DNA of 64,000 bases from Polynucleobacter sp. MWH-S4W17 (GTDB lineage: Bacteria; Pseudomonadota; Gammaproteobacteria; Burkholderiales; Burkholderiaceae): NCBI RefSeq assembly GCF_018687535.1, contig NZ_CP061295.1, forward strand, positions 310,001 through 374,000. Reading direction: 5' to 3'. Positions 1 to 64,000 of this stretch are shown one piece after another. The position numbers and the translations under genes were made by a program. Every line of letters begins with the position of its first letter. Within the stretch, counting starts at the first letter, position 1. The notes below the pieces were generated by a model. The model saw only the letters and a program-made list of their open reading frames with translations. It did no database searches and was not told where the DNA came from.

Positions 1-120
1 AGGTCGTTTGGAGAGCTTAAGAAGGCAGGTATTCAAATGGCATTCACCACTGAGGAATCGAATCAATTTCTATCAATTAGAAAATATTCAATACCAAGAT
101 TTTCATATCTAAAAAAGTAA
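1..120 (+). CDS. C-terminal end of a polysaccharide deacetylase-like protein (5' end outside window)
   Basis: A reading frame is open from the first base and ends in TAA at 118-120, giving 39 residues. The pattern GELKKAGIQMAFTTEE followed by a basic IPRF stretch resembles the C-terminus of NodB-type polysaccharide deacetylases, where an 'aFTTE....lpR' tail follows the last barrel strand. That assignment rests on a short tail only. It lies 10 bp upstream of a glycosyltransferase frame on the same strand, which fits a polysaccharide operon. Confidence 0.45.
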   Translation, partial: RSFGELKKAGIQMAFTTEESNQFLSIRKYSIPRFSYLKK

Positions 121-130
121 ATCTCACCAA

Positions 131-190
131 TTGAAGATACTACAAATTAACGGGTCAAAAGAGGGGGGGTGGTGCAAGCTCTATTTGTAA
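131..190 (+). other. Frame-displaced N-terminus of the following glycosyltransferase
   Basis: From a TTG at 131 the frame reads LKILQINGSKEGG, a typical opening of GT4 glycosyltransferases. It then runs to a TAA at 188-190. If the run of seven G at 163-169 had six, the frame would continue as EGGGASSICN directly into the frame starting at 192. The first beta strand and the glycine-rich loop of the enzyme are therefore encoded here but out of frame. This is either a natural slippage/phase-variable state, a real inactivating mutation or a homopolymer sequencing error. Confidence 0.7.
163..169 (+). repeat. Seven-G homopolymer tract at the frameshift
   Basis: A run of seven G lies in a very AT-rich context, 32 bases after the probable start codon of the glycosyltransferase. 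Removing one G restores the conserved N-terminal frame. G tracts inside the 5' part of surface-glycan transferase genes are classic slipped-strand sites, although seven G is at the short end for efficient slippage. Confidence 0.6.
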
Positions 191-191
191 T

Positions 192-1346
192 ATGCTTTAC
201 AGAAGATTGCTTGACGACAAAATCCATGCAGAACAAATAAGTAGGACTCATTACTCAAAAAATGGAACTGAGTATTTATTTGGGGCAACGACCATACTAT
301 TAGACAAGGTAATAAGAAGGTTAAATTATCACTTTGGATTCGATTTTCAAAACCCATTAATAAAATTAAAATTAATGGGTATGATTGATAAAGATACAAT
401 TATACATTTGCATAATTCTGTAGATTTTCTAAGTATTAATACAATTAGAAGATTGGCTAAAGATAATAAATTAATAATTACTATGCATGACATGTGGTAT
501 TTGACTGCCAGATGTTCACACTCTTTTTCTTGTAATGGATGGAGGCAAGGTTGCTCTCCATGTAATTATTTAAAAAATAGCCCACCCGTTCAACTTGACA
601 GGTCTTCAATAATAGCCAAATATAAAAAAGAGCTCTTCAATAACAAGAATATCAGATTCGTTTCCCCATCTATTTGGATAGCGGATTTAGCAAAGCAATC
701 ATGGTTTGGAAGTGGAAAAAATATCAAAATAGAGGTAATTAATAATGGAATTAATTATCATAAATTTACAGACGTCAAAATTGACAATAGAAAAAATGAA
801 ATATTTTCAATAGCCGTTAATGCTGTAAATTTTGAGAATAATTTATATAAAAATTACAAGTTGACAGTTGATGTAATATCTGGAATGGCATTAAAGGGTA
901 TTGAATGCAAGTTTTATCTAATTGGGGCCAAGGAAAAAAATTTCAAAATAGGTGAAATTGAGGTTGAGCAAACGGGATATATTTCAAAGTTGAAAGTGGC
1001 TGAAATACTTCAGAGATCTCATTTATTCTTGCATTTGGCGAAAGCAGACCATATGCCACTTGCGATTGCAGAGGCGATGTATTTTAAATTGCCAATAGTT
1101 GCAACTAATGTAGGTGCAATATCTGAATTGGTAGCAGATATGGACTTAAATGGTAATGAAGAGAATGGCAATGGATATTTGGTGGATATCAAAGCTACGG
1201 CTGATGAAGTAATAGGTAAAATAAAAAAAATTAAAGATAATGAAAAAATATATGAATTATTGGCAGGTAACTCAAAAATTAAATCCTTGAATTACGAATT
1301 TGAAGATATGTATAAAAAATATTTATACTTGTATAAAGAAAATTAG
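192..1346 (+). CDS. Glycosyltransferase, GT4 family (5' end displaced by a one-base shift)
   Basis: This frame encodes a 384-residue cytoplasmic glycosyltransferase acting in surface polysaccharide assembly. Visible family features are the IIHLHNSVDFLSI strand, the THHDMW-like segment MHDMWYLTARCSHS followed by a cysteine cluster (C..GWRQGCSPC) near residues 110-130, and the C-terminal nucleotide-sugar motif PLAIAEAMYFKLPIVATNVGA near residue 300. Relatives start with a K(V/I)LQIN...GGGA segment. That segment is present just upstream but in another frame (131-190), so the ATG at 192 is only the first in-frame start after the G tract and the enzyme made from it would lack its N-terminal strand. 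The acceptor and sugar are unknown. Confidence 0.8.
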   Translation: MLYRRLLDDKIHAEQISRTHYSKNGTEYLFGATTILLDKVIRRLNYHFGFDFQNPLIKLKLMGMIDKDTIIHLHNSVDFLSINTIRRLAKDNKLIITMHDMWYLTARCSHSFSCNGWRQGCSPCNYLKNSPPVQLDRSSIIAKYKKELFNNKNIRFVSPSIWIADLAKQSWFGSGKNIKIEVINNGINYHKFTDVKIDNRKNEIFSIAVNAVNFENNLYKNYKLTVDVISGMALKGIECKFYLIGAKEKNFKIGEIEVEQTGYISKLKVAEILQRSHLFLHLAKADHMPLAIAEAMYFKLPIVATNVGAISELVADMDLNGNEENGNGYLVDIKATADEVIGKIKKIKDNEKIYELLAGNSKIKSLNYEFEDMYKKYLYLYKEN

Positions 1347-1353
1347 TGCAAAT

Positions 1354-1935
1354 ATGAAAATATTGAATTATTTAAAATTAAAAATTAATAACGTACTTTT
1401 TAAAATCGGATATAAAATTAGTAGCACCAAGATTATTTATCCCGTAGAAATTGATTCTGAGGAAATAAATTTTTTAAATAAATACTTAGAAAAACAAGAA
1501 TTTAAAAATTCATTATTAACAATATTTAACTTAATTTCAGCATGTAAATGGCTATCAAAAAATAATTTTGGTGACCATATCTCAATTAATTGTCAAGCTA
1601 GATATCATGAAATGATAGTTAATTTTATATTAAATAAAAATAACTTTAAAAGAAATATTTATAAGCTGAACAAAAATCCAGAAATTATGATGGACATAGC
1701 TTCTATTCATGAATGCGGAATTTTAAGGCTTGGCTACATGGACTATGACACAACAAAAAAAGTATTAGATTATATGGATAGTAAGATAATTCCTGGCGGA
1801 CTAATTTTTTTTGAGGAATATGGGATCTGGAGTGGTCATAAAAAAGCAATTGATGAATATATCAGCAAAAATGTAAAAAATTCATATTTACAGCATATAG
1901 ACAATAAGGAAAGAATGCTTGTGCATTTAGGATAG
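1354..1935 (+). CDS. TylF/MycF-like methyltransferase-fold protein, probably divergent or inactive
   Basis: 193 residues from the ATG at 1354. An upstream in-frame start lies inside the glycosyltransferase gene and is less likely. The C-terminal half aligns by eye with macrocin-O-methyltransferase (TylF) proteins: LRLGYMDYDTTKKVLDYM, then IIPGGLIFFEEYGIWSGHKKAIDEY. In active members the first stretch carries a metal-binding Asp (LDGDxYEST) and the second reads DDYG. Here these are GYMDYDTT and EEYG, and no glycine-rich SAM loop is visible upstream. It may act as a divergent or degenerate O-methyltransferase for the glycan. Base composition is very AT-rich like its neighbours. Confidence 0.55.
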   Translation: MKILNYLKLKINNVLFKIGYKISSTKIIYPVEIDSEEINFLNKYLEKQEFKNSLLTIFNLISACKWLSKNNFGDHISINCQARYHEMIVNFILNKNNFKRNIYKLNKNPEIMMDIASIHECGILRLGYMDYDTTKKVLDYMDSKIIPGGLIFFEEYGIWSGHKKAIDEYISKNVKNSYLQHIDNKERMLVHLG

Positions 1936-1937
1936 AT

Positions 1938-2525
1938 ATGTTGATTATAGATACGAAATGGGATAATTTTTCCGATTATATAAATTCATTATCCAATCCC
2001 GCTCAAAAAAATTATAGAGCCGCGAAAAAAAGAAATGCTGATTTGGATTATTGCGAAATTCAATATGACGAAGCTCTAGTTGATAAATACATGAAAATAT
2101 GGGAGCGGCAATTAGTTCATGGTGAGCCAGTTACATGGAATTTTAAAATTAATTATTTGCGAAAGTTGGCAAAAAAAAATAAATTAAAAGTATTTAGTGG
2201 TGGAGATTTAGCAATACATTTTATAGAGAAAAGAGGTGGATATTGGCTCTGTCATGCTCCGCTATATGATAAGATTAACAATGATAGATATTTAGCTAAG
2301 TGGATGTGGTTTAAATTAATTGAATATGCTATTAATAATAATATGATGCCATTGGATATGGGTGGAGGGCCCAACAACTGGCGAAAATATATTGAAGATA
2401 GGGAAAAATTTCCATCCCAAAAATATAAGTGGATGTATGTGCCGGAGAATATTAAAAATAACCCTAAAGATTGCACGCAATATCATTATAGCTGGCTAAC
2501 TAAAAAATTAATAGTTAGTAAGTGA
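1938..2525 (+). CDS. GNAT-superfamily acyltransferase (Acetyltransf_6/FemAB-like)
   Basis: 195 residues, starting two bases after the previous stop. The segment IHFIEKRGGYWLCHAPLYDKINNDRYLAKWMWFKLIE followed by a PLDMGGGPNNWRKYIEDREKFPSQKY tail is the pattern of the 'GNAT_6' acetyltransferases: ligand-facing strand, long helix, then D-(F/M)-G-x-G and an F..K motif. Full members are usually longer (over 300 residues), so this is a short version. In this setting it would most plausibly acylate an amino sugar or a sugar-linked amino acid of the repeat unit. The substrate cannot be read from the sequence. Confidence 0.55.
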   Translation: MLIIDTKWDNFSDYINSLSNPAQKNYRAAKKRNADLDYCEIQYDEALVDKYMKIWERQLVHGEPVTWNFKINYLRKLAKKNKLKVFSGGDLAIHFIEKRGGYWLCHAPLYDKINNDRYLAKWMWFKLIEYAINNNMMPLDMGGGPNNWRKYIEDREKFPSQKYKWMYVPENIKNNPKDCTQYHYSWLTKKLIVSK

Positions 2526-2549
2526 GAATTTAAATTGAATATTTTATAA

Positions 2550-3998
2550 GTGATAGCAAAATCAATAGCATGGTCAATGATGGCAGAATTTTTGCCAAGA
2601 ATCATATCCCCATTAACATTCATAATTGTTGCTAGAAACATAACGCCCCATGACTATGGATTGGTATCGTCTGCTATATTAGTAGTGGCTTTTTTTAGAA
2701 ATTTTTGGGAAACATCTATTAGCAAACTAATAGTTCAAGAAAATAAAGACATTAATAATGTACTAAATTGCTGCTTTCAAATTAGCATGAAAATAGCAGT
2801 TGTAGAGTCAGTGCTGCTATATGTATTTTCAAAAATCATATCAAATCTATTATTTAATGACACAGATGTTTCATTCTTAATTATTTCATTGATTCCGCAG
2901 ATCATTATTGGTAGTTTGACGGTAGTACAGATGGGTTTACTGCAAAAAAAAATGAAGTTTAATATCATTTTTTGGGTGCAGTTAATAAATGCTGGATCAA
3001 CTTTTATCATAGTATTAGTTTATTCATTCTATACTTTAAATTATAAAATATTGATTTTTGGTATAGTTGTTGGACAAATGCTTGGGGCTATATATATATG
3101 GTTGAAGGTTAAATGGAAGCCAATAAATATATTTTCTAGAAAAAAAATAGGGATAAAAAATAGTCGAATACTATTATGGGGTTATGCAGATGGTATATTG
3201 AGTTGGGCATACACTTGGCTAGATAGTTTATTGGTAGCTTTATTCCTAAGTATTACAACGCTCGGGTTGTATAGAACTGGAAGCATGGTGGTCATAATGG
3301 GATTTGGAATGATAGTTTACCCATTATCTCCAGTTTTCTATAGTTACTATTCTAAAAATATTTTAGAATATGACGCAATGAGGGAGGCGCATTTTATTAC
3401 TCATGTCCAGGCAGCAATATTTTCGATTGCCCTCCCCTTGGGCATAGCCTTTATATTTTTTGGAAATGATATAAATGTAATAATTGGGGATAAGTGGAGC
3501 GGTATTGGTAAAATAATAGGCTCACTTGGTTTGGCTAATGCGATAAACTGGTTGACTGCAATAAATACAGATGTTTATCGCGCTCAAGGAAGGCAGAATT
3601 TACAAACTAAAATTCAAATTCTCAAATTTTCATACCACTTACCGGCCTACTATTTGGCAATTGTATATTCATTAGATTTATTTCTATTAGTAAGAATAAT
3701 AATATCTATTATTGATGTTACTTTCGATATTTATCTACAAAAAATATATATTAAAATATCAATAAGAAACGCTCTAAAGGCATATTTTCCAATTATCTAT
3801 AGTGCAATTCCATACATTTTATTGATTCTACTGTTAAAGGCTGCTTATAATAGCAGTAGTAATATTATTATTTTGTTAATAGAGGTTATGCTATATTTAA
3901 TTCTAGTAATTATGAGTTATTTTATAATTAGCAAAAGAAATCATTTAATAAAATCAATGATTTCTAAATTAAAAATTAGATTTTACAAAACTACATGA
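2550..3998 (+). CDS. wzx: Wzx-type polysaccharide flippase
   Basis: 482 residues from a GTG start with only a poor ribosome-binding site. The protein is almost entirely hydrophobic, with about twelve to fourteen predicted membrane segments from residue 10 onward. It has the family's N-terminal IAWSMMAEFLPRIISPLTFIIVARNITPHDYGLV segment: small polar start, then ARxLxPxDYG. This places it in the MOP/Polysacc_synt_3 flippase group that moves the undecaprenyl-linked repeat unit to the periplasmic face. It is followed, with a four-base ATGA overlap, by a ParB-like small protein and then by Wzy, the normal company of Wzx in a Wzy-dependent pathway. Confidence 0.85.
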   Translation: MIAKSIAWSMMAEFLPRIISPLTFIIVARNITPHDYGLVSSAILVVAFFRNFWETSISKLIVQENKDINNVLNCCFQISMKIAVVESVLLYVFSKIISNLLFNDTDVSFLIISLIPQIIIGSLTVVQMGLLQKKMKFNIIFWVQLINAGSTFIIVLVYSFYTLNYKILIFGIVVGQMLGAIYIWLKVKWKPINIFSRKKIGIKNSRILLWGYADGILSWAYTWLDSLLVALFLSITTLGLYRTGSMVVIMGFGMIVYPLSPVFYSYYSKNILEYDAMREAHFITHVQAAIFSIALPLGIAFIFFGNDINVIIGDKWSGIGKIIGSLGLANAINWLTAINTDVYRAQGRQNLQTKIQILKFSYHLPAYYLAIVYSLDLFLLVRIIISIIDVTFDIYLQKIYIKISIRNALKAYFPIIYSAIPYILLILLLKAAYNSSSNIIILLIEVMLYLILVIMSYFIISKRNHLIKSMISKLKIRFYKTT

Positions 3999-4435
3999 AT
4001 ATATTGATACCTAAATACTTAAGTAAATTTAAATATATCGAACATAAAATACTACCAATAGATAAATGTCTTGTTGGGGAAAATTTTAACAATAAATTAA
4101 TTTACAGAGGCATTGAAAATACAATTCACTATAGATTGATATCAGATTATATAAATAACAAAGAAAATATATCTACAGCATCATTGTATTTGGATTACAT
4201 TGCTAAAAATAAGCAAAATCATAAGCTATTAGAATTTTATAGCCTAGCAGATGATATAATAAAAAACGGTTATAACTATGAAATATACCCAATTCTTGTT
4301 TTTAAAAACTATAGGAATATAAAAAACATATTTTGCAGTTATTATTGTGTTATTGATGGATTTCATAGGTTATCCATATTGAAAGCGTTAGGTTTTACAA
4401 AAATTAATATTGCAGTAATGAAATATATTAGATAA
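3995..4435 (+). CDS. Small ParB/sulfiredoxin-fold domain protein
   Basis: 146 residues, translationally coupled to wzx by an ATGA overlap. Near the C-terminus (about residues 118-133) it has YCVIDGFHRLSILKALGF. This is the DGxHRLxALxxLG signature of the ParB N-terminal/sulfiredoxin fold, preceded by a PILVFKNYRN strand. There is no DNA-binding helix-turn-helix, so a plasmid-partition role is unlikely. Some proteins of this fold (SbnI, SerK) are free-serine kinases, so a small-molecule or sugar phosphotransfer role in the glycan locus is possible but unproven. Very AT-rich. Confidence 0.6.
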   Translation: MNILIPKYLSKFKYIEHKILPIDKCLVGENFNNKLIYRGIENTIHYRLISDYINNKENISTASLYLDYIAKNKQNHKLLEFYSLADDIIKNGYNYEIYPILVFKNYRNIKNIFCSYYCVIDGFHRLSILKALGFTKINIAVMKYIR

Positions 4436-4470
4436 AACTTTAGAAAAAATTATTTTATATAATCTTAAAT

Positions 4471-5694
4471 ATGAGTAATTCGATTGATGTAAATAGATAT
4501 AATGTCTTTGAAGAATTAAATAAATATCAAGGTCGATATGCTGTTATTAGAAATAGTTCATCCGGTGGTGATATTGATATCATCGTTGATGATATTGAAA
4601 AATTTAAATGTTTTCTTTTCAAAAATCAATATGTTTTATTTGAAAATAACGAAGCATCATTAAAATTTATAAAGTTTTCCAATGACTGTAGGTGGTTATT
4701 AATTGATATTACAATTTCATTTGATTTAAGTTTTTTTTCTATTGCAAATTCCTCTTTAAAATCATTATTAGAAGAGCGATATTTCGATGTAGACGCTATA
4801 CCAAAAATTAAGTTAGAAGAAGAGTTTCTTATTAATTTACTTCACGTTTATAAATTTAAGCAAGGCGATCTTGATAGATTTTTTAAATATAATAATTATG
4901 AGAATGTAATAGTCAACAAGAATAATTCAATTATTTATAATATGCTACTGGATGTATTAAATGTTTCAAATATCCCAACACTTAATATTGGTAATATTGA
5001 AAATCTATTTAAATCAATGAGAGCTATATTTAAGTATAAAGTAGTTAAACCTTCCCTATTATCAAGAATAATAAGTAGAGTTTCAAAATTTTTCACTAGA
5101 GATGCCATTGTATTTATGGGGCCAGATGGTTCAGGAAAAAGCTCTCTTACTGAGATTTTTTCCAGTTTACAGTGGCCGAAAATAAAAATCCAATATATGG
5201 GCCCTCTAAGAATCGAAAGTATTAATCCTATATTGAGACCTTTATTACTATTTTTTGTTGATTTAAGGAGTCGCTCAAGAAAAAAATCAATCCTTGGAAT
5301 TTTAAGTAGATTTTTTTGTGCAACATTTACGTATATTGATTTTATAGAACGCTATATAAAAAATAAATATTTTGTCGGATCAGGCGGTCTAGTGATTTAT
5401 GACAGATATCCTTATGATATGTATTTTAGGAATCCAACCTTAATAAATAAAATAATTTATATTAAGTTATTTATTAAGCCAAAATTTATTTTTTTATGCG
5501 GAGGGGATGGGTTCAAAATAAATCAGAGGAAGCCTGAGTTAAGCCCTGACGCCATTAATAATACAACTGAATTATATAAAAAAATATTTTCAACAAATAA
5601 AGATAATTATATTTTTATTGATACTGTTTCGAATGATATTAATAAAACTATAAGTTTAATATTGCCATTGTTGATTGAAAAAACAAAAAGATAG
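4471..5694 (+). CDS. Two-domain protein: nucleotidyltransferase-like N-terminus and thymidylate-kinase-like C-terminus
   Basis: 407 residues. Residues 22-45 read RYAVIRNSSSGGDIDIIVDD, resembling the GG/S-x-D-x-D active site of nucleotidyltransferase-fold proteins. From about residue 211 there is a P-loop kinase with Walker A GPDGSGKSS, and later the DRYPYD motif typical of thymidylate-kinase-like proteins (around residue 309). Proteins of this build occur in polysaccharide loci of many bacteria and are usually left without a function. It probably phosphorylates or nucleotidylates a sugar or lipid intermediate. It is not expected to be the housekeeping dTMP kinase. Very AT-rich. Confidence 0.65.
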   Translation: MSNSIDVNRYNVFEELNKYQGRYAVIRNSSSGGDIDIIVDDIEKFKCFLFKNQYVLFENNEASLKFIKFSNDCRWLLIDITISFDLSFFSIANSSLKSLLEERYFDVDAIPKIKLEEEFLINLLHVYKFKQGDLDRFFKYNNYENVIVNKNNSIIYNMLLDVLNVSNIPTLNIGNIENLFKSMRAIFKYKVVKPSLLSRIISRVSKFFTRDAIVFMGPDGSGKSSLTEIFSSLQWPKIKIQYMGPLRIESINPILRPLLLFFVDLRSRSRKKSILGILSRFFCATFTYIDFIERYIKNKYFVGSGGLVIYDRYPYDMYFRNPTLINKIIYIKLFIKPKFIFLCGGDGFKINQRKPELSPDAINNTTELYKKIFSTNKDNYIFIDTVSNDINKTISLILPLLIEKTKR

Positions 5695-5702
5695 TTAATT
5701 TA

Positions 5703-6932
5703 ATGACTATTTATTTTTTCATTTTGTTAGTGCTTCAATTAATTCTTTTTTTTATATGGTTTAGGCGATATCCTAATAATATAATTACAGATTGTTCATT
5801 TTATTTTATCGCTCTTGCAATCTTATATATTCTAATCCCATCAATTTATTTATCAATGGATTATATTCCATTGATAAATATGATTAACCATTCAGAAAAT
5901 AGCATTCACTATCAACTTTATTATTCTTTATATTTTGAATCAATTCTATCGATCTACTTATTTATAAAAATTGTTAATTCTACCAATAGATGTATTACTA
6001 TTTTTAATTTAATATCTATAAATATTAAATTCATATTAGCTATATATTTAATTTCATCTTTATATATTATTATTGTGTTTTTAAATTTTTTTCCTCCATA
6101 CGAAATATTGTGGAGCAATAGATCATTAGCAAGTGAGCTTTCAACTTCTTTCAATACTATATATAAATTTGAATTTATATATAGTATTATATATTCCATA
6201 ACTATATATATGGCATTAAAATTTAAATCAATTAAATTTTTGTTTTTACTTACACCATATATACTCATGGACATATACTGCACTAATAGAACAATCTTAT
6301 TCCAGTCTTTAATGTGCTATATATCTATTCTCGTATTAAACCAAAGAAGAATTCCTTTTTTAAAGTTGATATTCTTTTCATTTTTAATAATTTCTCTTGA
6401 ATTTTTGAGGGTATTAAATTCAGATAATTCGTTAATAGATATTATTTCTTATCCGGGAGAGTTCATAAATACTTATATTGCGTCATTAGTAATTCTTGAA
6501 TCCTCAAATCATATTAATTTCTTTGAGCATGCTTTTTTTAGTTTAGGCAGAACATTTATTCCCTTATTAAATAGACTTTATGAGAGCCCTCCATTATTAA
6601 GTGATTTTTTAAATAATGAAATTTCGCTTCATTTCGGTTTTGGCGGTTCTCTTTTTAGTGGAATATTTATCTACAAGAGTTTTATTATTGAAATTGTATA
6701 TCCTTTAATAATTATAATAGGCCTTGAATTTATTAATTATTGTAAAAATAACTTAAAATACTTAGGTTTTTTTATTTTTTCATTTTATCTTTTTAATCTT
6801 CAGTTATTTTTTAGAACTGGTTTCATAGAAACTTTTTTTCAAATTTTTTATTACGTATTATTTAGCCTTTTCTGGTTTTATTTTTCATTCCTATTAATAA
6901 CTATAAATAAATCAAATTATTATAAACAATGA
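5703..6932 (+). CDS. wzy: Wzy-type O-antigen/capsule repeat-unit polymerase
   Basis: 409 residues of an integral membrane protein with roughly ten or more membrane helices and no soluble domain. As usual for Wzy, sequence motifs are weak. The assignment rests on topology, a large periplasmic loop in the middle-to-C-terminal part (around YESPPLLSDFLNNEISLHFGFGGSLFSG) and position between the flippase and transferase genes. It would polymerise lipid-linked repeat units on the periplasmic side. It overlaps the next gene by four bases (ATGA). Among the most AT-rich genes in the window. Confidence 0.75.
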   Translation: MTIYFFILLVLQLILFFIWFRRYPNNIITDCSFYFIALAILYILIPSIYLSMDYIPLINMINHSENSIHYQLYYSLYFESILSIYLFIKIVNSTNRCITIFNLISINIKFILAIYLISSLYIIIVFLNFFPPYEILWSNRSLASELSTSFNTIYKFEFIYSIIYSITIYMALKFKSIKFLFLLTPYILMDIYCTNRTILFQSLMCYISILVLNQRRIPFLKLIFFSFLIISLEFLRVLNSDNSLIDIISYPGEFINTYIASLVILESSNHINFFEHAFFSLGRTFIPLLNRLYESPPLLSDFLNNEISLHFGFGGSLFSGIFIYKSFIIEIVYPLIIIIGLEFINYCKNNLKYLGFFIFSFYLFNLQLFFRTGFIETFFQIFYYVLFSLFWFYFSFLLITINKSNYYKQ

Positions 6933-7810
6933 AAATTACGGCTAAATTATTCGGCGGAATAGGAAATCAGTTATTTATTTATGCTGCAGTTAGGCGTTTG
7001 GCGTTGAATAATAATTGTTCCCTATTTCTTGATATTAGTTCTGGATTTGCTAGTGATCAAGTTTATAAACGGACATTTCAGCTTAATCATTTCAAAATTA
7101 GCAATGAAGTAAGTTTTATTTATACTAAAAATACTTTTATTAAGAAAATTTTACGAAGAATTAATATTTTTATTAATAATTTACTGCCATTTAATTTTAG
7201 GTATTATATTATTCAGTATGGTAATGATTTTGACCCGAGGATAATTAGGATTAAAAATTTATTTAATTTATTCATAGAGGGTTATTGGCAAAGTGAATTC
7301 TATTTTTCTGATATAGAAAAGATTATACGGTCCGAATTAGAAATTATCCCACCGACTGATAATTTAAATAAACTTACTTCAGAACTAATATTATCATCTG
7401 AATCAGTTAGTGTACACATTAGATTTTTTAATGTAGATGATGTACAAAATTCTTTAAATATTATTGATTATTTAAAGAATTCTTTTAACATAATAGAATC
7501 AAAGTGCTATAATCCAAAATTCTTTATATTTTCAAATGACTTAGACCAAGCTCGTGAGCTATCAATTCTAAAGTTTAGGAATTGCACTTTTATTGGGCAT
7601 AATTATGGTGATGATCAGGCCTACGCTGATCTTTGGTTAATGTCTTTGTGTAAACACCACATTATTTCAAATAGTACATTTAGTTGGTGGGGTGCGTGGC
7701 TTGCAAATAATCAAGATGGAATAATTATTTCACCAAATATTGTTTCTAAAGACAATATTGTCTCTTGGGGGTTTGATGGAAATCTTCCATCCCATTGGAT
7801 TAAAATCTAA
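6929..7810 (+). CDS. GT11 family (alpha-1,2-fucosyltransferase-like) glycosyltransferase
   Basis: 293 residues. The N-terminal KLFGGIGNQLFIYAAVRRLA and the C-terminal HHIISNSTFSWWGAWLA (GT11 motif III) identify the family clearly. The GDP-binding motif, usually H-x-R-R-G-D-Y, here reads HIRFFNVDD with H163 and R165, so the second arginine is replaced by phenylalanine. GT11 enzymes transfer L-fucose from GDP-fucose. No GDP-fucose synthesis genes (gmd, fcl) are visible in this window, so either they lie elsewhere or the enzyme uses another GDP-sugar. Coupled to wzy. Confidence 0.85.
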   Translation: MKITAKLFGGIGNQLFIYAAVRRLALNNNCSLFLDISSGFASDQVYKRTFQLNHFKISNEVSFIYTKNTFIKKILRRINIFINNLLPFNFRYYIIQYGNDFDPRIIRIKNLFNLFIEGYWQSEFYFSDIEKIIRSELEIIPPTDNLNKLTSELILSSESVSVHIRFFNVDDVQNSLNIIDYLKNSFNIIESKCYNPKFFIFSNDLDQARELSILKFRNCTFIGHNYGDDQAYADLWLMSLCKHHIISNSTFSWWGAWLANNQDGIIISPNIVSKDNIVSWGFDGNLPSHWIKI

Positions 7811-7828
7811 ATTAAGTTGACCCTGTAA

Positions 7829-8812
7829 ATGAAAAAAACAAATAAAGTTTCTATTATCGCTGGTGGAGCAGGATTTATTGGATCCAATCTTGTTATACGC
7901 CTTTTAAATCAAGGCCACTCAGTTTTAGTTGTCGATAATTTTTCCTTGGGTAGATTGGAGAACCTGAAGCGCTCCTTAAATCATCCCAGGCTGACGGTTA
8001 TAGATGCTGATTTATCGTCCGCTGTTAATGCTATCAATTCATTTGGAAATGCAACTGCACTTGGAGATGATTTTGATATTTGGCACTTAGCTGCTAATTC
8101 AGATATACCGGCTGGTATTAATAATATAGATATTGATCTAAATGCTACATTTCAAACTACTGTTAATATTCTGAAAGCCATGAAGCATTTTGAAATGCGG
8201 AATTTCTACTTTGCATCGAGTTCTGCAATTTATGGTGATATGGGGGATATTGCAATACGCGAAGATTCTGGTCCATTGCTCCCAATATCAAATTATGGAG
8301 CAATGAAACTTGCGTCTGAAGCCCTAGCTAGCGCCTCATCTGAGAGCTTTTTGGATCTAGTTAGGATTTTTCGCTTTCCTAATGTTGTTGGTGCTCCAGC
8401 AACGCATGGGGTGATTTTTGATTTTATTAATAAATTACATTTATCTGGCGGTAAGTTCTTGCATGTTTTGGGTAACGGGTCTCAAAAAAAATCTTATTTG
8501 CACGTCTCTGATTTACTTTCAGCTATGTTGACTGTACGGGATTCTTTGATTGAGACCCGAATTCAGGCAGTCAATATTGGGCCAAATGATGATGGTGCTT
8601 CTGTGAAATGGATTGCCGAAAATGTAGCCGCAAGAATTTCTCCAAATGCTGAGATTATTTATGGCGAAGGCAATAAGGGCTGGGTAGGTGATGTTCCGAA
8701 GTTTAATTATTCTGTTGATTTAATAAAATCTTATGGTTGGGGTCCGGTTCTTAGCTCAGAGGATGCTATTAAGCGCTCTATTGATGAGATTGCTATTCAG
8801 CTTGGATATTAG
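7829..8812 (+). CDS. NAD-dependent epimerase/dehydratase (extended SDR)
   Basis: 327 residues. The Rossmann motif GGAGFIGS lies at residues 12-19, VVDNFSLGR follows the second strand, and the active site reads SSSAIYGDMG with the catalytic YGAMK pair about twenty residues later. This is the UDP-glucose 4-epimerase/GDP-sugar dehydratase group of short-chain dehydrogenases, cytoplasmic. It stands immediately before the heptose genes, so it could modify GDP-heptose (for example epimerisation) rather than UDP-glucose. The substrate cannot be decided from sequence. Base composition begins to rise toward chromosomal values here. Confidence 0.8.
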   Translation: MKKTNKVSIIAGGAGFIGSNLVIRLLNQGHSVLVVDNFSLGRLENLKRSLNHPRLTVIDADLSSAVNAINSFGNATALGDDFDIWHLAANSDIPAGINNIDIDLNATFQTTVNILKAMKHFEMRNFYFASSSAIYGDMGDIAIREDSGPLLPISNYGAMKLASEALASASSESFLDLVRIFRFPNVVGAPATHGVIFDFINKLHLSGGKFLHVLGNGSQKKSYLHVSDLLSAMLTVRDSLIETRIQAVNIGPNDDGASVKWIAENVAARISPNAEIIYGEGNKGWVGDVPKFNYSVDLIKSYGWGPVLSSEDAIKRSIDEIAIQLGY

Positions 8813-8826
8813 CCTTAAAGACTGAT

Positions 8827-10725
8827 ATGACTATGAGAAATCAAGTAGCGATTTTAGCTGGCGGAATGGGTACACGCTTAAAGGCGAGAACCGGAGACAT
8901 CCCTAAGCCGCTGGCCCCTCTTTTAGGGATTCCCGTTTTAGAGCATCTTGTGATTCTTTGCGCTCACCATGGCTATAAAAAGATTATGTTGCTTACTCAT
9001 TATCGACATGATCTTATATATCAATATTTTGGGGATGGTCATAAATGGGATGTCGAAATTTCTTATAGCATTGAAAAAGAACCTCTTGGGACTGCGGGAG
9101 CCCTTTGTGAAGTTCTGCCTATGATGAATGAAAATTTTCTTGTTTTATATGCAGATACTTATGTTGACATTAATCTAAATTCCCTATTCACAGCCCATCT
9201 AAATTTAAATGCTGATGCTACCGTCGTCTTGCATCCGAATGATCACCCACATGACTCAGATCTGGTTAAAGTAAATCCCGATGGGGATATTGTTGCAATT
9301 TATCCTTATCCTCATGCCATTGAGATTTCTTCGAACTTGGTTAATGCGGCTCTATATGTATTTAATCGAGAGTGCATTAAGACTGTCCTTAGGCGGGGCG
9401 TAAAGGCAGATTTGGCGAAAGACTTATTCCCAAGAATGATTTCTAGTGGCTGTAAGTTAAAGTCTTATATAACCCCGGAATATATTAAGGACATGGGAAC
9501 TCCCGTGCGTATTGATCAGGTTGAAAGAGATATATTGGACGGATTGCCTGAGAGACTATCATCCCGTGTATTAAGGGAGGCGGTATTTTTAGACAGAGAT
9601 GGTACGCTAACCCAAGAGTTGGGATATGTTACGAACCCAAAAAATTTAGAGCTGTATGCGGATAGTTCGGAGGCGATTCGAAAATTAAATAAAGCTGGAA
9701 TGCTCGCTGTATGTGTAACGAATCAACCTGTAATTGCTCGTGGTGAGCTTACAGAGCATGGGTTGAATGAAATTCACAACAAATTAAATTCTTTATTGGG
9801 TCAAGGCGGTGCATATTTGGACGGAATTTATTTTTGTCCGCATCACCCTGATTCAGGATTTAGTGGAGAAGTCAAATCTTTAAAAATAAACTGCTCATGC
9901 CGAAAGCCAAATGCAGGGATGATTGATCGAGCTGTTGCTGATTTAAGCATTGAAAGATCACAATCGTGGATGATTGGTGATATGACTTCAGATATCAAGG
10001 CGGGAAAGATTTCTGGTCTTAAAACTATACTATTGCAAACCGGCTATGCTGGTGAAGATAGAAAATACAAGATACAACCAGATTATTTCATGCCCGATCT
10101 AACCTCTGCGGTTAATTGGATATTAGAGGGTCGAAAAAAAATGGCTTCGCAGCTTATTTCATTCGTTTCTGAGTCTATGAATACCCGCCTAGTTCTGATC
10201 GGTGGATTGGCGAGAGCTGGAAAGAGCTGTGCTGCAATGGTTATGGCCGAGATATTTAATGTCAGTGGTCGTAATGCTCACGTTTTATCTATTGATGGAT
10301 GGTTAAAGCCTGTTGAAAGTCGAATCGAGGGCGCTGGTGTGCTTGATAGATACAACTTAGATGATCTTTGCGAAAGATTATATCCAATTATTAAGTCTAA
10401 AAAAAGAGTTTCATTAGAGTGGCCTATCTACGATCGAAAAAGTCGAAGTTCATGCTGGATGGATCCAATTTCAATTGGACCACAGGACATTATTTTGCTT
10501 GAAGGTGTGCCAGCTTTAATGGACGTAAGATTGCGCGAGATCGCTGATACAAAGCTATTTATAAACGTTGATATGGGCGAGAGACTTAAACGCATTGAAG
10601 CGGACTATAAATCTAGAGGCGAGTGCATGGAGGCTGTATGGGATCGAATTACCTCGAGAGAGGGCGATGAGAATCCCGGCGTTATTGATAGCGCTCAATA
10701 TGCCTCTCTAGTGATTGTTAGTTAA
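8827..10725 (+). CDS. Fused heptose-1-P guanylyltransferase (HddC-like), heptose-1,7-bisphosphate 7-phosphatase (GmhB-like) and P-loop kinase domain
   Basis: 632 residues in three domains. Residues 1-235 form a sugar-nucleotidyltransferase with LAGGMGTRLK at 10-19 and D-x-D-type AD(T)YVDI later, close to HddC/GmhD. Residues about 250-430 form a HAD-IIIA phosphatase with the nucleophile motif DRDGT (D256, D258) and zinc-loop cysteines and histidines (CPHHPD...CSCRKP), typical of GmhB. Residues 450-632 form a P-loop domain, GGLARAGKS at 459-467, resembling uridine-kinase/AAA-type small-molecule kinases. With HddA and GmhA downstream it completes the GDP-D-glycero-alpha-D-manno-heptose pathway. 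The role of the third domain is unknown. Possible start sites are ATG 8827 or ATG 8833. Confidence 0.85.
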   Translation: MTMRNQVAILAGGMGTRLKARTGDIPKPLAPLLGIPVLEHLVILCAHHGYKKIMLLTHYRHDLIYQYFGDGHKWDVEISYSIEKEPLGTAGALCEVLPMMNENFLVLYADTYVDINLNSLFTAHLNLNADATVVLHPNDHPHDSDLVKVNPDGDIVAIYPYPHAIEISSNLVNAALYVFNRECIKTVLRRGVKADLAKDLFPRMISSGCKLKSYITPEYIKDMGTPVRIDQVERDILDGLPERLSSRVLREAVFLDRDGTLTQELGYVTNPKNLELYADSSEAIRKLNKAGMLAVCVTNQPVIARGELTEHGLNEIHNKLNSLLGQGGAYLDGIYFCPHHPDSGFSGEVKSLKINCSCRKPNAGMIDRAVADLSIERSQSWMIGDMTSDIKAGKISGLKTILLQTGYAGEDRKYKIQPDYFMPDLTSAVNWILEGRKKMASQLISFVSESMNTRLVLIGGLARAGKSCAAMVMAEIFNVSGRNAHVLSIDGWLKPVESRIEGAGVLDRYNLDDLCERLYPIIKSKKRVSLEWPIYDRKSRSSCWMDPISIGPQDIILLEGVPALMDVRLREIADTKLFINVDMGERLKRIEADYKSRGECMEAVWDRITSREGDENPGVIDSAQYASLVIVS

Positions 10726-10726
10726 T

Positions 10727-11731
10727 ATGATCCTCAGCAAAACACCCTTAAGAATGAGCTTTGTTGGCGGAGGAAGCGATCTTCCATCGTTCTATAGAAA
10801 TTATCCTGGAGCTGTATTATCGGCTTCGATTGATCAGTATATTTACTTGGCAATAAATCGAAAGCATGATCAATCAATACGAGTGAATTATTCAAAAACA
10901 GAAAATGTCAATGATGTAAGAGATATACAACATCCATTGGTTAGAGAGGCTCTAAATCTCACGGGAATTAAATATGGGATTGAGATTGCCTCAATGGCAG
11001 ATATTCCTTCTTCAGGGTCTGGTCTGGGCTCTTCAAGCTCTTTTACCGTAGGACTTTTAAACGCGCTATATACGTATGGTGGAAATAGAATATCAAAAGA
11101 AGAGCTGGCGAAAATGGCTTGCTACATAGAAATAGATAAATGCAAAGAGCCCATAGGCAAGCAAGATCAGTATGCCGCTGCATTTGGCGGTTTGAATTTA
11201 ATTCAATTTTATCCCGATGAATCGGTTACTGTAGAGCCTGTAAATTGTGAAGATAAAACGCTGCAAGAATTTGAAGACCTTATCCTGGTTTTTTTTACTG
11301 GTAGAACTAGAAGCGCATCTAAAATATTAATTGACCAGTCAATGAATATGGCCTCTCAAACAAGCGCTAGAATTCTGACTCAACGAATGGTGCAATTAGC
11401 CCATGAAATGAAGGTGGAATTAGAGGCTGGCAATTTATCTTGTATTGGTCAAATGTTGGATGAGAATTGGAGACTTAAAACTCAACTGTCAAGTGGAATA
11501 AGTGATTCTGAGATCGACTCTTGGTATGAGGTAGGAATGAGAAGTGGAGCTTGCGGTGGGAAATTGCTGGGGGCAGGAAATGGTGGTTATTTGTTATTCA
11601 TTGCCCCAAAGGATAGGCACGAAGCAATAAAATCAGCTCTTAAGGGGTTGAAGGTCACCCCTTTTAAGTTTGAATTTTCTGGGACGAAAATTGCATTCGC
11701 AGATAAAGGATTCAATGCAAATTATGACTAA
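10727..11731 (+). CDS. hddA: D-glycero-alpha-D-manno-heptose 7-phosphate kinase (GHMP family)
   Basis: 334 residues from ATG 10727, one base after the previous stop. The conserved start SKTPLRMSFVGGGSD follows directly, so the longer TTG start at 10715 is less likely. GHMP motif 2 is PSSGSGLGSSSSF at residues 94-106. IGKQDQYAAAFGGLN and the C-terminal GACGGKLLGAGNGGYLLF glycine motif are also present. It phosphorylates heptose 7-phosphate at C1 to the alpha-1,7-bisphosphate, the substrate of the GmhB domain encoded just upstream. It overlaps gmhA by about 17 bp. Confidence 0.9.
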   Translation: MILSKTPLRMSFVGGGSDLPSFYRNYPGAVLSASIDQYIYLAINRKHDQSIRVNYSKTENVNDVRDIQHPLVREALNLTGIKYGIEIASMADIPSSGSGLGSSSSFTVGLLNALYTYGGNRISKEELAKMACYIEIDKCKEPIGKQDQYAAAFGGLNLIQFYPDESVTVEPVNCEDKTLQEFEDLILVFFTGRTRSASKILIDQSMNMASQTSARILTQRMVQLAHEMKVELEAGNLSCIGQMLDENWRLKTQLSSGISDSEIDSWYEVGMRSGACGGKLLGAGNGGYLLFIAPKDRHEAIKSALKGLKVTPFKFEFSGTKIAFADKGFNANYD

Positions 11732-12299
11732 AACACCATTTTCAGTTGAGGGATATTTATTAGCGCACCAAAATTTGAGAAAAAGCTTAAATTTTGCAGA
11801 AATTGATGATGCTATTGCCATGATTGGCGAGGCTGTTTCTAATAATAAAAAAATTGTTACCTGTGGAAATGGCGGTAGTGCATCGACGGCATCGCACTAT
11901 ATTACCGACTGGAACAAAATGGTCAATCTTGCCACTGGGAAAAAATTTAGAGGGATAAGTCTTGCTGATAATGTGGGGTTGATCACGGCGTTTGGAAATG
12001 ACCTATCTTATGAAGATGTATTTATTGGGCAGGCTAGGGCAATATTAGATGAGGGCGATCTTTTGGTTGCAATAAGCGGAAGCGGTAATTCTCCGAATGT
12101 AATCAAAGTAGTTGAGTATGCCAATTCAGTTGGCGCGAGAACTTTGGGGGTTGTTGGCTATGACGGTGGAAAGATAAAGCAAATCGCACATAAATCAGTA
12201 TGGGTTAATTCAATGGATATGCAGCTATGTGAAGATGTACATCTCATGTTCGGGCACATGGTTATGAAAACATTATGTGGATCCCCGATAATTGGTTGA
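11715..12299 (+). CDS. gmhA: Sedoheptulose 7-phosphate isomerase (SIS domain)
   Basis: 194 residues. An AAAGGA stretch lies four to five bases before ATG 11715; ATG 11724 is an alternative start. The SIS-domain motif CGNGGSASTASHY starts near residue 50, and a second phosphate-binding loop SGSGNSPNV appears around residue 115. Both are conserved in GmhA. It converts sedoheptulose 7-phosphate to D-glycero-D-manno-heptose 7-phosphate, the first step of the heptose pathway completed by the two preceding genes. A dedicated copy in a glycan locus is common and need not be the one used for LPS core. Confidence 0.9.
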   Translation: MQIMTKTPFSVEGYLLAHQNLRKSLNFAEIDDAIAMIGEAVSNNKKIVTCGNGGSASTASHYITDWNKMVNLATGKKFRGISLADNVGLITAFGNDLSYEDVFIGQARAILDEGDLLVAISGSGNSPNVIKVVEYANSVGARTLGVVGYDGGKIKQIAHKSVWVNSMDMQLCEDVHLMFGHMVMKTLCGSPIIG

Positions 12300-12316
12300 G
12301 AAGGTGGTAATTAAAA

Positions 12317-13234
12317 ATGCAAATGGTAGTTGAACAGAAGACGCCAATCGTGAGCGTTCTTATGCCGACATACAACTGTGAAGCGTATGTTGACGAGGCA
12401 ATACAAAGTATCTTAAATCAGGAATTTCAAGATTTCGAATTGCTACTTTTGCATAAAAAATCAAATGATAAAAGTCTCGAAATTATTGAGAAAAAAATTA
12501 AATCTGATCTTAGAGCTAGGATTATTGACTGTTCAGAATTAAATTTATCGGATACTTTAAATTATGGGCTAACACTGGCAAAGGGTATCTACATAGCTCG
12601 CATGGATGCTGATGATGTGAGTACAAAAAATAGATTTAATGAGCAAATAAGGTGTTTAGAGCAAAATTCCCTTGATATATGCGGGAGTCATGTGTTGCAA
12701 ATTAATGAAAGTGGTAAGTTGTTAGATGCAAAAATAATGCCACTTTCTCCTGAAAATATTGCAATTAGACTGGCTTATGGCGTCCCCTTTGCCCATGGAT
12801 CAGTATTAATGAGAAGGGAATTTATCCATAAAAATGATCTGAAATACGATTCTGCAGGGATCGCAGAAGACTACAGTTTGTGGATTAAATTCTTTTATAG
12901 AAAAGCCAAAATGGGAAATGCTAATGAATTCCTATTTAAGTATAGGGTTTTAGATAGCTCAGCTTCTGTTCGGCTTGGCAAGGAAAACAGGCTAGCGTGC
13001 AAAAAGCTGCGCAAGGAATATATAAAGGTTAATAAAAATGTTTTAATAGAGTATTTAGACAGAATTGGCAATCAATATATAAACTTTAATTTAGATGAAA
13101 AGAAATATATTCTAATTTTATCGATTGTTGGTATTGAAGTATTTGGCTATAAAAACTTTTACTTTTTTTTCAAAAAAAGTAATGCAAAGGTAATCGCATT
13201 AGCTATCTCCGCTCTAATACTTGCAATGATTTAA
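12317..13234 (+). CDS. Glycosyltransferase family 2
   Basis: 305 residues. The GT-A fold is clear: VSVLMPTYNCEAYVDEAIQSIL at the N-terminus, the metal-binding RMDADDVS near residue 97, and GIAEDYSLWIKF near residue 185 as the acceptor/base region. A short hydrophobic tail (KVIALAISALILAMI) could touch the membrane. An AAGGTGG sequence precedes the start. It would transfer one sugar of the repeat unit, possibly heptose since it directly follows the heptose genes, but that is inference. The 267 bp to the next start is AT-rich and I recognise nothing in it. Confidence 0.85.
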   Translation: MQMVVEQKTPIVSVLMPTYNCEAYVDEAIQSILNQEFQDFELLLLHKKSNDKSLEIIEKKIKSDLRARIIDCSELNLSDTLNYGLTLAKGIYIARMDADDVSTKNRFNEQIRCLEQNSLDICGSHVLQINESGKLLDAKIMPLSPENIAIRLAYGVPFAHGSVLMRREFIHKNDLKYDSAGIAEDYSLWIKFFYRKAKMGNANEFLFKYRVLDSSASVRLGKENRLACKKLRKEYIKVNKNVLIEYLDRIGNQYINFNLDEKKYILILSIVGIEVFGYKNFYFFFKKSNAKVIALAISALILAMI

Positions 13235-13501
13235 TATAGATCGTGAGAGATTTTTTTTTCATGATATTGCAAATACAATAATAAAAAATGTAAATAAAAT
13301 TTTAGTAGGCTGCATCATCAATTAAGTATTATTCGACAATGTTTTTGGGTGGTTGCTCATAGCCTATTTGTAATTATATGGAATATAAATCCCGGCGCAC
13401 AGTATTTATCTAGCATTTAGAGAAAAAAATTAATGAATAAATTTGCTAAGTTAGTAATTATTGTCCCGAATTAGTGGGAATTTCAAGTATTGGAGGGGCA
13501 A

Positions 13502-14671
13502 ATGCATGTATTAAATGTTAATTTCGCAATTGACCTCAAGGAAGGTGGCGGAACTGCAGAGCGTACTTTTCAAATGAGTCGCCATCTTGCTAGATTGGGG
13601 GTGTGCTGCAGCGTTTTGACTATTAATTTTGGTTTTGCTGAAAAGGCGAGTGAAGGGATTTTTCCAGCCAAGTTATACACATTGAAATTGTTTTCTAGAC
13701 GTTTTGCAATTCCATATTTCAATTTTAGATTAATCTACAAACTCTGTAATCGGGCAAATATCATTCATTTGATGGGGCATTGGAGCATCATTAATGCATA
13801 TGTCTACATTGTTGCGCGCTTGATAGGAAGGCCATATATTGTCTGCCCCGCTGGTGCACTACCTTTATTTGGCCGCTCAATTGTGATTAAGTGGCTGTAT
13901 AACTTTTTTATTGGAAACGCAATTATTAGAAATGCCAGTGGATGGATTGCCGTAACAGAAGCTGAGTTCCCATATTTTGAATCTTACGGCATTAAATCAA
14001 ATCTAATTCATGTTATTCCAAATGGTGTAAATGAAGATTCAATCCAGGAGTCTGATGTATCAGATATTCTTCAGAAATACAACTTGCCTAATGCCCCGAT
14101 TATTTTATTTATGGGGCGTTTAAATCCAATCAAAGGCCCCGATCTTCTTTTGGAGGCATTTAGCTCATTGGATCATTCATATGGGGCTTGGCATTTAGTT
14201 TTTGCTGGGCCCGATGAGGGGATGAAAGATGTATTGTTGAAAATGGCTGGCGATATGTCTGTGAGTCACAGAGTGCATTTTTGTGGTTACATTGCAGGGC
14301 GTGAAAAAACGGCCGCATATCACATGGCAAAATTACTTGTAGTGCCCTCTCGCCAAGAGGCGATGTCAATTGTCGCGCTTGAGGCGGCCGTGTGTGGAAC
14401 TCCAGTTTTGCTGACTGACCAGTGTGGGTTTGGGGAGGTTCGAGAGATCGACGTGGCGGTAGAAGTTCCGGCGTCGGTTGACGGCTTGGCAAGGGGGCTC
14501 ATATATCTTTTGGCCGACCCAGTTAGACTTGAGCGGCTCGGAGTGGAATTCAAGAATTTGGTGTCATCCCGCTATAAATGGAATTCATTGGTTAATCGGT
14601 ATCTAGATATTTTTGAGTCTATTACCTCAATGAAAAAGGTCAAAAATAATAAAAGTGCATTGCGAGGCTAA
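13502..14671 (+). CDS. Glycosyltransferase family 4
   Basis: 389 residues. ATG 13502 is chosen because a perfect GGAGGGG lies five bases upstream; a TTG at 13490 would swallow that site. GT-B features are NFAIDLKEGGGTAERTFQMSRHLARLG at the N-terminus, VIPNGVN in the inter-domain linker, ILFMGRLNPIKGPDLLLEAF at the start of the second domain, and PSRQEAMSIVALEAAVCGTPVLLTDQCGF for the nucleotide-sugar site (E-x7-E). It is cytoplasmic or membrane-peripheral. It opens a gene run with higher GC than the first part of the locus. Confidence 0.88.
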   Translation: MHVLNVNFAIDLKEGGGTAERTFQMSRHLARLGVCCSVLTINFGFAEKASEGIFPAKLYTLKLFSRRFAIPYFNFRLIYKLCNRANIIHLMGHWSIINAYVYIVARLIGRPYIVCPAGALPLFGRSIVIKWLYNFFIGNAIIRNASGWIAVTEAEFPYFESYGIKSNLIHVIPNGVNEDSIQESDVSDILQKYNLPNAPIILFMGRLNPIKGPDLLLEAFSSLDHSYGAWHLVFAGPDEGMKDVLLKMAGDMSVSHRVHFCGYIAGREKTAAYHMAKLLVVPSRQEAMSIVALEAAVCGTPVLLTDQCGFGEVREIDVAVEVPASVDGLARGLIYLLADPVRLERLGVEFKNLVSSRYKWNSLVNRYLDIFESITSMKKVKNNKSALRG

Positions 14672-14704
14672 GGTGTTTACATTACTCTATGTGGGGTATC
14701 TTTT

Positions 14705-15580
14705 ATGACTAATAAAGTACCGGTAACGAGTATTTTGGTACTCGGTGCATCAGGGATGCTGGGAAATGCAGTTCTACGTTTCTTTGCAGATAGCGATGGT
14801 TTTACGGTGATTGGTACGGTCCGCTCCCGCCAGTCATTTAACCTTTTGCCGAAAAGATTCCAGAATTTTTTGATTTCAGATATTGATATTGAAAATATGG
14901 ATTGTCTTGTGAAATTGTTTTCTGCGGTGAGGCCTAGCGTAGTAATAAACTGCATTGGCTTGGTTAAGCAGCTCTCGGAGGCAAATGACCCACTATCAGC
15001 CATCCCAATCAATTCACTTTTACCCCATCGTTTAGCTCGTATGTGCGCGCTAACTGGCGCACGTTTGGTTCACATGAGTACCGATTGTGTTTTCTCGGGA
15101 GAGAAAGGTATGTATGTCGAAGCTGATGCTCCAGATGCCCATGATTTATATGGGCGCAGTAAATATTTAGGTGAGGTTGATTATCCAAATGCCATAACTT
15201 TGCGTACCTCAATTATCGGACACGAGCTTAATGGGGTCCGCAGTCTGGTGGATTGGTTCCTTTCTCAGCAGGGAGAGGTCAAGGGGTTTAGTAACGCTTT
15301 TTTTTCTGGCTTACCTACAGTAGAAATAGCTCGAATAATTCGTGATTTTGTTATTCCTCACCCAGATATGCATGGAACCTATCACGTCTCTGCTGATTCG
15401 ATAAATAAATTTAACCTTCTGAAGTTAATTGCCAATGTATATTCAAAAAAAATAGATATTATTCCTGATGAAAGTTTGGTTATAGATCGCTCATTAGACT
15501 CCACAAGATTTAGGGGGGTCACAGGCTTTCATCCAAAGCCATGGGAGGATTTAATTACAGCGATGCACGAATTCTCTTGA
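14705..15580 (+). CDS. RmlD-like sugar-nucleotide reductase, probable FnlB/WbjC function
   Basis: 291 residues. The Rossmann motif LGASGMLGNAVLRFF lies near residue 12, HMSTDCVFSGEKG precedes the catalytic DLYGRSKYLGE (YxxxK), and the fold is that of dTDP-4-dehydrorhamnose reductases. No RmlA, B or C stands beside it. The next two genes are FnlA- and FnlC-like, which points instead to the reduction step of UDP-N-acetyl-L-fucosamine synthesis. The name FnlB is therefore inferred from context. Confidence 0.75.
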   Translation: MTNKVPVTSILVLGASGMLGNAVLRFFADSDGFTVIGTVRSRQSFNLLPKRFQNFLISDIDIENMDCLVKLFSAVRPSVVINCIGLVKQLSEANDPLSAIPINSLLPHRLARMCALTGARLVHMSTDCVFSGEKGMYVEADAPDAHDLYGRSKYLGEVDYPNAITLRTSIIGHELNGVRSLVDWFLSQQGEVKGFSNAFFSGLPTVEIARIIRDFVIPHPDMHGTYHVSADSINKFNLLKLIANVYSKKIDIIPDESLVIDRSLDSTRFRGVTGFHPKPWEDLITAMHEFS

Positions 15581-15593
15581 TGATGGGTAACAA

Positions 15594-16604
15594 ATGTTTA
15601 AAAATAAAATTCTTTTGATTACGGGCGGCACCGGTTCATTTGGTAATGCGGTACTTGAACGCTTCATTAATTCCGAAATTGCTGAAATTCGGATTTTTAG
15701 TCGCGATGAAAAAAAACAAGAGGACATGCGCATTTCTCTTAAAAGTGAAAAGCTCAAGTTCTACATTGGTGATGTGCGCGACTATGACAGTATTCATGAC
15801 GCTCTAAAGGGCGTTGATTATGTATTTCATGCTGCCGCACTAAAACAAGTTCCATCTTGCGAGTTTTATCCGATGGAAGCGATTCGAACTAATGTGCTTG
15901 GGGCTGAGAATGTTATGCGAGCAGCTATTGCCAATGAAGTGAAGCGTTGCGTTGTTTTGAGCACTGACAAGGCCGTATATCCAATTAATGCGATGGGAAT
16001 ATCAAAGGCCATGATGGAAAAGTTAATGGTGGCACAGTCACGTCTTTGTAATCCAGGAAAAACAGTCTTATCTGCCACTCGTTATGGCAATGTTATGGCA
16101 TCGCGAGGATCTGTAATTCCACTATTTCTAGATCAGATTCAGTCTGGCAATGCCCTTACGCTAACGGATCCAACTATGACTCGATTTCTGATGACGCTAG
16201 AAGAGTCAGTTGATTTGGTTTTATACGCATTTGAGCATGCTCTTCCAGGGGATATTTTTGTACAGAAGGCGCCCGCATCAACCATAGGTGATCTAGCGCT
16301 CGCAATGAAGCAATTATTTCGCCAAGAAAATGAAATTAGGGTTATCGGGACTCGTCACGGCGAAAAGCTATATGAGTCTCTTTTATCGCGTGAGGAAATG
16401 GCGAGAGCGGAAGATCTTGGTGGGTATTATCGAGTCCCTGCTGACTCTAGAGATTTAAACTACGCAAAATATTTTGTTGAGGGCGAGATTGATGTTTCAT
16501 CCCTAAGCGATTACACCTCTCACAATACAGAACGGCTTGATGTTGAGGGTGTGAAGAGAGTGCTCATGAAGTTAGATATTATCCGTAAGGCTATCGATGC
16601 TTAA
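15594..16604 (+). CDS. fnlA: UDP-GlcNAc 4,6-dehydratase/5-epimerase (FnlA/WbjB type)
   Basis: 336 residues, soluble (no membrane domain). The segments LLITGGTGSFGNAVL, IFSRDEKKQEDMR, HAAALKQVPSCEFYPMEAIRTNV and TDKAVYPINAMGISKAMMEK are near-diagnostic of the WbjB/FnlA/CapE group. It starts UDP-L-FucNAc synthesis by dehydration and C5 epimerisation of UDP-GlcNAc. It overlaps the FnlC-like gene by eight bases and follows the reductase by 13 bp, so the three are one transcriptional unit. Confidence 0.9.
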   Translation: MFKNKILLITGGTGSFGNAVLERFINSEIAEIRIFSRDEKKQEDMRISLKSEKLKFYIGDVRDYDSIHDALKGVDYVFHAAALKQVPSCEFYPMEAIRTNVLGAENVMRAAIANEVKRCVVLSTDKAVYPINAMGISKAMMEKLMVAQSRLCNPGKTVLSATRYGNVMASRGSVIPLFLDQIQSGNALTLTDPTMTRFLMTLEESVDLVLYAFEHALPGDIFVQKAPASTIGDLALAMKQLFRQENEIRVIGTRHGEKLYESLLSREEMARAEDLGGYYRVPADSRDLNYAKYFVEGEIDVSSLSDYTSHNTERLDVEGVKRVLMKLDIIRKAIDA

Positions 16605-17748
16605 ATTAAAGGTTATGACGATTGTTGGCACGCGACCAGAGGTTATCCGCTTATCGCGCGTGATGGCACTACTTGATGAGTATTGCGAACATACAATTGT
16701 CCATACTGGCCAAAATTATGATTATGAGCTAAATGAAGTATTTTTTACTGACCTCGGAATACGTAAGCCGGATATTTTTCTGGAGGCGGCCGGGGCAACG
16801 GCTGCCGAAACAATTGGACTGGTAATTATGGCGGCTGATAAAGCGATGCAGAAATATCAGCCGGAAGCGTTGTTATTGCTTGGGGATACCAATAGCTGTC
16901 TAGCTGCAATTGCAGCAAAGCGACGCAAGATCCCCATTTTCCATATGGAAGCGGGTAATCGCTGTTTTGACTTTCGAGTTCCAGAGGAAATTAATCGCCG
17001 TATCGTTGATCACACATCGGATATAAATCTGACTTATAGTGAAATTGCGCGGGAATACCTGTTACGAGAGGGGTTACCCCCCGATCAGGTGATCAAGACG
17101 GGCAGCCCAATGAGGGAGGTGATTGACTATTACAAGATGGGTATTGACTCGTCTGATGTGCTTTCTCGTTTAGCACTTCAAAGACATAACTATTTTGTAG
17201 TCAGTATGCATCGAGAAGAAAATGTAGACTCTTTTGAAAATCTTGAAAAACTTATTGGCATCTTAAATGCTTTAGCATCAAAATATAAAGAGCCGGTAAT
17301 TGTCTCTACCCACCCACGAACCCGGAAACGTTTAGATGTCTTTAAATTAAATACTCATCCACTGATTCAATTCATGAAGCCCTTTGGATTTCTTGATTAT
17401 ATAAAGTTGCAAACGGAAGCGCGCTGCGTTTTGTCTGATAGTGGAACCATCACCGAAGAATCTTCAATTTTAAACTTCCCAGCTCTGAATTTACGAGAGG
17501 TTCATGAGCGTCCAGAGGGTTTTGAAGAGGCGGCAGTAATGATGGTTGGGCTCAGTGTTGAGCGTGTTATTCAAGGATTGGCCATACTTGATGGTCAATC
17601 TCGCGGAGACAATCGTGATATTCGCTTGGTTGCAGATTATTCGGCTGAGAATGTATCAAATAAGGTGCTTCGAATTATCCAAAGTTATACAGATTTTATA
17701 AATCGGAAAGTGTGGCATAAAGACTCAAATAATCAAGCTGTGAAATAG
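16597..17748 (+). CDS. fnlC: UDP-N-acetyl-L-talosamine/FucNAc C2-epimerase (FnlC/WbjD type)
   Basis: 383 residues of the WecB-like UDP-GlcNAc 2-epimerase fold: IVGTRPEVIRLSRV, HTGQNYDYELNEVFF, LLLGDTNSCLAA, HMEAGNRCFDFRVPEEINRRIVDHTSDINL, and DSGTITEESSIL. The RLSRV start and GNRCFD...VPEEINRR combination separates WbjD/FnlC from housekeeping WecB. It makes UDP-L-FucNAc from the product of the two preceding enzymes. Start ATG 16597 overlaps fnlA. Confidence 0.9.
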   Translation: MLKLKVMTIVGTRPEVIRLSRVMALLDEYCEHTIVHTGQNYDYELNEVFFTDLGIRKPDIFLEAAGATAAETIGLVIMAADKAMQKYQPEALLLLGDTNSCLAAIAAKRRKIPIFHMEAGNRCFDFRVPEEINRRIVDHTSDINLTYSEIAREYLLREGLPPDQVIKTGSPMREVIDYYKMGIDSSDVLSRLALQRHNYFVVSMHREENVDSFENLEKLIGILNALASKYKEPVIVSTHPRTRKRLDVFKLNTHPLIQFMKPFGFLDYIKLQTEARCVLSDSGTITEESSILNFPALNLREVHERPEGFEEAAVMMVGLSVERVIQGLAILDGQSRGDNRDIRLVADYSAENVSNKVLRIIQSYTDFINRKVWHKDSNNQAVK

Positions 17749-17750
17749 TG

Positions 17751-18968
17751 ATGCGAGTTTTGATAGTTTCCCAGTATTTTTGGCCGGAATCCTTTCGGAT
17801 TAATGAGATTGCTTTGGCTCTTCGTGATGAAGGGTGTGATGTGATGGTTTTAACGGGTCAGCCAAACTATCCCGAAGGCGTCTCCTTTAGGGGGTATTCG
17901 TGGTGGTCCATAGGTAGTGAGAAATTTGAAGGGCTCACTATATTTCGTGTGCCACTGATTCCAAGGGGTAAGGCTGGCGCGATGCGTTTGGCTCTAAATT
18001 ATTTATCTTTTATTATTTTTGCAACATTCATTGGCCCATTTTTATTGCGAGGTCAAGAGATTGATAGGATATTTGTTTTTGGCCTATCCCCAATCCTTCA
18101 GGCTATACCAGGCATTTGGCTGGCGCACCTCAAGAGGGCGCCGCTAATTACTTGGGTACAAGATCTCTGGCCCGAAAGCCTAAGCGTCACTGGGTTCGTT
18201 AGCAATAAAATGATTCTCAAGATGGTGTCACGCTTAGTCTGTTGGATATATCGCAAAAGTGATTTAATCTTAGTCCAGTCACTAGCTTTTATTGACCCAG
18301 TCAAAAAAATGGCAGGACCCACACCAGTAAGGTATCACCCGAATCCCGGAGATTTTGCATTTTCAATGACTGAGAATGATTGCCCGCCCCCTTTTTCAGT
18401 TAAGTCCGGATTTAATGTTGTCTTTGCAGGGAATATGGGTGCCGTTCAATCGCTAGACACAATTCTTGGTGCGGCAGAAATTCTTCGCCAAGATAAAAGT
18501 ATTAAATTAATCATGGTTGGGGGTGGTAGCCGTGTTGAATGGCTTATGTCTGAGGTAGTTCGTCGAGGTCTAACTAACATAGACTTTCAGGGTCGCCTTC
18601 CACTGTCATTTATGCCGGCCATCATGGCTCAGGCATCAGCTTTACTAGTTAGTTTGAGCAGGGGTCAAATAATGAGCCAAACAATTCCCAGTAAGATTCA
18701 GGCTTATCTTGCTGCGGGAAGACCTATTATTGCGTCATTAGATGGTGAGGGTGGCCGTATTATTCTTGAGGCTGGTGCTGGAGTGGTGGCGCCTTCGGAA
18801 GATGTGCGAGGTTTGGCTAACGCCATACTTGAGTTGAGCGCTATGGGTAAAGATGAGCTTGCAGGAATGGGTCAAAAAGCACGAACTTACTATGAGGAAA
18901 ATTTTGAACCTAGACTCTTGGCTCAAAAGCTAAAGAAATTGTTGGCTATGAGACCAGGGGAATTCTAG
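17751..18968 (+). CDS. wbuB: WbuB-family glycosyltransferase (probable L-FucNAc transferase)
   Basis: 405 residues from ATG 17751, two bases after the fnlC stop; GTG 17748 overlaps the stop and is less likely. The opening VLIVSQYFWPESFRINEIA, then TGQPNYPEG and WVQDLWPESLSVTGF, match WbuB, the GT4-type enzyme that transfers L-FucNAc in E. coli O26 and similar loci. The C-terminal IPSKIQAYLAAGRPIIASLDGEGGRII carries the donor-binding region. Adjacency to the three FucNAc genes strongly supports this donor. Confidence 0.85.
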   Translation: MRVLIVSQYFWPESFRINEIALALRDEGCDVMVLTGQPNYPEGVSFRGYSWWSIGSEKFEGLTIFRVPLIPRGKAGAMRLALNYLSFIIFATFIGPFLLRGQEIDRIFVFGLSPILQAIPGIWLAHLKRAPLITWVQDLWPESLSVTGFVSNKMILKMVSRLVCWIYRKSDLILVQSLAFIDPVKKMAGPTPVRYHPNPGDFAFSMTENDCPPPFSVKSGFNVVFAGNMGAVQSLDTILGAAEILRQDKSIKLIMVGGGSRVEWLMSEVVRRGLTNIDFQGRLPLSFMPAIMAQASALLVSLSRGQIMSQTIPSKIQAYLAAGRPIIASLDGEGGRIILEAGAGVVAPSEDVRGLANAILELSAMGKDELAGMGQKARTYYEENFEPRLLAQKLKKLLAMRPGEF

Positions 18969-18987
18969 TGATTTCTAGTTCCCGTCT

Positions 18988-19548
18988 ATGAAGCGTATAT
19001 TTGATTTCTCTTGTGCCTTATGTGCCTCAGTTTTATTGGCTCTTCCCATTTTGATTGTAGCAATCATGGTTAGGTTAACGTCTTCAGGACCTATACTATA
19101 TTGGTCTGATCGTGTCGGTATGGCCAATGTTATTTTTAGGATGCCTAAATTTCGCACCATGCAAGTTGGCACTCCTGCTATAGCAACTCATTTACTTTCT
19201 GACTCAGGCCAATATTTAACGTCGGTAGGTTCATTTTTAAGAAAATCAAGTCTAGATGAATTGCCGCAACTATGGAGTATTTTGGTTGGTGATATGAGTT
19301 TTGTGGGCCCACGCCCAGCACTCTTTAATCAAGATGATTTAATCGCTTTGCGAACAGAGTATGGGGTGGATAAGTTAGTGCCAGGATTAACTGGTTGGGC
19401 TCAAGTAAATGGCCGCGATGAATTATCAATCCCAATTAAAGTGCAATATGAGGTGGAGTATCTCAATAAGCAGTCTTTCTGGTTTGATATGAGGATACTG
19501 GGCTTAACCTTTTTAAAGGTTGTTCGGCGAACTGGAGTTTCTCATTAG
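18988..19548 (+). CDS. Monotopic phosphoglycosyl transferase (bacterial sugar transferase, PglC/WcaJ C-domain type)
   Basis: 186 residues, the minimal form without extra membrane helices. KRIFDFSCALCASVLLALPILIVAIMVRL is the re-entrant membrane helix, followed by PKFRTM, the catalytic Asp-Glu dyad in SSLDELPQLWSIL, and GDMSFVGPRPAL. It starts repeat-unit assembly by moving a sugar-1-phosphate from a UDP-sugar to undecaprenyl phosphate at the inner membrane. The following CapD/WbpM-type dehydratase suggests the first sugar is a 6-deoxy-HexNAc such as QuiNAc or FucNAc. Confidence 0.9.
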   Translation: MKRIFDFSCALCASVLLALPILIVAIMVRLTSSGPILYWSDRVGMANVIFRMPKFRTMQVGTPAIATHLLSDSGQYLTSVGSFLRKSSLDELPQLWSILVGDMSFVGPRPALFNQDDLIALRTEYGVDKLVPGLTGWAQVNGRDELSIPIKVQYEVEYLNKQSFWFDMRILGLTFLKVVRRTGVSH

Positions 19549-19671
19549 ACTTACGGGGTTATTCACCATCTTTTGTAGTGCTACTGGGTCAGTTAGATTG
19601 CTTTCCGCTAGGAATGATTGTTTTGATTATATTTCGCTGGCATGCGCAATATGGCGCCATTAACACGCCAT

Positions 19672-19700
19672 TTCACTTATTTTGGTATGTAATTTATAAT
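19672..19700 (+). promoter_or_regulatory. Sigma70-type promoter directly in front of the 4,6-dehydratase gene
   Basis: TTCACT at 19672-19677 and a perfect TATAAT at 19695-19700 are separated by 17 bp. Only six bases separate the -10 box from the GTG start at 19707, so the transcript would begin at or next to the start codon. There is no Shine-Dalgarno sequence in between, consistent with a leaderless mRNA. Confidence 0.5.
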
Positions 19701-19706
19701 TAATCA

Positions 19707-21692
19707 GTGCCAATTACTGCATCCAAAAAGTCCCTATTAAGTCTGCCCCGTTTTGTTAAGCGGGCTGTTGCGATGTTTTTCGATACCTTGCTTTGTGCAT
19801 TTACTGTTTGGCTAGCTTTTGGTCTTCGATTGGATCAATGGGGTCATTTTCAAGGTAGTCAATGGTGGACATTCATATTTGCCATTGGATTTTCATTTCC
19901 CCTCTTTATTGTTTTTGGCTTATACCGAGCCATTTTTAGGTATGTTGGCTCGGCAGCTCTTGCATCCATGGCGCGTGTTTTTATCATCTACACCAGTTTA
20001 TTTTTCTGTGCATTTACGCTGATTGGCGTCGATGGCGTACCAAGGTCCATTGGCATTATTCAGCCCATATTGTTATTTATCGCAATTGGAGCTAGTCGAT
20101 ATTTTGTACGCCATTGGTTAGGCGGCATGAATAGTATTCAAAAGTCATTGCACAGGGCTCAACCTGTTGCACTCATCTACGGGGCTGGGTCAGCCGGCCG
20201 TCAGCTGGCAGCAGGATTGGCCAGCAATAAAGAGATCTTGGTTAAAGCTTTTATTGACGACGATCCCCATTTGCAAGGAAGTACTATTAATGGGGTTTCT
20301 GTGTATCCCAACGACGGTATGCAAGAGCTTATCGACCGACTTGATATTACCGATGTGCTTCTAGCCATTCCTTCTGCAAGTCAGGCGCGAAGAAGCGAGA
20401 TTATTGCCTCATTAAATGGACGTGGGGTGCGTGTTCGCACCTTGCCGGGGTTGATTGATATTGCCTCTGGTCGAGTCAGGATATCGGACTTACATGATTT
20501 GGATATGAATGACTTGCTCGGTAGGGCGGTAGTGCCGCCTGAAGTGAGGCTATTAGAAAAAAATATTCGCGATCAGGTTGTTTTGGTAACTGGGGCTGGA
20601 GGCTCAATTGGTAGCGAGCTATGTCGGCAGATCATTAAATTCTCTCCAAAATCTTTAGTTCTAATTGATAACAGTGAGCACTCCCTCTATCTTATCTATG
20701 AGGAATTAAAGAAGGCTCTTATTGAGCTCGAGGATGATCGTTTGGCTGCAGTTGGTGGCGATCAACTTTCATTATCCCATTCAGTTTTTCCAATTAAGTT
20801 GGTGCCTTGCTTGGCTTCAGTGCGCGATGGCGATCTGCTATTGAAGATCTTTAGAGCTCATCAGCCGGCTACGGTCTTTCATGCCGCAGCATATAAACAT
20901 GTTCCATTGGTGGAGCAAAACCCGGCTGAAGGAATTCGAAATAATGTTTTTGGAACCTTCACTTGCGCCCAGGTGAGCTTAGAGTGCGGCATATCCCAAT
21001 TTATTTTGGTGAGTACTGATAAGGCTGTTAGGCCAACGAATGTCATGGGTGCCAGCAAGCGAATTGCCGAGCTAATATTGCAGGCTATGGCTGAGATCGC
21101 TGCTAACGGCGAACATTCAACGAATTTTTCGATGGTGCGATTTGGTAATGTATTAGGCTCCTCTGGCTCTGTGGCGCCACTTTTCAGTGCTCAAATTGCG
21201 GCAGGTGGACCTATTACCCTCACACATTCTGAAGTGACGCGTTATTTCATGACGATTCCTGAAGCGGCGCAGTTGGTGATTCAGGCTAGTGCAATGGCTG
21301 TTGGAGGTGATGTCTTTGTATTGGACATGGGCGAGCCTGTGCGTATTTATGATTTGGCAGTCAAGATGGTGTATTTATCGGGTCTATTGGTCAAAGATGA
21401 AGCTCATCCTCATGGTGATATAGAGATTGAAGTTACAGGATTACGTCCAGGGGAAAAGCTTTATGAAGAACTCTTGATTGGTGATAATCCGCAGCCAACG
21501 ACTCATCCAAAAATTATGAAGGCCCATGAGGAGTTTTTATCTTGGGGCGATTTACAACAAGAACTTGAAAAACTTAATGTTGCCTTAGATGCATCTGATA
21601 GTGATTTGATTAGAGGGATGCTGAAAAAATTAGTTCCCGGCTACAAACCTAATGGCGATACAGTAGATTGGAATGGGGGTCCTAAGCAATGA
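19707..21692 (+). CDS. Membrane-bound UDP-GlcNAc 4,6-dehydratase, CapD/WbpM/PglF family
   Basis: 661 residues. Four N-terminal membrane helices (about residues 17-135) precede a CoA-binding-like Rossmann segment (IYGAGSAGRQLAAGL) and the catalytic SDR domain: VLVTGAGGSIGSELCRQI near 293, HAAAYKHVPLVE and TDKAVRPTNVMGASKR. The motif lacks the usual catalytic tyrosine, as is normal for the large 4,6-dehydratases. It makes a UDP-4-keto-6-deoxy-HexNAc at the inner membrane. The GTG start keeps the conserved LLSLPRFVKRAVAMFFD opening; ATG 19773 would remove it. Last gene of the polysaccharide locus. Confidence 0.88.
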   Translation: MPITASKKSLLSLPRFVKRAVAMFFDTLLCAFTVWLAFGLRLDQWGHFQGSQWWTFIFAIGFSFPLFIVFGLYRAIFRYVGSAALASMARVFIIYTSLFFCAFTLIGVDGVPRSIGIIQPILLFIAIGASRYFVRHWLGGMNSIQKSLHRAQPVALIYGAGSAGRQLAAGLASNKEILVKAFIDDDPHLQGSTINGVSVYPNDGMQELIDRLDITDVLLAIPSASQARRSEIIASLNGRGVRVRTLPGLIDIASGRVRISDLHDLDMNDLLGRAVVPPEVRLLEKNIRDQVVLVTGAGGSIGSELCRQIIKFSPKSLVLIDNSEHSLYLIYEELKKALIELEDDRLAAVGGDQLSLSHSVFPIKLVPCLASVRDGDLLLKIFRAHQPATVFHAAAYKHVPLVEQNPAEGIRNNVFGTFTCAQVSLECGISQFILVSTDKAVRPTNVMGASKRIAELILQAMAEIAANGEHSTNFSMVRFGNVLGSSGSVAPLFSAQIAAGGPITLTHSEVTRYFMTIPEAAQLVIQASAMAVGGDVFVLDMGEPVRIYDLAVKMVYLSGLLVKDEAHPHGDIEIEVTGLRPGEKLYEELLIGDNPQPTTHPKIMKAHEEFLSWGDLQQELEKLNVALDASDSDLIRGMLKKLVPGYKPNGDTVDWNGGPKQ

Positions 21693-21950
21693 GCACCCCA
21701 TTTAAGATCGAATTTTTTGGTATGGCTTTGATGGATTTGCGCAACCGCAATTGTAATATTGCTAATAAATATTAAAAACAGGGTGTTAGTAATGCGAATG
21801 GCGTTTAGATTGCGCTTTGTGATCATTGATTTTTTATATTGGTCACTAGCGAATCATCTATTTCTTTCAAAACAATACGTAATTGGCTGGTAATGAGACA
21901 TTGAGTTTGGTTTACGCTTATTAGCTGAGCAAATTCCAAGGAAAACATCA

Positions 21951-22082
21951 ATGCTATCAATTGAGTACGTTAATAAAAGAGTGCGCCTATTCCGAATAGA
22001 GTTAAGCCCCTTGGTTTTAGCTATTCTTGCACTTGTAATGCTCTTGTGGCAACTCCTCAGTTTCTTGAGAATGATTAAATGA
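21951..22082 (+). CDS. Small single-span membrane protein (43 aa)
   Basis: An ATG at 21951 has a good AAGGA eight bases upstream. The frame runs 43 codons to TGA at 22080-22082. The product has a basic N-terminal part (residues 8-14, NKRVRLF), then one hydrophobic helix rich in Leu, Ala and Val (about residues 19-38). It stands alone in the 495-bp gap 21693-22187, in which I see nothing else convincing. No family recognised. It may be a genuine small protein or a chance ORF. Confidence 0.4.
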   Translation: MLSIEYVNKRVRLFRIELSPLVLAILALVMLLWQLLSFLRMIK

Positions 22083-22187
22083 TCTTTGCCAGGCGTATCT
22101 CATTAAGAATAGATAAACAATTCTGATGAGTGGATGACCAAACAAGTTTTGTGGCAAATTGCTACCTTTGCTCTAGCTGCTTTCTAA

Positions 22188-23207
22188 TTACGGTACTAAG
22201 CTTAAGAACAAATATTCCAAGAAGATGATGATGTGAACTACACCTTGTAAGAGGGTAGTTCTACCAATCGCTAGTGTTAGTGCCCCAATAAAGAATGACA
22301 AATACATCAGTGTCATATTGAGATCGCTAATTCCTAGGCTTAACGGAAGATTAAAGAAGATCGCAATGGCGGCAACTGTGGGGATGGTTAAGCCAATACT
22401 CGCTAAGGCCGAGCCTAGGGCCAAGTTCAAACTACTTTGCAATCGATTGGCCTTGGCTGCTCTAACAGCCGCAAAGCCCTCTGGCATTAATACCAGTAGT
22501 GCAATAGCGATACCCACAATCGTTTTAGGCGCACCAGCAGCAGCAACACCGCGCTCAATGGCTGGACTCAGTAGCTCCGCAAGGCCTACTACGGTAATCA
22601 GAGAGAGTATTAGTAGTGCTCCACTAACCGCAGTCTTCAAATTGCTTGGTTTGAGAGCATGAAAATTACTATCCGTTTTTTTATCTTCTGCCTTAGGAAG
22701 GTAGTAGTCGCGATGACTGACAGTCTGGAAGAAGAGAAATGCAATATAAAGAGCAAATGAAGCGATGCCAGCAAATGCTAATTGGCTCTTGGTGAAATCT
22801 GGCCCAGGCGTACTCACAGTAACAATTGGCATGACCAAAATAAAGGTCGCAAGAGCAGTTAATACCGCTAATGCTGAGTTCGTGCCTTCGTTACGGAAAG
22901 TCATCTCATGATGCGTTAAGCCACCCATAAAAATACAGAGGCCAATCACACCATTGATCACAATCATGACTGTGGCAAACACTGCATCACGAGCAATGAA
23001 TTCAGATCCATCATGACCAGCGAGCATCATGGAGATAATGAGGGATACCTCAATAATGGTGACGCTAATCGACAGTATCAGTGTGCCAAATGGCTCACCA
23101 GTTTTATGGGCAATCACTTCAGCATGGTGAACAGCTGAGAGAACTGCTCCAATCAGCGTTATGCTCATGAGGGCAATGAACCAAGTTTGGCTGAGTAAGT
23201 TAGTCAT
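22188..23207 (-). CDS. chaA: Ca2+/H+ (cation/proton) antiporter, ChaA-like
   Basis: 339 residues with about ten to eleven membrane segments. Two inverted alpha-repeat motifs of the CaCA superfamily are visible: HKTGEPFGTLILSISVTIIEVSLI with a conserved acidic residue near residue 53, and GIAIALLVLMPEGFAAVRAAKANRLQSSLNLALGSALASIGL in the second half. Inner-membrane exchange of Ca2+, Na+ or K+ for protons is the family role. It is transcribed alone and divergently from cbiX. Confidence 0.85.
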   Translation of the reverse strand: MTNLLSQTWFIALMSITLIGAVLSAVHHAEVIAHKTGEPFGTLILSISVTIIEVSLIISMMLAGHDGSEFIARDAVFATVMIVINGVIGLCIFMGGLTHHEMTFRNEGTNSALAVLTALATFILVMPIVTVSTPGPDFTKSQLAFAGIASFALYIAFLFFQTVSHRDYYLPKAEDKKTDSNFHALKPSNLKTAVSGALLILSLITVVGLAELLSPAIERGVAAAGAPKTIVGIAIALLVLMPEGFAAVRAAKANRLQSSLNLALGSALASIGLTIPTVAAIAIFFNLPLSLGISDLNMTLMYLSFFIGALTLAIGRTTLLQGVVHIIIFLEYLFLSLVP

Positions 23208-23282
23208 AGGCTGTCTGATCTGATCTTCAAAATAAGGTTAAGCTAGCGGTGAAAGCATATTAATGAGAGTGTATAGCCATCC

Positions 23283-23651
23283 ATGAAAGCCATTATCTTA
23301 TTTGGGCACGGTGCCCGTGATAACCGCTGGCGCGAGCCTTTTGATCGTTTGGCTGCTTTATGGCAAGAGCAGCATCCCAGCACACCTGTAGAGTTGGCTT
23401 TCTTGGAAATGATGCAGCCATCATTAGAGGGGGCGGTGACTTCTTTGGCTGCCGGTGGTGCCACTCAAATTACTGTAGTGCCTGTTTTCTTTGGGCAGGG
23501 CGGTCACCTGCGAAATGATTTTCCAGTATTGCTGGAAGAATGCCGAGGTAAATTCCCCGGCATTCAATTAGGCGCTACGCCTGCTGTTGGCGAGGATTTG
23601 GCTGTCTTGCAGGCGATTGTCGATTTTGGGGGGCGAAATATAGGGTTGTAA
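23283..23651 (+). CDS. cbiX: Sirohydrochlorin chelatase (CbiX/SirB type, short form)
   Basis: 122 residues, the single-domain CbiX-S/SirB size. ILFGHGARDNRW carries the metal-binding His near residue 9, ELAFLEMMQPSLEGAV follows, and VVPVFFGQGGHLRNDFP carries the second conserved His. It inserts iron (or cobalt) into sirohydrochlorin. The siroheme made would serve the CysI-type sulfite reductase encoded nearby, with the methyltransferase CobA also in the block. Cytoplasmic. Confidence 0.85.
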   Translation: MKAIILFGHGARDNRWREPFDRLAALWQEQHPSTPVELAFLEMMQPSLEGAVTSLAAGGATQITVVPVFFGQGGHLRNDFPVLLEECRGKFPGIQLGATPAVGEDLAVLQAIVDFGGRNIGL

Positions 23652-23664
23652 TTATTAGCCATAC

Positions 23665-23707
23665 TTGTAATACAGGTATGTATTATAATTACATACCTGT
23701 ATTACAA
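23665..23707. promoter_or_regulatory. Perfect 18-bp inverted repeat, operator of tumE-tumA
   Basis: TTGTAATACAGGTATGTA at 23665-23682 is exactly mirrored at 23690-23707, with a 7-bp centre. A perfect TATAAT (23684-23689) lies in that centre, so a protein bound here would cover the promoter. The toxin start is seven bases beyond the right arm. TA antitoxins normally repress their own operon, so TumA is the likely ligand. Confidence 0.7.
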
Positions 23708-23713
23708 TGAAGT

Positions 23714-24055
23714 ATGACAAAAAAAGTTAGGCCTCAGCTTGAATCCTTAATTGAACGAGAAGCATTTAAGTTAAAGGCAGGTAGCGGTGGCGGTGTTTTG
23801 AGCTTTGAAGTGTGGGGTTATATTAGTGAGGGTAAAACAGTAGTGACTCGCTATAACCTGGCATATATCAATCGGTTGATTTGCCAAAAAGATAATGGCA
23901 GAGTGCTTGGATTTGACAATGCTCATGACTATCACCACAAGCATTACATGGGTAAGGTGACCCCAGTAACTTTTGTAAGTTATGAAAAAACATTAGAACG
24001 TTTTGAAAAAGAGTGGCAAGAAATTATCAAGGAAGTAAAAAAGGGTAAAAAATGA
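23714..24055 (+). CDS. tumE: TumE-family toxin of a toxin-antitoxin pair
   Basis: 113 residues. The pattern VVTRYNLAYINRLICQKDNGRVLGFDNAHDYHHKHYMGKVTPVTF is characteristic of the TumE/DUF6516 toxins. The GYDNAH and HHxH residues are probably catalytic, but the biochemistry is not established to my knowledge. It overlaps the antitoxin by four bases (ATGA), and toxin-first order is the family rule. It is preceded by a strong palindromic operator. Confidence 0.8.
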   Translation: MTKKVRPQLESLIEREAFKLKAGSGGGVLSFEVWGYISEGKTVVTRYNLAYINRLICQKDNGRVLGFDNAHDYHHKHYMGKVTPVTFVSYEKTLERFEKEWQEIIKEVKKGKK

Positions 24056-24426
24056 TAAAGATGATAATTCGTACCGATACCGTTGAGGGCTTCTTTGATC
24101 GCGCTAAAAAGGCCGCCCAAAAAAGTGATCGTGGAGAGGCGCTCAAGAAATCGGCCACCTTTTCGTTTGAAGACCCGCAAGAGATGTTTATGGTGCTATC
24201 TGAGGCGCGTAGACGTCTAATGCTGGAGGTGATGAATGAGCCCAAAACTATTACGCAATTAAGTCATAAATTACACCGTGATCGCTCTGCTATTAATAAA
24301 GATATTGGACTGTTAGAAAAGATTGGCCTTTTGGTGTCACAAAAGATTAGTAACCCAGGACATGGTATCGAAAAGATGGTTCAAACAGTTGCACCCAAGA
24401 TTGAAATGATTGCAACTTTAGGTTAA
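24052..24426 (+). CDS. tumA: TumA-family antitoxin with winged helix-turn-helix
   Basis: 124 residues, coupled to tumE. The C-terminal half has a winged HTH: LSEARRRLMLEVMNEPKTITQLSHKLHRDRSAINKDIGLLEKIGLLVSQ, residues about 50-98. The N-terminal 45 residues (TVEGFFDRAKKAAQKSDRG...) likely form the toxin-neutralising region. It should repress its own promoter at the inverted repeat 23665-23707 and neutralise TumE. An alternative start is ATG 24061. Confidence 0.8.
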   Translation: MIKMIIRTDTVEGFFDRAKKAAQKSDRGEALKKSATFSFEDPQEMFMVLSEARRRLMLEVMNEPKTITQLSHKLHRDRSAINKDIGLLEKIGLLVSQKISNPGHGIEKMVQTVAPKIEMIATLG

Positions 24427-24479
24427 CCCTTCTAACTTGCTTTCTGCAAGCATTCATCCATTTTTTCCTCAGTAGTATC

Positions 24480-24660
24480 TGAGGCCAATGTGCGAGAGGT
24501 TCTCAAAGCCTAACCAATTATGATGAGGGCAGGCGATGCGCTATCAAACCATTGATCTGCTTTGCTTGCAGCAAACTGTTGTAAGGTGCTCGTCCATAAA
24601 CGCTCGCGTGCTATGCCCACTGCTTCCAAGATTTGTACCGGCGTGTTTTGAATTTTGCGC
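24480..24660 (-). pseudogene. Decayed second copy of the 3' end of cobA
   Basis: Read on the minus strand, this stretch gives NTPVQILEAVGIARERLW, then TSTLQQFAASKADQWFDS and ASPALIIIG, followed by a TAG (24512-24510) where the intact cobA has Glu. The intact gene 1 kb away reads STPVQILEAVSTPRERLW, STLEELAAGKADQWFDS and SPALIMIGEALAA at the same places. DNA identity is highest between 24512-24565 and 25503-25556. No start or catalytic part is present. The fragment flanks the tum/hig insertion on the cbiX side. Confidence 0.75.
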
Positions 24661-24706
24661 AAGAAGCATTTAGTTTGTTTGAGGCAATTAGGCCTTAATT
24701 AAGACC

Positions 24707-24755
24707 TTGCTAAATGTAATGATATACATTACATTGTAATTAAATACATTACAAT
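24707..24755. promoter_or_regulatory. Two adjacent inverted repeats, operator/promoter of higB-higA
   Basis: AATGTAATG (24713-24721) and CATTACATT (24727-24735) form the first palindrome. TTGTAAT (24734-24740) and ATTACAA (24748-24754) form the second. A plausible promoter, TTGCTA at 24707-24712, 17 bp, TACATT at 24730-24735, is covered by the first palindrome. The start of higB is 26 bp further on. The rest of the gap 24427-24780 holds only the cobA remnant. Confidence 0.6.
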
Positions 24756-24780
24756 AAGAGATTGAGTGTTAGAGGTGTTA

Positions 24781-25059
24781 ATGATCCAATCTTTTAGTCA
24801 TCGAGGTTTAGAACTCTTTTTTTCAAAAGGAAGTTATAAGGCAATCCCAGCGCAGCATGCCGCTCGCCTCATTCGCATACTGGATAGACTGGAGGCAGCA
24901 GTTATTCCTGAGGATATGGATTTGCCGGGTTATCGCTTTCATCAGCTGCAGGGTAAAAGAAAAAAGACTTTTGCTGTACTTGTTTCTGGTAACTGGCGGC
25001 TGACATTTAAATTTGATGGTGAAAATGCAGTATATGTAGATTTGGAGGATTATCACTAA
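24781..25059 (+). CDS. higB: HigB-type toxin (RelE/ParE superfamily)
   Basis: 92 residues from ATG 24781, chosen because AGAGGTG lies just upstream; a TTG at 24766 would include that site. MIQSFSHRGLELFFSKGSYKAIPAQHA...LDRLEAA, then MDLPGYRFHQLQGKRKKTFAVLVSGNWRLTFKFDG and a final YVDLEDYH, are the full HigB pattern. It is a ribosome-dependent mRNA interferase in studied members. It overlaps the antitoxin by TAATG. Confidence 0.9.
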   Translation: MIQSFSHRGLELFFSKGSYKAIPAQHAARLIRILDRLEAAVIPEDMDLPGYRFHQLQGKRKKTFAVLVSGNWRLTFKFDGENAVYVDLEDYH

Positions 25060-25394
25060 TGAAGAAATTAATGAAGAGTTTAAGAAATACAAATCGTAGG
25101 CCTACGCATCCCGGAGAAATTCTCCGTGAAGATGTATTGCCGGCTCTTGGCGTTACCCAAGCGGTTTTGGCAAGTCACCTAGGGGTGAGTCGCCTTACTG
25201 TTTCAGAGATCCTGCATGAGAAAAGAGGTATCAGCGCAGAAATGGCCGTGCGTATCGCGCGAGTGATTGGTGGAACACCTCAGAGTTGGCTACACATGCA
25301 AGAGGCAGTTGATATTTGGGAGGTGGAGCAAAAATTCCAGCAGCATCCAGAATCGGCACCTACTGCCATTACCTTATTGGCACTCGCGGCGTAA
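25059..25394 (+). CDS. higA: HigA-type antitoxin (XRE family)
   Basis: 111 residues. RPTHPGEILREDVLPALGVTQAVLASHLGVSRLTVSEILHEKRGISAEMAVRIARVIGGTPQSWLHMQ is the classic HigA/VapI helix-turn-helix. It should neutralise HigB and repress the operon at the two palindromes 24713-24754. It ends ten bases from the convergent cobA stop. Confidence 0.92.
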   Translation: MKKLMKSLRNTNRRPTHPGEILREDVLPALGVTQAVLASHLGVSRLTVSEILHEKRGISAEMAVRIARVIGGTPQSWLHMQEAVDIWEVEQKFQQHPESAPTAITLLALAA

Positions 25395-25404
25395 AGAGCT
25401 TGTA

Positions 25405-26238
25405 TTAAGCTGCTTTGCTCTTTGGAATAGTTGGGGCCACAACAGTTAAGGTTGAATCGTTTGGCACCTGTTTATTACTCATCTTGCGCGCTGCAAGTGC
25501 CTCACCAATCATGATCAGGGCAGGCGAGCTGCTATCAAACCATTGATCTGCTTTGCCTGCAGCCAACTCTTCCAAAGTGCTTATCCATAGGCGCTCACGT
25601 GGAGTGCTCACGGCCTCCAATATTTGTACAGGTGTACTGACATTCTGATTGGGGCTTTGTTCAATCAATTGCTGCGCAATACGCGCCGCATCTTTGCGAC
25701 CCATGTAATACACCAGAGTGTCAGCAGTAGGATTGGAAATGGGCTGTCCTGGGGCGACATTCTCGGCGCCCTGAGCTAAGGTGATAAATGCCACGCTACG
25801 GGATACTCCACGTAATGTCAGCGACTGTTGAATACTGGCTGCTCCAGCAAGCGCAGCAGTAATTCCAGGCACAACCTGAACTTCAATCCCAGCAGCTTTA
25901 AGAGTCTGGATTTCTTCATCGGCACGACCAAAGAGCATCGGGTCGCCACCTTTGAGGCGCACAATCACTTGATGTTTCTGTGCAGCATCTACTAAGCGCT
26001 TATTAATAAACTGTTGTGCTGAAGACAGCTTGCCGCAACGTTTACCGACTTCGATCTTCTCAGCCTGCGGGCATAGTGTCAGCATCTCTGGATCCACCAA
26101 AGCGTCGTAGAAAACAATGTCCGCTTGCTCTAATAGTTTGGCACCACGAACGGTAATCAGATCCACGGCACCCGGTCCGGCACCTACTAAATACACTTTT
26201 CCAAGCGGATTGTTGTTATTGGCAAAAGCTTTAGTCAT
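25405..26238 (-). CDS. cobA: Uroporphyrinogen-III C-methyltransferase
   Basis: 277 residues. VYLVGAGPGAVDLITVRGAKLL at the N-terminus, DALVDPEML, GKRCGK, VRLKGGDPMLFGRADEE and VVPGITAALAGAASI are the canonical SUMT motifs. It methylates uroporphyrinogen III twice with SAM to precorrin-2 on the way to siroheme. It is the last gene of the cysI-DUF934-cobA operon. Precorrin-2 would be handed to the CbiX chelatase after oxidation; no CysG-type dehydrogenase domain is fused here. A partial decayed copy of its 3' end lies at 24480-24660. Confidence 0.93.
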   Translation of the reverse strand: MTKAFANNNNPLGKVYLVGAGPGAVDLITVRGAKLLEQADIVFYDALVDPEMLTLCPQAEKIEVGKRCGKLSSAQQFINKRLVDAAQKHQVIVRLKGGDPMLFGRADEEIQTLKAAGIEVQVVPGITAALAGAASIQQSLTLRGVSRSVAFITLAQGAENVAPGQPISNPTADTLVYYMGRKDAARIAQQLIEQSPNQNVSTPVQILEAVSTPRERLWISTLEELAAGKADQWFDSSSPALIMIGEALAARKMSNKQVPNDSTLTVVAPTIPKSKAA

Positions 26239-26250
26239 TTTTTCTGTTGC

Positions 26251-26817
26251 TTACGCGCTTAAAGTGGTGCGTTTATCCCGCCAGCTATTTTGGGTAGTGA
26301 CTGTGTACAAATCGAACTGTTTTAAAGCTACATCTAAGTTTTGATCAGGGCGCAAAGCAAAGCTATCAAAGCCAACGCGAGCACCTTGTAGAAGTTGATC
26401 AATCAATACATCACCAATGGCGCGGATCTCACCTTGCCAGGCAAAACGATTACGCAATAAGGCGGCAGTACTAAAGCTGCGACCATCTCTAAAGACGGGG
26501 AAGTATGCTGCCACTAGAGGCCAGACTTGTTTGCCTGCTTCAATCACATCGGCATGTTTCAGAATGTCATCATCAGTAGCAAACCACACGCCAATCTGAC
26601 CATTCTGGGTTTTGGTAATCACGTCTGCTTCATGATGATGCTCTAGCCACCAAGTAAACGGGACCAATACTTTATGAGCGCCATGCACCAGATCAGGTAG
26701 GCCGCCTTCGTCTTGGCTGCCGCCCCACACTTGCCATTCATTTGGAGCTAGGGTAGGTTTGCCGCCTTTAGGGAAATGCAAAATCTCTTGATGAGAGGTG
26801 ATATTGAGTTGACTCAT
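26251..26817 (-). CDS. DUF934 protein, sulfite-reduction accessory
   Basis: 188 residues. The C-terminal YFPVFRDGRSFSTAALLRNRFAWQGEIRAIGDVLIDQL with the final SFALRPDQNLDVALKQF marks DUF934, a family encoded beside CysI in beta- and alphaproteobacteria and described as involved in sulfite reduction. Its molecular role is not settled. The start overlaps the end of cysI by ATGA, so the two are translationally coupled. Confidence 0.85.
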   Translation of the reverse strand: MSQLNITSHQEILHFPKGGKPTLAPNEWQVWGGSQDEGGLPDLVHGAHKVLVPFTWWLEHHHEADVITKTQNGQIGVWFATDDDILKHADVIEAGKQVWPLVAAYFPVFRDGRSFSTAALLRNRFAWQGEIRAIGDVLIDQLLQGARVGFDSFALRPDQNLDVALKQFDLYTVTTQNSWRDKRTTLSA

Positions 26818-28538
26818 GCAACACCCCCTTCAATTGCCTTCTCTTTTTTCTTGGCGTTTTCGTTTTTATCTTTGTAAGCTGCTTCTTTAAATGGGGCTAC
26901 TCCAATGCGACGATAGGTTTCAATAAATGGCTCATCGCCATTGCGCTCACCTACATAGGTATTGATCACATTGGTGATGACATCTGGGATTTCATCGGCA
27001 TAGAAGGAGGGGCCAATCACTTTGCCAATAGAAGCGCTATTGCCTTGCTCGCCCCCTAAAGTGATTTGATACCACTCTTCACCGTCTTTATCGACACCAA
27101 GTACGCCGATATTGCCAACGTGGTGATGACCGCAGGAGTTAATGCAGCCAGAGATGTTCAGGCTAATGTCACCTAGGTCAAATAAGTAATCCAAATCATC
27201 AAAACGCTCTTGTATCGCTTTGGCAATCGGGAGGGATTTGGCATTTGCCAATGAGCAGAAATCACCGCCAGGACAGGCAATGATGTCAGTCAGTAAACCA
27301 ACGTTGGGTAAGGCAACCTTCTGCTTCTTAGCCTCTTGCCAGAGCTCAAATAACTTAGCTTGCTCAACATCAGCAAGTACTAAGTTTTGCTCATGGGTAA
27401 CGCGCAATTCACCAAAACTATATTGATCAGAAAGATCGGCAATGGCAATCATTTGCGCAGTGGTGGCATCACCGGGCGCAACTGTACCGTGTGGCTTGAG
27501 CGACAGAATCACGTTCGCATAACCAGGCACTTGGTGCGGTTTAACATTGCGCTCTAACCAACGAGCAAACGCTGCTTGCTCGGTTTGGGCGGCAGTATGA
27601 ATAATTTCTTCATTGCTTAATGCAGGCAATGTTTTGTACGCCGGCTTTGTGAAATGCTGAGCAACACGATCCCACTCTGCTTGCGTAAAGTTGTCGTCAC
27701 TATTTTTAATGTGAGCCCATTCACCTTCAACTTGACGAGCGAATTCTTCTGGGCCTAAGGCTTTTACTAAGATCTTAATGCGAGCCTTATAGAGGTTATC
27801 TCTTCTGCCAAAGCGGTTGTAGACACGGAGTAAGGCTGTGAGGTAGCTAGGCAGTACATTCCAAGGGAGTCCTTGCTTAATGAGTGAGCCTAATATTGGC
27901 GTACGACCCATGCCGCCGCCGGCATAAATATCAGCAGTCAATTCACCATTATTAATATTAGGGCTTTTCTTAAGTTCGATGCCAACATCATGGCAAAGCA
28001 ATACGGTGCGATCTTCCTTTGCACCATTGACTGCAAACTTAAACTTACGTGGCAGGTGTGCAAATTCTGGGTGCAGGGTTGACCACTGACGCAAGAGTTC
28101 GCAAATCGGACGAGTGTCTACATACTCATCGGCAGCTACACCAGCAAATGCATCACTCGTAATATTGCGAATACAGTTACCCGAAGTTTGGATGGCATGC
28201 ATTTCTACTTTGGCAAGCTCAGCCAAAATATCGGGAGTATCTTCTAGTGTGACCCAGTTGTATTGAATGTTTTGACGCGTAGTGAAATGACCATAACCCC
28301 GGTCATACTTTTCGGAGATGAGTGCCAAAGTGCGCAATTGCTTTGCACTGAATAAACCGTAAGGAATGGCAACGCGCAGCATGTAAGCGTGTCGTTGGTG
28401 ATACAAACCATTCTGCAGGCGTAGTGGGCGGAATTCTTCTTCTGCAAGGGTGCCGTCTAAGCGCCTCGCAACCTGGTCGCGGAATTGGGCAACCCGTTGA
28501 TCTACCAGGGTTTGGTCAATGGCATCGTATTTATACAT
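26814..28538 (-). CDS. cysI: Nitrite/sulfite reductase hemoprotein (CysI type)
   Basis: 574 residues. Two ferredoxin-like repeats (GYGHFTTRQNIQYNW; SFGELRVTHEQNLVLADV) are followed by the siroheme/4Fe-4S cysteines CPGGDFCSLANAKS and NISGCINSCGHHHVGNIG near residues 415-460. It reduces sulfite to sulfide in the cytoplasm for cysteine synthesis, using siroheme made by CobA and CbiX. The upstream 204 bp (28539-28742) is AT-rich with weak dyads such as TTGAT/ATCAA near 28580-28605 and no clear operator. A LysR-type activator site is possible but not readable. Confidence 0.92.
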   Translation of the reverse strand: MYKYDAIDQTLVDQRVAQFRDQVARRLDGTLAEEEFRPLRLQNGLYHQRHAYMLRVAIPYGLFSAKQLRTLALISEKYDRGYGHFTTRQNIQYNWVTLEDTPDILAELAKVEMHAIQTSGNCIRNITSDAFAGVAADEYVDTRPICELLRQWSTLHPEFAHLPRKFKFAVNGAKEDRTVLLCHDVGIELKKSPNINNGELTADIYAGGGMGRTPILGSLIKQGLPWNVLPSYLTALLRVYNRFGRRDNLYKARIKILVKALGPEEFARQVEGEWAHIKNSDDNFTQAEWDRVAQHFTKPAYKTLPALSNEEIIHTAAQTEQAAFARWLERNVKPHQVPGYANVILSLKPHGTVAPGDATTAQMIAIADLSDQYSFGELRVTHEQNLVLADVEQAKLFELWQEAKKQKVALPNVGLLTDIIACPGGDFCSLANAKSLPIAKAIQERFDDLDYLFDLGDISLNISGCINSCGHHHVGNIGVLGVDKDGEEWYQITLGGEQGNSASIGKVIGPSFYADEIPDVITNVINTYVGERNGDEPFIETYRRIGVAPFKEAAYKDKNENAKKKEKAIEGGVA

Positions 28539-28742
28539 AAGACTGCTATTGTCATATTTGATAGATATTTCTACAAATAATTAAAAATTGATTCTATATA
28601 TCAAAAATCATATAAAAAGTTCCAAAATTACTTACTTTGTGAAAACTCTGCTTCAATAAATGGCGTGTGGGGACTCACATACACGCATAGAGACCTCTTT
28701 CAAGAGCGATTAAGCTTATAAAGATTTTTTGCCCTGGTCTAT

Positions 28743-29459
28743 TCAGTTTTTTATATCCAGATTAATTTTTAAGGACATTATTCGGCCATCAAGTAGAACC
28801 GCGATACCGTCTTTGGTTACCTCGTAGGAATAGTAGGCAGCATGGCGGGGCGCAGAAAGGACCTGGGGTTTTAAGATTGCAAAAGTGTCCCCACTTAGAT
28901 TTCTAGTAGACCTTGTCAAAAGTCCTGGATGCCCCTCATGATGCAATCTAGCCCCAACGGTTTGGGTGTAGCTATAGTCATTTGGATCCATTAATTGGGG
29001 GTTAGACAGCACTTTATCTTTGAGATTAATTAAAGCGGCATCACACCTAACCCAGTAGACCTTGCGCTCAACATATGCTCCTGGTCGATTAAATCCGGCA
29101 TCACTTAGGAGTCCCGCATACCAATGATGCGCTGATTCATAAATACTGGTTTCAAGTGAATCTGCGCCGTACCAAACCCCAAAAGAGCCATCTGAAAAAC
29201 GGCTACGCATCCAATGATTAAATGGATACGTAATAGCGTTGTCCCATACAGCATCCTCGAATGGGCGATGTATTGCGGGCACAGGGGATTCAAATGGAGA
29301 TGGCTTGTGGTCAAGCTCAACCATATGAGCGATCTCCCAGTCTTTTGGGGAATCACTCAAATCATCGAAAAGATTTTCACTCTCAATAAGGGAAATGATG
29401 TTTCGAGCTAAGTCTTGATGGGTGTCAACCAGAGTTAAACCATCAAATAGGCTATCCAT
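28743..29459 (-). CDS. RES-domain toxin (NAD+-degrading type)
   Basis: 238 residues. The RES signature is visible as HWMRSRFSDGSFGVWYGADSLETSIYESAHH (Arg and Glu of the name) and a later Ser in LTRSTRNLSGDTFAILKP. RES toxins of the RES-Xre systems deplete NAD+. This member is longer than the common 150-160-residue form. The start overlaps the antitoxin stop by one base (TAATG). Antitoxin-first order is usual for res-xre operons. Confidence 0.85.
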   Translation of the reverse strand: MDSLFDGLTLVDTHQDLARNIISLIESENLFDDLSDSPKDWEIAHMVELDHKPSPFESPVPAIHRPFEDAVWDNAITYPFNHWMRSRFSDGSFGVWYGADSLETSIYESAHHWYAGLLSDAGFNRPGAYVERKVYWVRCDAALINLKDKVLSNPQLMDPNDYSYTQTVGARLHHEGHPGLLTRSTRNLSGDTFAILKPQVLSAPRHAAYYSYEVTKDGIAVLLDGRIMSLKINLDIKN

Positions 29460-29848
29460 TAGATGCCTCTTGCTCTATCTAGGTAAGACCGCACCATCAG
29501 CAGACCCATAAACCCAAGTTCTTTAACCACCTCTACAGGGGTTCTATTTTCAAAAGCCTTATTCCTAGTTTTCATCCAGCTATATAAATGCTCTTTATTG
29601 CGAGGAAAGAGAAGGCGAAGGTTTTTATGAATTCCCAATAGGTGGCTAACACGCGCATATTGATCAACGTTTTGGCTGATAGGTTCGCCTTGACGATAGC
29701 GTCCAAGGGCAGAGCGGTTGCTAGAAGCTAAGCCCAGTAATGCAAGTTGATCTTCGGTAGGAAGATCCCAGTGATCCATTAGCTGCATGACCATTTTGGC
29801 CAACGCTCCACGATCAATGATTTGGGGTGTTTCAGCGTGAATGTGCAT
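29459..29848 (-). CDS. Xre/MbcA/ParS-type antitoxin (DUF2384)
   Basis: 129 residues from ATG 29848; a longer start at 29899 would run through the operator. HTH-like region [24 protein letters not shown] is followed by the toxin-binding domain [63 protein letters not shown], typical of Xre partners of RES toxins. It neutralises RES and probably represses the operon. Confidence 0.88.
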
Positions 29849-29862
29849 ATTGGGCTGTATTT

Positions 29863-29876
29863 GTTTTATATAAAAC
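29863..29876. promoter_or_regulatory. Palindromic operator of the RES-Xre operon
   Basis: GTTTTATATAAAAC is a perfect 14-bp palindrome, flanked on both sides by CAAAT/ATTTG-like sequence, 15 bp upstream of the antitoxin ATG. The TATA-rich core can serve as the -10 element for the minus strand, so repressor and polymerase would compete. Confidence 0.5.
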
Positions 29877-30091
29877 TTTATTTGTTTGAAGTATAACACT
29901 TCTTATTTATAAATGACCATGACTGAGGTTCTAAAGCCACAGTAAGCTTGCAGGTGATGATGCAATGAATATATTTAACTAATTGATTTTATTGGGATTT
30001 TTATTGTAAGTTATGAGTCGCAATGCAATATCTAAAGAGGGTGATAAATTCCCATGAATTGCCATAAAAAACAATAAATAGTGGAGACAGT

Positions 30092-31369
30092 ATGAGAAAA
30101 ATGCAGGCAACCAGCCTTATTGCTGGTTTATTAGTGAGTGCAAGTCTATTTGCGGCCGATACATCAAAAGCACCATTGCCCCCAAGCGCCACCCCAGGGC
30201 AAGGATTTAGCCAAGAAGGCCTCAAAAGAATCGATGCGTTCTTTGCCGATCAAATTGCCGCCAATAATATGGCCGGTGCGGTTCTAGCGGTCTCTAAAAA
30301 TGGCAAGCTGACCATTTTTAAACCTTATGGGTATTTAGACAAAGCAAACAATAAGCCGATGACTACGGATGCCATTTTTAATTTGGCATCGATGACCAAA
30401 GTGATGTCCTCAGTTAGCGCCTTAACTTTTTATGAAGAGGGTAAGCTTCCCTTAAATGCACCGATCTCCAATTGGTTGCCCCAATTTAAGGATATGAAAG
30501 TAGGTCAAGTTGATAGCGATGGAAGACTGAATTTAATCCCAGCTAAAAATCCGATTACTGTCCAAGATCTCATGCGCCATACCAATGGTTTAACGTATGG
30601 CGGCCGTGGCGCTACACCAGTGCATAAGACCTACCCGGCTGGCTCTGCACCAGCAGCCGTGCAATACACAGCAGCAGAATTTATTGATAAGTTAGCAAGC
30701 AATCCGTTGTTATACGAGCCTGGTACTGCTTGGGATTATGGTTTTGGTATAGATGTGCTGGGCATTATTGAAGAAAAAATTGCCAGCAAATCATTGGGTG
30801 CGATCATGCAAGAGCGCATTTGGAATAAAGTTGGTATGCCAAATACTACCTTTGATCTTGCCGAGAAAGACCGTCCGCGCTTGGCGCAGCCGCTTCCACT
30901 GGATCCATTGACCGGGAAGCCACAGAAGGTGGATATTCATACACAGAAAGTGAAATTTGATTGCGGTGGTTCATGCGCATACTCAACAGCTGGCGATTAC
31001 ATTCGTTTTGGACAAATGCTACTTAATGGCGGCAGCTTAGAAGGCAAGCGCGTGCTTGGTCCGCAGACGGTTGCGTTCATGACTTCAAACCATCTCAATA
31101 AAGATATTAAGAACAATGTGAGCGCTACTGAGCCAGGACGTATGGGTTATGGATTCGGTTTGGGTGTAGCGGTTCGTACGGATAGAGGCCTATCAGCCAT
31201 TAACGGTAACGTTGGCGACTTCACCTGGAACGGCGCTTACGGAACCATTTTCTGGGTTGACCCCAAAGAGCAGATGGTTGTAGTGATGATGGGTGTTGCA
31301 CCAGGAGAAATTCGCAAGGTGCATCGTGAGCAACTTAATGCAGTCATTTATGGAGCGCTAGAGAAGTAA
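30092..31369 (+). CDS. Serine hydrolase, class C beta-lactamase/esterase fold
   Basis: 425 residues with a cleavable signal peptide (MRKMQATSLIAGLLVSASLFAA). The active-site S100-M-T-K103 lies in NLASMTKVMSS. The second element is W-D-Y216-G-F, in place of Y-x-N, and a histidine/glycine-rich segment VGDFTWNGAYGTIFWVD appears near the C-terminus. It is a periplasmic esterase or peptidase of the EstB/penicillin-binding-like group. True antibiotic hydrolysis is not indicated. GGAG precedes the start. It stands alone between two TA modules. Confidence 0.85.
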   Translation: MRKMQATSLIAGLLVSASLFAADTSKAPLPPSATPGQGFSQEGLKRIDAFFADQIAANNMAGAVLAVSKNGKLTIFKPYGYLDKANNKPMTTDAIFNLASMTKVMSSVSALTFYEEGKLPLNAPISNWLPQFKDMKVGQVDSDGRLNLIPAKNPITVQDLMRHTNGLTYGGRGATPVHKTYPAGSAPAAVQYTAAEFIDKLASNPLLYEPGTAWDYGFGIDVLGIIEEKIASKSLGAIMQERIWNKVGMPNTTFDLAEKDRPRLAQPLPLDPLTGKPQKVDIHTQKVKFDCGGSCAYSTAGDYIRFGQMLLNGGSLEGKRVLGPQTVAFMTSNHLNKDIKNNVSATEPGRMGYGFGLGVAVRTDRGLSAINGNVGDFTWNGAYGTIFWVDPKEQMVVVMMGVAPGEIRKVHREQLNAVIYGALEK

Positions 31370-31418
31370 TGCATCTAGGTACCATTATTTGAGTATGGTT
31401 TTTCTGCTCTTTAAAATA

Positions 31419-31450
31419 AACGCAGTCACTAAATATGACTGCGTTTTTTT
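31419..31450 (+). terminator. Rho-independent terminator after the serine hydrolase
   Basis: AACGCAGTCA (31419-31428), a seven-base loop and TGACTGCGTT (31436-31445) are followed by a run of T. It lies about 50 bp after the stop codon. Confidence 0.85.
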
Positions 31451-31467
31451 ATTCTTTAATTTTTTTG

Positions 31468-31488
31468 AAGGAGATCGACATGATGTAA
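31468..31488 (+). other. Strong ribosome-binding site with a two-codon ORF
   Basis: AAGGAG at 31468-31473 is six bases from ATG ATG TAA (31480-31488), so the best Shine-Dalgarno of the region drives a Met-Met-stop. It lies 30 bp upstream of the small unknown gene at 31518. It could be an upstream ORF that stalls or recycles ribosomes, or the relic of an interrupted gene. Confidence 0.35.
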
Positions 31489-31517
31489 CTAATGAATAAC
31501 AGTATGAGGAATTTGTT

Positions 31518-31832
31518 ATGTCGAGAACATTTAGACGCAAAAATCAACAGCATGAATATAGTTGGGTATTAAAAGATTGGGATACCTTTTTCAAGGGCGT
31601 GCGCTCTGTTCACCTTTGTCCAAAATCGCCTGCTGGCCGTAAAGCAATTGCGATTTTTCACTCTGATACGCAGATCACTATGGCTAGTTCGGCGCCACGT
31701 TGGTATCGAAAGGCATTTGAGCACAGACGCCGCACAAGAAACAATAGGGTAATGAGGCTCTGGCTTAAGGGTTTAGCAGACCCCATTTTTGAGGTTCGCC
31801 ATAGACATGATGCCAAATGGTCATGGTGGTAA
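31518..31832 (+). CDS. Small basic protein of unknown function
   Basis: 104 residues, strongly basic and aromatic. RSVHLCPKSPAGRKAIAIFHSDTQ is followed by a dense basic segment PRWYRKAFEHRRRTRNNRVMRLWLKG and a C-terminal RHRHDAKWSWW. AGGA precedes the ATG. The basic centre suggests nucleic-acid or ribosome binding, and the style recalls small phage-type proteins, but I recognise no family. It has its own leader after a terminator and is transcribed toward the doc module. Confidence 0.6.
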   Translation: MSRTFRRKNQQHEYSWVLKDWDTFFKGVRSVHLCPKSPAGRKAIAIFHSDTQITMASSAPRWYRKAFEHRRRTRNNRVMRLWLKGLADPIFEVRHRHDAKWSWW

Positions 31833-31860
31833 TGTTGGTAGTCAGGTAATTTTTAGGGGG

Positions 31861-32232
31861 TTAAATAGGCTGACATATTGTGCGCAACCACGCATCAATA
31901 AAGTCGAATTTTAATTCCCCGCTTTCAAACATGCCGATAATCTTGATATGCAATGTCTTAGGTGTGGCTTGGATGCGAAAGCCGTTTAATCGTAAAAAAG
32001 TATCCATGACGGCAAACGCAATTCTTTTGTTGCCATCAACAAAAGGGTGGTTAATTGCAAGACTTTCGAACAGCGCAGCTGCTTCACTAATCGCATCCTT
32101 GTAATACCCAGATTGCGGGCGATTAAGGGCTGATTCAAGCGCGGCAAAATCTCTGATACCTGGTGAACCGCCGAATTGATGTATTAAGACGCCATGCATC
32201 AACATGACCTCCTTGGTTGAAAGATAAAACAC
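31861..32232 (-). CDS. doc: Doc-type toxin (Fic/Doc family)
   Basis: 123 residues from GTG 32232, which overlaps the antitoxin stop (TAGTG). The Fic/Doc core HPFVDGNKR lies at residues 62-70. In Doc this motif phosphorylates EF-Tu rather than AMPylating. The surrounding MHGVLIHQFGGSPGIRDFAALESALNRPQSGYY is the typical Doc N-terminus. Confidence 0.9.
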   Translation of the reverse strand: MFYLSTKEVMLMHGVLIHQFGGSPGIRDFAALESALNRPQSGYYKDAISEAAALFESLAINHPFVDGNKRIAFAVMDTFLRLNGFRIQATPKTLHIKIIGMFESGELKFDFIDAWLRTICQPI

Positions 32233-32462
32233 TACTTAGCAAGCTCTTTGTAGAGATCTTCGAATTCTTGAAGGCTTTGAGCAAAGTGTGACATCGCTAT
32301 GCGGCTATTGATTGAAAAACCTTTTTTATTGAGGTAATCGCGGAAAGCCTCATCCAGGACTGCATGAAACTTACGGCCCTCGGCATCAGCTATCTGGTGC
32401 AGGCCATTCAATACATCAGGGCTGGCCTGAGATGAAAATTTGCTTAAATTTAGGTTTCCCAT
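32232..32462 (-). CDS. Phd-like antitoxin partner of Doc
   Basis: 76 residues from ATG 32462, which has GAGGA eight bases upstream; a longer frame from 32513 would run through the operator. Residues 10-45 resemble a ribbon-helix-helix DNA-binding domain (SSQASPDVLNGLHQIADAEGRKFHAVLDEAFRDYL). The C-terminal SHFAQSLQEFEDLYKELAK is an amphipathic tail that should bind Doc. Not a textbook Phd, so assignment rests on position and coupling. Confidence 0.75.
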   Translation of the reverse strand: MGNLNLSKFSSQASPDVLNGLHQIADAEGRKFHAVLDEAFRDYLNKKGFSINSRIAMSHFAQSLQEFEDLYKELAK

Positions 32463-32478
32463 GGGATTATCCTCGCTT

Positions 32479-32507
32479 TTCAAGATTATTCTTGAAATTT
32501 CATGAAA
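32479..32507. promoter_or_regulatory. Inverted-repeat operator of the doc module
   Basis: TTCAAGA-TTAT-TCTTGAA (32479-32496) has perfect 7-bp arms and is followed by a second palindrome, TTTCATGAAA (32498-32507). Both lie 17-45 bp upstream of the antitoxin start on the minus strand, where autoregulatory sites are expected. Confidence 0.55.
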
Positions 32508-32562
32508 AATCAAGGAAATCTAGTTACCAACATTGATTGTTTCTAAATTTTGTTTCCCATAG

Positions 32563-32590
32563 TTTACAAATATACATAAATGTATATAAT
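32563..32590 (+). promoter_or_regulatory. Promoter with overlapping palindrome before the XRE/AbiEii pair
   Basis: TTTACA (32563-32568), 16 bp, and a perfect TATAAT (32585-32590) form a strong sigma70 promoter. ATATACAT-AA-ATGTATAT (32570-32587), an 18-bp palindrome, fills the spacer and enters the -10 box, so it is the probable operator for the XRE protein. Transcription would start only a few bases before ATG 32601, making the mRNA nearly leaderless. Confidence 0.65.
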
Positions 32591-32600
32591 AAGAAACATT

Positions 32601-33092
32601 ATGACTTTAGCTCCCAATAATCAAACCATACAGAATCTGCCTGTCCTTGTGCGCTTGGGAGGGCAGATTACCGCTAGAAGAAAGGCCTTGAAAATTCGCG
32701 CTCAATCATGTGCTGGAGCAGCCGGTATTTCAAGGGTCACATTGCACCGTATTGAGAGGGGTGAGTCAACCGTCAATATGGGTGCCTATCTGCAGGTATG
32801 CGAGGTACTGGATTTGCATTTGGGCTTAGTTCCCCTGGGTAATCAAGGGATTGAGGAGTGCGCAAAACAAATTGCAGGCCCTGATACTCCGCACCTTCGA
32901 ATTAAGGACTATCCGCAATTAAAAGCATTAGCTTGGCAGTTAGATGAGGAGGAGTATTTAACGGATGCTGAGGCAATATCAATTTATGAGCGGAATAAAC
33001 GTTTTTTAGATTTAGAGCATCTTGAAAATCATGAGAGAGAGTTAATGCAAAGACTGATTATTAATAGAGGTATGGAGCAGTTGTTTGTTTAA
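32601..33092 (+). CDS. XRE-family regulator/antitoxin paired with AbiEii-type toxin
   Basis: 163 residues from ATG 32601; an ATG at 32580 lies inside the promoter and is excluded. The HTH is GGQITARRKALKIRAQSCAGAAGISRVTLHRIERGESTVNMGAYLQVCEVLDLHLGLV. The C-terminal part (about 90 residues) has YPQLKALAWQLDEEEYLTDAEAISIYERNKRFLD, a helical region seen in regulators paired with nucleotidyltransferase toxins. It should autorepress at 32570-32587. It overlaps the toxin gene by eight bases. Confidence 0.8.
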   Translation: MTLAPNNQTIQNLPVLVRLGGQITARRKALKIRAQSCAGAAGISRVTLHRIERGESTVNMGAYLQVCEVLDLHLGLVPLGNQGIEECAKQIAGPDTPHLRIKDYPQLKALAWQLDEEEYLTDAEAISIYERNKRFLDLEHLENHERELMQRLIINRGMEQLFV

Positions 33093-33810
33093 GCGTAAAC
33101 ACCATCAAAACATTGAACATGTTTTGACTCAGTTAAATCATCATTTATTAAAAGAGCATTGCTGTTACTTTGGTGGAGGTACTGCAATTGCACTATTACA
33201 AGATGAGTATCGTGAGTCCGTAGATATTGATTTTTTAGTTTCTGATGTGAATGGCTATCGAAATCTACGCCAACTTCTAACTGGGCCTGATGGTATTCAT
33301 GCAATTAGCAGCGATAGTAGCGATTTGATACTGGTCCGCGAGCTTAGGGCTGACCAATATGGAATCCGCACAATCATTCAGTCAGGCGAAAGTAAAATTA
33401 AATTTGAGATTGTTTTGGAGGGACGTATTTTATTTGATGACCCCGGCCCCAAAGATCGAATTGGTAATATTTTTACATTATCGAGAGTTGATTTATTGGC
33501 AAGCAAGTTGCTAGCTAACTCTGATCGCTGGAATGATGATGCTGTGTTCAGTAGAGACGTAATTGATCTTGTCATGCTTAACCCACGTAAGTCGGAGTTA
33601 AATGATGCACTTGAAAAATCTTATGCTGCTTATGGAGACAGTATTCATAGGGATCTCCAGAGGGCTATAGATGCTTTGTTATCTCGTGAGGGTAAGCTGG
33701 AGAATTCAATGAAAAAACTACAAATGAACTTGCCAAGAGCATCGCTATGGCAAAAGCTCGCCGACTTAAAAACAAATCACAATCAATACTTGAATGATCG
33801 GCAAAGCTAA
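33085..33810 (+). CDS. Nucleotidyltransferase toxin, AbiEii/AbiGii family
   Basis: 241 residues from a TTG start that overlaps the XRE gene. The core YFGGGTAIALLQDEYRESVDIDFLVSD has the GG-x-S/T nucleotide loop and the D-x-D metal pair of AbiEii toxins. LSRVDLLASKLLANSDRW and DVIDLVML are the conserved helical part. AbiEii-type enzymes act in type IV TA and abortive-infection systems; some relatives nucleotidylate tRNA acceptor ends. Partner gene order (regulator first) fits AbiEi/AbiEii, although the regulator here is a plain XRE protein. Confidence 0.82.
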   Translation: MFKRKHHQNIEHVLTQLNHHLLKEHCCYFGGGTAIALLQDEYRESVDIDFLVSDVNGYRNLRQLLTGPDGIHAISSDSSDLILVRELRADQYGIRTIIQSGESKIKFEIVLEGRILFDDPGPKDRIGNIFTLSRVDLLASKLLANSDRWNDDAVFSRDVIDLVMLNPRKSELNDALEKSYAAYGDSIHRDLQRAIDALLSREGKLENSMKKLQMNLPRASLWQKLADLKTNHNQYLNDRQS

Positions 33811-33814
33811 TTTG

Positions 33815-34186
33815 TTAAAATTTAAACTCTCGATAGTGTCTATAGAGGTTAGCAATCGATGCAAAGCCAAGCACCACAATCAGAACGGCAAATAAGTATT
33901 CAGTTGTGAGATAAGTAAAGATCTCCAGGTGAATCAAGATCGCTGCACCTATAAAGGCGGCAATCGATCCAGAAGCCACAAGTCTGAAATTGGGAATAAA
34001 GGCACCCAAAGTAATGGCGGCAAACACTAGGTAGAGCTCAGATACCAACTGGTCAGCAGTTACAAAAATACTATTGGTGAACTCTGGGTTGATAAATTTC
34101 CCCAAGACTGCAATGATCAGAATAGAAGCCAAGATCGCAAAGTTCAATTGCGCTTTAATTAAGACTTCTTTCAATTGGACGCCCAT
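33815..34186 (-). CDS. Small four-helix membrane protein of unknown function
   Basis: 123 residues with four hydrophobic segments (about 17-32, 45-62, 70-87 and 95-112) and a basic C-terminal tail (YRHYREFKF). No family recognised. It begins two bases after the stop of the 74-residue membrane protein, so the two form a small operon. Convergent with the AbiEii gene. Confidence 0.7.
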   Translation of the reverse strand: MGVQLKEVLIKAQLNFAILASILIIAVLGKFINPEFTNSIFVTADQLVSELYLVFAAITLGAFIPNFRLVASGSIAAFIGAAILIHLEIFTYLTTEYLFAVLIVVLGFASIANLYRHYREFKF

Positions 34187-34188
34187 TT

Positions 34189-34413
34189 TTATGAGGCACT
34201 GCCGTTAAATACAAGACTTATCCCAATCCACAGGATGACAAAGGCAACCAAGACAGTGGAGCCGATTTTCTTTAGGAAGTACTCGAGGGTATCCATATAG
34301 GCCTCATCGTTTCGGCCAAAGTAATGGTCAAAGCGTTTCCAGAAAAGACGCCCTACGACTAGAGGCAGAAGTATGGCAACGATGCCTAAAATAACGGTAA
34401 GGGTGTTATTCAT
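34189..34413 (-). CDS. Small two-helix membrane protein of unknown function
   Basis: 74 residues: a first helix (residues 5-20), a basic, tyrosine-containing loop (WKRFDHYFGRNDEAYMDTLEYFLKK) and a second helix (51-70). No recognised domain. Operon with the following 123-residue membrane protein; both are probably inner-membrane partners. Confidence 0.7.
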   Translation of the reverse strand: MNNTLTVILGIVAILLPLVVGRLFWKRFDHYFGRNDEAYMDTLEYFLKKIGSTVLVAFVILWIGISLVFNGSAS

Positions 34414-34599
34414 GAGGGATAACTTTCTTTGCTAACAATCCCCATTGCTGGGGGTGTAAAAGGATAAAGAATACCCTTATTTATTTTTTGCCCTGCCGGA
34501 CTCAGGTTTAGCGAGCAAATTAGTAATATTCGAGCTCAAACTGGGTTTATTGATACAGTAGAGGCTACTTTTGTAATTACTCCAACAGAAAGCATTCAT

Positions 34600-35178
34600 A
34601 TGGCCGAACTCAACACCGCACAGATTAATGAAATTCGTACCAAAGTATTGGGCGCAGCTGCCAAGGTTCCTGGCGCCTTAATTGGACTCGGAATTTTATT
34701 TATCGTGCTCGGAATGATTGGTATCGCAGGTCAGACATTATTTTCTTTTATCTCAGTAAATATTTTAGGGATCTTCTTATTTGCTGGCGGCATCTTGCAA
34801 GGCGCTCATGCTTTGAAATCACAAGGCTGGAAGAGCGTTGGAGTGCAGCTCGTTTTAGCTACCCTTTACATTGTGGCTGCAATCTTTACTTGGGCTTTTC
34901 CAATTCCAGCGCTTGAGGCAATTACATTGTGGCTCGCTGCCATCTTTTTTGTGACTGGCGCATTGCGTTTGATCTCGGCATTTCAGCATCGCCACTTCCG
35001 CGAATGGTTCTGGCTGGTACTATCTTCAGCAATCTCGATCTTGATGGGCGTACTGATCATGAATGGTTATCCAGAGTCTAGCCTTTGGCTGCCTGGTATG
35101 TTGATCGCTATTGAGCTTTTGCTGCAAGGTTGGTCATTGCTCTTCATGGGCTTGGCAGCTCGTTCATTGACTAAGTAA
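34600..35178 (+). CDS. HdeD-family membrane protein (DUF308)
   Basis: 192 residues with six membrane segments arranged as paired short helices. The repeats IGLGILFIVLGMIGI, GGILQGAHAL and FFVTGALRLISAFQHR-x-REWFW are typical DUF308/HdeD. In E. coli HdeD is linked to acid resistance at high cell density; the mechanism is unknown. A leader of 186 bp separates it from the divergent small membrane genes. Confidence 0.85.
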   Translation: MAELNTAQINEIRTKVLGAAAKVPGALIGLGILFIVLGMIGIAGQTLFSFISVNILGIFLFAGGILQGAHALKSQGWKSVGVQLVLATLYIVAAIFTWAFPIPALEAITLWLAAIFFVTGALRLISAFQHRHFREWFWLVLSSAISILMGVLIMNGYPESSLWLPGMLIAIELLLQGWSLLFMGLAARSLTK

Positions 35179-35212
35179 TTGAAATTCGTTCACTAGTGTA
35201 GAGAGCTGCATC

Positions 35213-35389
35213 ATGACCATGAAAAAAACGGATCTCTATAAGAATCTGGCATTGAAAACTGCGCAGGGAATGAAAAACGCTGCCAAGTCTCCTAAGCTCG
35301 GCGTTGCTGAGAAGGCTAAATCCAAAAAAGAACTAGCAAGCGCTAATCCCTTGCTAGCTTCTTTGATGGGTAAGACCAAATCTAAGTAG
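35213..35389 (+). CDS. Small lysine-rich protein (58 aa), coupled to the acyltransferase
   Basis: ATG 35213 follows GAGAG at a suitable distance. The 58-residue product (MTMKKTDLYKNLALKTAQ..., ending MGKTKSK) is very rich in Lys and Ala and has no hydrophobic helix. Its TAG stop overlaps the GTG of the acyltransferase gene (TAGTG, 35387-35391), the usual arrangement for translational coupling. That overlap is the best evidence that it is real. Function unknown; nucleic-acid or polyanion binding is a guess from composition. Confidence 0.6.
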   Translation: MTMKKTDLYKNLALKTAQGMKNAAKSPKLGVAEKAKSKKELASANPLLASLMGKTKSK

Positions 35390-36477
35390 TGCAGTCCAAA
35401 AACCACTTTCTTCTCGTTGATTTTTTAAAGACCTTTGCAGCCTTAATCATCATCCTGCATCATTTCTCGAGTTACGGGCAAATTGCAGAAGATGCAAGGC
35501 TGCTGCTTCCAGGAGTGATGACTTGGTTGTTTGAGTACGGTCGTTACGCAGTGCAAATCTTTTTGGTGATGGGTGGCTATTTGGCTGCTCAATCATTGAC
35601 CCGCTCCAGTGAGCTAAAGAATGCTCGCAATGTGTTGAAAGTAATCTTTAATCGTTACTTGCGATTATTTGCTCCCTATGTAGTGGCGCTCATTCTCACG
35701 ATTGTTTGTGCTTGGATTGCGCGCTTCTGGGTTCGAGATGAGTTTGTTGGCGAATCAGAAACCCTAGGACAATTTTTAGCCCATTTATTTTTTCTGCAAG
35801 GCATCTTAGGTTTAGATTCGATTTCTGCTGGCGTTTGGTATGTGGCGATTGATTGGCAGCTCTATGCCATTCTGGCAATCATGTTGGGGATGTTTCCCGG
35901 CTTACGCTCCCTGATATGGATGCTGTTGGTGCTCTGCGTAGCATCCTTACTATTTTTTAATCGCTCTGGCGCTTATGAAAACTACTTCATTTACTTTATA
36001 GGAGCCTATGGACTGGGTGTGCTGGCACAACTTTGCAAGAACTATCCCGACCCTAAAGTAAATCGATTTGCCAGAATTATGTTTGTAGGGGTGGGTGTAG
36101 TCATTGTTGTTTCAAGCTTTCACCAAATTTGGCTCAGAAATATATTGGCCTATATGGTCGCGATTGCCCTCATCCTTTGGGGGGACTCGGCTTACAAAGA
36201 TCAGAAACAAGATCAGAAGCGCCCTCAACATCAGTCCAGAAAACACAAGCTGGTCAATATCATTCTCAGGGGAAGCAGAAGATCGTACTGTGCTTTCTTA
36301 ATTCATTTCTCGTTTGTCTTGCTGGCAAATACGCTATATATAGCTTGGGGAATGAGCGCCTTTCATGACGGCGTCATGGCGCTTGCCTTGATATTGGTTG
36401 CTGTGGTAGCTACCTGGGTGACTGCAACTTATCTTTATCGCTGGGTAGAAGTACCAGCTCGTAAGATCAAGCTTTAA
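35389..36477 (+). CDS. Integral-membrane acyltransferase (Acyl_transf_3 family)
   Basis: 362 residues from a GTG overlapping the preceding stop. About ten membrane helices. The N-terminal FLLVDFLKTFAALIIILHHFSSYG carries the conserved H-H-x-x-x motif near residue 22. GGYLAAQSL and a late HFSFVLLANTLY are further family marks. It would O-acetylate a sugar or lipid at the inner membrane, possibly the surface glycan. A cytoplasmic basic stretch near residues 265-290 (KDQKQDQKRPQHQSRKHK) is unusual for the family. Confidence 0.82.
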   Translation: MQSKNHFLLVDFLKTFAALIIILHHFSSYGQIAEDARLLLPGVMTWLFEYGRYAVQIFLVMGGYLAAQSLTRSSELKNARNVLKVIFNRYLRLFAPYVVALILTIVCAWIARFWVRDEFVGESETLGQFLAHLFFLQGILGLDSISAGVWYVAIDWQLYAILAIMLGMFPGLRSLIWMLLVLCVASLLFFNRSGAYENYFIYFIGAYGLGVLAQLCKNYPDPKVNRFARIMFVGVGVVIVVSSFHQIWLRNILAYMVAIALILWGDSAYKDQKQDQKRPQHQSRKHKLVNIILRGSRRSYCAFLIHFSFVLLANTLYIAWGMSAFHDGVMALALILVAVVATWVTATYLYRWVEVPARKIKL

Positions 36478-37001
36478 AGGCCCATATCTTTAAGAACGCG
36501 AAAAATTTCGCGGTAGGCCTTAGGTGGTTTGTTTTGTTCTTTTTCGCGACGCGCATTCCGAATTAAGGTGCGCATATTCTGAATATCCATATCGGGATAT
36601 TGTTCAATCATCTTAGTGAAGACTTCATCATTCGCAATCAGTCGATCGCGATAGCTTTCTAAAAAATGTAGCTTGGCAGTTTCAGCTTTACTTACACCCT
36701 GAATCGCATCCAAGCGCTTCTGGATCGCGTCTAATTCCTCTTCGTCTAAGAAGCGCATGAGTTTTCCAAGATATTGCTTATGACGGCGAATCGCTTCAAA
36801 GCTTTTAATTTTATTGGTCTCTGCAACCGCAGCCTTAATGGCCTCATCCATGGGAATCGTTTTTAAGGCATCACTGCTCAAAGCTGCCAAAACTTCAGCC
36901 AACTTCTGGCGTTCGGTCATTTGGCGCTTTAGTTCTGACTTGCTGGGCCCATCATCAGGGTCAACTAGCTTGGGAGTGCGATTCTTCTCATTAATATGCA
37001 T
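36474..37001 (-). CDS. darP: Ribosome-associated protein DarP (YjgA, DUF615)
   Basis: 175 residues. The start PDDGPSKSELKRQMTERQKLAEVLAALS, the centre RRHKQYLGKLMRFLDEEE and the end NKPPKAYREIFRVLKDM are the DUF615/YjgA pattern. DarP helps late assembly of the 50S subunit in E. coli. The gene converges with the acyltransferase gene, and their ends overlap by four bases. Confidence 0.92.
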   Translation of the reverse strand: MHINEKNRTPKLVDPDDGPSKSELKRQMTERQKLAEVLAALSSDALKTIPMDEAIKAAVAETNKIKSFEAIRRHKQYLGKLMRFLDEEELDAIQKRLDAIQGVSKAETAKLHFLESYRDRLIANDEVFTKMIEQYPDMDIQNMRTLIRNARREKEQNKPPKAYREIFRVLKDMGL

Positions 37002-37032
37002 ATTGCTATTTTAGACGGGTATTGAACTTTGA

Positions 37033-37350
37033 CTATTCTTTGTTGATTTTCTGCTTTAGTAGTTTCAGATCGGCACTAGAAAATAACTGGCTTCTTCCAA
37101 TGAATGATGTAGGCTTTAATCTGCCAGCCTGAACGTACCTTCGCAAGGTGGGAAGTGAGATTTCTAAAAATTCTGCTGCCTCTTCTGCTGAGAAAGTCGC
37201 GTTTCGGAGGTGTCCAAATACTTGCTCATGCGTATAGTCATTCTCCTGAAACGCATTGACGGCAATTAATGAGAAAAATTTAATACGTTCTTTTGAGGGC
37301 ATTTTTTGCACGTGCGCATATAGATCCTCTGCTGTCATGGATTGAGTCAT
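37033..37350 (-). CDS. Excisionase-type HTH antitoxin (toxin partner broken)
   Basis: 105 residues. The C-terminal half, ATFSAEEAAEFLEISLPTLRRYVQAGRLKPTSFIGRSQLFSSADLKLLKQK, is a MerR/excisionase HTH_17 domain. The N-terminal half (AEDLYAHVQKMPSKERIKFFSLIAVNAF) resembles the helical part of antitoxins paired with RelE-type toxins. It lies 40 bp downstream of a RelE-type frame that is broken by one base. It is therefore an orphan or partly orphan antitoxin that may still repress its palindrome at 37691-37708. Confidence 0.78.
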   Translation of the reverse strand: MTQSMTAEDLYAHVQKMPSKERIKFFSLIAVNAFQENDYTHEQVFGHLRNATFSAEEAAEFLEISLPTLRRYVQAGRLKPTSFIGRSQLFSSADLKLLKQKINKE

Positions 37351-37390
37351 ATGTGGTACTCACTTTCTCTATTGAGGTAGATTGAAGTCG

Positions 37391-37691
37391 TCATTTGAGT
37401 CGAATAGATTTTTTTAACTGGGTATAAAAATTTTCATGAAATCCAATTTGGCAAAACTCAATCCAGATTATTTTTATTTCATCGGCAAAATGATCAAACT
37501 GGTAAGCCATTAAATATTCCTGAGCATTAGCGAAACTTGTAAACAAATACCCCCTGCAGATCACCAAGCTTTTGTTGGCCTATCCTCGGGTTATCGCAAA
37601 CTTCAGCGATCCTCATTTCAATTGTTAACTGCAGAGGCCTGGAGGCCTTTTTTACTAGTTGGGCAAAGGATTTTTTATAGGTGGTTCTCAT
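37391..37691 (-). pseudogene. RelE/ParE-family toxin disrupted by a one-base insertion
   Basis: From ATG 37691 the minus strand reads MRTTYKKSFAQLVKKASR, then CDNPRIGQQKLGDLQGV and FVYKFR, and meets a stop. Skipping one base (the A at about 37529 on the + strand) continues with NAQEYLMAYQFDH, IKIIWIEFCQIGFHENFYTQLKKSI and a TGA at 37393-37391. The joined product (about 99 residues) matches the RelE subgroup with 'GDLxGVxVYKFR' and a 'G.HENFYR.LKR' end. This fills most of the otherwise gene-free stretch 37351-37805. Confidence 0.8.
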
Positions 37692-37708
37692 GATCTAATA
37701 TTAGATCA
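37691..37708. promoter_or_regulatory. Perfect 18-bp palindrome at the toxin start
   Basis: TGATCTAATATTAGATCA is fully self-complementary. Its left end coincides with the start codon of the broken toxin gene. It is the likely operator for the excisionase-type antitoxin and has been preserved although the toxin is frameshifted. Confidence 0.55.
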
Positions 37709-37805
37709 AATGTGATTCTATAACAAATCAACAAAAATACCAACAAGTACCTGAATTTTTGTATTGGTAAATAATAGGATCAACTTTGTTTCAAGCAGCG
37801 AATAT

Positions 37806-39431
37806 ATGACTCAAGCAAATACTTACGATTACATCATCATCGGAGCGGGTAGTGCTGGCTGCATGTTGGCTAAGCGTTTAACTGAAAATCCCAATAAGAA
37901 GGTCTTGTTGATTGAGGCTGGCAAAAACGATAACTACATCTGGATTCACATTCCAGTTGGGTACTTGTATTGCATCGATAACCCAAGGGCGGATTGGCGT
38001 TTTAAAACAGCTGCTGAAAAAGGCTTGAATGGCCGCTCATTGTTGTATCCCCGCGGGCGTGTTTTGGGCGGATGCTCATCTATTAACGGCATGATTTATA
38101 TGCGCGGCCAAGCGGGCGATTACGAATCTTGGGTGCAAGCAACGGGTGACGATTCTTGGTCTTGGGAAAACGCACTGAGGCGCTACAAATCATTTGAGGA
38201 TTACCACAGCGCTGCAAATGAGTGGCATGGTAAGGGTGGTGAGTGGACTGTTTCAAGGCAGCGCTTACGTTGGCCCATCATGGATCGCTTCAAAGAGGCC
38301 GCAGTTGAAGCAGGTATACCAGCCTCAGAGGACTTCAATTGTGGTGATAACTTTGGCGTGGGTTACTTCGATGTGAGTCAACGTGCTGGTTGGCGCTTAA
38401 ATACTTCCAAAGCTTTTTTAAGGGACGCAGCAAAGCGATCCAATCTCACGGTGTTAACTCAAGCCATTGTTACTAAGCTCAAAATTGATCCCGCTACTAA
38501 AAATTGTCTTGGGGTTGAATACATCAAGGATGGCCAATCCCGCGAAGCCTTATGTGCCATCGAGCAGGGTGGCGAAGTGTTATTGAGTGCAGGCGCGATT
38601 GGTAGTGTACAAATACTGGAGCGCTCCGGTGTTGGCGCTGCTGCACATTTAAAGCAATTGGGCATCCCTGTGATCGCTGATCTCCCGGGTGTTGGCGAGA
38701 ACTTACAAGATCACTTACAGTTGCGCATGGTGTACAAGGTGAATGGTATTAAGACCTTGAACACCAAAGCCAATACGCTGTTAGGAAAGTTGATGATTGG
38801 CTTGGAGTATCTCTTCAAGCGATCTGGCCCAATGTCAATGGCGCCATCACAGCTCGGTGCATTTGCCTATAGTTCACCAGAGCAAAAGCGTGCCAATGTG
38901 GAATATCACGTACAACCTTTGTCATTAGAAAAGTTTGGTGAAGACTTGCATTCATTTAATGCCTTTACGGCAAGCGTTTGCAATGTACGCCCTACCTCGA
39001 GGGGTTGCGTTCACATCAATTCGATCGACCCCGAAGCGCCACCAGTCATTAGCCCAAATTATTTGTCGACTGATGAAGATCGCAAGGTAGCAGCAGAATC
39101 TCTGCGCTTAACTCGTAAGATTGCCCAGCAGGCCGCCCTAGGTCCTTACGCTCCTGAGGAATACAAACCGGGCGTGCAATATCAAACGGATGATGAGCTG
39201 GTTAAAGCGGCGGGGGACATTGGTACAACCATCTTCCATCCGGTGGGCACTTGCAAGATGGGTCGCGATAACGATCCGATGGCGGTGCTCGACTCTGAAT
39301 TACGCGTGAGGGGCATTCATCATCTGCGTGTAGTCGATGCTTCGGCGATGCCTACGATTACCTCAGGCAATACTGCTGCCCCCACCATGATGATCGCTGA
39401 GCGCGTGGCGGAATTGCTGACGCGTGCCTAA
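37806..39431 (+). CDS. GMC-family FAD oxidoreductase (choline-dehydrogenase-like)
   Basis: 541 residues from ATG 37806; a TTG at 37764 is a weaker option. FAD-binding DYIIIGAGSAGCMLAKRL starts at residue 7, GMC signature 1 is PRGRVLGGCSSINGMIYMRG, signature 2 is GAIGSVQILERSGVG, and the catalytic His lies in FHPVGTCKMG with NTAAPTMMIAERVAE at the end. It oxidises an alcohol; the substrate (choline or a long-chain/aromatic alcohol) is not readable. It overlaps the exporter gene by eight bases. Confidence 0.9.
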   Translation: MTQANTYDYIIIGAGSAGCMLAKRLTENPNKKVLLIEAGKNDNYIWIHIPVGYLYCIDNPRADWRFKTAAEKGLNGRSLLYPRGRVLGGCSSINGMIYMRGQAGDYESWVQATGDDSWSWENALRRYKSFEDYHSAANEWHGKGGEWTVSRQRLRWPIMDRFKEAAVEAGIPASEDFNCGDNFGVGYFDVSQRAGWRLNTSKAFLRDAAKRSNLTVLTQAIVTKLKIDPATKNCLGVEYIKDGQSREALCAIEQGGEVLLSAGAIGSVQILERSGVGAAAHLKQLGIPVIADLPGVGENLQDHLQLRMVYKVNGIKTLNTKANTLLGKLMIGLEYLFKRSGPMSMAPSQLGAFAYSSPEQKRANVEYHVQPLSLEKFGEDLHSFNAFTASVCNVRPTSRGCVHINSIDPEAPPVISPNYLSTDEDRKVAAESLRLTRKIAQQAALGPYAPEEYKPGVQYQTDDELVKAAGDIGTTIFHPVGTCKMGRDNDPMAVLDSELRVRGIHHLRVVDASAMPTITSGNTAAPTMMIAERVAELLTRA

Positions 39432-40341
39432 GACTTCACAGAAAAGCTATTCATTACCCGCTAGTCATCTATTGCTGGCGTTAGCCATTGTGGCAGTGTG
39501 GGGCACGAACTTTGTCGTGATTAAATTGTCACTCACAGCTTTTCCACCATTTTTATTTGCCGCACTGAGATATACCTTTGCATTTCTTCCTCTGGTCTTT
39601 TTTGTGCCAAGACCTAAAACATCTTGGGTCAATCTTTGTATTTATGGTTTGGCAGTGGGCGTGGGGCAGTTCGGAGTTCTGTACTTTGCGATCGATGGTC
39701 GTATCTCCCCGGGCCTCGCTTCTCTGGTGATTCAGACTCAGGTATTTTTTACTATTGGCTTTGCGATGTTTTTTGCCAAAGAGCGTTTACGTACTTATCA
39801 AATGCTGGCGGTGCTAGTTGCCATGACTGGCTTGGGAATTATTGCGCTGCACACCGATGCCACAACCACCTTCTTGGGGCTTGCTTTGGTGGTATTTACC
39901 GGCTTTTCTTGGGGGGTTGCCAATACGGTTAGCCGCAGGGCAGGCTCTATTAATATGCTGGCCTATGTGGTTTGGGCGAGCGCTTTTGCGATTCCTCCTC
40001 TATTTGCGATTTCTTTCCTTTTTGAGGGCGGGTGGGAGCACATGAATACTTCCTTAACCTCAGCTCCAGTAGGGGCATGGGCCGGCGTACTTTGGCAGTC
40101 CTGGGGGAATACCATCTTTGGCTATTCGGCTTGGGCCTGGCTCCTTTCTAAGCATCCGGCGGCAGTGGTGGCGCCTGCGCCTTTGCTGGTACCTATTTTT
40201 GGCATGGGGGCTGCAGCCTATTTCTTAGGAGAGTCTTTGCCGGCATGGAAAATTTTGGCAGCAGGTCTGGTAATCCTTGGACTGATCATCAACCTTTTTT
40301 GGCCAAATATTGAACGTAGCCTTAAGCAGCGATTTTCATAA
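39424..40341 (+). CDS. EamA/DMT-superfamily exporter
   Basis: 305 residues from a GTG that overlaps the previous gene. Ten membrane segments in two EamA repeats; the opening LALAIVAVWGTNFVVIKLSL and the AVVAPAPLLVPIFGMGAAAYFLGE second-repeat motif resemble the O-acetylserine/cysteine exporter EamA (YdeD). Substrate unproven. Coupling to the GMC oxidoreductase suggests shared regulation. Confidence 0.85.
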   Translation: MPKTSQKSYSLPASHLLLALAIVAVWGTNFVVIKLSLTAFPPFLFAALRYTFAFLPLVFFVPRPKTSWVNLCIYGLAVGVGQFGVLYFAIDGRISPGLASLVIQTQVFFTIGFAMFFAKERLRTYQMLAVLVAMTGLGIIALHTDATTTFLGLALVVFTGFSWGVANTVSRRAGSINMLAYVVWASAFAIPPLFAISFLFEGGWEHMNTSLTSAPVGAWAGVLWQSWGNTIFGYSAWAWLLSKHPAAVVAPAPLLVPIFGMGAAAYFLGESLPAWKILAAGLVILGLIINLFWPNIERSLKQRFS

Positions 40342-40356
40342 GCCTCTAGAGCTAAT

Positions 40357-40428
40357 GTAAAACCCTAATACAAAGTCCTTTTTTTGCCTTTGTATTAACA
40401 GTAAGATTACTGTTCGTTTTGGTTTTAC
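40357..40428 (+). promoter_or_regulatory. Nested inverted repeats upstream of livK
   Basis: GTAAAACC (40357-40364) pairs with GGTTTTAC (40421-40428). Inside it TAATACAAAG (40366-40375) pairs with CTTTGTATTA (40388-40397), and AACAGTAAGATTACTGTT (40397-40414) is a perfect palindrome. Together they can form a three-way-junction-like fold. The first inner repeat may also terminate the EamA transcript (T-rich loop). The palindrome sits at a possible -35 (TTACTG 40407-40412, 17 bp, TATAAA 40430-40435), so it could be an operator of livK. Confidence 0.45.
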
Positions 40429-40476
40429 CTATAAAAAAGTATTTATTAATTAGCAATTTTTAGTCATGGAGACTTT

Positions 40477-41661
40477 ATGAACATTCGTCATCACATTTTT
40501 GCAGTAGCCGCTGCTGCAATGCTTACAACCGGCGCTTATGCTGCCGATATCAAACTTGGTGTTGCAGGTCCATTTACTGGTGGTTCATCCTCAATGGGTG
40601 TCAGTATGCGTGACGGTGTTCGCCTTGCTGCAAAAGAAATTAATGCTGCTGGTGGTATCAACGGCAACAAAATCGTTTTGGTTGAGCGCGATGATGAAGC
40701 GAAAAACGAGCGTGGCGTACAAATTGCACAAGAATTGATTAACAATGAAAAAGTAGTTGCTACTTTGGGTTACATCAACACTGGTGTTGCATTGGCCTCA
40801 CAGCGCTTCTATCAAGAAGCAAAGATTCCAGTATTTAATAACGTTGCAACAGGTACATTGATTACTCATCAGTTCCCAAATGCTGCTGAAAACTATGTTT
40901 TCCGTAATGCTGCAGCTGACAACATTCAAGCACCAATGATCGCTAAAGAAGCGGTTGAGAAGCGTGGTTTGAAAAAAGTAGCCATTTTGGCTGACTCAAC
41001 AAACTACGGTCAGTTAGGCCGCGAGGACTTAGAGAAGGCATTGAAAGGTTATGGCGTTACTCCAGTTGCAACTGAAAAGTTCAACATCGGTGACGTTGAC
41101 ATGACTTCACAATTACTCAAGGCAAAGAATGCTGGCGCTGATGTTGTTTTGACTTACGCAATTGGACCTGAGTTGGCACAAATTGCTAACGGTATGGCAA
41201 AGTTGGGTTGGAAAAAGCCAATCATTGGTAGCTGGACATTGTCTATGGCTAGCTTCATTGATACAGCCGGTAAGAACGGTAACGGTGCAACCATGCCTGA
41301 GACTTTCATTCAGCAGCCTGCAACTACTCCAAAGCGTAAGGTATTCGTAGATACATACCTAAAAGAGTTCAAGCCAAAGAACGGCATCATTGCTTCTCCA
41401 GTATCAGCAGCTCAAGGTTACGATTCTGTATACCTATTGGCTGCAGCTATCAAGCAGGCAAACAGCACAGAGGGACCAAAGATTTTGGCGGCATTGCAAG
41501 ATCTGAAGACTCCAGTTGACGGCGTTGTAATGACTTATAACAAGCCATTTACTGCGACTGACCATGAGGCTATCAAGGCAAAAGACGTGGTGATGGGTGT
41601 AGTTGAAAATGGCCGCGTTGAGTTCTTAAATGCTGAGGATGCTACAGCGAAAAAGAAGTAA
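40477..41661 (+). CDS. livK: Branched-chain amino-acid-type ABC transporter, periplasmic binding protein
   Basis: 394 residues with a signal peptide (MNIRHHIFAVAAAAMLTTGAYA) and the LivK/Peripla_BP_6 pattern: DIKLGVAGPFTGGSSSMGVSMRDGVRLAAKEINAAGGINGNKI, then LVERDDEAKNERGVQIAQELI. It binds leucine-type amino acids or another small organic acid in the periplasm for the LivH-LivM/G-LivF transporter. Codon use looks like that of a highly expressed gene. GGAG precedes the ATG. Confidence 0.9.
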   Translation: MNIRHHIFAVAAAAMLTTGAYAADIKLGVAGPFTGGSSSMGVSMRDGVRLAAKEINAAGGINGNKIVLVERDDEAKNERGVQIAQELINNEKVVATLGYINTGVALASQRFYQEAKIPVFNNVATGTLITHQFPNAAENYVFRNAAADNIQAPMIAKEAVEKRGLKKVAILADSTNYGQLGREDLEKALKGYGVTPVATEKFNIGDVDMTSQLLKAKNAGADVVLTYAIGPELAQIANGMAKLGWKKPIIGSWTLSMASFIDTAGKNGNGATMPETFIQQPATTPKRKVFVDTYLKEFKPKNGIIASPVSAAQGYDSVYLLAAAIKQANSTEGPKILAALQDLKTPVDGVVMTYNKPFTATDHEAIKAKDVVMGVVENGRVEFLNAEDATAKKK

Positions 41662-41716
41662 TTTAAGCTCTAAGGCAGGCAATCTAAATAATTATTTTGC
41701 ACTGCAGCATTAGATA

Positions 41717-41750
41717 AAGCAAAACGCCGCCTACAAGCGGCGTTTTGCTT
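41717..41750 (+). terminator. Strong hairpin between livK and livH
   Basis: AAGCAAAACGCCGC and GCGGCGTTTTGCTT form a perfect 14-bp stem around a six-base loop. The T-rich right arm supports Rho-independent termination. Its position suggests that most transcripts stop after livK, with partial read-through into the membrane genes. Confidence 0.8.
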
Positions 41751-41802
41751 ACAATGTCGAATTCGTTAATAAAACAGTTTTAAGAATATTTAGGCCAATA
41801 AC

Positions 41803-42681
41803 ATGGACATGTTTGCACAAATCCTCTCGAGCGGCATAGCGGTGGGGATGATCTACGCGGTCATCGCTTTCGGCTTTCAGCTCACATTTGCCACATCTGG
41901 CACCTTGAACTTCGGTCAGGGTGAAGCGCTGATGTTAGGTGCTCTTGTAGGTTTAACTTGCGTAGATACCTTTGGCATGAATTACTGGGTGATGATTCCA
42001 GTGGTTTGCTTGTTTGGTATGTTGCAAGGTAGCTTTGTAGAGCTCATCGGCGTACGTCCTGCAATCAAGATTAAATCGGAGTTTGGTTGGATTATGTCTA
42101 CCATCGCTCTCGGCATTATTTTCAAGAACGTGGCTGAAAATATTTGGGGTCGTGATGCATTGCCATTTCCATCGCCGTTACCAATGGAGCCAATGAGTTT
42201 CTTGGGTGCAAATATTCTCCCAATGGAAATTTTAGTAGTCGTTGGCGCATTAGTGATGATGTTGTTGGTAGAGTTCTTTAACCGCAAAACTATTTACGGT
42301 AAAGCGGTTGTTGCGACAGCAAACGACCGTGATGCAGCTGGCTTGATGGGTATTAATACCAGCGTAGTCATTACCTTCTCTTATGCACTTTCTTCTTTAA
42401 CTGCAGCGTTCGCGGGCGTATTGATTGCACCTTTGACCCTGACTGGCGCAACCATGGGCGGCGCTTTAGGCCTGAAGGCTTTCGCAGTTGCGATTATTGG
42501 CGGCTTATCTAGCGGCCTCGGCATTATTGTTGGCGGCTTGATTCTTGGTATTGTAGAAACGGCAACTGGTTTTTATATCTCTACTGGTTACAAAGATGTG
42601 CCTGGTTTGATTTTGTTATTGCTTGTATTGGCGTACAAACCATCTGGTCTCTTCGGTAAATCTGCGATTAAGAAAGTTTAA
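41803..42681 (+). CDS. livH: Branched-chain amino-acid ABC transporter permease
   Basis: 292 residues, about eight membrane helices. QILSSGIAVGMIYAVIAFGFQLTFATSGTLNFGQGEALMLGA is the LivH N-terminus, and the EAA-like loop A-N-D-R-D-A-A-G-L-M-G-I-N follows GKAVVATA near residue 175. Forms the channel with the LivM part of the next protein. Its stop overlaps the next ATG (TAATG). Confidence 0.92.
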   Translation: MDMFAQILSSGIAVGMIYAVIAFGFQLTFATSGTLNFGQGEALMLGALVGLTCVDTFGMNYWVMIPVVCLFGMLQGSFVELIGVRPAIKIKSEFGWIMSTIALGIIFKNVAENIWGRDALPFPSPLPMEPMSFLGANILPMEILVVVGALVMMLLVEFFNRKTIYGKAVVATANDRDAAGLMGINTSVVITFSYALSSLTAAFAGVLIAPLTLTGATMGGALGLKAFAVAIIGGLSSGLGIIVGGLILGIVETATGFYISTGYKDVPGLILLLLVLAYKPSGLFGKSAIKKV

Positions 42682-44609
42682 TGATGAAGAAGTCTCTGTT
42701 ACCACTATTAATTGCTATTGCCGGATTATTTATTTTTCCGTTGGTAATTCATAACCCTTATTACATTCACTTAGCTGAAACAATTCTGATTTACACCATT
42801 TTATTATTTGGTTTGGATATTGTTGTTGGTTATGTTGGTCAGGTTTCATTGGGCCACGCTGGATTATTTGGTATTGGCTCATACACAGCTGGCATTTTGT
42901 TCTTCCATCTCGGGCTTCCAATTTGGGCCACTATTCCTGCATCTATTATTGTCACAGCCATTTTTGGCGGCATTTTGGCATTGCCTGCTCTCAAGGTAGT
43001 TGGTCCTTATTTGGCCATGGTGACTTTAGCCTTTGGAACCATTGCGCAGATCCTTATTAATGAAATGGATTGGTTAACCGAAGGTCCGTTGGGGATAAAG
43101 CTAACGCTCCCAGAGTTAATGGGAACGCCGATGAGTAACGCTGAGTATTTTTGGCTAGTTTCTGCAATCGCAATTTTGGCTTTAATTGTGGTGGATCGTT
43201 TCGTGAAGTCACAGATGGGTCGTGCATTTGAGGCTTTACGGGATAGTCCAGTTGCTTGCGACTGTATGGGTGTTTCCGTATACCGCTTTAAGGTGATTGC
43301 ATTTGTGATTAGCGCTGGCTTTGCTGGTTTAGCTGGTTGTTTATATGCCTATTCTGAGCAATATATTTCACCAAACACCTATAACAATGAGCTGGCTGTT
43401 TTGTTTTTGCTCGGGATCATCATGGGCGGACGTAAGTCACGTTTAGGCGCGATTATTGGCGCAGCTATTATTGTGCTGTTGCCAAAATTGTTAGATGACA
43501 TCAATCTATTCCGTATCGTCGCTTCAATCATTGCAGTCGTGGTGGTAGTGGGTGCTGGCATGGCTCTATCTAAGAAGATAACCACTCCAAAGCGTGTAGC
43601 TCTTCCTATTATTGGTGTGGTGGGCTTAGCAGCATTTTCATTCTGGTTAAATAGCATTTCTGACTGGCGTTTGAGTATTTTCGGCTTCATGATTTTGCTA
43701 GTGGTGTATTACTTGCAAAGCGGTATCGTTGGTTTCGCGAAAAGCTTCTACCAGGCGATGGTTGGCAAAGCTAAAACTACTCGCGGCGGCGATCACGAAG
43801 AGGTGGATGATTCCATTAACTTCATTAGTACTGTTGCCAATCAAAATACGGGTGCTGAGCTCCTGAAAGTGGACTCTGTATTGATGCAGTTCGGCGGCTT
43901 AAAGGCATTGAACAATGTTGATCTCAGTATTAAGCGCGGCACTATTCATGGTTTGATCGGCCCTAACGGTTCCGGTAAGAGCACCATGATGAACGTGTTG
44001 ACTGGTATTTATGTGCCTACAGCCGGTAATGTGTTGTACGCAGGCGAAAGTGTTGTTGGTAAGACTTCTTCCGATATCGCTTTGTCTGGTATCGCACGCA
44101 CCTTCCAAAACGTTCAGCTCTTCGGCGAGATGACTGCTATCCAAAATATTTTGGTTGGCTTGCACCACACCTTCAAATCCAACATGGTGGAGATTGCTTT
44201 GCATCTGCCACGTTACAAGAAAGAAGAAGCTGAAGCACATGCACGTGCAATGGCATTGCTTAAATTCGTTGGTCTAGATGATTTAGCCAATGAAGAAGCA
44301 CGTAACTTGCCATACGGTAAGCAACGTTTGCTGGAGATTGCTCGTGCCTTGGCATTGGATCCTGAGTTGCTCTTGTTAGATGAGCCAGCTGCTGGTTTAA
44401 CAGCGCCAGACATCAAAGAACTCTTGCGCATTATTCGTAAGATCCGCGATAGCGGTATTACTTTCATCCTGATTGAACATCACATGGATGTGGTGATGTC
44501 AGTTTGCGATACCGTTTCTGTATTGGACTTTGGTCAGAAGATTGCAGAAGGTAAGCCAGCTGAAGTTCAGGCAGACGAGAAGGTGATTCATGCCTACTTG
44601 GGTACTTAA
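42681..44609 (+). CDS. livM: Fused branched-chain amino-acid ABC permease (LivM) and ATPase (LivG)
   Basis: 642 residues. Residues 1-310 are LivM (LLFGLDIVVGYVGQVSLGHAGLFGIGSYTAG; LRDSPVACDCMGVSVYRFKV). Two more hydrophobic segments near 310-355 and a charged linker follow. The LivG ATPase comes next, with Walker A GPNGSGKST at 427-435 and LLLDEPAAGLTAPDI for Walker B. Such permease-ATPase fusions are common in Burkholderiales. With LivF it makes the full heterodimeric ATPase. Confidence 0.92.
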   Translation: MMKKSLLPLLIAIAGLFIFPLVIHNPYYIHLAETILIYTILLFGLDIVVGYVGQVSLGHAGLFGIGSYTAGILFFHLGLPIWATIPASIIVTAIFGGILALPALKVVGPYLAMVTLAFGTIAQILINEMDWLTEGPLGIKLTLPELMGTPMSNAEYFWLVSAIAILALIVVDRFVKSQMGRAFEALRDSPVACDCMGVSVYRFKVIAFVISAGFAGLAGCLYAYSEQYISPNTYNNELAVLFLLGIIMGGRKSRLGAIIGAAIIVLLPKLLDDINLFRIVASIIAVVVVVGAGMALSKKITTPKRVALPIIGVVGLAAFSFWLNSISDWRLSIFGFMILLVVYYLQSGIVGFAKSFYQAMVGKAKTTRGGDHEEVDDSINFISTVANQNTGAELLKVDSVLMQFGGLKALNNVDLSIKRGTIHGLIGPNGSGKSTMMNVLTGIYVPTAGNVLYAGESVVGKTSSDIALSGIARTFQNVQLFGEMTAIQNILVGLHHTFKSNMVEIALHLPRYKKEEAEAHARAMALLKFVGLDDLANEEARNLPYGKQRLLEIARALALDPELLLLDEPAAGLTAPDIKELLRIIRKIRDSGITFILIEHHMDVVMSVCDTVSVLDFGQKIAEGKPAEVQADEKVIHAYLGT

Positions 44610-44639
44610 TCACTAGAACATATTGAATCGGTAAATACC

Positions 44640-45368
44640 ATGTTATCTATTAAGAATCTTGAAGCAGGCTACGGCAAAGTAAAAGTCCTCCATGGCATCA
44701 ATATTGATGTTCCTAAAGGACAGGTGATTACTTTGATAGGCTCAAACGGAGCTGGCAAAACTACCACCATGCGCGCTATTACTGGCATGATTAAGCCAAC
44801 GGCCGGTGAAGTTACATTGGGTGGCGAAAAAATTGACGGTTACGACTCTCATAAAATCGCCCGCCTAGGTTTGGCTCACAGCCCTGAAGGCCGCCGCGTG
44901 TTTACAACAATGTCCGTCACTGACAACTTGTTGCTCGGTGCGTTTCCACGCTTCACAGGTAGCCGCCCAAAAGGTGACATCAAGCATGACTTAGAAAAGT
45001 CTCTTGAAATGTTCCCGCGCCTTAAAGAGCGTCGCAATCAATTGGCTGGTACCTTGTCTGGCGGTGAGCAGCAGATGTTAGCAATGGCTCGTGCTGTGAT
45101 GCTGAACCCGGAGATCATTCTTTTGGATGAGCCATCCATGGGCCTTGCTCCAATCTTGGTTGAGGAAGTATTTAGAATCATCTCTAACTTGAAATCACAG
45201 GGTGTAACCATGTTGTTGGTTGAACAGTTTGCTGCTGCAGCTTTAAACGTTGCTGATTACGGTTATGTGCTGGAGAACGGCAAGATTGCTACTCACGGAC
45301 CTGCTGCAAAGCTCAAGGATGATCCTGCTGTGAAAGCGGCTTACCTGGGTGGTGCTGGTAGTCACTAA
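44640..45368 (+). CDS. livF: Branched-chain amino-acid ABC transporter ATP-binding protein
   Basis: 242 residues. Walker A GSNGAGKTT is at residues 34-42, the signature LSGGEQQ near 139, and IILLDEPSMGLAP forms Walker B. LAHSPEGRRVFTTMSVTDNLLLGAF is typical of LivF rather than LivG. Last gene of the operon, followed by a terminator. Confidence 0.93.
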   Translation: MLSIKNLEAGYGKVKVLHGINIDVPKGQVITLIGSNGAGKTTTMRAITGMIKPTAGEVTLGGEKIDGYDSHKIARLGLAHSPEGRRVFTTMSVTDNLLLGAFPRFTGSRPKGDIKHDLEKSLEMFPRLKERRNQLAGTLSGGEQQMLAMARAVMLNPEIILLDEPSMGLAPILVEEVFRIISNLKSQGVTMLLVEQFAAAALNVADYGYVLENGKIATHGPAAKLKDDPAVKAAYLGGAGSH

Positions 45369-45393
45369 GTAGCTGTCTAAGCTGAAAGTAATA

Positions 45394-45421
45394 AAAAAGC
45401 CCTTAGTAATAAGGGCTTTTT
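45394..45421. terminator. Bidirectional terminator between livF and the 45.4 kb gene
   Basis: AAAAAGCCCTTA and TAAGGGCTTTTT frame a four-base loop (45406-45409). A-run and T-run on either side let it serve both the livF transcript and the convergent minus-strand operon. Confidence 0.85.
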
Positions 45422-45423
45422 CT

Positions 45424-45993
45424 TTAGCTAGATAAGAGCTTTATAGCCTCTCGAATCAGCAAAGCGCGATAGCCCATGTGAAGGGCAACCAAGGTAAAGC
45501 CAACCAAGAAGAGCTTTGGAATCAATGCGCCTTCGGCTACTAGTTCACTATTCAGTAAGCCTATAGCTACCGCAAGAAAGAAGGCTGCGCCCAAGCACAA
45601 TACAACCCAATTTTCATTGCTGGCTACTTGCTGGGTTTGATTGTTATAGGCAAGAACCTGAAAGCTACCACCCTTTGGGTATCCCGATACGGTGATCTGA
45701 TCACCATCGGTAATTTTCATGGGGGATGAAAACTTTGCTTCGACTGCTGTATCGCCCAAATTAAATTTGGAAATAAAAAAGCGTTTGTAATACTGCGAAG
45801 AGTGGTCGTGAGTAGGCTTTTCTGGGTTTACGTACTCCAGTAGCTCATTATTGAGATTGCTTACCGTGCCAGAGACGGCGCTAATGGAAGTGGATAGAAA
45901 GGTGCTTGGCTTTGGAATGGACATCAGCAGAACTCCTAAAAGGCTAAAGCTGAGTATAAAGAGGAGGGAGGACAGTGGTCTTTTAGGGGTCAC
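45424..45993 (-). CDS. Membrane-anchored protein of unknown function, last gene of the SQR operon
   Basis: 189 residues from a GTG start. An N-terminal helix (about 10-27), a soluble part with a beta-rich core (FNLGDTAVEAKFSSPMKITDGDQITVSGYPKGGSFQVLAYNN, OB-fold-like), then two C-terminal helices (about 128-145 and 157-175). No family recognised. Twelve base pairs after the TauE-type gene, so it belongs to the sulfide operon. Confidence 0.7.
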   Translation of the reverse strand: MTPKRPLSSLLFILSFSLLGVLLMSIPKPSTFLSTSISAVSGTVSNLNNELLEYVNPEKPTHDHSSQYYKRFFISKFNLGDTAVEAKFSSPMKITDGDQITVSGYPKGGSFQVLAYNNQTQQVASNENWVVLCLGAAFFLAVAIGLLNSELVAEGALIPKLFLVGFTLVALHMGYRALLIREAIKLLSS

Positions 45994-46005
45994 TAAAAGA
46001 TGGCG

Positions 46006-46821
46006 TCAATGATTTATTGCTTTGATCATTAAGCTCACGGCAATGATCAACGTAAAGACTGCAAATATTTGCTGAATTCTAGGGCCGCTTATTTTTCGCT
46101 CCAATACTTTTCCTAGCAGAAGTCCCAATAGCGAACCACAGGCAAAAGGAATTGCAATGGCTGTATTCAGAGTTCCGGATGCAAGGGAGATAAAGGCACC
46201 CCCAGCAGAAACAATTGCGAGAACACCAAGTGAGGTGGCAACAATTGATTTCATTGGCAGGTCAGTGAATTTATTTAAGGCGGGAACTAGAATGAATCCG
46301 CCACCAACACCTAATAGGCCCGATAAAAATCCAGCAATGGCGCCAGAGAACATTAGTGCACGAGCACACGGCACTGTCCAAATCAGCTTTCCAATTGATG
46401 AGTCTAGTTGGCAGGGTGGACTTTTAATTTGTGGAAGGGGTTTTCCGGAAAGATTTCTGGCAACCTGTAAAAGCATCCGAATAGAAACGTACATCAACAC
46501 CAGGCTAAATAATATTAGTAGCGGAGTATTCGGTACCTTCTGAGCTAGCCATAAACCAGCCGGGGATAGGACCAGGCCAAAAATCGCCATTAACATGGCT
46601 GCTTTATAGCGAAGTGCTTTGGCCTTGAATCCAATTACAGCGCCTGCAAAAGCCGAAACAGTAATTGCTGTTAATGCTATCGGGCCTGCCTCTGACATTG
46701 GCAGATGCAGAAGAAACACCAGTAATGGTACTGATAAGATGCCGCCCCCAGCCCCCGTCAGGCCCATTAAGACGCCAACAAATACTCCAATTGCTAAGGT
46801 TAGGTAGGGCAAAAAGTCCAT
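46006..46821 (-). CDS. TauE/SafE-family sulfite (sulfur-anion) exporter
   Basis: 271 residues from ATG 46821; a TTG at 46824 is possible. Eight hydrophobic segments with the family repeats GVFVGVLMGLTGAGGGILSVPLLVF and IAGFLSGLLGVGGGFILVPALNKF. In BigR-type operons such proteins are thought to export sulfite made from persulfide oxidation. It starts just after the SQR stop, supporting that role here. Confidence 0.87.
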   Translation of the reverse strand: MDFLPYLTLAIGVFVGVLMGLTGAGGGILSVPLLVFLLHLPMSEAGPIALTAITVSAFAGAVIGFKAKALRYKAAMLMAIFGLVLSPAGLWLAQKVPNTPLLILFSLVLMYVSIRMLLQVARNLSGKPLPQIKSPPCQLDSSIGKLIWTVPCARALMFSGAIAGFLSGLLGVGGGFILVPALNKFTDLPMKSIVATSLGVLAIVSAGGAFISLASGTLNTAIAIPFACGSLLGLLLGKVLERKISGPRIQQIFAVFTLIIAVSLMIKAINH

Positions 46822-46824
46822 CAA

Positions 46825-48069
46825 TTAATTTTCAAATGGACGCGCTAACCACTCTCTTCCCTTGAGCATCGCATTCCAGTAAAGCCAAGGAAGAACATCT
46901 TTCTTCAGAATCCAAGCGAGTCTTGTAGCCTTAAGTGGATTAATGAGCCAAGGAAAAGTGGGCAAGAGTTTTCCACCAAAGCCAAACTCTGCCAAAACAA
47001 TTTTCCCGTTCTCTACCGTCAGTGGGCATGAGCCATAACCATCATATTTAGTTGGCAGGGGTTTGTTGTGTTTTGCTGCTAGTAAGTTCTCTGCGACGAC
47101 CACAATCTGTTTTCTGGCTGCTGCAGCAGTTTTAGAGTTTGGCGACGAACAGCAATCACCAAGTCCGAAGATATTCGGGTAGCGAGTATGTTGAAGGGTG
47201 AATTGGTCTACATCTACAAAGCCATCAGCATTGGAAACAGGGCTTCCCTTGAGGCAGTCTTGAGGGCCTTGCGGGGGTACTACATGCAGCATGTCAAAGG
47301 ATTTTTCAACCTGCGTAACATTTCCATCTGCATCCTTGACTGCAAAAATCGCTTTTTTAGCTGGGCCATCCACGGAAATGAGATTGCTATTGAAATTGAG
47401 TTTGGCGTTATATTTTTTGACATATTCCATAAGTGGCGGGACAAAGTCGGCTACACCAAAGAGTGCGCCACCCGCATTGTCTAACTCAACCTCAATATTG
47501 TTTAGGCGACCTTGCTTCTGCCATTCATAGCAAGATAGATACATTGCCTTCTGAGGTGCGCCAGGGCATTTGATTGGCATAGGAGGTTGAGTAAAAATGG
47601 CTTTCCCAGACTTCAGGCCTTGAACAAGTTCCCAGGTATAAGGAGAGTACGTATAACTATAGTTAGAGGTCACCCCATTTTTACCAAGTGTTTCCTTTAG
47701 CCCGGGTATAGCATCCCAGTTTGTCTTAATGCCTGTTGCAATTGCTAGTTGCTTATATTTAACTGCAGCACCATTACTAACCAGAACTTCATTGGCCTCT
47801 GGATTGAAGCCCACAATCTTCTCTTTAATCCAGCGCACTCCTGATGGAATGAGATCTTTAGTTTGACGACGACTATTTTTGACGTTAAATGCACCGCCGC
47901 CCACTAGCGTCCAAGAGGGTTGGTAATAGTGCTCTTCAGAGGGCTCAATGATTGCGATATTTAGAGAGTGGTCTCTGGATTTCAGGCTAGCAGCTAAGCC
48001 TATGCCAGCAGCGCCACCGCCTGCAATTACTACGTCAAATACATTGGAACTCGAGTTTGCTGAAGTCAT
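46825..48069 (-). CDS. sqr: Sulfide:quinone oxidoreductase-like flavoprotein
   Basis: 414 residues. FDVVIAGGGAAGIGLAASL is the FAD site, PSEEHYYQPSWTLVGGGAF the SQR-type continuation, and PIKCPGAPQKAMYLSCYEWQKQGR carries the redox-active Cys pair region. NIFGLGDCCSSPNSKTAAAARKQ closes the FAD domain. It oxidises sulfide to persulfide and reduces the quinone pool at the inner membrane. Divergent from the persulfide dioxygenase and regulator genes. Confidence 0.88.
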   Translation of the reverse strand: MTSANSSSNVFDVVIAGGGAAGIGLAASLKSRDHSLNIAIIEPSEEHYYQPSWTLVGGGAFNVKNSRRQTKDLIPSGVRWIKEKIVGFNPEANEVLVSNGAAVKYKQLAIATGIKTNWDAIPGLKETLGKNGVTSNYSYTYSPYTWELVQGLKSGKAIFTQPPMPIKCPGAPQKAMYLSCYEWQKQGRLNNIEVELDNAGGALFGVADFVPPLMEYVKKYNAKLNFNSNLISVDGPAKKAIFAVKDADGNVTQVEKSFDMLHVVPPQGPQDCLKGSPVSNADGFVDVDQFTLQHTRYPNIFGLGDCCSSPNSKTAAAARKQIVVVAENLLAAKHNKPLPTKYDGYGSCPLTVENGKIVLAEFGFGGKLLPTFPWLINPLKATRLAWILKKDVLPWLYWNAMLKGREWLARPFEN

Positions 48070-48215
48070 ACTATCTCCACCTCTATGTTTTATTAGATCT
48101 AGGTCAATAAAATAGCTTGAATTATAGTGATTGGCTATCAGGGTTTATGATTAGTCTACATTTTTATATAGTATTTATCATAAAATAAATCATTTACAGC
48201 AAATTGGATAAATAG
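48070..48215. promoter_or_regulatory. Divergent promoter region of the sulfide genes
   Basis: The 146 bp between the divergent starts is AT-rich, with overlapping weak dyads such as TTTAT-C-ATAAA around 48175-48186. This is where a BigR/SqrR-type repressor would be expected to bind. I cannot define the exact operator or the -35/-10 boxes with confidence. Confidence 0.35.
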
Positions 48216-49076
48216 ATGAAACCGATTGTTAAGGGCTTTTTTGACCCGGATACCTGGACCGTAACTTATGTGGTTTATGAGAAACCGGGTTCACCATGTT
48301 TAATCATTGATTCAGTGCTTAATTATGACCATAAGTCAGGGCGTACTAAAACGAAATCAGCCGATGAAGTGATTGAGTTCGTCAAGGCCAATCACCTGGC
48401 TACAGAATGGATTTTAGAAACCCACGCACATGCAGATCATGTTTCAGCGGCACCGTATCTAAAATCAAAATTAGGCGGCAAGATTGCTATAGGTGATCAT
48501 ATCTCGGTGGTACAGGGGGTATTTAAAAAAGTGTTTAATTTGGAAGAGGCATTTCAAGCGGACGGCTCTCAGTTTGATGCTTTGCTTAAAGATGGGGAAG
48601 AAATTCACTTTGGAAATCTAAGCTTTAAGTCCCTCTTTGTTCCCGGTCATACGCCAGCCTGTATGGCTTATCAAGTAGGTGATGCCATTTTTGTAGGCGA
48701 CACCATGTTTATGCCTGACGTTGGAACTGCCCGATGTGATTTTCCAGGCGGTGATGCACACACGCTTTATCAGTCGATGCAAAGGATTTTAAGTTTTCCT
48801 GGTGAGACTAGATTATTTATGTGCCACGACTATCCGCCAAATGGGCGTCCAGTAAATTACGAAACAACAGTAGCTGAACAGAAGAAATCGAATATTCATA
48901 TGCATGATGGTATTACTGAGGATGAGTTTGTTCAGATGCGTAGTAAGCGTGACGCCACATTAGATATGCCGGTACTTATTTTGCCTTCGATCCAAATTAA
49001 CATTCGCGCAGGTGATATGCCTCCGAAGGAAAGCAACGGGATTTCATATTTAAAGATTCCTCTTAACGCACTGTAA
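48216..49076 (+). CDS. Persulfide dioxygenase-like metallo-beta-lactamase protein (Blh/ETHE1 type)
   Basis: 286 residues. The metal motif THAHADH lies near residue 70, followed by VPGHTPACMAYQVGDAIFVGDTMFMPDVGTARCDFPGGDAHTLY and MCHDYPPNG. This matches the Blh branch of ETHE1-like persulfide dioxygenases, which oxidise glutathione persulfide to sulfite. It is the partner of SQR and of the BigR-type regulator six bases downstream. Confidence 0.88.
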   Translation: MKPIVKGFFDPDTWTVTYVVYEKPGSPCLIIDSVLNYDHKSGRTKTKSADEVIEFVKANHLATEWILETHAHADHVSAAPYLKSKLGGKIAIGDHISVVQGVFKKVFNLEEAFQADGSQFDALLKDGEEIHFGNLSFKSLFVPGHTPACMAYQVGDAIFVGDTMFMPDVGTARCDFPGGDAHTLYQSMQRILSFPGETRLFMCHDYPPNGRPVNYETTVAEQKKSNIHMHDGITEDEFVQMRSKRDATLDMPVLILPSIQINIRAGDMPPKESNGISYLKIPLNAL

Positions 49077-49081
49077 TTTTC

Positions 49082-49402
49082 ATGTTGAACGAAAAAAAAC
49101 GAATTGCAGAACTTAAGAAGATGCAGTCTTCTGCCACAAAGGCTTGCGAGTTCTTAAAAGTACTTTCAAACCCGAGTCGACTGATGTTGTTGTGTGAAAT
49201 CGCTGTTGAGGAGCGGTGCGTTGGGGACCTGGAGGAATCAACCGGAATACATCAACCAACCTTATCGCAACAGCTGACAGTACTACGTACTAAAAAGTTG
49301 GTTAAGACACGCAGAGACGGTAAGCAAATTTATTATTCTCTTTCCAGTGACATAACGTTATCGGTCATGAACTTACTCTACAGTCATTATTGTAAAAAAT
49401 AA
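49082..49402 (+). CDS. BigR/SqrR-type persulfide-sensing ArsR-family regulator
   Basis: 106 residues. The winged HTH is LEESTGIHQPTLSQQLTVLRTKKLVKTRRDGKQIYYSLS. Cys38 and Cys104 are 66 residues apart, the same spacing as the reactive pairs of SqrR (41/107) and BigR (42/108), which form a tetrasulfide link under sulfane sulfur. It should repress both divergent sulfide transcripts. Two further Cys (22 and 46) are present. Confidence 0.85.
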   Translation: MLNEKKRIAELKKMQSSATKACEFLKVLSNPSRLMLLCEIAVEERCVGDLEESTGIHQPTLSQQLTVLRTKKLVKTRRDGKQIYYSLSSDITLSVMNLLYSHYCKK

Positions 49403-49426
49403 ATCTGTTTTTATCACTCTCACAAT

Positions 49427-49852
49427 TTAGCTAACCATTGTTTTTGGCTTCCTAATGACGGTTAGGTGCAATAAGAAGATGACAGCGAACATTAGCCCCA
49501 TAATCCAATGGGTGTCAATTGCAGTATCGCGGATTTCCTCTGGCCCGTAATAAAGCATTCCGCCGGTAATGAGAAGTGCAAATAGAAAGCCCAGTTGGCT
49601 AAAGCCACTCCACAACTGCTTTCTGGACTTATAGCCCACCTTGATATGAAATGGCATTACTGATCCAAGAGCTAAGGTAGCCAGCATTGCAGCAATGCCA
49701 TGAGCTGCGAGAATGCTATGTGTGCCAAGAGTGGATCTTTGGATCTGAAATTGATGCCCTAGAAGATACATCAGGCCAGTGATTGAGCAGGCCATCATGC
49801 CGCAGATGACAAACGTTCTTTGCCAGCGAGGCATCTTCCCAAGGCGGCTCAT
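49427..49852 (-). CDS. Small four-helix membrane protein with histidine pairs, possible b-type cytochrome
   Basis: 141 residues with four membrane segments (about 13-31, 45-66, 84-101, 113-132). H51 and H69 sit on or near helix 2, H115 and H129 on helix 4; this could hold heme b in the way of cytochrome b561/DUF4405-like proteins. I do not recognise an exact family. Last gene of a Fur-linked operon, overlapping apbE by four bases, so it probably passes electrons across the inner membrane to the flavinylated protein. Confidence 0.65.
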   Translation of the reverse strand: MSRLGKMPRWQRTFVICGMMACSITGLMYLLGHQFQIQRSTLGTHSILAAHGIAAMLATLALGSVMPFHIKVGYKSRKQLWSGFSQLGFLFALLITGGMLYYGPEEIRDTAIDTHWIMGLMFAVIFLLHLTVIRKPKTMVS

Positions 49853-50670
49853 GCGACTATCCTTAGTGCTTGCGCTGAGAAATGACTAAAGCAAGGATGA
49901 TGCTCATTATTGGATAAGGCTAGAACCTTGGTGAGTGCATCAGCATAAACACACTCTTTTGCAAGAATAGAGAATGACCCAGCAATCTCCACATGAACCT
50001 CGGAAAAATTCTGGGCTAGAGGGTTGATGATATGACTCCTCTGACCATCTCTTTTTGCAAAGTAAAGGCTGCTTGTGGCAATAGCTCCATCTTTCAAAGA
50101 TCCGATATGAATTAACTCCTCAGATCTCTCAGGATGACGAACTTGAATTGGGAGGGAGGTATTCCCAAAAACCCGTAGGTCACCACCAGCATTCACTGAG
50201 CCGGATGTGATGCCCTCTGATATTAAGACTCTCACCGCCATATCTACTGCAAACCCTTTGGCGATTCCACCCAGATCAAGGCAGACCGGGCGGCGGGACT
50301 GTATCAAGTCAGGCGCTAGGAAGTGAATGTCTTCAACGCCACCAAGATCATGATTGGAGAAGTTGATATGGCGGGGTAATAATCCCGCAGCAACCAGACG
50401 ATGGCCTATTCCACAATTAAATAGGCCATCGGATTCAAGGTGAACCTCTTTTGCAATTCGGATGACTTGCGCAGTCCATGGATGAATCTCAACTGCTCCC
50501 ATGTGGGCACTTCGATTGATTTGGCTTAGCTCACTTTCAGGATCATGAAATCCCATGAGGTCATGAATATTTTGAATGGCTGCAAAAGCATTATCAACAG
50601 CCGCTTGCCCATCATCTTGATGTATGGAGATCTCTACAAAGGTGCCAAGAAGTGGTTTGCAACGAAGCAT
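49849..50670 (-). CDS. apbE: FAD:protein FMN transferase
   Basis: 273 residues. CLDLGGIAKGFAVD, SVNAGGDLRVFG, SSLYFAKRDGQRSHIINP and ECVYADALTKVLAL are the ApbE motifs for FAD and Mg2+ binding. It attaches FMN covalently to Thr in secreted or membrane targets. The frame opens with the domain itself and shows no lipoprotein signal, so the enzyme may work before export or the start may be further upstream. The next gene upstream encodes a matching FMN-binding substrate. Confidence 0.9.
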   Translation of the reverse strand: MLRCKPLLGTFVEISIHQDDGQAAVDNAFAAIQNIHDLMGFHDPESELSQINRSAHMGAVEIHPWTAQVIRIAKEVHLESDGLFNCGIGHRLVAAGLLPRHINFSNHDLGGVEDIHFLAPDLIQSRRPVCLDLGGIAKGFAVDMAVRVLISEGITSGSVNAGGDLRVFGNTSLPIQVRHPERSEELIHIGSLKDGAIATSSLYFAKRDGQRSHIINPLAQNFSEVHVEIAGSFSILAKECVYADALTKVLALSNNEHHPCFSHFSAQALRIVA

Positions 50671-50672
50671 TG

Positions 50673-51230
50673 TTACTTTCCGAGGCTGGGTTTTGAATGG
50701 TTGTTCTTCAGGGCTAGGTCATATAAAACCGTTACCCGCTTCACTCCATCAGTAAGGTGTTTGCAAGAAAGTGTTGCGCCACCAATATTCTGAATATCTT
50801 GATTAAGCTTGATGGGGTCATTTACGGTCTTACCTACAAACTGTTTACGCCATTGCGCTTCTGCTACTTCATAACCATAAGATTCAATGTATTCCAAAAC
50901 TTCGATACCAGCGATGCCACCATTTGGGTTGATGGCAACGGCATAAGTAATCATTTCATGTTTTCCTATGACTTCGTCAACCACAAACCAGCTACCATCA
51001 GCTGCCCTCCAGATGCGCTCGCCCTGAAAGGGGTAACGAATGCTGGATGCGATACGCATCTTTTCTTGCAAATCATCCGTAATGATGACGGGATTCTTCG
51101 TCAGTATTTTGTTAGGGAAAAGAATTTTTAGAGCTTGCTCTGCAGAAACATAAATTTTTGCATGGGCAATGATTGGTGCGCTCATCATTGCTATGCCAAT
51201 AAGAGCTAAGGGGTTAGGTTTCCAGATCAT
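50673..51230 (-). CDS. Periplasmic FMN-binding-domain protein, probable ApbE substrate
   Basis: 185 residues with a signal peptide (about residues 1-24, ending IIAHA). The FMN_bind domain shows YAVAINPNGGIAGIEVLEYIESYGYEV and the flavinylation motif NIGGATLS with T153 as likely acceptor; the usual S-G-A-T is G-G-A-T here. apbE follows two bases downstream. It would carry electrons in the periplasm. Confidence 0.85.
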   Translation of the reverse strand: MIWKPNPLALIGIAMMSAPIIAHAKIYVSAEQALKILFPNKILTKNPVIITDDLQEKMRIASSIRYPFQGERIWRAADGSWFVVDEVIGKHEMITYAVAINPNGGIAGIEVLEYIESYGYEVAEAQWRKQFVGKTVNDPIKLNQDIQNIGGATLSCKHLTDGVKRVTVLYDLALKNNHSKPSLGK

Positions 51231-51253
51231 GGGGTGATATCTAGGTAATGTAT

Positions 51254-51433
51254 TTAGGCAGTAAGTAATTCATTCGCTTCATTACAAAGTGCTTGAATTT
51301 CTGGGTTGATGCCTTGGACATTTGAGAGTTTGTCAAACATCATCAACGCTCTTTTCTTGGCTGTTTGACATTGGGTGGCTTGAAACTTCAGCAAATGAGC
51401 TAAAGCTGCAACTAATAGATTCTGAATTTCCAT
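51254..51433 (-). CDS. Small helical protein (59 aa) inside the Fur operon
   Basis: ATG 51433 to TAA at 51254. The product MEIQNLLVAALAHLLKFQ... is helical with a polar, Cys-containing middle (FQATQCQTAKKRALMMF) and a second Cys at residue 50; no membrane helix. It starts 12 bp after the outer-membrane gene and ends 23 bp before the FMN-binding gene. The tight packing is the main support; ribosome binding is weak (GAAAGA). No family recognised. Confidence 0.6.
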   Translation of the reverse strand: MEIQNLLVAALAHLLKFQATQCQTAKKRALMMFDKLSNVQGINPEIQALCNEANELLTA

Positions 51434-51445
51434 AATTTCTTTCGC

Positions 51446-52360
51446 TTAATTAAGTGGGAAGCCAACTTTGACAATGAATTCATTTACTGAGTGACTATCC
51501 CAGACGCGAGCATCTGAGCATTCGGCCTCTCCACCACCCATGCAGGTGCCGCCTGCAAGTTGATAGCGCCAAGCGCCAGTAACCCACCAGTCTTTGGCTG
51601 CGTAATGCATATTGGGACCTACAAAAGTGGCTCTTTGGACTTGATTGCGTAAATTTAGCTCTGAATAATCATTATGAAAACGTGCCTCCACACCAGCCGA
51701 CCACTTGGGGGCAAAGCGATAGCTCGCGCCCACCAGGAAATCGAGCATCGATTCAGGAACGTTGCCGTTTTCAATAAACTTTAAGCGCTCATTCGCAGCT
51801 ACAACGTTACCCGCCAAAATTAATCGATCATCAATAAAGTTAGATTGCAGCAAGAGTCTCGCCTCGAGCTCATCTTTATTTCTTCCCCATGTCGGCTCTA
51901 AATAAAGCCCTACACCTACAGGCGAAGTCACTGGATTGGTGATGCGATAAATTGCTTCTAGAGAGCCACCTTCAATGCCACTTTTCTTATACGCTGTTGA
52001 GGGGTCATGCGAAGAAGGTACTCCGTAACCGCCGGTACAGGTTGGAGTATCTCCGCAAGCTTCTGGATTAGTGTAATTTTGATTTGCATTGGTGTAGTAA
52101 GAGTTGATATAGCCAGCAACCTGAAAGTCGTTAGTTAAACCATATTCCAGTTCGGTCCTAGCGGTTAATGCATCGTAAGTTCCTGCTGCTTGCTGTTGAT
52201 TGAGTTGTAGACGCTGCTCAAACTCCAGCTTGCCCTTAGGCTGTAAATCTAAGGTGTAGATCCAGCCAAACACTCCCTCGCCTGCATGGGCTAAGGAGAA
52301 GTGAAGTGTGGCAACTAAGAAGAGGCTGAATGCAAGAAGTCTATTGATGGTCAATTTCAT
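51446..52360 (-). CDS. Outer-membrane beta-barrel-type protein (DUF6662-like), iron-regulated
   Basis: 304 residues with a signal peptide (ending SLAHA). The rest alternates polar and aromatic residues as in barrels (KLEFEQRLQLNQQQ, TARTELEYGLTNDFQVAGYINSYY, VGASYRFAPKWSAGVEARFHND). I believe it belongs to the family filed as DUF6662, but cannot verify. First gene after the two Fur boxes, so produced under iron limitation. May be an outer-membrane port for the flavin redox system. Confidence 0.7.
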   Translation of the reverse strand: MKLTINRLLAFSLFLVATLHFSLAHAGEGVFGWIYTLDLQPKGKLEFEQRLQLNQQQAAGTYDALTARTELEYGLTNDFQVAGYINSYYTNANQNYTNPEACGDTPTCTGGYGVPSSHDPSTAYKKSGIEGGSLEAIYRITNPVTSPVGVGLYLEPTWGRNKDELEARLLLQSNFIDDRLILAGNVVAANERLKFIENGNVPESMLDFLVGASYRFAPKWSAGVEARFHNDYSELNLRNQVQRATFVGPNMHYAAKDWWVTGAWRYQLAGGTCMGGGEAECSDARVWDSHSVNEFIVKVGFPLN

Positions 52361-52392
52361 GGTCCCTTGAGGTTAGTGGTTAGCAATCTAAA

Positions 52393-52435
52393 TGAGAATG
52401 GTTCTCAATATAGCATTAGATGAGAATGATTCTCA
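52393..52435 (-). promoter_or_regulatory. Two Fur boxes upstream of the flavin operon
   Basis: TGAGAATGGTTCTCA (52393-52407) and TGAGAATGATTCTCA (52421-52435) match the betaproteobacterial Fur box; the second is a perfect 7-1-7 palindrome. They are 33 and 61 bp upstream of the start of the outer-membrane gene. The spacing of 28 bp between equivalent bases places both on nearly the same face or allows tandem dimers. Repression by Fe2+-Fur is expected. Confidence 0.85.
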
Positions 52436-52512
52436 ACTAATTAAAATAACCATGACCTAAGAAATGGCGAAATCTATGGGCCTATTCTTTTTTGCTTGTA
52501 AGATTTCTACAA

Positions 52513-52755
52513 ATGAACGCTGAGTCCTTGGAAAAACTGGTTTTAATGAAGATGCCTTTTGGTAAGCACGCAGGGCGTACATTGGCTGATCTGCCGGGGA
52601 ATTATTTGGCGTGGTTTGCCCGCGAAGGTTTTCCTAAGGGCGAGCTTGGTGAATTATTGGAATTAATGCATACCCTAGACCACAATGGTCTGCGTGGACT
52701 CTTGGCGCCAATCCAGCGGGCGCATGGCCTGCACGCTAAATCTAAATTACTTTGA
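52513..52755 (+). CDS. DUF3820-family small protein
   Basis: 80 residues from ATG 52513; a TTG at 52492 is less likely. KMPFGKHAGRTLADLPGNYLAWFAREGFPKGELGELLELMH is the DUF3820 (quorum-sensing-regulated-virulence-factor-like) pattern, a short domain that resembles a piece of an exonuclease fold. Function unknown. Converges with and overlaps the endonuclease gene by nine bases. Confidence 0.75.
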   Translation: MNAESLEKLVLMKMPFGKHAGRTLADLPGNYLAWFAREGFPKGELGELLELMHTLDHNGLRGLLAPIQRAHGLHAKSKLL

Positions 52756-53769
52756 GCGAATAATCAGTGTGACGCGATTACGTTCGTAAGTCACAGTTGC
52801 TGATTCTGGTGGACTGCTTTGAATTAAGCTGGCCTTGAACTTGGCCTGCGATTCAATTTGCGAAGAAATCTGTTTTGCAAGAGTTTCATTGCGGTCATAT
52901 TGAATCTGAATATTGGCTATCTTGCCCGACTTGATATTGTTGATGACATCATTGAGCTTGCTTGAGGAGTAATCGTCAAAAAATATGGGATACCATCCGC
53001 CAACGAGAGCCCTTTGCCCCTTGATGTCATGGGTCTGCGCCGACGTATTGTTCGTACTGTCGCCTTCACCTACGGGTAAGTGAAAGTCAATTCCTGTCTT
53101 TTGTATCAACTGTGGATAAGAGATGGGCGCAGTCATAGATGCTTCATTGGTGTTTTCGATCCAATATGCCCAAGCAATATTTTTATTGGAGTCATACACC
53201 AACTTATATAAATGGCTAGGAATCGTCACTCGGCTTCTGCCAATACTGCCGCTATTGCCAATGGAGCCTGTGTAAACGTAGATGTCGCCTGAAGATCTTT
53301 TGACATAAGCTCTAGTCGGCTCCTCGACATTCTTAGCCCAGATTCCCTGATTGTTTTGCCTGGCTTGGGGCATCATATTGGCCAATGAGAAAGATTGAGC
53401 CATAGAGCGTTCATTACTCATGTCACCTGCTGGGGCATTATGCCCCCTATCAAAGCCGCTTCCGCGGTAATCCGAGAGCAGGGCCCGTTCGGAGAAGGGT
53501 AGTCTGGCTTCTTCGTAAAACTGGTTGCTTCTTCGCGGGTGCGGGGCAGATAGCTGCTCCCGATTAAGCTTTTCAACGGCATAGATTGGCTTTTTATCCT
53601 GAGGAGAGTAGTAGATGGCAAAGCTATCAAAGCAAAGGTCGCGCCCCACTTGTGGACTCATGGGTATTTGCTGAGCTGGGAATAGATCTTTACAGTCTTC
53701 AAAAGCCGCAAGGGCGTTTAATGAGGCGGCAATTGCTACAAGGGCAAGAAGGTGACGAAGGAATTTCAT
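52747..53769 (-). CDS. Secreted DNA/RNA non-specific endonuclease
   Basis: 340 residues with a signal peptide (MKFLRHLLALVAIAASLNALA). The beta-beta-alpha-metal motif is GFDRGHNAPAGDM with H110 as the catalytic base, and NMMPQARQNNQGIW carries the metal-binding Asn. The C-terminal 100 residues (KLNDVINNIKSGKIANIQIQYDRNE...) are an extra domain beyond the NUC core. Periplasmic or secreted; nucleotide scavenging or defence are the usual roles. Confidence 0.88.
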   Translation of the reverse strand: MKFLRHLLALVAIAASLNALAAFEDCKDLFPAQQIPMSPQVGRDLCFDSFAIYYSPQDKKPIYAVEKLNREQLSAPHPRRSNQFYEEARLPFSERALLSDYRGSGFDRGHNAPAGDMSNERSMAQSFSLANMMPQARQNNQGIWAKNVEEPTRAYVKRSSGDIYVYTGSIGNSGSIGRSRVTIPSHLYKLVYDSNKNIAWAYWIENTNEASMTAPISYPQLIQKTGIDFHLPVGEGDSTNNTSAQTHDIKGQRALVGGWYPIFFDDYSSSKLNDVINNIKSGKIANIQIQYDRNETLAKQISSQIESQAKFKASLIQSSPPESATVTYERNRVTLIIRSK

Positions 53770-54173
53770 GGGCTCTTAGTGTATGACCTCCACTTCAGGC
53801 GCACGCATCTTTTAATCTTGGGCTAGCTCCAGAGCTAATAAGCAACAGAACTCTGTTGATATTTTTCTGTATATCAAAGTGCATGTTTTCTTGAAGAAGG
53901 CTTGAAAATACTTCCTTGCAATAACATCTGCCTTGCTACTACCCCTAGAAAATTACAGGCATGAAAGCACTAGATATATGATTTTTTGGGTTGAATTTTT
54001 GGCCAAAAACACAAAAAAGTCCCATTTAAGCGATTTTTTTATAGAGTGAAATTAGTACTCCCTAACCTACATAAGCTATTGATTTTATTGATTTATATAT
54101 GCTTGTAGCTACCTATATGCGGGATCTCCCGGATTCCTAGATCAATAAGTTATTGATTTCTACTTCTTTATTC
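53770..54173. other. Gene-free AT-rich stretch
   Basis: No open frame with coding character on either strand. It contains a perfect palindrome TTTTTGGCCAAAAA (53996-54009), repeated TATTGATT elements (54074-54095 and 54150-54158) and a short GGGATCTCCCGG hairpin near 54121. These could be regulatory, but I can assign none. Confidence 0.5.
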
Positions 54174-54202
54174 TTGACTTGATATAAGAAACTTCTTAGG
54201 AT
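54174..54202 (+). promoter_or_regulatory. Sigma70-type promoter of the lytic transglycosylase gene
   Basis: TTGACT (54174-54179), 17 bp, TAGGAT (54197-54202). The start codon lies about 65 bp after the predicted transcription start. Confidence 0.6.
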
Positions 54203-54275
54203 GACCCATGTTTTTTAGATATTGCAATGCAGCATAAAACGGTAGTCTAGTTTTTTGAGGTCTTGCAAACAATGA

Positions 54276-55268
54276 ATGAGTAAATGTTTAGCTAACAATT
54301 TGAGCGATATGCAGAATCCTCAGTCAAACACTTTGACTGCTAATGAGCTGCTAGCGCATGCCATGGCTCCGATCTATCGGGTCATTAATGGCCTACTCGT
54401 TTTAACTGTGTTCATGGTGGTTGGGTTTTGGCTTTCAGGCAATGGTACTAATGCCGGCGCTTTTGACCTTGCACGTATCCTTGTTCCTGAAGAAGCGCGC
54501 CACATGGTTTGGAATAACGGCTTTGGCATGCTCAATCAATATAAAGAGTCCAATGAAGTATCAGCCGCCCAGGCCACTGATACTGAGATCGCCGCTGTGA
54601 TCTATGGCAAGTCTAAGATTCCTGCTTCAACTGGTTTGACTGGTGCCAAGCAGCAGACCGTAGCTTTGCTAATGCCCTCTGTGGCGCAAATGCAGGTGAA
54701 ATCGATTTCCCATCTGTCTGATCGCATCCCAACTTCAAAGATGGACCCCCAGGCTTTGGATAGCAACTTAATGGGTTCGATTCAGAATCAACGTGCCGTA
54801 GCTGACTTCTTTGAGAAGAAATACAGTCTCGATCGTTTGAAGATTGAAGAGTATGTTTCAAACACGATTTTGATTGCAAAAGAAGTCAACATTGACCCAG
54901 TGCTTTTATTGGCAGTAATCTCGGTGGAATCCAACTTCAACCCAAATACTAAGAGTCACGCCGGTGCTGAAGGCCTCATGCAAGTGATGACTTCAGTGCA
55001 TAAAGACAAGTATGCAATCTTTGGCGGGACTTCTGAAGCTGCTAAGCCTGAAGTCAATATTCGTGTTGGTGCCTATATTTTGAAATACCTGATCGCTACA
55101 GCTGGTTCATTGCGCAATGGTCTGAAGTACTACGTAGGTGCTGCGAATGCCGAGGATGATGGCGGCTACGCAGACAAAGTGATGGCCGAAAGAAATCGCC
55201 TGATTGGTTTATGTCAAAACCGTTCGTCTAATCGCTTGACGCTGAACGGCAAGGATCTGCGCTCGTAA
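54276..55268 (+). CDS. Membrane-anchored lytic transglycosylase (SLT domain)
   Basis: 330 residues. One N-terminal membrane helix (about residues 42-60, VINGLLVLTVFMVVGFWLSG) precedes a low-complexity linker and the SLT domain: LLLAVISVESNFNP with catalytic E218, SHAGAEGLMQVM, and KYYVGAANAEDDGGYADKVMAERNRLIG. It cleaves peptidoglycan from the periplasmic side of the inner membrane. A three-codon ORF (ATG 54272, MNE-stop) overlaps the start. ATG 54309 is an alternative. Confidence 0.87.
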   Translation: MSKCLANNLSDMQNPQSNTLTANELLAHAMAPIYRVINGLLVLTVFMVVGFWLSGNGTNAGAFDLARILVPEEARHMVWNNGFGMLNQYKESNEVSAAQATDTEIAAVIYGKSKIPASTGLTGAKQQTVALLMPSVAQMQVKSISHLSDRIPTSKMDPQALDSNLMGSIQNQRAVADFFEKKYSLDRLKIEEYVSNTILIAKEVNIDPVLLLAVISVESNFNPNTKSHAGAEGLMQVMTSVHKDKYAIFGGTSEAAKPEVNIRVGAYILKYLIATAGSLRNGLKYYVGAANAEDDGGYADKVMAERNRLIGLCQNRSSNRLTLNGKDLRS

Positions 55269-55300
55269 GTTTTTAGATCTTAAGTAGATCAAAGTATTTA

Positions 55301-55324
55301 AAAAGCCACCCGAGGGTGGCTTTT
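55301..55324. terminator. Terminator after the transglycosylase gene
   Basis: AAAAGCCACC-CGAG-GGTGGCTTTT hairpin with T and A runs on both sides, usable by the convergent FKBP transcript as well. Confidence 0.85.
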
Positions 55325-55348
55325 GTTTAGCTGCCGAATACGCGAGCC

Positions 55349-55696
55349 TTAGTTAACGCCGTGGAGCTCCACATCAAATACCAGGGTGGCATTTGGAGGA
55401 ATAACGCCACCCGCGCCGCGAGGGCCATAGCCCATCTCGGAAGGAATGATGAGGGTACGTTTGCCACCAATTTTCATGCCAGCTACGCCTTGATCCCAGC
55501 CTTTGATCACATGACCAGCACCCAAAGGGAAGCTAAAGAGTTGGCCACGATCTAAGGAGCTATCAAACTTTTGACCTTTATGGTCAGTAGCCTTCTCGTC
55601 ATAAAGCCAGCCGGTGTAATGTACATCCACATGATTACCTGCTGCAGCCTCTTTGCCTTCGCCCACAACAGTATCGATTTTTTTCAGTTCACTCAT
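55349..55696 (-). CDS. FKBP-type peptidyl-prolyl cis-trans isomerase
   Basis: 115 residues, a single FKBP domain without signal peptide: [87 protein letters not shown]. All active-site aromatics (Y, F, W, Y) are present. Cytoplasmic protein-folding helper. Confidence 0.93.
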
Positions 55697-55783
55697 GATG
55701 TTTTCCTATTTCACACAAATTGATTGGCTAGTATATTCTGAGCTCTGTAAATTCCTTCGGTAATCATGCAATAGCGAAAACGT

Positions 55784-56800
55784 ATGACAAATTATTGGCC
55801 AAATTCTGCATATAGCACCCTGACCATCAGTTCTGATGATCAGTTGTTGGTGACAGATGACTTTTTGCGTACTTATATGGAGAGGCCGGAGCTCAAGCTA
55901 GTTCCCGAATCTTGCGCTATCGAACGTTCGCTCCATCAACGTTTAACTGACAACCCTCGTACAGATGTTACTGATGATGAAATCTCGGCGATGGCTGATG
56001 AGGATATTCAGGAGAACTATCGTGTTTGGCTGCGTTATCGGAAGCGTTTATTAGGGGCAAGCTCCCTAGAGAACTTTTATATGAGTTTGTTTAAGGGTGA
56101 GGGAGTAGACGTACCGCCTTTATTTATTGCTCAACTCGCCCAAATTTTTATTAGACATATCCTGGGTAACGATGCACATCCACTGGAAGCCCGTATGGGC
56201 GAGCTCTTTTTCAGAACTCAGAAGATTACTGTTATCGAGGATGGCATTGTGATGGGCGCAGACGATGAGATAGTTGCGCGCAATGCTCAGGCTAGTGATA
56301 CGGGCAACATCATGGATTTGCTTAAAGGCAAGTCAATGACGATGCGTTCAGCCGATCTGGATGTGCTACATGAAGACAATGCTGATACCTATTGGACTAG
56401 AAACGAAGATTTTGATTTAGCGGTTCAGCTCAATTTTGAGCATGAGCCTATTAAATATTTTTGTCGCGTCTTAGAAAAATGGATAAAGCATTTTCTGGGG
56501 GTTAGCGTACGCATTACTCCCATGCAGCAAATCACGGATCCTAAGTGGTCATGGCATGTTGGTCTAGATGCAGCCGCTACTGAAATACTTAATAAGCTTT
56601 ACAACAAAGAGTTGGTAGAAGCAGATGAGTTACAAAAGGTGATTTGTTTATTTCGTCTAGACTTTATCGATGAAGCTGCCGTAGCTAAGGCACAGGCTGG
56701 TAAGCCGGTATATATGGCTATTGCCATGAACAACCAGCAGCAGCTGAAGTTAAAGCCTCAAAATCTATTGTTTAACTTGCCGCTAGCTAAAGCCTCTTAG
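55784..56800 (+). CDS. DUF6352-like protein of unknown function
   Basis: 338 residues, soluble and acidic. The opening NYWPNSAYSTLTISSDDQLLVTDDFLRTYMERPELKLVPESCAIERSLHQRL and the late PKWSWHVGLDAAATEILNKLYN match my recollection of a family conserved in Burkholderiales and filed as DUF6352. No known fold or motif is visible. It is divergent from the FKBP gene and its end overlaps the MFS gene. Confidence 0.75.
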   Translation: MTNYWPNSAYSTLTISSDDQLLVTDDFLRTYMERPELKLVPESCAIERSLHQRLTDNPRTDVTDDEISAMADEDIQENYRVWLRYRKRLLGASSLENFYMSLFKGEGVDVPPLFIAQLAQIFIRHILGNDAHPLEARMGELFFRTQKITVIEDGIVMGADDEIVARNAQASDTGNIMDLLKGKSMTMRSADLDVLHEDNADTYWTRNEDFDLAVQLNFEHEPIKYFCRVLEKWIKHFLGVSVRITPMQQITDPKWSWHVGLDAAATEILNKLYNKELVEADELQKVICLFRLDFIDEAAVAKAQAGKPVYMAIAMNNQQQLKLKPQNLLFNLPLAKAS

Positions 56801-57993
56801 GCCGTGACTCGCGATTTTCTCCGTTGCTGAGCAAGCCAGAAAATCGCCAGACCGCTCACTACAACAGGGATGAGTGATCCCCAATTGAGGATGCTCCAAC
56901 CATGTGAAGTGACAAGGGCGCCTGATCCAAAAGAAGTGAAGGCCATAGTTCCAAAGACGAAGAAATTAATGGCAGCCTGTGCTTTGTCGCGCTCATTGGG
57001 TCGATAGGCAGTCATTGCTAAAGAGGTGGCGCCAGTAAATAAAAAGTTCCAGCCAACACCGAGTAAAAATAAAGCGATAAAGAATTGATGGAGATCGGTT
57101 CCGGTAAGGGCGATTGCAATGCAGATGAAGTTCAGAAGCACCCCAGTCCCCATGATCTTTAACACCCCAAATCGTTGGATAAGTGATCCTGTAAAAAATC
57201 CAGGGGCAAACATGCCAATCACATGCCACTCCAGAACTAAAGCGGTGTCCGAGAATGGTAATCCACAGATTTGCATTGCTAAAGGTGTGGCGGCCATGAG
57301 TAGATTCATGACCCCATACCCCAATGCTGCACCAATGATGGCAACCATAAAGACGGGCTGCTGGAGAATGACTTTCAGTGGGCGTCCATCAGTGAGGGCA
57401 TGCTGGGTCTTTAGCTCTTGTGGAAAACGAATGAACTGCATCACGAAGATGCCAATGAACCCGGCAATGGATAGAGTGAGATAGGCTCCCAGAAAGGCGG
57501 TATCAAAAAGATCTCGCGTCCAGGAGGCTAGATTGGGTCCAATAACTGCGCCAAGGATGCCACCAGCTAATACCCAAGAAATCGCCTTATCGCGTTGACT
57601 GTGGTCTGTCAGTTCTGCTGCAGCAAAGCGATAGAGCTGCCCATTAGCGCTGTAATAGCCTGCAATAAAGGTCCCCAAGACCAACAGCCAAAAGTTTCTC
57701 GTGATGGCGGCGTAGGCGCATAGCAGTGCTGAGAGCATTGCTACTAGCAAGCCTAATTGGAACGAAACTCTGCGCCCAAAGTAGTTTTGAGATTTAGCCA
57801 CAATGGAGGTAGAAAAGGCGCCCCCGACAACATAGCCCATAACGGGTAGGGTGGCCATCCAGCTGGCTGGCGCAAGACTTAACCCCACAAGCCCATTGAT
57901 AGCTATAAAAGTGACATTATTGGTGAGGAATAGCCCCTGACAAATGATCAGCAGCACCAGATTTTTGTTTAGTAAAGGATGTTTGCTGGTCAT
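56797..57993 (-). CDS. Major facilitator superfamily transporter
   Basis: 398 residues with twelve membrane segments. The loop 2-3 motif is SQNYFGRRVSFQLGLL; an ANGQLYRFAAAELT stretch in helix 4-5 and GVGWNFLFTGATSLAMTAYRPNERDKAQ in the second half support the MFS assignment. Substrate not predictable; drug/metabolite efflux relatives are most similar in style. Confidence 0.85.
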   Translation of the reverse strand: MTSKHPLLNKNLVLLIICQGLFLTNNVTFIAINGLVGLSLAPASWMATLPVMGYVVGGAFSTSIVAKSQNYFGRRVSFQLGLLVAMLSALLCAYAAITRNFWLLVLGTFIAGYYSANGQLYRFAAAELTDHSQRDKAISWVLAGGILGAVIGPNLASWTRDLFDTAFLGAYLTLSIAGFIGIFVMQFIRFPQELKTQHALTDGRPLKVILQQPVFMVAIIGAALGYGVMNLLMAATPLAMQICGLPFSDTALVLEWHVIGMFAPGFFTGSLIQRFGVLKIMGTGVLLNFICIAIALTGTDLHQFFIALFLLGVGWNFLFTGATSLAMTAYRPNERDKAQAAINFFVFGTMAFTSFGSGALVTSHGWSILNWGSLIPVVVSGLAIFWLAQQRRKSRVTA

Positions 57994-58229
57994 GGCATGC
58001 AGTGTACGGTGAATTTGAAGCTTCGGTTGTCTTGGTGGATTCCCTTAAATTGCCCCTTATCAGACGCTTTAAGGTGCAAAACCGGCATTTTTGACAGACC
58101 CGATGATTTAAAATGGAAAACTCGCCTCATTGGCAAAAGATGCGCTACAAGCGACTTGCAAAATGTGGATTTGAGAGCGACAGGGTAAAAACCTGACTCT
58201 GTAATTTTTTCAATATTGAGGAAACATTC

Positions 58230-60464
58230 ATGGCTTCAGAGCAATCAAAGATTATTTATACGCTGACAGATGAGGCGCCACTTTTGGCTACTCGCGCATT
58301 TCTGCCAATTATTCGTACTTTTGCAGCTCCCGCTGGTGTGGAGATTGTGACGAGTGATATTTCAGTTGCCGCCCGTATCTTGGCTGAGTTTCCTGAATGC
58401 TTGACCCCTGAACAGCAAGTTCCTAATAACTTGGCTGAGCTAGGTAAAATGACTTTATTGCCTGATACCAACATTATTAAGCTGCCAAATATTAGTGCTT
58501 CCGTACCTCAGTTACTTGCAGCCATTAAAGAGTTGCAATCTAAAGGCTACAAGATTCCTGATTTCCCTGAAGATCCAAAAACGGATGAAGAAAAATCCAT
58601 TCGCACTCGCTATTCCAAATGTTTGGGTAGCTCAGTAAACCCTGTATTGCGCGAAGGTAACTCTGACCGCCGTGCACCTCCTGCTGTGAAACGTTACGCT
58701 CGTAAAAATCCACACTCGATGGGGGAGTGGAGTCAGGCGTCACGTACTCACGTTTCTCATATGCATGGCGGCGATTTTTATGCTGGTGAGAAGTCCATGA
58801 CCTTGACTAAGGCTTGTGATGTGAAGATGGACTTGGTGACAAAGAGCGGCAAGACTATTGTCCTTAAACCAAAGGTCTCTTTATTAGCTGGCGAAATTAT
58901 CGACAGCATGTACATGAGCAAAAAAGCGTTATGTGAGTTCTACGAGAAAGAAATCGAAGACGCTTATAAGACCGGCATGATGCTGTCCTTGCACGTCAAG
59001 GCAACCATGATGAAGGTTTCTCACCCAATCGTGTTTGGTCACGCGGTAAAGATTTTCTACAAAGATGCTTTTGAAAAGCATGCCAAGCTGTTTGAAGAAT
59101 TGGGCGTAAATGCTAATAACGGCATGAGCAGCCTGTATGAAAAGATCAAGACTTTGCCAGAATCTAAGCGCGAAGAAATCATTCAAGATTTGCATGCCTG
59201 CCACGAGCATCGTCCAGCATTGGCGATGGTGGACTCTGCTAAAGGTATTACTAATCTTCATTCCCCAAGTGATGTGATCGTAGATGCTTCTATGCCTGCA
59301 ATGATTCGTGCTGGTGGAAAAATGTGGGGTGCTGATGGTCGTTTGCATGATACGAAGGCAGTCATTCCAGAAAGTACCTTTGCCCGTATCTATCAAGAAA
59401 TGATTAATTTCTGTAAGACGCACGGTAACTTTGATCCAACGACTATGGGTACAGTGCCTAACGTCGGCTTGATGGCTCAACAGGCTGAAGAGTACGGTTC
59501 ACACGACAAGACTTTTGAAATTCCTGAAGCTGGTGTGGCACGCATCGTTGCCGATGATGGCACCGTATTGCTTGAACAACATGTGGAAGAGGGCGATATC
59601 TGGCGTATGTGTCAGGTTAAAGATGCGCCAATTCGTGATTGGGTCAAGTTGGCCGTAAATCGCGCGCGTCTTTCTAATACTCCAGCAGTATTCTGGCTCG
59701 ATGAATACCGCCCACATGAAGCTGAATTGATCAAGAAGGTCAATGCCTACCTCAAGGATTACGATCTGACTGGTGTAGATATTCAAATCATGTCCCAGAC
59801 TCGTGCAATGCGTTATACCTTAGAGCGAGTGATTCGTGGCAAGGACACGATTTCTGTGACTGGTAATATTTTGCGTGACTATCTCACCGACTTATTCCCA
59901 ATTATGGAATTAGGTACTAGTGCAAAGATGTTGTCCATCGTGCCTTTAATGGCTGGCGGCGGCTTGTTTGAAACTGGCGCTGGTGGATCAGCTCCTAAGC
60001 ACGTTCAACAGTTGGTAGAAGAAAATCATTTGCGTTGGGATTCACTTGGCGAGTTCATGGCTTTAGCTGTATCTCTTGAGGATATTGGTGATAAGACAGG
60101 TAACAACAAGGTAAAAATCTTAGCCCGCACTTTGGATGAAGCGACTGGTAAGTTATTGGATAACAATAAGTCACCTTCACCACGAACTGGTGAGTTAGAT
60201 AACCGCGGTAGCCAGTTCTACCTTGCTATGTACTGGGCTGAAGCATTGGCTGCTCAAACAGAAGATAAAGAATTGCAAGCGCACTTCGCTCCTTTGGCAA
60301 AATCTTTGATTGAGAATGAGCAAAAGATTGCGGATGAACTCAAAGCGGTTCAAGGTAAGCCAGCAGATATTGGCGGTTACTTTATGCCCGATTCTGAGAA
60401 GTTTGAAGCGGTAATGCGTCCTAGTGCTACTTTGAATGCAGCCTTAAAGGCAGCAAACGCATAA
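58230..60464 (+). CDS. icd: NADP-dependent isocitrate dehydrogenase, monomeric type
   Basis: 744 residues, the length of monomeric [62 protein letters not shown]-like [25 protein letters not shown] and the Mg-binding/NADP region [25 protein letters not shown] are characteristic. It catalyses oxidative decarboxylation of isocitrate to 2-oxoglutarate in the TCA cycle, making NADPH. GAGG precedes the start. Confidence 0.95.
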
Positions 60465-60511
60465 TAGGTATAAGCGATAAGTATTTAAATTTTAAAATAG
60501 CTTTAGTATTT

Positions 60512-60545
60512 AAAGGCAAACCTTCGGGTTTGCCTTTTTTATTTA
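60512..60545 (+). terminator. Terminator after icd with CUUCGG-type loop
   Basis: AAAGGCAAAC-CTTCGG-GTTTGCCTTT (60512-60537) followed by further T. The C(UUCG)G tetraloop makes it very stable. Confidence 0.9.
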
Positions 60546-60563
60546 TAAATCTTATTTTGAGAT

Positions 60564-60971
60564 ATGCCAAAACCAAAAGACCTGGTTGAATTGAGTTATC
60601 TGAGTGAAGCGGTCTCGGATATGTCTTTTCTTGGCTTAATGCGCTTGCTAGAATCGGCGCGCGCGTTTAATCAAAAAAATGGTGTTACCGGCATTCTTTT
60701 GTATGACAACCAGCAGTTTGGTCAAATCATAGAAGGTGAGCACGCTAATGTCATGAAGGCCTGGAAACGCATTCAGGAAGATAAGCGCCATCATCGTGTT
60801 GAGCTGTTAGAAATTCGTGAAATTACTGAACGTAACTTTCCAGATTGGTTGCTGCGTTTTTACGGCGGAGAGACCCTCACTCGAGACTATCCGGCTCTCA
60901 CTGATATGGTTGGGGGTATGGATAAGCATAGCCTGGCTTTGATGAACAAAATGCGCGCGAGCCTATCTTAA
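60564..60971 (+). CDS. Single-domain BLUF blue-light photoreceptor
   Basis: 135 residues. Tyr12, Asn36 and Gln54 have the exact spacing of the flavin-signalling residues of AppA (Y21, N45, Q63). [20 protein letters not shown] and [25 protein letters not shown] complete the domain. It binds FAD and should show the BLUF red-shift. No output domain is attached, so it must act through a partner, which is not evident among its neighbours. Confidence 0.9.
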
Positions 60972-61026
60972 GCAAGAAATTCCCATCGGTAGCAAAATAG
61001 GTTTATTACATTCATGGGAGTGCAAC

Positions 61027-61989
61027 ATGCGTTTTACTGATAAGACCATTCTTGCGGGTGATATCACTCCAAAAACCGTATTTGAAAACCGCCGTAATAT
61101 TATTAAGACTGCTGCTGCAGGGGGTTTCGGAATGGCGCTGGCACCCTGGTTTTCTAGGGAAGCGCTTGCTGCCAGTCCGGAAAAGTTGGCAGCTACCCTT
61201 AATCCCGCCTATGCGAATAAGGATGATTTGACTGCCCTGAAGTACGTCACCAGCTACAACAACTTTTATGAGTTTGGTACTGATAAGGCTGATCCAGCGG
61301 CATATGCAGATTCTTTGCAGACAAGACCATGGACTATCTCGATCGAGGGATTGGTCAAAAAGCCAATGACACTTGATATTGATGCCTTTCTCAAGCTGGC
61401 TCCAATGGAAGAGCGAATTTATCGGATGCGCTGTGTTGAGGGTTGGTCTATGGTCATCCCTTGGGATGGTTACTCACTTTCTAAGCTCATTAATAAAGTC
61501 GAGCCACTGGGATCTGCAAAGTATGTGGAATTTATTTCCTTAGCTGATCGCAAGCAAATGCCGGGCGTGAAGAGCAATATTATTGATTGGCCCTATCGTG
61601 AAGGCTTGCGCATGGACGAGGCCATGAATCCATTAACGCTACTGACTTTTGGTCTATATGGCGAAGTCTTGCCAAAACAAAATGGTGCGCCAGTCCGCAT
61701 AGTGGTGCCCTGGAAATACGGCTTTAAGAGCGCTAAGTCGATTGTCAAGATCCGTTTTACAGAAGAGATGCCTAAGACTAGCTGGAATCAGTTCGATGCA
61801 CGTGAGTATGGCTTCTATTCCAATGTCAATCCTCAGGTAGATCACCCGCGTTGGAGTCAAGCGGTTGAGCGTCGCATTGGCGACCCTAAGGGCATGTTTG
61901 CGCCAAAAGTTAAAACCCAGATGTTTAATGGCTATGGCGACCAAGTAGCTAGCATGTATACGGGCATGGATCTGAAGAAGTACTATTAG
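61027..61989 (+). CDS. msrP: Periplasmic methionine-sulfoxide reductase, molybdopterin subunit
   Basis: 320 residues. A twin-arginine signal ([21 protein letters not shown], residues 21-42) marks Tat export. The Mo-ligand Cys136 lies in [19 protein letters not shown], and [19 protein letters not shown] is the conserved cofactor segment. MsrP (YedY) repairs oxidised methionines in periplasmic proteins, normally with electrons from the membrane heme protein MsrQ. No msrQ follows here. GGGAGTG lies before the ATG. Confidence 0.92.
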
Positions 61990-61991
61990 TA

Positions 61992-62552
61992 ATGAGCAAA
62001 ATTTACTCATTACTTTTTAGTGCCTGCATTTTGTTGTTTCACTTTTCTGCTTACGGGCAGGGAAGTGATACACCGGTAAAGACGATTCCCTCTCTAGATG
62101 TGCAGCGTTATTTAGGTACTTGGTATGAGATTGCCAAATACCCCAATTGGTTTCAGAGGAAGTGCGTCAGTAATACTAGGGCGGTCTATTCAGCTAGGGC
62201 TGATAGCACGCTAAAAGTGCTTAATAGCTGCAAAACGGCTGAAGGCGATTTATCAGAGGCCGAGGGTACGGCAAGGCAGATTGGGGTAAAAGACTCTCCC
62301 AGGCTGGAGGTGCGATTTGCACCTGAGTGGCTGGCCTTTATCCCTTTGGTATGGGGCGATTATTGGGTGATTGACCTAGATCCTCAGTATCAAGTGGCTG
62401 TCGTGAGTGATCCTCGCCGTGAATATCTTTGGATTCTGTCCAGAACGCCACAGTTAGACAAAAAAGTCTATGAAGACACCTTGGTGCGCATACAAGCGCA
62501 GCAGTTTGATGTGCGGAAGCTAGAGTTAACTCCACAAGCAACTACCAAGTAA
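61992..62552 (+). CDS. blc: Bacterial lipocalin (Blc-like)
   Basis: 186 residues with a signal peptide (MSKIYSLLFSACILLFHFSAYG); the Cys at position 12 is not in a clear lipobox. LDVQRYLGTWYEIAKYPNWFQ is lipocalin motif 1; DYWVIDLDPQYQVAVVSDPRREYLWILSRTP is motifs 2-3. It binds lipids or other hydrophobic compounds in the envelope. Two bases after msrP, so probably in the same envelope-repair operon. Confidence 0.9.
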   Translation: MSKIYSLLFSACILLFHFSAYGQGSDTPVKTIPSLDVQRYLGTWYEIAKYPNWFQRKCVSNTRAVYSARADSTLKVLNSCKTAEGDLSEAEGTARQIGVKDSPRLEVRFAPEWLAFIPLVWGDYWVIDLDPQYQVAVVSDPRREYLWILSRTPQLDKKVYEDTLVRIQAQQFDVRKLELTPQATTK

Positions 62553-62570
62553 ACACAAAGCTCCTAAGTT

Positions 62571-63494
62571 ATGACTGCGCATTTTCTGCCCCCAGGAATT
62601 GAAGTCTTTGAAAGAGGCTGGCTCTCAGCCAATAATATTTTTCACTTTGGTGAAAATGATGCTTCCTTAGTGGATTCTGGATATTGTGCTCACCAAGATC
62701 TGACTATCGGTTTAGTTCGGAATGCTATGCAAAAGCATCGCCTACTGAAATTAAATAAGATGGTGAATACCCATCTACATTCAGATCACTGTGGCGGCAA
62801 TGCTGCCTTAGTAGAGTCTTTTCATTGCGAGGTATACATTCCAGCTGCTGAAGCGATAGCAGTTAAAAACTGGGATAGCACTCTATTAAGCTACGACAAC
62901 TTGGGGCAGGAGTGCCCACAGTTTCCGTATCAGGGTGTATTAGTTCCAGGCGAGGAAATATTGCTAGGAAGATATTTTTGGAAGATATTGGCGGCACCAG
63001 GGCATGATCCACACTCTGTCATGCTGTATCAGGCGGATCATCGCATCTTGATTTCAGCAGACGCCCTATGGGAAGAGGGCTTTGGGGTTATTTTCCCAGA
63101 GCTCTGGGGTGAGGCGGGTTTTGAGGAGGTAGCACAAACCTTGGATCTAATAGAGGCCTTGCCAGTCAATCTGGTGATTCCTGGGCATGGCGCACCTTTT
63201 GTAGATGTTTCTAAATCTCTTGCCTCAGCAAGATCAAGATTGGATTACTTGGCCACCGATCCAGATCGAAATGCACGCCACGGCGCTAAAGTATTGCTGA
63301 AATATCGTCTCTTGGAATGGCGCAGTCGTGATCTTGCGCAAGTGAATGAATGGATTGTGAAAACGCCGGCATTAATGAGCGCAGCAAAACTGCTCAATAT
63401 GAACATAGATGAATTTACGCAGTGGTTACCTAAGGCCTTGGTCAAATCCGGCGCAGCAAAAATAGAGAATAAGACCTTAGTTGACCTTGGTTGA
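62571..63494 (+). CDS. Metallo-beta-lactamase-fold hydrolase
   Basis: 307 residues. The metal motif NTHLHSDHCGGNAAL lies near residue 65; APGHDPHSVMLYQADHRILISADALWEEGFGVIFPE and VIPGHGAPF carry further ligands. A C-terminal 80-residue helical region resembles the MBL-associated domain of glyoxalase II-like proteins. Substrate unknown. It follows the lipocalin by 18 bp and probably shares its transcript. Confidence 0.85.
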   Translation: MTAHFLPPGIEVFERGWLSANNIFHFGENDASLVDSGYCAHQDLTIGLVRNAMQKHRLLKLNKMVNTHLHSDHCGGNAALVESFHCEVYIPAAEAIAVKNWDSTLLSYDNLGQECPQFPYQGVLVPGEEILLGRYFWKILAAPGHDPHSVMLYQADHRILISADALWEEGFGVIFPELWGEAGFEEVAQTLDLIEALPVNLVIPGHGAPFVDVSKSLASARSRLDYLATDPDRNARHGAKVLLKYRLLEWRSRDLAQVNEWIVKTPALMSAAKLLNMNIDEFTQWLPKALVKSGAAKIENKTLVDLG

Positions 63495-63523
63495 TCTTAA
63501 CCAATCTTTTTTCATCATCTGCT

Positions 63524-64000
63524 TTAAAAGCTAAGTGAAATTTTGCCGTACACAGTCCAGTTGTAGAGTTGGTACGTTTGCACTACTTGCTTAGCTCCAC
63601 CAATGGCGATTAGAAGGTTTTTATTAATGCGTTGAGTCACCATAGCGTCGATTGGCACAAACCAGCCACCACCTGCTGAGTTATATACAGCGCCATTTTC
63701 ATCCCAGAAGCGAAGCTGTGTATTGGGACTCAGGTTTAGACCTACCGTTGGATAAAGCTCAAGATGATTATCAACTGGAGGCAAACTAGCGCTGGAGGGC
63801 GCCTTGCGATTGAAGCCCATCATGTATCTCGCGAGAGGCGAAATATCCGAAAGAATATTTTGACCACCACCTGAGGGTTTAAAGGAGGTGCTTACCTGAG
63901 GCCCTGCTAGCCATTGACCCGTGTTGCCGAGCGGGGCCAATATCCTGGCTCCAACATTTGCTAACCAATCAGCTTGACCACCCCAAATGGTGAGCATTGC
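63524..64000 (-). CDS. Outer-membrane beta-barrel protein, C-terminal part (5' end outside window)
   Basis: The frame is open to the window edge; an ATG at 63997 is internal to it, since the codon before it is also open. The visible 158 residues alternate polar and hydrophobic residues and end in a final aromatic strand (YQLYNWTVYGKISLSF) with terminal Phe, the BAM signature of outer-membrane barrels. LELYPTVGLNLSPNTQLRFWDENGAVYNSAGGGWFVPIDAMVTQRI looks like the last strands of a porin- or DUF-type barrel. No family named. Confidence 0.7.
   Translation of the reverse strand, partial: AMLTIWGGQADWLANVGARILAPLGNTGQWLAGPQVSTSFKPSGGGQNILSDISPLARYMMGFNRKAPSSASLPPVDNHLELYPTVGLNLSPNTQLRFWDENGAVYNSAGGGWFVPIDAMVTQRINKNLLIAIGGAKQVVQTYQLYNWTVYGKISLSF

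Follow-up and report, generated by a model that had tools for sequence, protein, structure and literature searches.

A Fur-box-preceded flavinylation operon in Polynucleobacter as a probable periplasmic ferric reductase system

The window analyzed here, a 64,000-nt stretch of the Polynucleobacter sp. MWH-S4W17 genome, contains five tightly packed open reading frames on the minus strand. Starting from the promoter side, they encode a 304-aa DUF6662 outer-membrane protein (51446..52360), a 59-aa protein (51254..51433), a 185-aa exported FMN_bind protein (50673..51230), a 273-aa ApbE-family flavin transferase (49849..50670), and a 141-aa four-helix membrane protein (49427..49852); the last two genes overlap by 4 bases. 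The best promoter match ahead of the operon is a sigma-70-like sequence on the same strand, TTGAGA-18 bp-TATATT (52407..52436; 10/12 matches), which is a match to the consensus only. Two Fur boxes lie at this promoter on the minus strand. Box 1, TGAGAATGATTCTCA in plus-strand letters (52421..52435), is a perfect 7-1-7 palindrome that overlaps the promoter at the -35 hexamer and the spacer, and is conserved in relatives. Box 2, TGAGAATGGTTCTCA in plus-strand letters (52393..52407), abuts the promoter at the -10 hexamer and just downstream. A preliminary description had placed five packed genes behind two Fur boxes and named their products as an outer-membrane-type protein, a 59-aa protein, an FMN_bind protein with GGATLS, an ApbE, and a four-helix protein; the reading frames and their places were borne out.

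We examined the Fur boxes throughout the genome, which was searched for all genome-wide statements made here. A pattern search of the 2.05-Mb genome gave only five exact matches to TGAGAATNNTTCTCA, of which two lie at the operon and one in the feoAB promoter. With at most one mismatch, there were 7+7 strand matches, compared with 1+0 for a reversed control pattern. The E. coli 19-mer Fur consensus matched the site at 14 of 19 positions, a score shared by five other sites in the window. Because this consensus does not single out the site, we base the Fur assignment on the palindrome itself and on its conservation. All 30 congeneric loci tested had a box with at least 12/14 matches in the 200 bp preceding the first gene, compared with 0.7% of shuffled control sequences; ahead of each inner gene, the count was 0 of about 37. 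Among distant cassettes, 16 of 78 were preceded by a Fur-like box at the same threshold (0.26% of shuffles), and the majority had no clear Fur box. Strong boxes (at least 13/14) were mostly upstream of feoB, bfr, or the cassette start. A Fur box is also found upstream of the gene for HiPIP, a periplasmic electron carrier, in the same genome. Given the position of the boxes on the promoter and the single fur gene in the genome, the operon is probably under Fur control and probably switched on in iron scarcity. The Fur control proposed earlier is thereby supported by the rarity of the exact pattern, the promoter overlap, the conservation in all 30 loci, and the one fur gene.

In the 141-aa membrane protein, H51, H69, H115, and H129 were invariant in an alignment of 66 sequences and fall on the helices at residues 41-76 and 105-132. 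An AlphaFold2 model showed four helices (pLDDT 88.5), and the topology of the protein is positive-inside. In VIA alignments, in which helical bundles in general score fairly high, the model matched cytochrome b6 (Z 11.7), the E. coli superoxide oxidase CybB (Z 10.4), and FdnI (Z 9.8). A PDB sequence search with the cytochrome profile returned nothing convincing, and Foldseek with the model returned no match below E 0.001; the fold assignment therefore rests on the VIA alignments and the invariant histidines. The protein passed no Pfam family cut-off. In the model, it has the four-helix core and the two histidine pairs on helices 2 and 4 that characterize the cytochrome b561/di-heme cytochrome b superfamily (PF01292), and it scored 13.4 bits against a cut-off of 30.1 for this family; a PF01292 signal was present in 37 of the 66 relatives at E <= 0.1 (best, 3.2e-8). 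For DUF4405 (PF14358), which is defined by six helices and four central histidines, it scored 15.4 against 26.7 bits, with four invariant histidines and four helices. The protein is likely a di-heme cytochrome b, as modeled here. An electron-transfer set had been suggested previously, and this part of it is backed by the invariant histidines, the four-helix model, and the cytochrome b folds.

The FMN_bind protein carries a Sec-type leader ending in AHA and scored 39.3 bits against a cut-off of 22 for PF04205. In NqrC and RnfG, which contain the FMN_bind domain, FMN is covalently bound to the GAT threonine. The corresponding residue here, T153 in the motif GGATLS, was invariant in 26 aligned sequences, and the GGAT of this protein is SGAT in many relatives. 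A Tat leader, which would explain flavin loading in the cytosol, was also sought; twin-arginine patterns were present in 2 of 80 proteins, in both cases ahead of the likely start, and the idea was rejected.

The ApbE protein scored 135.8 bits against a cut-off of 25.6 (PF02424) and is the only ApbE found in the genome. Extracytosolic ApbEs have a signal peptide or lipobox; in the cassette ApbE neither was found, and the at most 16 in-frame residues before its ATG are hydrophilic, as in nearly all cassette ApbEs. His257 of the Vibrio cholerae ApbE is catalytic and has been reported as essential. H213 is its counterpart here, and a histidine was found at this position in 10 of 93 aligned cassette ApbEs versus 28 of 28 aligned others. 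In the Pseudomonas stutzeri enzyme, the conserved Asp297 is followed by Thr301, which acts as a Mg ligand (PMC5655446). The cassette ApbE keeps the conserved aspartate and has Lys248 in place of the threonine. All 91 aligned cassette ApbEs have lysine at this position, and of the 28 other ApbEs from the order that could be aligned, 24 have threonine. The enzyme had been taken as a standard ApbE, a view that does not hold for a leaderless protein with lysine for threonine whose relatives mostly lack the histidine. For the same reasons, flavinylation of the FMN protein by this ApbE is not assured. We tentatively suggest that the cassette ApbEs could form a distinct leaderless Lys class that works by a modified catalytic mechanism and loads flavin onto the partner within the cytosol, either ahead of Sec export or in the course of it, although we consider this rather doubtful. 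This ApbE departs from the accepted catalytic residues. If the cassette is active, it would change ideas on where and how exported proteins receive their flavins.

The first gene encodes a protein with a signal peptide that scored 49.4 bits against a cut-off of 27 for DUF6662 (PF20367); three relatives scored 274-542 bits. DUF6662 was not mentioned in the open-access literature searched. AlphaFold2 predicted a 12-stranded beta-barrel (pLDDT 87.8), and Foldseek showed resemblance to the FapF/COG4313 channel. On this model, the barrel looks like a small channel rather than an electron conduit and, in our judgement, looks too narrow for a flavin domain. The earlier proposal that the outer-membrane protein carries electrons outside the cell does not fit this predicted narrow channel, in which no sign of a redox cofactor was found. 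The 59-aa protein has no signal peptide, passed no Pfam cut-off, and gave no match in any search. Its gene is real, since divergence is biased to third codon positions, and turned up in only some members of the genus; the protein is a lineage-specific accessory.

Next, we compared the best 80 related loci in other bacteria. The FMN gene was present in 80/80, ApbE in 78/80, the membrane protein in 75/80, and the barrel in 70/80, and the cassette of outer-membrane protein, FMN protein, ApbE, and cytochrome recurs across several phyla, in alpha-, beta-, and gammaproteobacteria, Verrucomicrobia, Omnitrophota, and Bdellovibrionales. The commonest flanking genes were feoB (within 5 kb in 11/80 loci, on the upstream or the downstream side depending on the lineage), bacterioferritin (12/80), and a porin, and no other neighbor in the flanks surveyed was as common. 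Because the feoB and bacterioferritin neighbors come mainly from Hydrogenophilales, Sulfuriferula, and other betaproteobacteria, the 80 loci are not independent observations. Within the genus, the cassette and FeoB co-occur (39/12/1/11, Fisher p = 2e-5; the test ignores phylogeny). FeoB was undetected in 12 of 51 cassette-bearing congeners, two of which have FTR1. As a partner in the present genome, FTR1 was rejected because it is absent. The iron link claimed in the preliminary description is much stronger because of the Fur box shared with feoAB, the feoB and bacterioferritin neighbors, and the FeoB co-occurrence.

Altogether, the best explanation, which we regard as probable, is a periplasmic ferric reductase that is induced by iron starvation and serves iron assimilation. 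The genome search, which found no PepSY_TM reductase, also speaks for this model. From the boxes, the promoter, and their conservation, Fur-Fe(II) would repress the operon at the two boxes, and all five genes would be expressed in low iron. The small cytochrome b would draw electrons, most likely from quinol, at the inner membrane and pass them across two b hemes, one bound by H69/H129 toward the cytoplasmic side and the other by H51/H115 toward the periplasmic side; this predicted four-histidine arrangement is supported by the invariance, the predicted helices, and the charge bias. The cytochrome would then reduce the periplasmic FMN_bind protein, to which the operon's ApbE may attach FMN at T153, where the motif is seen and the bond is presumed. 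Fe(III), free or weakly chelated, may enter through the 12-stranded DUF6662 channel and be reduced to Fe(II) by the FMN protein, and FeoB, whose gene has the same Fur box, would import the Fe(II).

Other explanations were also considered. Under iron starvation, the flavin protein could instead stand in for periplasmic carriers rich in iron, in either respiration or a reductive pathway, by the logic of flavodoxin for ferredoxin and with no iron reduction for uptake. This fits Fur control and the Fur box ahead of the gene for HiPIP, another periplasmic carrier, and flavin carriers have been proposed to be advantageous in iron-poor settings (PMC8238504). However, the cassette itself holds a likely heme protein, has no linked terminal reductase, and includes a conserved outer-membrane channel along with feoB and bacterioferritin neighbors, and we consider iron sparing unlikely. 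Slightly less likely still is reduction of ferri-siderophores (xenosiderophores), in which a TonB receptor imports the complex and the FMN protein reduces its Fe(III) to release the iron, a mechanism proposed for FoxB and HiuB. The idea of a genome without TonB receptors was rejected, as there are four TonB-receptor plug matches; TonB receptor or ExbB genes are near a few cassettes, and many congeners have a TonB receptor at a distance of roughly 10-20 kb. Nevertheless, the constant outer-membrane partner is the DUF6662 barrel rather than a TonB receptor, no TonB receptor is in the operon, and neither an IucA/IucC synthetase nor a PepSY_TM protein was found in the genome.

The dedicated outer-membrane protein in 70/80 loci could also mean that the FMN protein reaches past the barrel, or acts through it, to reduce iron outside the cell directly. 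We regard this as improbable, as the 12-stranded barrel resembles small channels far below the size of porin-cytochrome conduits and no heme motif or surface anchor was seen. Least probable is a superoxide oxidase-like or other quinone-redox protection in which electrons move inward from the periplasm to quinone. The resemblance of the cytochrome model to CybB would agree with this function, but the match is not specific, since cytochrome b6 and other di-heme b folds match equally, and the feoB/Fur linkage and the flavin protein would be left unexplained.

By supplying FeoB with Fe(II), a Fur-controlled reductase would point to a way in which such small freshwater bacteria manage in oxygenated, Fe(II)-poor water. 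Polynucleobacter asymbioticus has been reported to have ferrous uptake only and to be unable to use Fe(III) (PMC6629928), a claim that the ferric reductase model makes directly testable.

Finally, we compared the cassette with known systems. It was not described in the open-access papers found by literature searches on flavinylation with FeoB, ferric reductase, and Fur box. Clusters of PepSY, DUF2271, DUF4198, and ApbE, including Caulobacter CC_3059-3063, have been proposed to function in iron reduction (PMC8238504; PMC3751524). They share with the cassette an ApbE, a flavinylated periplasmic protein, and a di-heme membrane protein (the latter two predicted here), and, being induced by low iron and repressed by Fur, they parallel its Fur boxes. 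In contrast, the cassette has a four-helix b-type protein, an FMN_bind flavin domain, a constant DUF6662 barrel, and a leaderless Lys-type ApbE; no PepSY_TM protein was found in the genome, which sets it apart from the PepSY type. DUF4405 cytochromes, for which heme b has been demonstrated, and FezC are likewise small membrane proteins with four conserved histidines in an ApbE context (PMC10979944), whereas the cassette cytochrome has four helices instead of six, an FMN_bind partner, and a Fur/FeoB context. P19/FTR1 clusters with an FMN-binding gene (PMC8238504) have likewise been proposed to use a flavinylated protein in iron assimilation, but FTR1 is absent here, Feo is the apparent partner, and the cytochrome and outer-membrane parts are different. 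FoxB and the Fur-controlled HiuABC are periplasmic siderophore reductases (PMC12424826) with two His-ligated hemes in a membrane protein, as predicted here, and Fe(III) reduction is proposed before FeoAB; unlike the cassette, they belong to the PepSY family and work with a TonB-dependent receptor, and the hiuABC operon has no FMN_bind or ApbE gene. The FMN_bind domain and GAT threonine are shared with NqrC and RnfG, although the cassette has no Nqr/Rnf subunits and pairs a free-standing exported protein with a cytochrome b. If flavinylation is indeed cytosolic, the cassette would represent a widespread reductase for iron assimilation that acquires its flavin in the cytosol, whereas Nqr and similar systems have been described as loaded in the periplasm.

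The five open reading frames of the preliminary description were found at the place it had given, all on the minus strand. In operon order, they encode a DUF6662 outer-membrane protein (51446-52360), a 59-aa protein (51254-51433), an FMN_bind protein (50673-51230), an ApbE (49849-50670), and a 141-aa membrane protein (49427-49852). Two genes bound the operon: one at 52492, which is transcribed divergently, and an ArsR-type gene, which is convergent with it and ends at 49402. The divergent neighbor (52492-52755) encodes a PF12843 (QSregVF_b) protein; its start adjoins the Fur boxes, and this regulatory region may be common to both. The adjoining genes at 46006-49402, encoding a TauE exporter, an SQR-like pyridine nucleotide-disulfide oxidoreductase, a metallo-beta-lactamase-fold protein (persulfide dioxygenase-like), and the ArsR-type regulator, are likely a sulfide-oxidation cluster.

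The two Fur boxes claimed to precede the operon were confirmed by their palindrome, genome-wide rarity, and conservation in congeners. Fur box 1, TGAGAATGATTCTCA (52421-52435), is a perfect 7-1-7 palindrome, and Fur box 2, TGAGAATGGTTCTCA (52393-52407), is spaced 28 bp from it. The search pattern TGAGAATNNTTCTCA matched five sites with zero mismatches in the whole genome (2.05 Mb, a single contig), two of them at the operon. In the best promoter match, the -35 element is covered by Fur box 1 and the -10 element is met by Fur box 2. In all 30 congeneric loci tested, a box scoring ≥12/14 lay no more than 200 bp upstream of the first gene (0.7% in shuffles), and no such box was found upstream of the inner operon genes in these loci. 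The window's genome yielded one Fur-family protein. From the boxes, their promoter position, and their conservation, the operon is predicted to be controlled by Fur.

The other exact sites lie elsewhere on the contig (G000:C1; L numbers denote extracted loci). The third is the one box between feoA-feoB and a divergent pair encoding a cupredoxin and an outer-membrane beta-barrel protein (L040 6809-10154; about 656800-660150), which may be another iron-uptake component. The fourth is 5' of the gene for HiPIP, a periplasmic electron carrier (L032 1501-1968; about 295046). The fifth, in a porin region, is paired with a box of one mismatch 29 bp away, between genes for a His-rich 121-aa protein and a porin-like protein (L041 7407-9332; 2010828-2010871); the latter frame seems split (349 and 98 aa), possibly by a frameshift.

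The 141-aa protein was modeled by AlphaFold2 as four helices (pLDDT 88.5); helices 2 and 4 each carry a pair of histidines, the arrangement known from cytochrome b. H51, H69, H115, and H129 were invariant in 33 whole-genome sequences and again in a set of 66, whose other members are approximately 25% identical to the window's protein. Structural matches included cytochrome b6 (Z 11.7), E. coli hydrogenase-1 cytochrome b (10.8), superoxide oxidase (10.4), and FdnI (9.8); because designed helical bundles matched too, Z alone is not decisive for a cytochrome fold. Foldseek placed FdnI at the top, without significance. At E ≤0.1, cytochrome b561 was matched by 37 of the 66 sequences and DUF4405 by 29, mostly weakly. 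The charge bias puts the N terminus, 2-3 loop, and C terminus on the inside, so that H51/H115 would lie toward the periplasm and H69/H129 toward the cytoplasm. We infer that this protein binds heme.

Relatives of the FMN_bind protein carry a Sec-type leader, and its acceptor threonine, T153, is invariant in the alignment; the FMN is presumably attached covalently. The most surprising element is the leaderless, Lys-type ApbE, besides which no second ApbE was found in the window's genome. It has no signal peptide, with at most 16 in-frame, hydrophilic residues before the ATG, and its family is also leaderless, the ApbE domain mostly starting a few residues from the likely start. Bacterial ApbEs are usually exported lipoproteins, and the known cytosolic exceptions have cytosolic targets (PMC12052999). 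At the Mg-binding Thr position (role taken from PMC5655446), Lys ends the motif (ADxLTK) in 91/91 aligned cassette ApbEs, and Thr is found in 24/28 aligned other ApbEs of the order. His257 of V. cholerae ApbE, reported as absolutely conserved and essential (PMC5655446), is kept as H213 in the window; its equivalent occurs in 10/93 cassette ApbEs versus 28/28 others, in a loop aligned with less certainty than the Lys position. Judged from these sequences, either the class has a changed mechanism and its flavin would be loaded before export, or loading would follow a route not yet seen.

The DUF6662 protein was modeled as a 12-stranded barrel (pLDDT 87.8), with FapF, the COG4313 channel, and KdgM/NanC-type porins as closest folds. 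At this size, the barrel is expected to let small solutes through but not to accommodate a flavin domain, and it is most simply read as a putative channel for iron complexes.

The FMN gene was present in 51/63 genomes of the genus, and the order barrel, FMN, ApbE, cytochrome was the same in most regions read. The 59-aa gene, coding by codon-position bias, is accessory and carried by only part of the genus. An FMN alignment headed by a distant relative, scanned against the named genomes of the GTDB collection, yielded at least 529 relatives. The best 80 of these came from Gallionellales, Sulfuriferula, Thiobacillus, Methylophilaceae, sphingomonads, Shewanella and other gammaproteobacteria, Verrucomicrobia, Omnitrophota, and Bdellovibrionales; ApbE (78/80), cytochrome (75/80), and barrel (70/80) genes were nearby, almost always in unchanged order. 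The cytochrome gene seems broken (frameshift or stop) in two congeners (L072 of genome G011; G017:C1:276045-276480), tandem FMN_bind pairs occur at L096 4989-6154 and L103 4998-6164, and in many betaproteobacterial cassettes a porin gene (Porin_4/Porin_O_P) follows the cytochrome gene (e.g., L107 6976-8199).

Among the same best 80 of at least 529 loci, 11 had feoB no more than 5 kb from the cassette, upstream or downstream depending on lineage, and 12 had a bacterioferritin gene in that range, the neighbor assignment being verified by Pfam at one locus; feoB would be expected by chance at well under 1/80 (rough estimate). A Fur-like box (≥12/14) preceded 16/78 distant cassettes (shuffles, 0.26%), and most boxes scoring ≥13 sit 5' of a feoB, bacterioferritin, or cassette start. 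In the genus, the cassette and FeoB tended to occur together: 39 genomes had both, 12 the cassette only, 1 FeoB only, and 11 neither (Fisher p = 2e-5, treating genomes as independent of phylogeny). This comparison between genomes suggests a link of the cassette to iron. A strong FeoB match was absent in 23/63 genus genomes, and FTR1 was present in only 4. In many congeners (e.g., G036:C1:328187, G004:C1:390141, and G018:C1:329376), the cassette has a TonB-dependent receptor gene approximately 10 to 20 kb away; none was seen within the 64-kb window.

To the observed gene content, boxes, conservation, invariant residues, predicted folds, and neighbors, our model adds a donor and a direction for the electrons, iron as the substrate, and a channel role for the barrel, which we infer. 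When iron is low, Fur would be released from the operon, and electrons would pass from quinol, the putative donor, through two hemes to the FMN protein. This protein would reduce Fe(III) in the periplasm, and Fe(II) would be imported by FeoB, under a Fur box of the same type as those of the operon.

No prior description of the cassette was found in the open-access literature searched. Flavinylation clusters tied to iron uptake include PepSY, MsrQ, DsbD, Nqr/Rnf-like, and P19 types (PMC8238504), and Fur-repressed ones are known (PMC3751524). DUF4405 and FezC are cytochromes with four histidines (PMC10979944), and FoxB and HiuB have been proposed to act as siderophore reductases ahead of FeoAB (PMC12424826). 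By analogy, the cassette would work in the manner of these systems. However, the DUF4405 tests exclude its membrane protein, the window's genome has no PepSY_TM, and the DUF6662 barrel and leaderless Lys-type ApbE distinguish it from them.
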